Shown here piece by piece: positions 1 through 20,331 of a DNA stretch of 20,331 nt. The stretch covers positions 1 through 20,331 of the IMG/VR virus record IMGVR_UViG_3300042549_006714; one strand, written 5' to 3'. Source of the stretch: a virus. Every line of letters starts with the position of its first letter. Position 1 is the first letter of the stretch. The notes under the pieces were generated by a model that saw nothing but the letters and a program-made list of their open reading frames with translations, was not told where the DNA came from and did not search any database. Position numbers and translations under genes: made by a program.

Positions 1-75
1 AGTGGGGATAGCGTCAGGCCATTGATCAGCGATAGCCGGTGCGATCAAATCAACCGCAGTCAGATGTTCAGTCAC
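1..75 (-). CDS. Start of an unidentified gene, cut by the window edge
   Basis: An open frame begins at GTG (75-73), overlapping the metallophosphoesterase stop as GTGA, and runs without a stop to the window edge. It gives 25 residues, beginning MTEHLTAVDLIAPA. A GGAG motif five bases upstream supports this start, and the overlap suggests translational coupling with the upstream gene. Too little is visible to assign a function. In actinophages the gene after such a metallophosphoesterase is often a nucleic-acid enzyme or a small unknown protein, but nothing here shows that. Confidence 0.6.
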   Translation of the reverse strand, partial: MTEHLTAVDLIAPAIADQWPDAIPT

Positions 76-1142
76 CACTTCTCCAAACGTCGATCAGAAC
101 AGAACACAGGGGCTTGCAAAGTGATGTTATGTTCAGGGGTGATAATAGCCAAAGCCTGCTGTGGCTGTTCATGGCCAAAATTGTTCAACCAAGCATATTC
201 GTCTGTGCCCTTCGTAGAGCCATTCACGATCAAATTTGGCGTAGAAATATATTGATGCCAATGGCCCATCCACAAAGTGTCAAACGGCTGACCGATATCC
301 ATCGCACGTTGCGCTTTACGTGCACGCATCCGCATGATCGGCGGCCAAATACCACCGATACCGCCACCACCATTCACCTGATCGCCATGCGTCAACAGAT
401 GGCCGAACTCGTACACCTTGATCAGACAGTCGGCGTTCTCACTCACCTGGAAAGAAAACCGCTTGTCCTTCGCAAAGTGTCGTTCAACCATCTTGGCGAG
501 CAGCCAATCGAAGTTGGTGCGTGCTCGCAGTTTCGCTCGAGGTTTGCGGCTCATCCGACCATGGTTGCCTGGAACCGCCGCCACATGGACCTTACCGAAC
601 TCCCCAGCGAACATCTCCAACGCTGCAGCGATCTGCTCTGACCAATGTAGCAACGACCCTAACATCGTGTCTTCGTTGGTTTGCGCCAACTCCTCATGGA
701 TATCACCGGAGAAAGTGTCGCCACCCAACATCACCAACACCCCATCGTAGGTGACACCAGCGAGATGGTGACGGGCGATCTTCACGCTGTTTTCGGCCCA
801 CAGTCGCAGTCGAACTTCCGCGATCCTGCGATCATATTTGTTCAGGTGGTTCACCTCATCAGGCAACACCACCTCATCGAAATGGGTGTCCGACAGCAGT
901 AAGGCTAAGGTCGCGTGACGTTTCCTGCCGCTAGTTGGAGCAGTCAGCCATTTAGGTGGGTCGATGTTTGCCGATTCAACAGAGGAGACGATATCTAGGG
1001 CACGTTGCAGTTTGTCGATCTCTTCCAGCAGGTTGCTGTTGAGATGGGCCAACCGGTCCCTATCGCGACGTGTCCTAGACAGGTCGCTGCGTAACCTATC
1101 GCTGTCGTTGTTGGCTTCTTCGATCTCGTCGCTAAGACTCAC
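72..1142 (-). CDS. Calcineurin-like metallophosphoesterase with N-terminal coiled coil
   Basis: The full set of binuclear-metal phosphoesterase motifs is present. Numbered from the GTG at 1142 (356 aa) they are SDTH (D85, H87), GGDTFSGD (D142), GNHGR (N193, H194), LTHGD (H252) and GHWH (H294, H296). Residues about 1-55 are charged and heptad-like (DEIEEANNDSDRLRSD), predicting a coiled coil ahead of the catalytic domain. The reading frame extends to a TTG at 1175, but an SD-like AGGAGAGG abuts that codon directly. The GTG at 1142 has GGGGA eight bases upstream and overlaps the preceding HTH gene by only 11 bases, so I prefer it. The family hydrolyses phosphodiesters or phosphomonoesters; a DNA end-processing role (Mre11/SbcD-like) or nucleotide hydrolysis are both possible. 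Such proteins are common next to small HTH genes in actinophages. Confidence 0.9.
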   Translation of the reverse strand: MSLSDEIEEANNDSDRLRSDLSRTRRDRDRLAHLNSNLLEEIDKLQRALDIVSSVESANIDPPKWLTAPTSGRKRHATLALLLSDTHFDEVVLPDEVNHLNKYDRRIAEVRLRLWAENSVKIARHHLAGVTYDGVLVMLGGDTFSGDIHEELAQTNEDTMLGSLLHWSEQIAAALEMFAGEFGKVHVAAVPGNHGRMSRKPRAKLRARTNFDWLLAKMVERHFAKDKRFSFQVSENADCLIKVYEFGHLLTHGDQVNGGGGIGGIWPPIMRMRARKAQRAMDIGQPFDTLWMGHWHQYISTPNLIVNGSTKGTDEYAWLNNFGHEQPQQALAIITPEHNITLQAPVFCSDRRLEKW

Positions 1143-1374
1143 AGGAACATTCCCCGCGACGGTGACGTGACACAACCTCTCCTGATACTTTCAAATCGCG
1201 AGCGGCCAAAACCCTAGAGATGGCAGACGATTTGATCGATCGGTCAGCCAACGCAGCACGCAGTTGGTCAGCCTCGTTACCCAATGCCTCTAGGATTTTT
1301 CGAACTGTGCAGATCCGGTGGTGGTCTTTGTTGGCAGCCTGGATTTCAGCCAGCAACCCGTCAGTCTTAGCCAT
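1132..1374 (-). CDS. Small helix-turn-helix-like protein
   Basis: An 80-residue protein. The C-terminal half, roughly residues 46-70 (SIKSSAISRVLAARDLKVSG), has the spacing of a short HTH: SxxAISRxL, a turn, then a recognition-helix-like VSGEVVSRHRRG, ending in CSC. Similar small proteins are frequent in actinophages beside metallophosphoesterase genes; the usual guess is DNA binding. Two adjacent ATGs exist (1377 and 1374). AGGAGG lies one base before the first and four before the second, so the second is the better start. Its end overlaps the metallophosphoesterase start. Whether it is a regulator or works with the nuclease-like neighbour cannot be decided here. Confidence 0.75.
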   Translation of the reverse strand: MAKTDGLLAEIQAANKDHHRICTVRKILEALGNEADQLRAALADRSIKSSAISRVLAARDLKVSGEVVSRHRRGECSCES

Positions 1375-1396
1375 CATCCCTCCTAGATGGTATGTG

Positions 1397-1585
1397 TTAC
1401 GGGTGATCCTTCATGTGATCGAAAAGTCTATCATCTACCTTCTCAACCTTAGCCTCAATCCTACGTAATACACTGGCATTCTCACCATGTTGATGATCGT
1501 TCTTCCGATCCAATCTCATGATGAGAGCCACAATAGGCCCACCGCCACCAACAACAGCCACAACAACAGGAATCCAGTCACTCAT
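1397..1585 (-). CDS. Second holin-like membrane protein (62 aa)
   Basis: From the ATG at 1585 the product is 62 aa: a short N-terminus (MSDW), one hydrophobic segment (IPVVVAVVGGGGPIVALIM, about residues 5-23), then a strongly charged, probably coiled tail (about residues 24-62, with RRIEAKVEKVDDRLFDHMKDH). A single N-terminal membrane helix with a charged C-terminus is typical of small holins and holin partners. The ATG lies inside the end of the upstream holin-like gene (GATGAGTGA), an overlap of 8 bases, with GAGG just upstream. A longer frame to 1633 would overlap the neighbour much more and has no SD, so I reject it. It could be a holin, antiholin or an accessory such as a spanin-like factor. 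Confidence 0.7.
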   Translation of the reverse strand: MSDWIPVVVAVVGGGGPIVALIMRLDRKNDHQHGENASVLRRIEAKVEKVDDRLFDHMKDHP

Positions 1586-1775
1586 CGCCCTCAACCTTAC
1601 GGCTCTTCGCGAGATACGCTCGAGATTCCTCAACCAAAACCTGCACCACAGCAGACACGCCAGCGGTGAGAGCAGCCTTCCAAATCGCCCAACCGCCCAA
1701 AATCGATGCGGTAGGCAGGATAGACCCTGCGTGATATGTGAAAGTGGCGGCGATCTTCAACAGCAAAGGCTTCAT
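1578..1775 (-). CDS. Holin-like small membrane protein (65 aa)
   Basis: A 65-residue protein with a short basic start (MKPLLLKIAATF), an amphipathic to hydrophobic stretch at about residues 16-47 (SILPTASILGGWAIWKAALTAGVSAVVQVLV) that could form one or two membrane helices, and a charged C-terminus (EESRAYLAKSRKVEGDE). Size, topology and position directly after the endolysin fit a phage holin, which makes the timed membrane lesion that releases the endolysin. The ATG at 1775 has GGGG about five bases upstream. The next small membrane gene starts inside its last codons, so the two are probably co-translated. Holins share little sequence, so the call rests on size, topology and context. Confidence 0.7.
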   Translation of the reverse strand: MKPLLLKIAATFTYHAGSILPTASILGGWAIWKAALTAGVSAVVQVLVEESRAYLAKSRKVEGDE

Positions 1776-1786
1776 ACAATCCCCTT

Positions 1787-1820
1787 GATACGGTGTGACA
1801 AGTTTACCGCCACCGATATC
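1787..1820 (-). other. Imperfect stem-loop between endolysin and holin genes
   Basis: The 59-base gap between the endolysin stop and the holin start contains arms at 1787-1795 (plus strand gatacggtg) and 1811-1820 (caccgatatc). They pair over 9 bases with one bulged T and a loop of 15. The holin SD (GGGG) lies immediately after the structure on the mRNA. There is no U-tract, so it is not an intrinsic terminator. It could modulate holin translation or be incidental. Confidence 0.3.
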
Positions 1821-1834
1821 TAATTGTCTGACAG

Positions 1835-2413
1835 TCAGCCGGCCAATTCAGGGAAAGCGGCAACAGCGTCTAATACACTTTGCGGTGGTGTATCGCCACA
1901 CACATAGCGGATATGCCAAGGTTCAGCGTTTTTCCCTGATTCAACTTCCCAACTGAACCCGTATTTCAACACCGGCGATTGCAATGGTGTTGAGCCTAAC
2001 ATCCACTCAAGCCGTTTACCTGATGCACCTGCGATATCGATAGCCAATCCCCAACCATGGTTGCTGGTTCCTGGTGTCGCGGAGGGTGCTTTACCACGTT
2101 TCAAATACCACAGTTTACCGTTCCAACGGCGTGTCACCACAGGGACACGCAAAGTTGGTGTTGGGCTGTAACGGTCAAGAAACGTACGTTCCTGCTGTTC
2201 ATAAGTGCGATATGTGTCTGCAACTGAGGTAGATTGCAGGTCAACACCTGCAAACGTCGCTTCAAGTTGCAGACAGTTGAACGCCACTGCAGCATCGCGA
2301 TACAACATCCCATTAGTGCCACGTAACCGTTGCAGCAATACATGGTTGATCCTGCCGTTCTGCTGTGACGACAACAACATAGGCATTTTCAGAGGGAGAA
2401 CAGGATATCTCAT
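1835..2413 (-). CDS. Endolysin: M15-family (VanY-like) D-Ala-D-Ala/LD-carboxypeptidase
   Basis: A 192-aa protein with the M15/VanY zinc-peptidase signature: SNHGWGLAIDI (S117, H119, D126) followed by EPWHIRY (catalytic E164, zinc ligand H167). These enzymes cleave peptide cross-links or stems of peptidoglycan, and phage versions act as endolysins. Two holin-like genes follow immediately, completing a lysis cassette. There is no signal peptide and no recognisable wall-binding domain; residues about 1-80 may only pack against the catalytic core. The ATG at 2413 overlaps the preceding stop as ATGA but has no clear SD, so expression probably depends on coupling. Internal ATGs at codons 10 and 12 are possible alternatives. 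Confidence 0.88.
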   Translation of the reverse strand: MRYPVLPLKMPMLLSSQQNGRINHVLLQRLRGTNGMLYRDAAVAFNCLQLEATFAGVDLQSTSVADTYRTYEQQERTFLDRYSPTPTLRVPVVTRRWNGKLWYLKRGKAPSATPGTSNHGWGLAIDIAGASGKRLEWMLGSTPLQSPVLKYGFSWEVESGKNAEPWHIRYVCGDTPPQSVLDAVAAFPELAG

Positions 2414-2928
2414 TTGAAATCCGGCCCATTGACCATCACGATAGCGTAACGCGCTGTTTCTGTCGTAGGGTTGCAGATTTTGAAAGGCACATAACTTGGG
2501 ATAAGGTAAACGTTGCCTGGGCCTGATTCTAAATTGACAATCTCATCACCAAAACGCAATTGCAGATGACATGCTTCTTCATCTTTGCCGTTGTGCAGTT
2601 GAACCAGCAACACCAGTTTGCGAGGGATCGCAGAGACGGTTTTGGCGATGTTCCAGTCAGATTCCGATTCAGCGTGAGCACAAAATACGGTCATGCCCTC
2701 TGCGAGATAATCAATAGCAAAATTGAAATACCTGTGGTTTAGATCATCAACTGCCCATGAACACCTTGCGAACCATTTGCTTGTTGATCCGTCGGGGTAG
2801 ACAGTTTGTGTTGATGTGACTGAATTGAAATCCTCTAACCATTCAACCGGAAACCAATCTGAAGACCAAGCATAATCAGCCACTTGATCGATTTTGATAG
2901 CCCAGCCACCACCATGTTGTGTATCCAT
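2410..2928 (-). CDS. Double-stranded beta-helix protein resembling a 2OG oxygenase without its iron ligands
   Basis: The 172-aa protein has a C-terminal half (about residues 103-168) that follows the strand pattern of PKHD-type 2OG-Fe(II) hydroxylases: RKLVLLVQLHNGKDEEACHLQL, then GNVYLIPSYVPFKI, then TARYAIVMVNG. In that family the equivalent positions read as a psyvlHrV segment and a GtRySLv segment. Here the distal iron-binding His is Phe149 and no HxD motif is evident, although Arg160 matches the residue that usually binds 2-oxoglutarate. I infer a catalytically inactive or repurposed relative of the oxygenase encoded just upstream, possibly a partner or a cupin-like structural protein. 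It starts two bases after the oxygenase stop. Homology is read by eye and uncertain. Confidence 0.6.
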   Translation of the reverse strand: MDTQHGGGWAIKIDQVADYAWSSDWFPVEWLEDFNSVTSTQTVYPDGSTSKWFARCSWAVDDLNHRYFNFAIDYLAEGMTVFCAHAESESDWNIAKTVSAIPRKLVLLVQLHNGKDEEACHLQLRFGDEIVNLESGPGNVYLIPSYVPFKICNPTTETARYAIVMVNGPDFK

Positions 2929-2929
2929 C

Positions 2930-3457
2930 TCAGCCTCGCAAATTCGCTTCAGTGATGTAGTTGAAATTCAAAACCAGTCGTCGTTTCGCATCAGTGCAGC
3001 CGCGGCTGCTGTGCAACACGTTCGATGGGAAGATCACTAGTCGGTTCGCTTTAGATTGGGTGAAACTGCCATCTTCGAAAGCCGTACCACCGTTGTTGCT
3101 ATTCAGATAGAAGATGGCCGTAGTCATTGGCGATGTGTAATCAACATGCATGCCTGCATCCGATTGCGCGGCACAGACTGGATTTAGATTCGCTTTGCAT
3201 CTCAAAACAGCGATCGCTTCAAGGGTCACGATCAGAGGCATAATTTCTGACAGGTAATGCGATACTGGCACAGCGTCCCTGATGAACATGTGAGTGAACT
3301 GGAAATTGGTCAACGGGTTGCTAGGCGTTTCTTGGTCCCAACCGTTTATAGTATCGTTGAAATACCAGGGAAATTCGTTGCTTGACAAGAAATCGGCCAA
3401 CGGTTCGAATTGGGCTAGAGGAAGCCAATCGTCAAGGATTTTGATTTGCGGATTCAA
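2930..3457 (-). CDS. 2OG-Fe(II) dioxygenase (prolyl-4-hydroxylase-like)
   Basis: A 175-aa protein with the iron and 2-oxoglutarate residues in order: HVD (H104, D106), then LHSS (H149) and an Arg pair (R159/R160) in KRRLVLNFNY. The intervening AIFYLNSNNGGTAFEDG matches the usual P4H core strand-turn. Members oxidise proline, other side chains, nucleobases or small molecules using O2 and 2-oxoglutarate. Aquatic phages often carry one among their tail genes, where modification of tail or host proteins is suspected but rarely proven. The first usable codon is TTG at 3457, inside the previous gene (26-base overlap) and without a clear SD, so the start is uncertain by a few codons; no ATG or GTG lies close by. 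Confidence 0.85.
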   Translation of the reverse strand: MNPQIKILDDWLPLAQFEPLADFLSSNEFPWYFNDTINGWDQETPSNPLTNFQFTHMFIRDAVPVSHYLSEIMPLIVTLEAIAVLRCKANLNPVCAAQSDAGMHVDYTSPMTTAIFYLNSNNGGTAFEDGSFTQSKANRLVIFPSNVLHSSRGCTDAKRRLVLNFNYITEANLRG

Positions 3458-3836
3458 GCGGTTCCCAGTTCAAGAGTTCTTCATTCCAACTGTATTCCTG
3501 ATCAAACCCTGGGTACGGAACAGGAGATTCCCAAAGACAAGTTTGTTCGTTCAAATTCCAAGACTCAAACGGTTTGGGCGGTATAAAAGCATCACGGGTT
3601 CCGTCATAGGTGTAACCGATCCCAGCGTAATTCTTGCGAAACGCCTTAGACTGGTCATCAGCAGGCAACTGTGTTCGCGGATCGTAATAAACACCGCCAT
3701 GAGTGTTGTATGAAGTTTGTTTGTAAACTTCACCAGTCCGCATCGACAGTTCATCTTCTTTGCCGTCATCTTCATCACGGCCAACCAATACGATGATCAC
3801 AGTATTGTTTTCGTCAAGTTTGGCAAAATGGCTCAT
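3432..3836 (-). CDS. Conserved aquatic-phage protein of unknown function (KNYAGIGYTYD family)
   Basis: A 134-aa protein starting MSHFAKLDENN and containing YNTHGGVYYD, then FRKNYAGIGYTYDGTRDAF, then IPPKPFESWNLN and CLWESPVPYP. From memory this block pattern recurs in marine and freshwater phages, commonly near tail-fibre and oxygenase genes; I know of no established biochemical role. It is rich in aromatic and acidic residues and has no signal peptide or membrane segment. The ATG at 3836 overlaps the glycine-rich tail gene as ATGA. The position supports a tail-tip, chaperone or accessory virion role. Confidence 0.75.
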   Translation of the reverse strand: MSHFAKLDENNTVIIVLVGRDEDDGKEDELSMRTGEVYKQTSYNTHGGVYYDPRTQLPADDQSKAFRKNYAGIGYTYDGTRDAFIPPKPFESWNLNEQTCLWESPVPYPGFDQEYSWNEELLNWEPLESANQNP

Positions 3837-4774
3837 GCGAACGACACCGTTTCTGACGTTGTGCTAGTGGCCGTGATCGTGTAAATAGTGAAACCAGTGA
3901 CTGTCGACGATGTTTGGGTGACTCCACCGCTGAACGAAGCCACGAAAGGCGTGGACACTTTCAGGATAACGATTCCTGAACCACCATTGTACGCAGTCGT
4001 GCCAGCATAATGTGCACCGCCGCCACCGCCAGTATTCGCGCCACCAGCAGTCCCAGCACCGCCAGTTGAGCCTGGTTCACCGCCGCCTCCAGTTCCACCG
4101 TTACCGGCTTTAGCCGCTGGCTGTGCACCACCACCACCGCCACCGTAAGTTACTGAGGATCCGGTGATGTTAGATGCGGTTCCATTGCCCCCATTAGCGT
4201 CAGGGATGATATTGTTTGAACCTCTTTGAGTTGGACTTGCCCCTACCGCGCTAGTGCCACCACCCCCAGCACCACAACCAGCCCAGTTTGTGAACGATGT
4301 GCCACCATCTTGACCCTGACCCGCAGTGCCTAAACCACCACTTGTAGTGCCACCACCGTATCCGCCACCACCGCCGCACCCACCAGCGAGTCCAGTGGTT
4401 GTTCCTGTGCCACCGCCACCGCCTAGGGCAGTAATCACTCCGAATACAGAGTTATTGCCAGTAACCCCATTGTTGTTGGCGTTGGTTCCTCCTGCGCCGC
4501 CAGCACCTACAGTCACCGTGTAGTTGGTGCTAGTTGTTGGTCCTGCTGGGACCACCGCTGAAGTTCCACGGCCACTATTGTCTCCAGCATTGGAAGAAAT
4601 CAAACCACCAGCACCGCCACCGCCTCCACCAAAACTGGCTCTCGTGCCACCGCCGCCACCGCCACCCACAATTAGGTACATAACTTGCGGTACACCGCCA
4701 CCAGCGGCACCTGCTCGACCAAAATTTGAGATAGCGTCGCTAACACGCGTACGCTCACCATACCGTCCACTCAT
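3833..4774 (-). CDS. Glycine-rich tail tip / receptor-binding protein
   Basis: A 313-aa protein dominated by Gly runs. After a short start (MSGRYGERTRVSDAISNFGR) comes YLIVGGGGGGG, then a long series of Gly blocks broken by short polar loops, closing with GGSGIVILKV near residue 275 and a Thr/Ser-rich end (residues about 277-313). The YLIVGGGG...GIVILKV frame is characteristic of the glycine-rich domain of phage adhesins, in which polyglycine-II helices pack into a bundle that exposes variable loops to the receptor, as in T4-type gp38 adhesins. Only two Cys are visible. GAGGTGA lies upstream of the ATG. Its position among the last tail genes fits host recognition. The Gly/Ala codons make a strong strand bias that creates false proline-rich frames opposite. 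Confidence 0.8.
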   Translation of the reverse strand: MSGRYGERTRVSDAISNFGRAGAAGGGVPQVMYLIVGGGGGGGTRASFGGGGGGAGGLISSNAGDNSGRGTSAVVPAGPTTSTNYTVTVGAGGAGGTNANNNGVTGNNSVFGVITALGGGGGTGTTTGLAGGCGGGGGYGGGTTSGGLGTAGQGQDGGTSFTNWAGCGAGGGGTSAVGASPTQRGSNNIIPDANGGNGTASNITGSSVTYGGGGGGAQPAAKAGNGGTGGGGEPGSTGGAGTAGGANTGGGGGAHYAGTTAYNGGSGIVILKVSTPFVASFSGGVTQTSSTVTGFTIYTITATSTTSETVSFA

Positions 4775-4783
4775 CTATTCACC

Positions 4784-5149
4784 TCACGGAGTAATGCGAT
4801 TGACAAATCCGCTGATTAGAACCACGTTAGTGGTGGCTGCGAAAGCACGAATTGTACGTGCCGAAGAACCATCACCAGTCAAAATCAAACCAGGCACGAT
4901 CAGATATAAGCCGGATTCGGCTTTGACTGTGAACTCGATAAGATCATCAGGGGCCGTTGTCCCACCGTACTCGATAGTCAGTTTGCGATCCGTGGTATCG
5001 CTGTTCACAGCGTACAACCACACTTCGTCGATAATTGTTGATGAAGTGCCTGTCGCATGGATCGTCGTACCAGCAGTAGCAGTCGCTGCTACTTTGATCT
5101 GCCTACCACCGGTTGAACCGGACAAAAGTTGTTTGCTGAATGTGGCCAT
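4784..5149 (-). CDS. Probable virion/tail protein, beta-rich, 121 aa
   Basis: A 121-aa protein with alternating hydrophobic and polar residues typical of beta structure, for example TIIDEVWLYAVNSDTTDRKLTI and SGLYLIVPGLILTGDG. No Cys and no membrane helix. Similar small proteins sit between fibre-type genes in many metagenomic phages and may form part of the distal tail. The ATG at 5149 is nine bases after the preceding stop; the SD is weak (TTAGGAC). No specific family is recognised. Confidence 0.65.
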   Translation of the reverse strand: MATFSKQLLSGSTGGRQIKVAATATAGTTIHATGTSSTIIDEVWLYAVNSDTTDRKLTIEYGGTTAPDDLIEFTVKAESGLYLIVPGLILTGDGSSARTIRAFAATTNVVLISGFVNRITP

Positions 5150-5158
5150 TATTGAGTC

Positions 5159-5638
5159 CTAACTGAAGATTGAACTTGCAAGGATATTTTGATCGTCGTC
5201 CCAAACTGGTGCTACAGCGGCCCATTTGACACCTGATGCAGTGGCACTGTCAGCAGTCAGGACGTGGCCATTCGTGCCTACTGAGACCTTGGCTACCGTG
5301 TCTGCTGCAGTCCCCACCAAGATGTCGCCTTTAGCATCAACATCGATAGTGAGGGTGACATCTCCGCTTGAACCGCCACCGGCCAAACCTGACCCTGCAG
5401 TTACACTGGTGATATCGGCGGCAAGGCTGGTTGCCTGCCACGCAGATCCCGTGTAATAGTACAGGGTGTCGTTGTCTTTGGTGTAGGCAAACATGCCTTC
5501 TGAGGGGGCTGTTACAGCGGCATCGCGTGCTGCTGTATTGTTGAACACCATCACGGTTTGTTCCATGATATAGGTGTTCAAATCTGATGCGGTGAGAACG
5601 TCGCCGTTCACCCAAGTTTTGAACCCTGCACCTGCCAT
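5159..5638 (-). CDS. Tail fibre-like structural protein
   Basis: A 159-aa protein. The start (MAGAGFKTWVNGDVLTASDLNTYIMEQTVMVF) is a common N-terminal module of phage tail proteins. It is followed by a segment of the type seen after it (MFAYTKDNDTLYYYTGSAW) and the repetitive shaft-like GSGLAGGGSSGDVTLTI and GDILVGTAADTVAKVSVGT blocks typical of trimeric fibre repeats. It probably forms or attaches a short fibre. A strong AGGAG precedes the ATG, nine bases after the minor tail gene. The protein is short for a full fibre and may work together with the two downstream tail-tip genes. Confidence 0.8.
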   Translation of the reverse strand: MAGAGFKTWVNGDVLTASDLNTYIMEQTVMVFNNTAARDAAVTAPSEGMFAYTKDNDTLYYYTGSAWQATSLAADITSVTAGSGLAGGGSSGDVTLTIDVDAKGDILVGTAADTVAKVSVGTNGHVLTADSATASGVKWAAVAPVWDDDQNILASSIFS

Positions 5639-5647
5639 AGAAACTCC

Positions 5648-6886
5648 TTAGTATCCTAGTATATCAGTTCCCAAAACACCGTTTCTGACACTGCCCACCA
5701 CAAACCCAGTAGCCAACAGTTCAGAGGTTGAAAACGTGGTTATCCAACTGTCTGGTGTTACATCATGTTGGATGCCCTGCACAGTCAAAGTTTGACTGAT
5801 CGATCCTCCACCAGGCTGGGCGCGGCTCACAGTGATCGACCGGTAGAAATCTGTGTCTAACGCTGCGTTGATACGTGCGAGGTTCCCATCGCTGAGATTC
5901 AACGCGATAGATTCAATACGCAGTTTTGGGTCTTTCCTCGCTGCTAGAACTGTACGTGCCACATTCAACGCTTCAGAATCGGCTTCCAACAGCAGATCAG
6001 TCAACGTATAGTCTCGGTCAAAATAGGTGTCGATGCTGATTTGATCTGACACTGTTTGAGGTGTACCACCGGTATTGGTGACTGTGACTACGTTAGAGAT
6101 CAAAGTATCATCAAAGTTGAAATCGATACCGCTATAAGTGATCCCCGTGCCTGTGTCGTTGAACTCCAATGGGATTTGATCTGCGGCTTGGATCGTGCCA
6201 TGCCTGCTCACGAATCTGACGATACCGGCAGCAGTCATATAGAGTGCCCCGACTTCACTTTCGGCCACTGCCTGGATCGCGTCAAGAACTGTGCGGCTTG
6301 AGCCATCATCAGCCTGCACTGTACTGTCCCCCACATCTGCGTCTAGGAGGCTTTCAGGCCATGCGATTTGATCGAGTATTGATTCGATACGTGCCCCGGT
6401 GGTCTGTCCAGCCACACCACCAGTGACAGTAGAAATTTTCGCTAGGTTGAGCAGTCGGAAAGTGTCAGTGCAGGAGAATGTTACGTATGCTACGTCAGCA
6501 CCGATATCGTAACTGTAATCTAAGGAATCGATAAAACCGGAGAACAGGTAGCGTTCTACCCCGTTGTGTGTTGCGTACAGTCGGATCTGTCGCAGCGGTT
6601 TGAGATCAGCGGCGTACGGCCCATTGATCGGGTCGAAAGTACCGTCAGTGTCGATAATTTGGATGGTTGCTGACCCGGCCTCAAATCGGTCGAGGATACG
6701 TGTCCGTCCACGTCGCACTGATGCGGCAGTGACAGTGGCCGTAATGTCAACGGGGATCGTGGCCTGAGTGCCAAGTACGTTCGTGCCTAAGATACCGTCT
6801 GCTGCAGAACCTAGGACAAGAACGTTGCCGAAAGCAGGCCCAGTTGTAAATCGTATCGTTGCTTTCAGGGTAGGTTGCAGCGTCAT
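5648..6886 (-). CDS. Minor tail protein (tail hub/distal tail type)
   Basis: This 412-aa product immediately follows the tape measure gene, where siphophages encode distal-tail or hub proteins. It is beta-rich; DRFEAGSATIQIIDTDGTFDPINGPY near residues 66-91 is typical of actinophage minor tail proteins in which a domain first packs against the tube, and VRRGRTRILD precedes it. An unusual feature is a pair of matching short motifs near both ends: DGILGTNVLG (residues 30-39) and NGVLGTDILG (402-411). The ATG at 6886 overlaps the tape measure stop as ATGA. I infer a structural role at the tail tip; no enzymatic motif is seen. Confidence 0.8.
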   Translation of the reverse strand: MTLQPTLKATIRFTTGPAFGNVLVLGSAADGILGTNVLGTQATIPVDITATVTAASVRRGRTRILDRFEAGSATIQIIDTDGTFDPINGPYAADLKPLRQIRLYATHNGVERYLFSGFIDSLDYSYDIGADVAYVTFSCTDTFRLLNLAKISTVTGGVAGQTTGARIESILDQIAWPESLLDADVGDSTVQADDGSSRTVLDAIQAVAESEVGALYMTAAGIVRFVSRHGTIQAADQIPLEFNDTGTGITYSGIDFNFDDTLISNVVTVTNTGGTPQTVSDQISIDTYFDRDYTLTDLLLEADSEALNVARTVLAARKDPKLRIESIALNLSDGNLARINAALDTDFYRSITVSRAQPGGGSISQTLTVQGIQHDVTPDSWITTFSTSELLATGFVVGSVRNGVLGTDILGY

Positions 6887-8709
6887 GTCAGTAGGATACT
6901 CCGGCCTGACTGTTGAGACTTCAACAGACCTTTACGGATCGACTCCACTAAGTCACGCTCTGAGGTTACGCTACCGGCGATGTTCACTACGATGGTAGTG
7001 CCGCCCATATCCGGTGCGTTCGGACTGCTGAGAGGGATTACCGCTTCAGGTCCGGCTTCACCGATCAATGCCAAAGTGGGTCCGGTGACGATACCACCTT
7101 TAGCCAATCGTGGGATGATATTCCCTGGTTCGGGGAAGTTGATCGTTGGGCCGAGCAGTTTATCCAAAAGATCGACTGCAGTGCGTACTGCGGCGTTCAC
7201 AGGATCTGCAACAACGTTGTTCCAGGACCATTTGATCGCACCCCACACCGCATCAGCGATCTCTTGACCGATCGTACCGGCAAACTCGACAACTGCCCCT
7301 AAACCGGCGATCATACCGTCGATCAGTTTTGAGCCTAGATCTTTACCAGCGTTGAACATGGCGTTCACAAGATCGAGGAACAGTCCAGGGATCGCTTTCA
7401 CGATCTCTAGGATGAATGAGCCTAGACCTTTTAGGGCTTGTGGCAACAATTCGGCAAGCCAAGCCAGCAAAGCACCGGCTAGTTTTAGTGCTTCAGCAGT
7501 GATTTTTGGGACTGCTTCGGTCAGAATCCACTCTAGGAGTTTGGCTAGAAACTTGCCAAGTTCCTTCAGCATTGGTTCGATATTCGGGCCGATCCATTCA
7601 ACAAGTGCGTTGCCGAGTTGCACCAGTTTGTCTACCAACATCGGTAGACCATCGTTGATCAACCAATTGGCGGCTTTGCCTAGGAACTCACCTAGTTTTT
7701 CAAGCATCGGTTTGATGCGTGGTTCGATCCATTCAACAAGTGCGGCAGCGAGTTTTTCAAGTTTCTCAAGCAGCCAGGGCAGACCAGTTTCAACAACGAA
7801 CGTTGCAAGTTCGCGTAGGAAATCACCTAGGGCAGACAGTGCTTTCGGACCTTCTTGCTTGATGAAATCAGCAGCCAATCCAACGACACCGGCAAGCCCA
7901 TCCTTACTGAATGTTTCAGAGAGTTTATTTATGACCGGGATTACTTTATCCCCGATAAAGTTGGCAAGTTGCAACACGATCGGGAGTAGAACTGTACCAA
8001 TTTCTGCACCAACGTTCGATAGTTGGGCTTTCAAGATACGTTGCTGGTTCGCCAATCCATCACTGGTACGCTCGAAATCGCCTTGTGCCAATGACGTTTG
8101 TGCGAAGATTTCACCTGACGCTGCAAGCACTTTCTGCTGTGCAGTCAGCGCACCCTTCCCATCGTAGATGCCCATTTCGAGGGCGCGTTGCTTCAAAGCA
8201 GCATCGTTTAGAAGAACACCATACCGTCTGATCGGTTCGGACTCACCACGCAACGCTGCGCCGATAGCCATAATCGCGTCTTCAGGTGAAGTGTTGTTGA
8301 ATGAGGCTAGATCGGAAGCCAACCCTACGAAATCAGTTGAAAATCCAACCAAGTCATCCCCGGCTAGACCTGCACTTTTGCCGAAGATAGCGAATGTTGC
8401 CGCTGCGTCAAGTGCCTGCTGTTGACTTTGGCCGTACATTGAAGCGGCATCTTTGGCGAATGACTCCACATCTTTCGCTGCATCTCCAAAGATGACACCA
8501 ACTTTAGATTGAGTTTCAGCGAGGTTTGATGCCGCGTCGATCAACGGCTTCGCGGCTACGGCTGCACCTGCAAACGCTGTGGCGATACCTGCTACTGCTA
8601 CTTTCGCTGCGCTACCAAATTTGCTGAAAAGACCATTGGCTTCACTTACAGCGTTGGACAGCCCTTTGACATCACCTGTGATGAGAACGTTTACGAATGA
8701 TTTGGCCAT
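6883..8709 (-). CDS. Tail tape measure protein
   Basis: A 608-aa, Ala/Leu-rich, mostly helical protein. It has hydrophobic stretches near the N-terminus (AAKVAVAGIATAFAGAAVAA, about residues 33-52), a conserved tape-measure segment (GRY-like region around ALRGESEPIRRYGVLLNDAA) and a C-terminal LAKGGIVTGPTLALIGEAGPEAVIPL motif usual in the family. It would set tail length and be ejected with DNA. At about 1.5 angstroms per residue the tail would be roughly 90 nm, which is short for a siphovirus. Residues about 305-410 contain tandem 45-residue repeats sharing LVEWIxPxIxPML, and the DNA keeps a 20-bp identity between units. ATG at 8709 follows the previous stop by two bases. Confidence 0.95.
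   Translation of the reverse strand: MAKSFVNVLITGDVKGLSNAVSEANGLFSKFGSAAKVAVAGIATAFAGAAVAAKPLIDAASNLAETQSKVGVIFGDAAKDVESFAKDAASMYGQSQQQALDAAATFAIFGKSAGLAGDDLVGFSTDFVGLASDLASFNNTSPEDAIMAIGAALRGESEPIRRYGVLLNDAALKQRALEMGIYDGKGALTAQQKVLAASGEIFAQTSLAQGDFERTSDGLANQQRILKAQLSNVGAEIGTVLLPIVLQLANFIGDKVIPVINKLSETFSKDGLAGVVGLAADFIKQEGPKALSALGDFLRELATFVVETGLPWLLEKLEKLAAALVEWIEPRIKPMLEKLGEFLGKAANWLINDGLPMLVDKLVQLGNALVEWIGPNIEPMLKELGKFLAKLLEWILTEAVPKITAEALKLAGALLAWLAELLPQALKGLGSFILEIVKAIPGLFLDLVNAMFNAGKDLGSKLIDGMIAGLGAVVEFAGTIGQEIADAVWGAIKWSWNNVVADPVNAAVRTAVDLLDKLLGPTINFPEPGNIIPRLAKGGIVTGPTLALIGEAGPEAVIPLSSPNAPDMGGTTIVVNIAGSVTSERDLVESIRKGLLKSQQSGRSILLT
7590..7744 (-). repeat. 135-bp tandem repeat inside the tape measure gene
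   Basis: A 20-base identity (plus strand cgatccattcaacaagtgcg) occurs at 7590-7609 and again at 7725-7744, exactly 135 bases (45 codons) apart. It encodes the ALVEWI part of a 45-residue helical repeat; a more diverged third unit (GALLAWLAELLPQAL) follows. In-frame duplication or deletion of such a unit would change tape length. Confidence 0.75.
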
Positions 8710-8711
8710 GG

Positions 8712-9155
8712 CTACCCTAGATCGTACTTCCGGATCAGTTCTTCAATCCTAGTATCGTACAGTTCGATGACATTGTTCGTCTGACGTGCTAGGGCATCGT
8801 AGATGAAAGGTCGCGCTTTGATCTTGTGCGCTGGCCAGCCGAAGTGGATTACACCTGCGTACGGGATACGTTTGAAGCCGATTTTGACACGTGCACCGGC
8901 TAATGTTCCTGATGAACGTAGGCTACTGGCTAAACGTCCAGTTTTCCTGGGTACGAATGGCGCGGCGGCTTTCTCAACCAGTTGTGCAGCCTCGAGGTGC
9001 ACGGCTTTCAAATCGTCTTTGGCGTTGTCGCCAAGTCGCGCTAGGTTCCGTCGAAATTCTTTCAACCCGACTATTTGAATAGATGCTTCGTTGCCACCGG
9101 CTTTGAATTGAAAATTATTTGCCTCTGCCACGTGCCTGTTCTTTCTGTCTATCAT
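8712..9155 (-). CDS. HK97 gp10-like tail-completion protein
   Basis: A 147-aa product with the gp10-like pattern: IVGLKEFRRNLARLGDNAKDDLKAV, then AAPFVPRKTGRLASSLR, then YAGVIHFGWPAHKIKARPFI. Family members act at the head-tail joint or in tail completion. In most siphophages this gene lies before the major tail protein; here it sits after the tail chaperones and just before the tape measure. The ATG at 9155 overlaps the frameshifted chaperone end by 41 bases and lacks a clear SD. The GTG at 9131 (codon 9) with a partial AACAGG motif is an alternative start. The fold assignment is by motif only. Confidence 0.78.
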   Translation of the reverse strand: MIDRKNRHVAEANNFQFKAGGNEASIQIVGLKEFRRNLARLGDNAKDDLKAVHLEAAQLVEKAAAPFVPRKTGRLASSLRSSGTLAGARVKIGFKRIPYAGVIHFGWPAHKIKARPFIYDALARQTNNVIELYDTRIEELIRKYDLG

Positions 9156-9530
9156 TCATATAGCGCAACATCGCTTGAATGATCGATGCGTCAGTGTCGA
9201 GCAGGCTGTTGGGAGAGATACCGGTTTCCACTGATAGGGACGCTATCAGGTATCCGACACTCCCCCGAGAATAGGGTTCTCGTCGATCACCGGCTCTACA
9301 GCATCGATAGATTCCAACCATGACATGAACGGTTTTGCATTGCCGGTAGCGATCCGCTCTGAATCCCAGGCCAACCAATACAGATGTTCAACATGGATGT
9401 TGTCAGCAGAAAACGCTTTGCTGATACTGGTTTTGTATTCCTTCTCGAATGCCACCATAGTGCGCGGTGTCACTCGATATTCGATGGAAGTTCCATCTGA
9501 CTTATGTAGCCGCAACTTGATCTTCAGCAT
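9115..9530 (-). CDS. Tail assembly chaperone, frameshifted long form (gpGT-like)
   Basis: A second frame, -1 relative to the short chaperone, is open across its stop and continues to a TAA at 9115. Translating the first frame to the GGGGGA tract near 9261 and continuing in -1 gives about 138 aa ending ASIIQAMLRYMNDRQKEQARGRGK. This matches the organisation of lambda gpG/gpGT and its actinophage counterparts, where a minority of ribosomes shift to make the fused chaperone that binds the tape measure. The second frame has no plausible start of its own before the overlap. A hairpin is placed six bases downstream of the slip site. The long form overlaps the gp10-like start. Confidence 0.8.
9217..9254 (-). 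promoter_or_regulatory. Stem-loop predicted to stimulate the chaperone frameshift
   Basis: In mRNA sense CTGATAG (9249-9243) pairs perfectly with CTATCAG (9237-9231) around a five-base loop. Directly below it, GATAC (9254-9250) pairs with GTATC (9221-9217) after a nine-base bulge on the 3' side, extending the stem to 12 bp. The structure begins six bases after the slip site, within the usual 5-9 base spacing for stimulatory hairpins. Pairing was read by eye; stability was not calculated. Confidence 0.65.
9246..9530 (-). CDS. Tail assembly chaperone, short form (gpG-like)
   Basis: A 94-aa protein beginning MLKIKLRLHKSDGTSIEYRVTP with a conserved-type MVAFEKEYKTSISKAF segment and HLYWLAWDSERIATG. 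Size, composition and position between major tail protein and tape measure match the first tail assembly chaperone, which coats the tape measure before tube polymerisation and is absent from the finished tail. An excellent SD (GAGGAGG) precedes the ATG at 9530, 21 bases after the major tail stop, so it should be translated well. Its last codons are GGG GGA GTG TCG GAT ACC TGA, and the frameshift occurs here. Confidence 0.85.
   Translation of the reverse strand: MLKIKLRLHKSDGTSIEYRVTPRTMVAFEKEYKTSISKAFSADNIHVEHLYWLAWDSERIATGNAKPFMSWLESIDAVEPVIDENPILGGVSDT
9261..9267 (-). other. -1 programmed frameshift slip site (C GGG GGA)
   Basis: The mRNA-sense heptamer is C GGG GGA with GGG and GGA as zero-frame Gly codons. 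Slipping back one base re-pairs the GGA-decoding tRNA on GGG. The P-site re-pairing to CGG is imperfect, so this is a run-of-G slip site and not a perfect XXXYYYZ heptamer. It lies five codons before the zero-frame stop at 9248-9246, in the only region where the two chaperone frames can be joined near their conserved boundary. Confidence 0.75.
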
Positions 9531-9551
9531 TTGACCTCCTCAATTGTCAGA

Positions 9552-9959
9552 TCAGGCAGTGGTCTTGTTGACCAAACCGGAAATCGGCCACGTGACATCA
9601 GCAGTCAACAGGTCACCGACAGCACCGGAGATCGGTGTCCAAGAGTTCACCAACGCAGTGAAAGTGTACTTCGGGTTGGTGCTGCTTGTGGTGACGTTGG
9701 TGGGCTTCACAGTCACAGTGGTGGTCGTGCCCAGCAACGGGTAGATCGTCGCTTCCACTTCACTAGCGGCGAAGTCCTGATGGAACGACAAACTGACGCT
9801 GTGATCGCCAAGACCAGCGATACGTGTAACCGCCGAATCACCGAATGCGGTAGTGGCCACTTCAGCAAACGACATGTCGATGCTGACCTGGGCAATCCGA
9901 TCCGTGAGGTCAACGGAGTTGATAGTGATTTCAGGACTCGTGAAAACGAGACGTGCCAT
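9552..9959 (-). CDS. Major tail tube protein
   Basis: A 135-aa beta-rich protein: MARLVFTSPEITINSVDLTDRIAQVSID, then HSVSLSFHQDFAASEVEATIYPLLGTTTTVTV, then YTFTALVNSWTPISGAVGDLLTADVTWPISG. The ordering and the closing TADVTWPISG strand pattern are typical of small siphophage tail tube subunits, which stack as hexameric rings around the tape measure. It directly precedes the two chaperone frames, as expected. GAGGAG five bases upstream of the ATG gives a strong ribosome binding site, and the preceding 117-base gap is the longest intergenic space inside the cluster, consistent with extra transcription for an abundant protein. Confidence 0.88.
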   Translation of the reverse strand: MARLVFTSPEITINSVDLTDRIAQVSIDMSFAEVATTAFGDSAVTRIAGLGDHSVSLSFHQDFAASEVEATIYPLLGTTTTVTVKPTNVTTSSTNPKYTFTALVNSWTPISGAVGDLLTADVTWPISGLVNKTTA

Positions 9960-10076
9960 TGCTACTCCTCAATATTGGCAGTTATGGGTTTATGTGGCTA
10001 GGCGGTTTTGACCTTCAATGACCGCTAATCACAAGTGCTTCAATACTACACCCTGATAGGTGATCTGTGCTGACTA
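9960..10076 (-). promoter_or_regulatory. Intergenic region before the major tail gene with a weak promoter candidate
   Basis: This 117-base gap holds the SD for the major tail gene. In mRNA sense it also has TTGAAG (10018-10013) and CATAAA (9994-9989) separated by 18 bases, a 4/6 plus 4/6 match to a sigma-70-like promoter with a leader of about 25 bases. A short inverted repeat GCGGT/ACCGC overlaps it. No terminator with a U-tract is seen. The promoter is a suggestion from position and motif only. Confidence 0.3.
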
Positions 10077-10484
10077 TCACGCATGGACAGCGACAGAAAA
10101 ATCGATTCCCAGGTAGGTAGCCTCGTTGATCTGCACTACCTGGATATTGCTGGTGCTATCTATGATCAGGGTTTGCACCACACCACCTAAGGTTTTGTCC
10201 GCTTCGATAGCGGCCCTCACCGATTCGTCACCGCCGTATGACACATATGCATCAAGTTTACTTTGCGCAGTGCGTTCAGAGGTGCGAGCAACCAACACCA
10301 TGACGTTGAACCTGTAGATAGGGTCACCACCTTGGAAAGCCCCGTGGTAGTTGACCTGTTCGATCATCACCGTGGCCATCGGGACTGATACTGCATCAGG
10401 TAGGAAGTCGTAAACTCGCAGACCTTTGATGGTGACTAGCGCGGTTTTCAACCCTGCTGCGGCTGCGGATACTGTCGCTGCCAT
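10077..10484 (-). CDS. Probable tail terminator / tail completion protein
   Basis: A 135-aa protein starting MAATVSAAAAGLKTALVTIKGLRVYDFLPD and containing PMATVMIEQVNYHGAF, YRFNVMVLVARTSERTAQSKLDAY and GIDFSVAVHA. This organisation (N-terminal helix, then strands with RFNVxVLV and a central helix, ending on a VxV strand) resembles the gpU/gp17-like tail terminators that cap the tail tube and connect it to the head. Its position between head-tail connector and major tail protein agrees. The ATG at 10484 shares one base with the connector stop (TGATG), indicating coupling. The family call rests on pattern and context. Confidence 0.72.
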   Translation of the reverse strand: MAATVSAAAAGLKTALVTIKGLRVYDFLPDAVSVPMATVMIEQVNYHGAFQGGDPIYRFNVMVLVARTSERTAQSKLDAYVSYGGDESVRAAIEADKTLGGVVQTLIIDSTSNIQVVQINEATYLGIDFSVAVHA

Positions 10485-11098
10485 CAGCCCACCAACGTAG
10501 GTGTCAATCGATATGGTGTGAGCAACGCTGCTGCTGTCGGGTGTAAGGCAGAACGCAACCGCAGAATACCAGTTTCTGCAAACGGTGTTGCCCCAAACGG
10601 CGCGTCAGGGGATTTGAACACAGTGATCGACTGGATCACGGTAGCCTGACGAACTGCAGCAGGGATAGTGGCCCAACCCCACTTGGCTGTTACACGCACC
10701 AGGGCACGTCCATAACCCAATGGGAACTCGAGGCTTTCAATCGCTCTAATCGTATTGTATGGCCAGGGCTGTCCGTAGTTGTAACCGTTCAACGGTTCCA
10801 GTTGATAGTCAGAAGATGTCCACGTTTGGCTGAAACTGCCGTTTTCCCCTGGGTCTGTGGCAAGAACGAAACCACTGGTGGTGGCGAAGTCATCAACTCT
10901 GACCAGCCACGGTTTTTCTGCTACGTAGACACGGTTTGACGCGGTTTGATCTTGAGCGAACTGTCGGTCACAGTATTGTTCGATCATTGCTGATGCAGCC
11001 TGCACCGCCAGGTCGATCTGCGTATCATCTACGGTGTCGTTGATTCCCAACACCTGCTTCACATCGTCTGAACTGCACAACCGGTGTGGTGTCGTCAT
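10484..11098 (-). CDS. Head-tail connector protein (HK97 gp6-like adaptor)
   Basis: A 204-aa protein with the adaptor signature at its start: CSSDDVKQVLGINDTVDDTQIDLAVQAASAMIEQYCDRQF, an all-helical pattern where the final helix reads IExYCxRxF. This is followed by a beta-containing insert (SDYQLEPLNGYNYG, then TIRAIESLEFPLGYGRALVRVTAKWGW) and a last helix beginning PAAVRQATVIQSI. Such proteins form a ring under the portal. The start at 11098 has a modest AGGAT ribosome site eleven bases upstream. There is no separate stopper gene of the usual type in this window; that job may be done by this protein's C-terminal region or by the gp10-like protein. Confidence 0.82.
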   Translation of the reverse strand: MTTPHRLCSSDDVKQVLGINDTVDDTQIDLAVQAASAMIEQYCDRQFAQDQTASNRVYVAEKPWLVRVDDFATTSGFVLATDPGENGSFSQTWTSSDYQLEPLNGYNYGQPWPYNTIRAIESLEFPLGYGRALVRVTAKWGWATIPAAVRQATVIQSITVFKSPDAPFGATPFAETGILRLRSALHPTAAALLTPYRLTPTLVG

Positions 11099-11107
11099 CT
11101 GCTGATC

Positions 11108-12244
11108 CTACCGTTTAGAGGGTGATTTGCCAGGTTGCAGCGGCGGTTGGTCTACCTCTGAGGCTAGAGACGCGAAGAAGACATGCTGCTGTTGGGCAGT
11201 TTGTACGATAGATTTTACATCAGCCAATCGGTGACTGGTCAGCCATTCACGATTCACCAAAACCGACTGTGCTGTTTCACCACGTCGAACTGCAGGTGTG
11301 TTCAGGTCATTCATGCCTACAACTGATGCTTTGTAACGGCGTGCTACATCTAGGGCATGGTCGTACCAGGCTGGTCTGAATTTCGCCGTAGAAGATGTGA
11401 TCAAGACCCAATCGGCAGTTGCACCCTCGAGATTATCGATTTGTGTAGCCCATCCGGTTGTCGCTCGCAGCGTTTTCTCAAACTCAGCGGTGGCTGGCTG
11501 TTTATCAGTTAGGTAGACATCAACTGGGGTGTCGGCTGCTGGCGGTAGAAACGATGACCAAAAATCGTCCTCGCCCAGCCACAGGTTTTTCATATGGGTG
11601 CTGCGGATGCCGGTGTGTACGTGGCAGGGGATTTCCAACGCCTGACACCTGGCGAAAAACGAGATGTCCTCTCCGATCAGCGAGTTGTCTGTGCCTCTGA
11701 TCCGATCAAACCAAACTGGGCCATATTCATCTTTGATTTGTTGCAGAACGGTACGGTGAATGAGGACGAATGCACCGCCAGTTGCGGCGCACCTCATCAG
11801 AGTGTTTGCTGGGTAGTGGCTACGTCCTGTGAAGCGGAAGTGGCCATCGTCGTGTTTCACCCAGTCGAAGATGGTAGGACGTGGGATACAGCGGTAACCG
11901 CCTGATCCGTCTTCGAACGCTTCTCGTTGTGCGAATGCAAGTCCGCCGATGATCGGTCGTTGTGTTGCACTGGCTACGCTCAACATCTGATCGAGCGCAC
12001 ACGGTTCGAATCCCATATCTGCGTCCACCATGAACAGCCAGTCACAGTCGCTGGCTAGCATATTGGCGGCCAGTTGGTTCCGTCCTTCAGGAATACCGCC
12101 TGATGCACATTTGATGGATGCCCAACCGGAGAGCCGCTTGTCATGGGCCATGTCCCAGCCAACTAGCGAGAGCAGGCTTTTATGGAATGATGCTGAGATG
12201 TCGTGTGGGTGGAGATAACCAAGCAGTACGTCAGATGTCGGCAC
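11108..12244 (-). CDS. GT-A fold glycosyltransferase encoded inside the capsid module
   Basis: From GTG 12244 the product is 378 aa. Visible GT-A features are the nucleotide-sugar/metal motif FMVDADMGFEP (D74, D76), GGLAFAQRE on the acceptor side, the probable catalytic acidic pair in LIGEDISFFAR (E192, D193), and a later metal-type His in STHMKN (H217). The N-terminal IPEGRNQLAANML (about 51-63) is usual in this type. Residues about 230-378 are an extra C-terminal domain of unclear role with DWVLITSSTAKFRPAWYD. The reading frame continues upstream to 12334, but GGAAGG six bases before the GTG and a 14-base overlap with the previous gene favour 12244. It would transfer a sugar from a nucleotide donor. 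Acceptor unknown: capsid, tail or host surface. Confidence 0.85.
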   Translation of the reverse strand: MPTSDVLLGYLHPHDISASFHKSLLSLVGWDMAHDKRLSGWASIKCASGGIPEGRNQLAANMLASDCDWLFMVDADMGFEPCALDQMLSVASATQRPIIGGLAFAQREAFEDGSGGYRCIPRPTIFDWVKHDDGHFRFTGRSHYPANTLMRCAATGGAFVLIHRTVLQQIKDEYGPVWFDRIRGTDNSLIGEDISFFARCQALEIPCHVHTGIRSTHMKNLWLGEDDFWSSFLPPAADTPVDVYLTDKQPATAEFEKTLRATTGWATQIDNLEGATADWVLITSSTAKFRPAWYDHALDVARRYKASVVGMNDLNTPAVRRGETAQSVLVNREWLTSHRLADVKSIVQTAQQQHVFFASLASEVDQPPLQPGKSPSKR

Positions 12245-12470
12245 GTGTGACCTTCCGCTTTTCGCCAGGTGTCTTGGTGGCGGTTTCAACTGGCTTAGCG
12301 GTGGTTGTCCGTCTGATCCTGTGCGGTTGTGCACCGAAAAGTTCAGGTTTGGCTTTGACGAACGGATCGTCTGCCAACCACGGTTCCCCTTCGACTGTAC
12401 GTACGATCAACCCTGTGTTTGGGTCGGTGGTGGTACAGGTTTGCATTGCGAACACTATCGTGTTTGCCAT
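12231..12470 (-). CDS. Small capsid-adjacent protein (79 aa)
   Basis: From the ATG at 12470, preceded by a perfect GGAGG, the product is 79 aa: MANTIVFAMQTCTTTDPNTG, then EGEPWLADDPFVKAKPELFG, then a basic, Thr-rich tail (RRTTTAKPVETATKTPGEKRK). A small gene with a DPxVKAxPxLF motif right after the major capsid gene is a frequent actinophage arrangement, of unknown function. The frame extends upstream to 12629 inside the capsid gene; those extra codons include the hairpin and lack an SD, so the longer form is unlikely. The Lys/Arg tail may contact DNA or capsid. The glycosyltransferase gene starts within its end. Confidence 0.72.
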   Translation of the reverse strand: MANTIVFAMQTCTTTDPNTGLIVRTVEGEPWLADDPFVKAKPELFGAQPHRIRRTTTAKPVETATKTPGEKRKVTRADI

Positions 12471-12496
12471 GTCATTGCCTCCTAAGTGGCGGTTTT

Positions 12497-12542
12497 GGGC
12501 GGTATTCCCACCGGCAGAACCGCCCGAACTGCCGGTGGGAAT
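12497..12542 (-). other. Strong hairpin after the capsid gene, with an alternative overlapping stem
   Basis: A perfect 14-bp inverted repeat (arms 12504-12517 and 12529-12542, plus strand attcccaccggcag and its complement) with an 11-base loop starts 14 bases after the capsid stop codon. In mRNA sense the loop contains GGGCGGT (12525-12519), complementary to ACCGCCC (12503-12497) immediately after the stem. Both pairings cannot easily coexist because no linker spans the 14-bp stem, so they may be alternatives. There is no U-tract, so this is not a standard terminator. It may protect capsid mRNA or separate its expression from the next genes. Confidence 0.7.
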
Positions 12543-12556
12543 CAGTGTCCAGTCAA

Positions 12557-13951
12557 TTACTGGTTCTGCAACAAGCGGAACCCAAGGTCGTTGACCGAAT
12601 CGAAGCCGTGCCGTGCGTAGGCGAACCAACCACGCTCACCGGTGGGCCGGTTGTTGGTCGTGCCGAACAGGTGGCTCACCAGTTCAACCGTCATACCTGC
12701 ACGCTGTGCGATCAGGAAGTTGGAGAAGTCTCCAACAACCAGGATGTTCGCTGCGCCGGTCGTGCCGGTGAACTCAGGTGCGTAGTCAGTGGTGACGACC
12801 GGACGACCAAACAGGTTGCCGATTCCACCCTGGGTGAGGTTGATGGTGTAGTAAGCACCGGTGTCGTTTGCGGCGAACGTACGGATCTCGTTCTCCACAT
12901 CGGTGTGCATGATCCAGGTGGCGCGGCTGCGGTAACGCTCAGGCAGCGACTTCCACACCTTGAGCAGGTCCACCGCGCCGAAAGCACCGTCAGTGGTGAC
13001 GACGACTTCGACGTTGGTGTTCGCGTCAAGGGCGGTGAAGATGCCCTGCGGTGCGCTTCCCGATCCGGTCATCGACTGGCGAGCCACCAGGTCGATGTAA
13101 CCCTGGTCAAGCAGTCGGCGCATCTCAGTGGCGAATCCAGGGTAATCCTGGCCCACTTCAATGGAGTACGGGATGAAGCCACGTGCGGAGTAGACATCGA
13201 TCGTGGGCTGGGCCAAGGTCGGGCTGTCGTCCGAAACCTCTGAGGCTTCAGCGTCGTACGACCACGAGACACCAGCGGAGGAGACACCCTTCCAGTTGTC
13301 GGTGGTGATGGTGACGATGCGTGCCAGGTTGAGGATCGGTGCGTCGGCTGCACCGGACGTGAGGATGATGGTCGGGTCGATGAGGACCGGAACACCAAAC
13401 CCACCTGCGCTATCAGCACCTTCACTCATGGCGCGGAACTCGTTGAGAGCCTTGGCTTCCTCAGCGGTGTACGCCGGGTTGACCTGCGTAACACCCTTCA
13501 TGAACGCTGAACGGTAAGCGTCATTCTCGGTGAGCACCATACGCTTGGCGATGACAGTGCCATCGGTGTTGCCGTTGCGCGTGCGCAGCAACTGATCGAC
13601 GTGATCAGCCTGACGGGTGGCAAGGCCACGGCTGTTGTCGTCAAGCAACTTGAACGCTGCGTCACGGACCTGAGTGGCAGATGCGCTGCGAACGTCGATG
13701 TCAGTCTCGGTGCGCTTCATGATCTGCGGCGCGTCAAATCCGGTTGCACGCTCAGTGATGGTGGCGCGTGCAGCGTCGATACGTGCGGCGCGTGCCTCAG
13801 CGTCAGACAGTTCACCGTTGCGCTTCTCGAACTCGTCGAGAGCGGCGGTGAGCCGTGCGTCCTGGTCGGGTGTGATCTCTTCGATTGCGGCGAGCGACTC
13901 GATTTCGGCCTTCAACGCTGCAACCTGATCACGGAGTTCAGTGATCTTCAT
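12557..13951 (-). CDS. HK97-fold major capsid protein with N-terminal scaffold (delta) domain
   Basis: A 464-aa protein in the Caudoviricetes major capsid family. Residues about 1-70 (MKITELRDQVAALKAEIESL, then AALDEFEKRNGEL) are a charged coiled coil, the delta or scaffold region of HK97-type capsids that the prohead protease removes. The core starts near SEGADSAGGFGVPVLIDPTI (about 176-195) and includes VSWSYDAEASEVSDDSPTL, then GFIPYSIEVGQDYPG (spine helix/E-loop region), TGSGSAPQGIF and a C-terminal P-domain ending in LGFRLLQNQ. The ATG at 13951 overlaps the protease end by 14 bases, with AAGGA upstream. No obvious HK97-style cross-linking Lys/Asn pair can be assigned by eye. Confidence 0.95.
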   Translation of the reverse strand: MKITELRDQVAALKAEIESLAAIEEITPDQDARLTAALDEFEKRNGELSDAEARAARIDAARATITERATGFDAPQIMKRTETDIDVRSASATQVRDAAFKLLDDNSRGLATRQADHVDQLLRTRNGNTDGTVIAKRMVLTENDAYRSAFMKGVTQVNPAYTAEEAKALNEFRAMSEGADSAGGFGVPVLIDPTIILTSGAADAPILNLARIVTITTDNWKGVSSAGVSWSYDAEASEVSDDSPTLAQPTIDVYSARGFIPYSIEVGQDYPGFATEMRRLLDQGYIDLVARQSMTGSGSAPQGIFTALDANTNVEVVVTTDGAFGAVDLLKVWKSLPERYRSRATWIMHTDVENEIRTFAANDTGAYYTINLTQGGIGNLFGRPVVTTDYAPEFTGTTGAANILVVGDFSNFLIAQRAGMTVELVSHLFGTTNNRPTGERGWFAYARHGFDSVNDLGFRLLQNQ

Positions 13952-14669
13952 GGTTATGATTCCTTAGGGTTAGTAGAGCAAGTGCTCTGCGTTGTGCTGT
14001 GGTGCGTGTTGAGTGGCTCAAGTCCGGCTCACCAGTTTGGGCAGTTGTATCGGCGGCTGGTTCAACACCAGTGCCAGTTAGTAGACACCGTGCCAGTTCA
14101 ACACGGATATCCGGATCAGCAAGCGCAGTGAGAATCTCCCGGCTGCGCACGCCAACTGTTGTCTGTTCGTAGGCAGGGAAGACAACTGGCCCTGCCTCGT
14201 ACAAGGCTACCTCACTGATCGTACGTTCTGCAACGCGATCGTTGCCTTTACGCCAACTGTCGTTGATGACGCGGAATCGAAATGACATGCCGGTGATTGC
14301 ACCGTCACGGATCGCATCGCGGATCGGTTCAACAAGCCAGTTGTCGGAAAGTCGTGCTTTCACTCGCAGTCCGTGACTGTCTTCTTTGATCGAGGTGAAC
14401 ACACCAAGTGGCAGCGACCCGACCAACGGGTGTGTACCGTGATCAAATTGTAGGATGGGTGTCCGTTCGGTGAGGGTCTTCTTGAATGCGCCTGGGGCGA
14501 TCCGCTCACGAAATGCACCTTCCCAGGAGTCAATTTCGGTCCATTCGTTGAATACGGCTGCGTAACCCTCGAGCGTCAAACCGTCGCTGGACGGTTCTGC
14601 TCGAAATTCAACGTGACGCACCAGGTTGTCCTTTGGTGCGTCTACGCGCTTATCGTCGATATCTGCCAT
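13938..14669 (-). CDS. Nested internal start: stand-alone prohead protease domain (243 aa)
   Basis: Within the protease gene an in-frame ATG at 14669 is preceded by AGAGGAAG seven bases upstream, one of the best ribosome sites in the window. Translation from here begins MADIDDKRVDAPKDN and gives 243 aa, close to the normal length of a single-domain HK97 prohead protease, with the His/Ser/Glu residues intact. The site falls exactly at the boundary between the N-terminal modules and the protease fold. I infer two products from one frame, the long form with the Cys-cluster and helical modules and a short catalytic form, by analogy with nested protease/scaffold genes in other phages. Confidence 0.65.
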   Translation of the reverse strand: MADIDDKRVDAPKDNLVRHVEFRAEPSSDGLTLEGYAAVFNEWTEIDSWEGAFRERIAPGAFKKTLTERTPILQFDHGTHPLVGSLPLGVFTSIKEDSHGLRVKARLSDNWLVEPIRDAIRDGAITGMSFRFRVINDSWRKGNDRVAERTISEVALYEAGPVVFPAYEQTTVGVRSREILTALADPDIRVELARCLLTGTGVEPAADTTAQTGEPDLSHSTRTTAQRRALALLTLRNHNHEDH

Positions 14670-15443
14670 TTTGCTACTTCCTCTGTTCAAGGATCTTTCT
14701 GCTTTGATCTGTTCAGCCTTGCGAGCGAACCATTCACGCGCCGGTCCAGGGTTGAGTGGGTTGATGCCCCACAGGTAGTGGGCAACTGCCCCGTTCCCTG
14801 GCCAGTCTTCGTGGTCCGCGTTGGTGTTTTGCGGTGCTTCCAAGTCTACTGCATGACGTTCTGCCCATGCATTGGCACGGATCACCTTATCTTCGGTGAT
14901 TCGACCTGCAGCCATGTCTCGAGCCTCACGGATGGTGCGTGGCACTAGACCATCTCCACCGTAACCTTCAGCGCGAAGTTCCAAACCTCGAGCGGCGGCA
15001 TCACCAATGTATTGTGGCAGGTCAAGATTGACCTGCCTCTCCTCGTCGTCGATATCGTCGTCGATCTCATCGTCGATGTCGATAATTTCTTCTTCGTCTG
15101 CTGCCCAACGGTTGCAGTAGTGATCGCCTCGAACCCAGTCAGCCCAAAGGTCACACCAAACTCGCACACCGTCAGGGTTCACCATATCATCGTTGTAGTG
15201 TTCGCAGTTGCCACAAGCCCTACCTTCAGGGACATCTTCTGACACTGCAGGACGGTAGTTGTCAGGCAGCGCACGTGCAGATCGCTCACCGCCAGGTTCG
15301 ATACCTTCAGCGATTGACACTGCGACCATCTGATCAACTGCATCTTGTTTAGACTGGTGGCAGCCGATCACATCGCCGTTCTGTTTCACTACGGCCCAAC
15401 CGCTACATTCTGATGATTTGTCTGTGATGAAATACGGCATCAT
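13938..15443 (-). CDS. Multidomain prohead maturation protease
   Basis: The 501-aa protein has four parts. (1) Residues 1-50 (ECSGWAVVKQNGDVIGCH), a small module common in actinophage proteases. (2) About 75-115, a four-Cys cluster (CGNCEHYN, VWCDLW, HYCNRW) resembling a high-potential iron-sulfur signature, then an acidic linker (EEIIDIDDEIDDDIDDEE). (3) About 130-255, a helical module with DGLVPRTIREARDMAAGRI and YLWGINPLNPG. (4) From 259, an HK97-type U35 protease: FDHGTHPLVGSLPLG (His335 or His338), GMSFRF (Ser387) and ERTISEVALYEAGPV (Glu411) likely form the catalytic set. It cleaves capsid scaffold regions. The start overlaps the portal stop; ATGs at 15443 and 15440 are both possible. 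Confidence 0.9.
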   Translation of the reverse strand: MMPYFITDKSSECSGWAVVKQNGDVIGCHQSKQDAVDQMVAVSIAEGIEPGGERSARALPDNYRPAVSEDVPEGRACGNCEHYNDDMVNPDGVRVWCDLWADWVRGDHYCNRWAADEEEIIDIDDEIDDDIDDEERQVNLDLPQYIGDAAARGLELRAEGYGGDGLVPRTIREARDMAAGRITEDKVIRANAWAERHAVDLEAPQNTNADHEDWPGNGAVAHYLWGINPLNPGPAREWFARKAEQIKAERSLNRGSSKMADIDDKRVDAPKDNLVRHVEFRAEPSSDGLTLEGYAAVFNEWTEIDSWEGAFRERIAPGAFKKTLTERTPILQFDHGTHPLVGSLPLGVFTSIKEDSHGLRVKARLSDNWLVEPIRDAIRDGAITGMSFRFRVINDSWRKGNDRVAERTISEVALYEAGPVVFPAYEQTTVGVRSREILTALADPDIRVELARCLLTGTGVEPAADTTAQTGEPDLSHSTRTTAQRRALALLTLRNHNHEDH

Positions 15444-16711
15444 GCACCTGGTGTCTGTAGTTGGACTGACAACTGCCCTGTGTGCACCAACCTGGTCATA
15501 TCGCCAGTGTTCACTGCATCTACAACTGACTGCGGATCGAAACCGCCATCCACCAAAACGCGAATAGTGTTGGCATCTTTCTGCTGAATTTCTGCGTTGT
15601 CAAGCACATCTTCTTGCAAGAATGACACATCGCGATCGTCGTACCACAACCGTGAACCACCATCCGGTGGTGGCACGAGATTCTGCAGACTTGCTGCAGC
15701 GGCACGCCACAAAGGTCTGATCGTCCCATCAGCGAACCGCCGCCTCGCTGCCGTGTAGTTGCCTGCGTTCAACGCAGACCCTGCCAAACCTTCAGAGATA
15801 CCTACGATCGAGGCCGGTACACCTGCTGCAGCAGCGATACGTGTTTCACCTGCACCTTGCACCGCTTTGAAAGCCAACTGTTCAAAATTCGCGCCAACTG
15901 TTTTCACGTCAGCCCCAGCACCAAGGTACAGGGTCTTGAACCCTTGTGCTGCACCACGATGTTGGTTGTTCATCTGTTCTTTGAACTTGTCGAACGCCTC
16001 ACGGCTGACACCAGGTTCAAACTTTACGACCAACTGCGGTGTCGCACTGTTGCGCAGAAACGCATGCTTATAGGTAGTGAGTTCTTGATCTGCAGTCACA
16101 TCAGGCAACACAGCGTGCAACCACGACACACCACGATATTGGTGTAATGGATCGGGCAGTGGCTTATAGTGGCACATCTCACTCGGTGTGAAAAACGCAG
16201 TTTCATTTTTGTGTTCGTCCATGTGCATATAGCCGACAAGCCGTTTCGCGTACGGCATGTTGGTCACATCGTCAATCACATCAGCAGTGGCGATCACAAC
16301 ATTCTGCGGATTGAGCCGCACAAGTTCATTGTTCCAACGCACCCAGTAGGAGTTGCCGTAAAGCGATACGTCAGTTTCCATCCGCGCGAGCAGATCACCA
16401 GTTGAAGCCGCCGGCCAAGGACGCTCAAGAATTGACAGTTCAGGTGTGCCGTACAATTCACCCGGTCTACCGGCAGACCAACGTTGGTAACTAAAACGCA
16501 CCTCACTGAACACCAAAAGACGCGCTGAGATACACGCCGCGACAATTGGATTACGTGCACCTTGCAGGGCGGTCAATTGCTCGAGATTGCCACTCGGCAC
16601 AATATACTGTTGGCCGTTGAAACCGAACGTTTCCCACAGTCGCAGGTAATCAGGCCAAGATAGTCCTGCGTCACGTGCCTCACTGCGTCGTTTTGTCAAA
16701 TTGCCAAGCAT
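15440..16711 (-). CDS. Portal protein (HK97 type)
   Basis: A 423-aa protein with the HK97-type portal pattern: NPIVAACISARLLVFSEVRFSY near residues 53-74, SILERPWPAASTGDLLARMETDVSLYGNSYW, then YRGVSWLHAVLPDVTADQELTTYKHAFLRNSATPQLVV, and FEQLAFKAVQGAGETRIAAAAGVP. Twelve copies form the vertex ring through which DNA is packaged and ejected and to which terminase docks. The length is at the short end of the family. The ATG at 16711 shares one base with the preceding stop (TGATG), and its own stop overlaps the protease start. Confidence 0.95.
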   Translation of the reverse strand: MLGNLTKRRSEARDAGLSWPDYLRLWETFGFNGQQYIVPSGNLEQLTALQGARNPIVAACISARLLVFSEVRFSYQRWSAGRPGELYGTPELSILERPWPAASTGDLLARMETDVSLYGNSYWVRWNNELVRLNPQNVVIATADVIDDVTNMPYAKRLVGYMHMDEHKNETAFFTPSEMCHYKPLPDPLHQYRGVSWLHAVLPDVTADQELTTYKHAFLRNSATPQLVVKFEPGVSREAFDKFKEQMNNQHRGAAQGFKTLYLGAGADVKTVGANFEQLAFKAVQGAGETRIAAAAGVPASIVGISEGLAGSALNAGNYTAARRRFADGTIRPLWRAAAASLQNLVPPPDGGSRLWYDDRDVSFLQEDVLDNAEIQQKDANTIRVLVDGGFDPQSVVDAVNTGDMTRLVHTGQLSVQLQTPGA

Positions 16712-17250
16712 CAGCCCACCTGATTTACAGTAAGAATCACTGACGGTACATTCGGTCGTGTCGGGGTTGTCAGATTTTCAAGTTTGAACAGCGACACCTC
16801 AGCATCAGCGGAGGACCATCTGATCTGGTAATAGTCACCAGCGGCTGCATCTACCAGCCAGTTCCAAGCAGCCACGATCTTCCCATTGTTACCCAACACC
16901 TGCAAAGTTGTGTTCGACCACGCGATATTGTTGTTGTTCTTCGCCAACCAAATATCGAGCGAATCGTCGCCGCTGTCAGTTTTCGTGAACTGCGCTGAAA
17001 ACTGAATATTGTATTTGCCTGCTGATGCGATAGTGATTTGGCTGTTGCTGACGATCGACACCCCGTTGGCGAAATCGGTGTTGTTGAATGTCATATTGTT
17101 GACCTGGTTAGCACCAGCATTAGCCTGATTCGCACTTGAGAAGAAACTGCCACAATAACCGGTGATCCCACCACCCACCGGACCTTGAGGCCCAGGAGAA
17201 GTGACAGTTACTCCTGTGTTCGTTTCAGTGACGGTTACAGTTGTGCTCAT
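16711..17250 (-). CDS. C1q/TNF-like jelly-roll virion protein with a collagen-like start
   Basis: A 179-aa protein. Residues 1-18 are Thr/Val-rich (STTVTVTETNTGVTVTS). A very short collagen-like stretch follows (PGPQGPVGGG), then a domain with the strand pattern of C1q/TNF-type trimers: GVSIVSNSQITIASAGKYNIQFSAQF, DDSLDIWLAKNNNNIAWSNT, DYYQIRWSSADAEVSLF, and a final VPSVILTVNQVG. Such domains form trimeric heads on phage fibres or capsid decorations. It sits between terminase and portal, away from the tail genes, so a capsid decoration is as likely as a fibre. The ATG at 17250 overlaps the upstream stop as ATGA. Confidence 0.7.
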   Translation of the reverse strand: MSTTVTVTETNTGVTVTSPGPQGPVGGGITGYCGSFFSSANQANAGANQVNNMTFNNTDFANGVSIVSNSQITIASAGKYNIQFSAQFTKTDSGDDSLDIWLAKNNNNIAWSNTTLQVLGNNGKIVAAWNWLVDAAAGDYYQIRWSSADAEVSLFKLENLTTPTRPNVPSVILTVNQVG

Positions 17251-17597
17251 CGTGTCACCTCAGGGCGCACCAAGAAAGTACCCATAACCAGTCGTGTCAC
17301 CGTTACGCCTTGCACCAACTCTAGATCATAAACATATTGGCCATCATCGACGTTGACCATATCGGCAGCGGCTACATTCAAAGTGATCGTCCCTGCAGCA
17401 CCACCCAAAGTCACCCTGCCGTTCTCAGTTGTCAACGATAATGCGACAGTATCAGCAGCAGGGACAGTACGTACCGCCATCCGCGCTGTATAGCCAGTCA
17501 AATTGACCAAAGCACCACTTGAATCTTTATAGGTCAACACCAGGCTGAAAGTTGCCCCTTGATCAGCGATCATATTGTAAGTACCTGCGGTTGCCAT
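17247..17597 (-). CDS. Small beta-rich probable virion protein (116 aa)
   Basis: A 116-aa product from ATG 17597, which shares one base with the stop of the small membrane gene. It contains GATFSLVLTYKDSSGALVNLTGYTARMAVRT, then a strand-rich core (RVTLGGAAGTITLNVAAADM) and YVYDLELVQGVTVTRLVMGTFLVRPEVTR. The Q-GATF-lv-ltyk...G-p-v-LTGYTArm-vR pattern is one I associate with an Ig-like or baseplate BppU-N-like domain found in many phage virion proteins. It is followed directly by the C1q-like gene, so the two probably form one structure, for instance a stalk-binding and a head component. A TTG three bases upstream (17600) could also start it. Confidence 0.6.
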   Translation of the reverse strand: MATAGTYNMIADQGATFSLVLTYKDSSGALVNLTGYTARMAVRTVPAADTVALSLTTENGRVTLGGAAGTITLNVAAADMVNVDDGQYVYDLELVQGVTVTRLVMGTFLVRPEVTR

Positions 17598-17746
17598 CAA
17601 CTATCACCACGTTCAACAGCAACACCAAACATAATCAAACCTGCGGCCAAAACCAAACCGCCAGTAGTCAAATTGATAGATGCTGCACTGATGGCAGCCA
17701 CCAACACACCAGCCGCTTGCAGTGTTGTCGCAACCTTCTGCCGCAC
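17597..17746 (-). CDS. 49-residue two-helix membrane peptide
   Basis: The 150-base space between the polytopic membrane gene and the beta-rich gene is an open frame: GTG at 17746 to TGA at 17597, 49 residues. GAGG lies four bases before the GTG, and its stop overlaps the next ATG as TGATG. After a basic start (MRQKVATTLQ) there are two hydrophobic stretches, AAGVLVAAISAASI and GLVLAAGLIMFGVAV, separated by a polar turn (NLTTG), then a charged end (ERGDS). It looks like a hairpin membrane protein. Possible roles include holin-like, superinfection-exclusion or partner of the neighbouring membrane protein. None is shown by the sequence. Confidence 0.7.
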   Translation of the reverse strand: MRQKVATTLQAAGVLVAAISAASINLTTGGLVLAAGLIMFGVAVERGDS

Positions 17747-17752
17747 GAAACC

Positions 17753-18571
17753 TCAGATCAAAACAGGTCGCCGCCACCAAACCACGTGGACTGCGACAGC
17801 CAACCACAACCAATTCACCGGTATCTGTTCCACCGCCGCCAATGACACCGGCACACCAGCAGCAGTATGTAGTAACCGTACAGTGTCAGTTGCCACCAGC
17901 AACTGCATATACGCCACCATCACACACAATAGCACAGGTAGCGAGATATCAACCAGCGACAGTAAACCAACACCCCAAGGTGCGACCATCACCCAACCAT
18001 CACGCCACTGTATACGATGAGCCTCTAAAGCACTGCGCACAGGATGATCGTGAACGTACCGCAAATCATCTCGAGCAGTGACCTCATCAACCTGTGGTTT
18101 CACCACCAAACCACGTACAGCAGGAACTAGTAAACCGGCTAAGAAGATAGGATGCCAAGCCCACAACGCCGCCCACACCGGCATTGACTCCTTACCCAAC
18201 GCCGCCGCCACCAACAACACACCAGCAGCCACTGGTAAATCAGCCTGCCAGCACACCACCGCACCTAAACCTAAAACCATTGACGGTAGATCAACCCCAA
18301 CAGGACGGACAACAGCAGGGCCGAAAACACCAGGCAAAGCCAACAGAACTGCAGCCGCTGCCAACGACCTTTCCCAATCTGCGCCCTGTTGCCAACTGTA
18401 CAGCCACATCAAACCGAACAGGGCAGGCCAAGAACACACCCATACGATATGCCACTTGCGGATGTCGTCTTCACAGATGAACGGCCATAACCACCGCAGG
18501 TGGAATGGACGTGCCACAGGTAAACCGCGACCAGCCAACAGATATCTTGCAGCGTCAGGTCCGATCCTCAT
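17753..18571 (-). CDS. Polytopic membrane protein, GT-C glycosyltransferase-like
   Basis: Read from ATG 18571, which overlaps the terminase stop as ATGA, this is a 272-aa very hydrophobic protein with about seven or eight likely membrane segments (roughly 41-60, 69-88, 96-108, 112-125, 130-150, 193-207, 209-226, 253-268). Residues 1-30 read DAARYLLAGRGLPVARPFHLR, like the first periplasmic loop of bacterial GT-C enzymes. VGVDLPSMVLGLGAVVCW, then AALGKESMPVWAALW (G126-S129), and ATDTVRLLH (D229, R232) match further family positions. Typical GT-Cs are longer and have a membrane helix before the loop, so this looks shortened. A polyprenyl-sugar transferase is inferred, low to moderate certainty; an unrelated membrane protein remains possible. 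A GTG at 18586 is an alternative start. Confidence 0.6.
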   Translation of the reverse strand: MRIGPDAARYLLAGRGLPVARPFHLRWLWPFICEDDIRKWHIVWVCSWPALFGLMWLYSWQQGADWERSLAAAAVLLALPGVFGPAVVRPVGVDLPSMVLGLGAVVCWQADLPVAAGVLLVAAALGKESMPVWAALWAWHPIFLAGLLVPAVRGLVVKPQVDEVTARDDLRYVHDHPVRSALEAHRIQWRDGWVMVAPWGVGLLSLVDISLPVLLCVMVAYMQLLVATDTVRLLHTAAGVPVSLAAVEQIPVNWLWLAVAVHVVWWRRPVLI

Positions 18572-19986
18572 GTCCACGCCGCCCACAACTCAACCGGCTG
18601 TTCCTTCTGATTATCGAACGCCATCGTCAACGCCACCAACGGTGTCACATCACATTCACCATCTCGACGTGCCCACAGCCAACTGTCACCAGTTGTACGG
18701 CGACGAGCACCAGCAGCCGCCTCATCAAGAGCAGGATGGCGACGGATACGCACCTTCGCATCACTCAACCGGTCAAACAGAGAACCACACGCGTACGTCA
18801 TCTCACGTGTCGAATACCTAATCACCCTAACCCCACACGAAGAGATCTCCTCGATCAACGACCCTGCAGGGCCGTAAGCGTCCACCGCAACCGGCGCATC
18901 CCACTTCTTACACAATTCCACGATCCGACCAACCACCCAACCAACACCAGCCTGATGGTCAACCAACTCACCGTTACCTTGATCATCGGCCACTGCGATA
19001 GCCGCGCTCGAGCGGTCAGGGCTGACATCCAACCCGAAACGTAGAACACCACGAGGTTCTACATCATCACGCACCACCTGCTGCCACACCGACAGCGAGA
19101 TCACACGTTCATCAGAGATCGTCTTCTGATTCAACATTGACCTGCGGAAATCACCCTCCGACATCGTTTGCCTAGCATGACGCACCACCTCCTCGCTGAT
19201 CGTATGCCCTAACGCTGGCATACACGACCACCAAGTGGCCGGATCATCGATATCTGCCCCAGTATCAGCAGACCATTCAAAATAAGCGATACCACTGCCA
19301 ATGTCGTCTGCGATCGCGGCACGACCGGTATCTATCTTGCGGTTTAGATACGTTGAACTTTCTGTGCCCATAGTTGACACGACAAGCAACTGGGCATCTG
19401 ATCGGGTTGCCATCGCTGGCAGCAAAGCCTGCTCTCGCCTATCATCTGTATCAGCGAACGCTTCATCCAACACCGCCAGATCCACCGTCCTGCCGTGACC
19501 GGCAGATTCCGTGCTAGCCAACACATCGATACGACTGCCATTGCGGAAAATAACCGCCTCATTGCCTGCACCCCTAATCACCTTCTCAACAGCGGCACGC
19601 AACGGTGAGGCCATCAACAACGGTGCTTGATCATCGATCAACTTCCGGCGAGCGTCCCAACCAGTTTGCGCGGTATAAGCAACCTTCTGCGATCCACCCC
19701 ACAGTAACGTGCGGTGCAACTCCCAAGCCAAAACCAACGTCGTCTTCCCCGACTGGCGAGGAACAGTGACCACCACCTCACGGTACGCCGGTTTGCCGGT
19801 CTCCTCATCGATCTCTGTGGCGATATTGGCGATCATCTGCTGCCACGGCATCAATGGTTGACCTAAGTTTTTGGCAACCGCAGCGATCTCAGCACCACGG
19901 TTTCGACGTTCAGGCCGTGGTCTTGGAGTCCATCTCGGCAGACAGGCTAGCGAGGAGGCTACTGAACTCGTCTTGCGTTTGGACAT
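18568..19986 (-). CDS. terL: Terminase large subunit (ATPase-nuclease)
   Basis: A 472-aa packaging motor. The ATPase half has an adenine-motif-like LMPWQQMI near 45, Walker A PRQSGKTT (76-83, K81), Walker B LAVLDEA (D174, catalytic E175) and coupling motif LLVVSTMGT (200-208). The RNase H-like nuclease half has GLDVSPDRS (D320), AVDAYGP (D369) and a third acidic site, probably D446 in CDVTPLVALTMA. It cuts concatemers and pumps DNA into the prohead through the portal. The ATG at 19986 lies within the small-subunit gene (77-base overlap) with GAGAG upstream; an internal start at LMPW is conceivable but would remove the basic N-terminus (MSKRKTSS). Confidence 0.96.
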   Translation of the reverse strand: MSKRKTSSVASSLACLPRWTPRPRPERRNRGAEIAAVAKNLGQPLMPWQQMIANIATEIDEETGKPAYREVVVTVPRQSGKTTLVLAWELHRTLLWGGSQKVAYTAQTGWDARRKLIDDQAPLLMASPLRAAVEKVIRGAGNEAVIFRNGSRIDVLASTESAGHGRTVDLAVLDEAFADTDDRREQALLPAMATRSDAQLLVVSTMGTESSTYLNRKIDTGRAAIADDIGSGIAYFEWSADTGADIDDPATWWSCMPALGHTISEEVVRHARQTMSEGDFRRSMLNQKTISDERVISLSVWQQVVRDDVEPRGVLRFGLDVSPDRSSAAIAVADDQGNGELVDHQAGVGWVVGRIVELCKKWDAPVAVDAYGPAGSLIEEISSCGVRVIRYSTREMTYACGSLFDRLSDAKVRIRRHPALDEAAAGARRRTTGDSWLWARRDGECDVTPLVALTMAFDNQKEQPVELWAAWT

Positions 19987-20206
19987 TGGCGGCTCTCAGC
20001 GCAGTTACAGCGGCACGATACTCGCGCCACAGACTGGCATTGTTCGGTTCGATATCTACGGCATCAGCAAGTGACTGGCAGATAGCGATATGGGCGTTAT
20101 CTACAGATTCTAGCCTACCGGCGATACGTAAGGCAGCGATGGTTTCCTCGATCGCTTGGCGGTTTCGACCATGCACGATTTTGGCAGTTCGTTTTCCCGT
20201 GGCCAC
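19910..20206 (-). CDS. terS: Putative terminase small subunit
   Basis: A 98-aa, mostly helical protein starting at GTG 20206 with AAGGTG about five bases upstream. It reads MATGKRTAKIVHGRNRQAIEETIAALRIAGRLESVDNAHIAICQSLADAVD, then NASLWREYRAAVTALRA, and ends QDEFSSLLASLSAEMDSKTTA. Composition and position immediately before, and overlapping, the large subunit match actinophage P27-like small terminases, which recognise the packaging site and form an oligomeric ring. No classical HTH is obvious by eye, so the call leans on context. It is the first gene of the late operon in this window. Confidence 0.72.
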   Translation of the reverse strand: MATGKRTAKIVHGRNRQAIEETIAALRIAGRLESVDNAHIAICQSLADAVDIEPNNASLWREYRAAVTALRAANVQTQDEFSSLLASLSAEMDSKTTA

Positions 20207-20234
20207 GTACGCACCTTTCTGAGGCTTGGCTTAT

Positions 20235-20243
20235 TTTATACCA
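20235..20243 (-). promoter_or_regulatory. Candidate extended -10 promoter for the late operon
   Basis: In mRNA sense the sequence TGG TATAAA (20243-20235) fits an extended -10 element; no good -35 box lies 17 bases upstream. It is about 30 bases before the first terminase start, in an AT-rich part of the intergenic region. This would launch the minus-strand cluster. No gene is seen between 20207 and the right edge. Confidence 0.45.
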
Positions 20244-20264
20244 TATGCAAGTTTTGCGTGCGAC

Positions 20265-20298
20265 GGAAAGCCACGGAGATATCAAGGAAAGCCAAGGA
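20265..20298. repeat. 21-bp-period direct repeat upstream of the terminase promoter
   Basis: GGAAAGCCAnGGA occurs at 20265-20277 (central base c) and 20286-20298 (central base a), 21 bases apart and so on the same face of the helix. A weaker GGAAAA follows at 20296. It lies 25-60 bases upstream of the candidate -10, where an activator would bind. Small-terminase packaging sites can also lie near terS, so a cos/pac element is the main alternative. Confidence 0.45.
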
Positions 20299-20331
20299 AA
20301 ATCGCTTATTCCTACCAGTATGGAAAAAGAA

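Follow-up and report, generated by a model that had tools for sequence, protein, structure and literature searches.

The window analysed here is the whole 20,331-nucleotide stretch of IMG/VR virus record IMGVR_UViG_3300042549_006714. Four genes lie in it between the large terminase gene (TerL, 18568..19986; Pfam Terminase_6N, E 5e-8; phrog_9, E 4e-64) and the portal gene (15440..16711; Pfam Phage_portal, E 5e-33), all on the minus strand. From TerL towards the portal, they encode a 272-aa GT-C-like membrane protein (MP, 17753..18571), a small membrane peptide of 49 aa (p49, 17597..17746), an LtfC-like beta-sandwich protein (17247..17600), and a predicted short fibre with a C1q/BclA_C-like tip (16711..17250). 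The TerL/MP, p49/LtfC, and LtfC/C1q junctions are 4-nt overlaps, the C1q/portal junction is a 1-nt overlap, and 6 nt separate MP from p49, which confirms the compact arrangement described in an earlier sequence-only reading of this DNA. Tight overlaps are the norm across the late operon, including the TerL-MP and C1q-portal junctions. As that reading had also assumed, TerL and portal are usually adjacent, with a gap of less than 400 nt in 110 of the 115 loci with TerL and the portal family of the window. The gap is 1.86 kb in the window, and among the 115 loci it exceeds 5 kb only in L005/L047, which are one contig, and in L156.

The L005/L047 contig and L156 are the closest relatives of the window, and the order TerL-MP-p49-LtfC is common to all three. 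The window and L005 share 75% identity over the full length of MP and 58% in LtfC, while p49 and C1q each belong to a family of homologues; therefore, the four are not chance open reading frames. The homologues suggest an actinobacterial host for the window phage.

An iterative HMM search found p49 in 97 of 128 loci, and in 110 of the 114 loci carrying TerL and p49 it ends no more than 250 nt from the TerL end. In nearly all relatives p49 is present without MP, LtfC, and C1q. It is the normal small membrane protein after TerL in this phage group. DUF1056, the Sfi21-type gene between TerL and portal, was considered as the family of p49 and rejected, since the window protein matched it at E 0.07 and its homologues showed no match.

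The two genes next to the portal had been read as apparent virion proteins, one BppU/Ig-like and the other C1q-like. Their fibre nature was supported. The BppU identity was not, as the first of them had no BppU match in Pfam at E<=10, nor by profile against the PDB. It matched phrog_1084 (E 8e-26) and phrog_3304, 'L-shaped tail fiber assembly' (E 4e-13), and its profile retrieved 26dk_M, 'Structural protein' (E 3e-12), and 8hqz_Q, 'L-shaped tail fiber assembly' (E 0.1), from the PDB. A Pfam LtfC match in the L156 relative was below the cut-off (E 0.005), and homologues in phages are annotated as tail-fibre proteins. On these profile matches, the gene is better called LtfC-like, of a putative tail-fibre attachment or assembly class.

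The C1q-like fold class agrees with a BclA_C match under the Pfam cut-off (E 4e-4; 20.7 bits, cut-off 38). The protein has an N-terminal segment, VTVTETN..SPGPQGPVG, followed by the C1q/BclA_C-like tip. In the family alignment, the L135 relative matches both Collagen (E 1e-7) and BclA_C (E 7e-5). Collagen-like proteins at the fibre position are 797 aa long in L155 and 482 aa in L156, the latter with a collagen match of E 4e-70, and in both L005 and L156 a collagen-like protein and several consecutive fibre genes take the place of C1q. By comparison with this family, the window C1q gene is predicted to be a fibre gene with the collagen stalk shrunk to GPQGPVG. Similar to phage collagen-like fibres (EPclA, PMC3368898) and to BclA_C/C1q trimeric tips, the family has a collagen-type stalk, a putative C-terminal tip of the trimeric-fibre class, and an LtfC-like neighbour. 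Unlike them, the window fibre has a stalk of GPQGPVG only and is encoded between TerL and portal. In Limnohabitans phage DC31, L135, L136, and L151, LtfC accompanies C1q and MP is missing.

MP had no match above the cut-off in Pfam, PHROGs or NCBIfam, and a profile search of PDB sequences with its 34-sequence alignment gave nothing credible. The AF2 model of MP (pLDDT 93.7) backs the GT-C resemblance proposed from the sequence alone. GT-C folds make up 11 of the best 13 Foldseek matches in the PDB, with a top probability of 0.95, yet with E-values of 0.3-2, none of them individually significant. They include OST/STT3, ALG6, ALG9, ALG12, AglB, PglB, AftA, and EmbC. In GT-CA enzymes, the catalytic Asp is at the tip of juxtamembrane helix 1, and the two juxtamembrane helices JM1 and JM2 are located between TM1 and TM2 (PMC12041299). 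The MP model has helices at residues 5-14, starting at D6, and at 28-33, followed by a transmembrane helix at 37-61, which puts D6 at the tip of the first of two juxtamembrane helices. Every complete sequence in the comparison retains this catalytic-type Asp, the cellular homologues and L048 with its upstream start among them. R26, D94, K/R-E128, and TD229xxR232 are also conserved, and alignment A2 shows no variation at D94, E128, D229, or R232.

MP thus resembles the GT-CA class (AftB, AftA, EmbC, ALG6, PglB) in the position of the Asp, in the two juxtamembrane helices before TM2, in another invariant Asp after TM3, in a predicted seven-helix-type core, and in the dominance of GT-C chains among its top folds. 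It differs in having only 272 aa without a periplasmic or C-terminal domain, in the lack of TM1 in phage MPs, and in undetectable sequence similarity. Based on the model, MP is a predicted small GT-C-type membrane glycosyltransferase. Because TM1 before the catalytic Asp is absent in phage MPs, it would work like a GT-CA enzyme rather than be a full member of the class. It is an unusually small candidate GT-C enzyme.

Phage MPs start only 2-11 residues ahead of the PDxxRY-type motif, and a hydrophobic TM1 is found only in the cellular homologues, one from Thermomonospora among them, and in L043. The distant GX15bay, the sole member of the phage collection with an MP homologue, has 34 N-terminal residues that are not clearly hydrophobic. 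The orientation of phage MPs is uncertain because they lack TM1. On the catalytic side, the loops have a K+R value of 8.4 in TM1-less and 8.8 in TM1-bearing proteins, and on the other side it rises from 5.8 (TM1-bearing) to 7.2 (TM1-less). This positive-inside comparison gave no sign of inversion. Cellular homologues of MP are present in five of the 299 genomes of their order. Two of their loci, L129 and L312, adjoin UbiA-DprE1-DprE2, the decaprenyl-phospho-arabinose operon, and a carbamoyltransferase and a Gfo/Idh dehydrogenase adjoin them in three loci. Since a Nudix-like gene is located between DprE2 and the MP homologue in L311/L312, this adjacency is not proof of co-function.

A second candidate glycosyltransferase, GT2 (11108..12334, minus strand; phrog_34859, E 1e-20), is encoded 5.4 kb from MP in the window. 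It lies between the major capsid protein gene (12557..13951, minus strand; Pfam Phage_capsid, E 2e-31) and a head-tail connector-like gene, HTC1 (10484..11098, minus strand), which was assigned by position and by an HMM family across loci. GT2 is a predicted soluble enzyme with a truncated second GT domain. Its DxD (D104, D106), E222-D223, and H247xK249 are invariant, and its AF2 model (pLDDT 80.6) has the fold expected of a GT-A enzyme with DxD and a catalytic acid pair. Foldseek gave 265 PDB matches at E<=0.001, nearly all GT-A glycosyltransferases among the matches listed, with COLGALT1 (E 1e-9), STIV A197 (E 1e-8), and LH3 as the best. These nearest folds are protein glycosyltransferases, not dolichol-phosphate-sugar synthases. 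The GT2 gene is no more than 1.5 kb downstream of a capsid gene in 72 of 80 GT2 loci. MP is absent from 78 of these 80 loci, which suggests a separate role for GT2.

In 41 of the 45 contigs with MP, which correspond to 27 clusters at 90% MP identity, MP directly follows GT2 in the capsid-connector interval, and in 34 of the 41 the two genes overlap or are at most 25 nt apart. Extra genes can be present in this cassette, such as a methyltransferase (E 6e-13) and a second GT2 in L025. Inspection by eye of the GT2-HTC1 interval revealed no GtrA-like flippase in the loci examined, and the GT2-MP cassette contains no recognisable polyprenyl-phosphate glycosyltransferase; p49 is too small for a GtrA-type flippase and is unlinked to GT2. 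In the window clade (window, L005, L156), the gap between GT2 and HTC1 is only 9-12 nt (9 nt in the window), which leaves the usual place of MP unoccupied, and MP lies next to TerL instead. In the MP tree, these three form a group (100/98) within a 13-row clade (95/96) that includes L006, L007, L022, and L026 and excludes L048, L049, L065, L069, and L073. In the GT2 tree (100/99) and in the TerL tree (98/95), the same three group with L048. This disagreement indicates that a genome already possessing GT2 gained MP in a separate event, and relocation of MP within the genome was rejected on the same grounds. According to the trees, GT2 was inherited vertically in the window clade and MP came from another phage lineage.

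The sequence-only reading had joined MP, p49, LtfC, and C1q in one functional unit, for example one that couples a decoration protein to surface glycan modification or superinfection exclusion. The tight overlaps and the gene order common to three related contigs favour such cooperation, but overlaps of this kind are usual in the late operon, and L005 and L156 have a collagen-like protein and fibre genes in place of C1q. Co-occurrence of the four genes in other phages, which that reading proposed to search for, was not what we found. The genes occur independently and in other contexts, an outcome which that reading had named as refuting the unit, with p49 alone in nearly all relatives, MP behind GT2 and away from LtfC and C1q in 41 contigs, and LtfC with C1q where MP is missing. 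With gene trees that conflict, the pieces have different histories. As a conserved unit the four-gene set is refuted, and joint action of the four is very improbable. Glycan modification as a general idea was supported. We consider it likely that three separate things are side by side here, namely p49, the LtfC and C1q fibre locus, and MP, and that MP and GT2 form a late glycan-modification pair. The gene linkage, the conserved catalytic-type residues, and the separate histories carry this reading, together with the modelled GT-C-like fold of MP and GT-A fold of GT2, and we infer enzymatic activity, donor, and shared pathway of the two proteins. The fibre locus would have been inserted between p49 and portal in one small clade. 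Late in infection, GT2 would use a nucleotide-sugar donor, and MP, as a minimal GT-C-type enzyme, a polyprenyl-phosphate-sugar donor, probably host decaprenyl-phospho-pentose. The two would belong to a single pathway of glycan assembly, in many cases joined by additional glycosyltransferases and O-methyltransferases. Counted against the pair are the Foldseek E-values of MP (0.3 or worse), its lack of a matching sequence family, the frequency of GT2 without MP, the missing flippase and polyprenyl-phosphate glycosyltransferase in the cassette, and the modelled likeness of GT2 to protein glycosyltransferases.

In its canonical orientation MP would work on the outer face of the membrane, with a glycan of the host envelope as the likelier target, the surface being altered against re-adsorption or superinfection; with MP facing the cytoplasm, the virion would be likelier. 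The latter is the basis of a possible but rather unlikely alternative, in which capsid or fibre proteins are the substrates of GT2, methyltransferases, and MP, and the loss of TM1 turned the active-site side of MP to the cytoplasm, where virion proteins fold. This agrees with the capsid-connector location of the cassette, with the fold matches of GT2, and with TM1 being confined to the cellular homologues and L043, and capsid and tail-tube glycans have been reported for mycobacteriophages (PMC11256854, PMC12619734). The loop charges show no sign of such a turn, and virion glycosylation requires no GT-C enzyme. To our knowledge, all characterised GT-C enzymes work at the outer or luminal face. 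Hardly probable is the more specific proposal that phages made an outward GT-C enzyme cytoplasm-facing by TM1 deletion, so that MP draws inner-leaflet polyprenyl-phosphate sugars and, with GT2 and methyltransferases, decorates virion proteins at the membrane. MP could also be a non-catalytic GT-C derivative, either a membrane anchor of GT2 or a superinfection-exclusion protein binding polyprenyl-phosphate or an envelope enzyme. The loss of TM1, the minimal size, the lack of a variable or soluble periplasmic domain, and the absence of an obvious donor synthase or flippase in the phage context would suit such a protein. We regard it as improbable, since the catalytic-type Asp in every complete sequence compared, cellular ones included, and the four invariant residues fit an active enzyme.

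The preferred pair of GT2 and MP is similar to three-component GtrA/GtrB/Gtr-type systems in that a GT2 enzyme is paired with a GT-C enzyme. It differs in that no flippase was found, in that GT2 is soluble with protein-glycosyltransferase-like fold neighbours, and in its location among late head genes, not in a lysogenic-conversion locus. With mycobacteriophage virion glycosylation (Freeman et al. 2023, cited in PMC11256854 and PMC12619734) it shares phage-encoded glycosyltransferases, there linked to glycans of capsid and tail-tube subunits. In those citing accounts, the glycosyltransferases are near the genome end, and a GT-C-like membrane partner is unmentioned. The presence of DprE1/DprE2/UbiA beside cellular MP homologues is a likeness to pentofuranose systems (PMC11127046). 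The imagined four-gene system is thus replaced by a testable pair, a putative GT-A enzyme and a minimal TM1-less GT-C-like protein, and phage MP makes it possible to test directly whether a GT-C enzyme can change its orientation. That the pair is split by 5.4 kb in the window, with MP acquired from another lineage, argues for a functional dependence hidden from gene order.

The late operon of this IMG/VR virus record (20,331 bases) lies on the minus strand. As the sequence-only reading had described, TerL (19986-18568, minus strand) upstream and the portal gene (16711-15440, minus strand) downstream are separated by four tightly joined ORFs, with overlaps of 4, 4, 4 and 1 nt and a single 6-nt gap at the junctions. 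Head, connector and tail genes follow the portal in the usual order. TerL and portal usually lie close together, as that reading also held: the gap is below 400 nt in 110 of 115 loci having TerL and this portal family, and the wide gap of the window is unusual. Each gene call is a mechanically derived ORF backed by HMMs; the compared contigs are metagenomic, many of them fragments, and the scans recover only relatives having short peptide patterns in common with the query.

The ORF next to TerL (17753-18571, minus strand) encodes a polytopic membrane protein (MP) with no family above cut-off in Pfam, PHROG or NCBIfam. Searches recovered homologues from 45 viral or phage contigs and, later, from L156, a near relative of the window. 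The four ORFs had been proposed as one linked unit; instead, MP directly follows a gene for a soluble glycosyltransferase (GT2) in 41 of the 45 contigs, overlapping it or at most 25 nt away in 34. Since several contigs are near-identical, these 41 were also counted as 27 clusters at 90% MP identity. The contigs without a directly upstream GT2 are L005, which is of the window type, L043 and GX15bay, both distant, and one that is truncated. Genes otherwise run in a conserved order of capsid, a small ORF (absent in some), GT2, MP and connector, and this capsid-connector cassette often contains additional glycosyltransferases and methyltransferases. In the window, L155 and L156, GT2 (11108-12334, minus strand, in the window) is still behind the capsid gene, the connector (10484-11098, minus strand) comes 9-12 nt later, and MP is beside TerL. 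Among 80 GT2 loci, GT2 lies behind the capsid gene in 72 and occurs without MP in 78.

An iterative HMM search of 128 loci, most of them retrieved through TerL or MP, detected the 49-aa membrane peptide p49 (17597-17746, minus strand) in 97. Where TerL and p49 are both present (114 loci, later ones included), the end of p49 is at most 250 nt from that of TerL in 110; p49 is therefore a normal gene of the TerL-portal gap and not a member of an accessory unit. In the four other loci, namely L002, L005 and L047 (the last two on one contig) and L156, MP lies between TerL and p49.

The next two genes, LtfC-like (17247-17600, minus strand) and C1q-like (16711-17250, minus strand), are by homology a predicted fibre locus. 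They are not tied to MP, as they adjoin each other in Limnohabitans phage DC31 and occur in proximity in L135, L136 and L151, all without MP. The former had been named BppU; its assignment to virion proteins holds, and the name gives way to matches with phrog_1084 (E 8e-26) and phrog_3304, 'L-shaped tail fiber assembly' (E 4e-13). Tail-fibre, tail-fibre assembly and minor tail protein are the annotations that its homologues carry in cyanophages, pelagiphages and a Microbacterium phage; in Streptomyces phages they are labelled hypothetical. Its profile matches structural protein 26dk_M in PDB (E 3e-12), and the L156 counterpart has a weak Pfam LtfC match. The C1q-like protein belongs to a family in which the fibre tip is joined to widely varying N-terminal parts, one member having Collagen and BclA_C; the BclA_C match of the window protein itself is weak (E 4e-4), and its collagen part is GPQGPVG only. 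At this position L155 and L156 encode collagen-like proteins of 797 aa and 482 aa with a similar N-terminus, after which come Gly-rich, fibre-assembly-like and GT2 genes.

In the closest relatives of the window, a second, different GT2 lies just upstream of portal (L155:5152-5973, Pfam Glycos_transf_2 E 6e-16; L156:5156-5956; L157:3227-4030), adjoins the collagen-like and Gly-rich fibre genes, and is missing at that place in the window. The window has a Gly-rich tail protein at the tail end (3833-4774, minus strand, Pfam Gly_rich_2 E 5e-16), whereas similar proteins are upstream of portal in L155, L156 and L157; fibre genes thus seem mobile between two sites.

The AlphaFold2 model of MP, built with 32 homologues, has a pLDDT of 93.7. 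The proposed GT-C likeness was partly borne out: GT-C enzymes (OST/STT3, ALG9, ALG6, AglB, PglB, AftA, EmbC, ALG12) make up at least 11 of the 13 best Foldseek matches in PDB, at E 0.3-2, so that no hit is significant alone. GT-CA enzymes carry their catalytic Asp where the first juxtamembrane helix has its tip (PMC12041299). Similarly, D6 of MP is modelled at the tip of helix 5-14, and an equivalent Asp is present in all complete MP sequences compared, including cellular ones. The modelled anatomy thus fits GT-CA except for TM1, which phage MPs lack; they start 2-11 residues ahead of the motif. A hydrophobic helix occupies the TM1 position in cellular homologues (Streptosporangiales) and in L043.

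The window GT2 is predicted to fold (pLDDT 80.6) as a match to COLGALT1 (E 1e-9), STIV A197 (E 1e-8), LH3, mimivirus R699 and GalNAc transferases, and its DxD, ED and HxK motifs are invariant in the alignment. Its second GT domain, in the C-terminal part, is shortened and may be inactive; this domain is complete in L048 and L107. GT2 and MP are proposed to form a late glycan-modification pair, GT2 being a putative nucleotide-sugar-dependent enzyme and MP a putative polyprenyl-phosphate-sugar-dependent one. A host envelope glycan would be the likelier acceptor if the MP active site faces outward as in the canonical case, and virion proteins would be likelier if it does not; charge counts did not distinguish the two orientations.

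The GT2 and TerL trees place the window, L005 and L156 with L048, and TerL is 68% identical to that of L048. The MP tree puts the three with L006, L007, L022, L026 and others (95/96), apart from L048, with MP identities of about 50-59% to the L006/L007/L022/L026 group and 37% to L048. This disagreement suggests that the window clade obtained MP horizontally and kept its own GT2. Regain of MP at a new site would argue for functional importance of the GT2-MP pair.

MP homologues were present in 5 of 299 Streptosporangiales genomes and in none of 395 other genomes sampled in the phylum. Near the homologue in L129, a cellular locus, are UbiA (decaprenyl-phosphate phosphoribosyltransferase, E 2e-81), DprE2 (E 2e-100) and DprE1 (E 3e-149, borderline at the curated cut-off); in L312 all three are next to it. 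A carbamoyltransferase and a Gfo/Idh dehydrogenase adjoin MP in three cellular loci. As context and not proof, these neighbours point to a polyprenyl-phospho-pentose donor, like that of three-component pentofuranose systems (PMC11127046). The Streptosporangiales chromosomes L129, L131 and L313 share a conserved cluster of luciferase-like oxidoreductase, Gfo/Idh dehydrogenase, MP-like and NodU-type carbamoyltransferase genes, to which L129 adds UbiA-DprE1-DprE2; it may represent a glycan or natural-product pathway not yet described.

Other genes of the window, all on the minus strand, include a 2OG-Fe(II) dioxygenase-like gene (2930-3457, Pfam 2OG-FeII_Oxy_3 E 3e-5, just under cut-off). The adjoining gene (2410-2928) has no match of its own, resembles by eye the L157 2OG-FeII oxygenase (2607-3230, E 2e-15, between fibre genes and a GT2), and is possibly a decayed hydroxylase. 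A VanY/M15 peptidase (1835-2413, E 2e-14) is a likely endolysin, and the gene at 72-1175 was judged by eye to look like a metallophosphoesterase.
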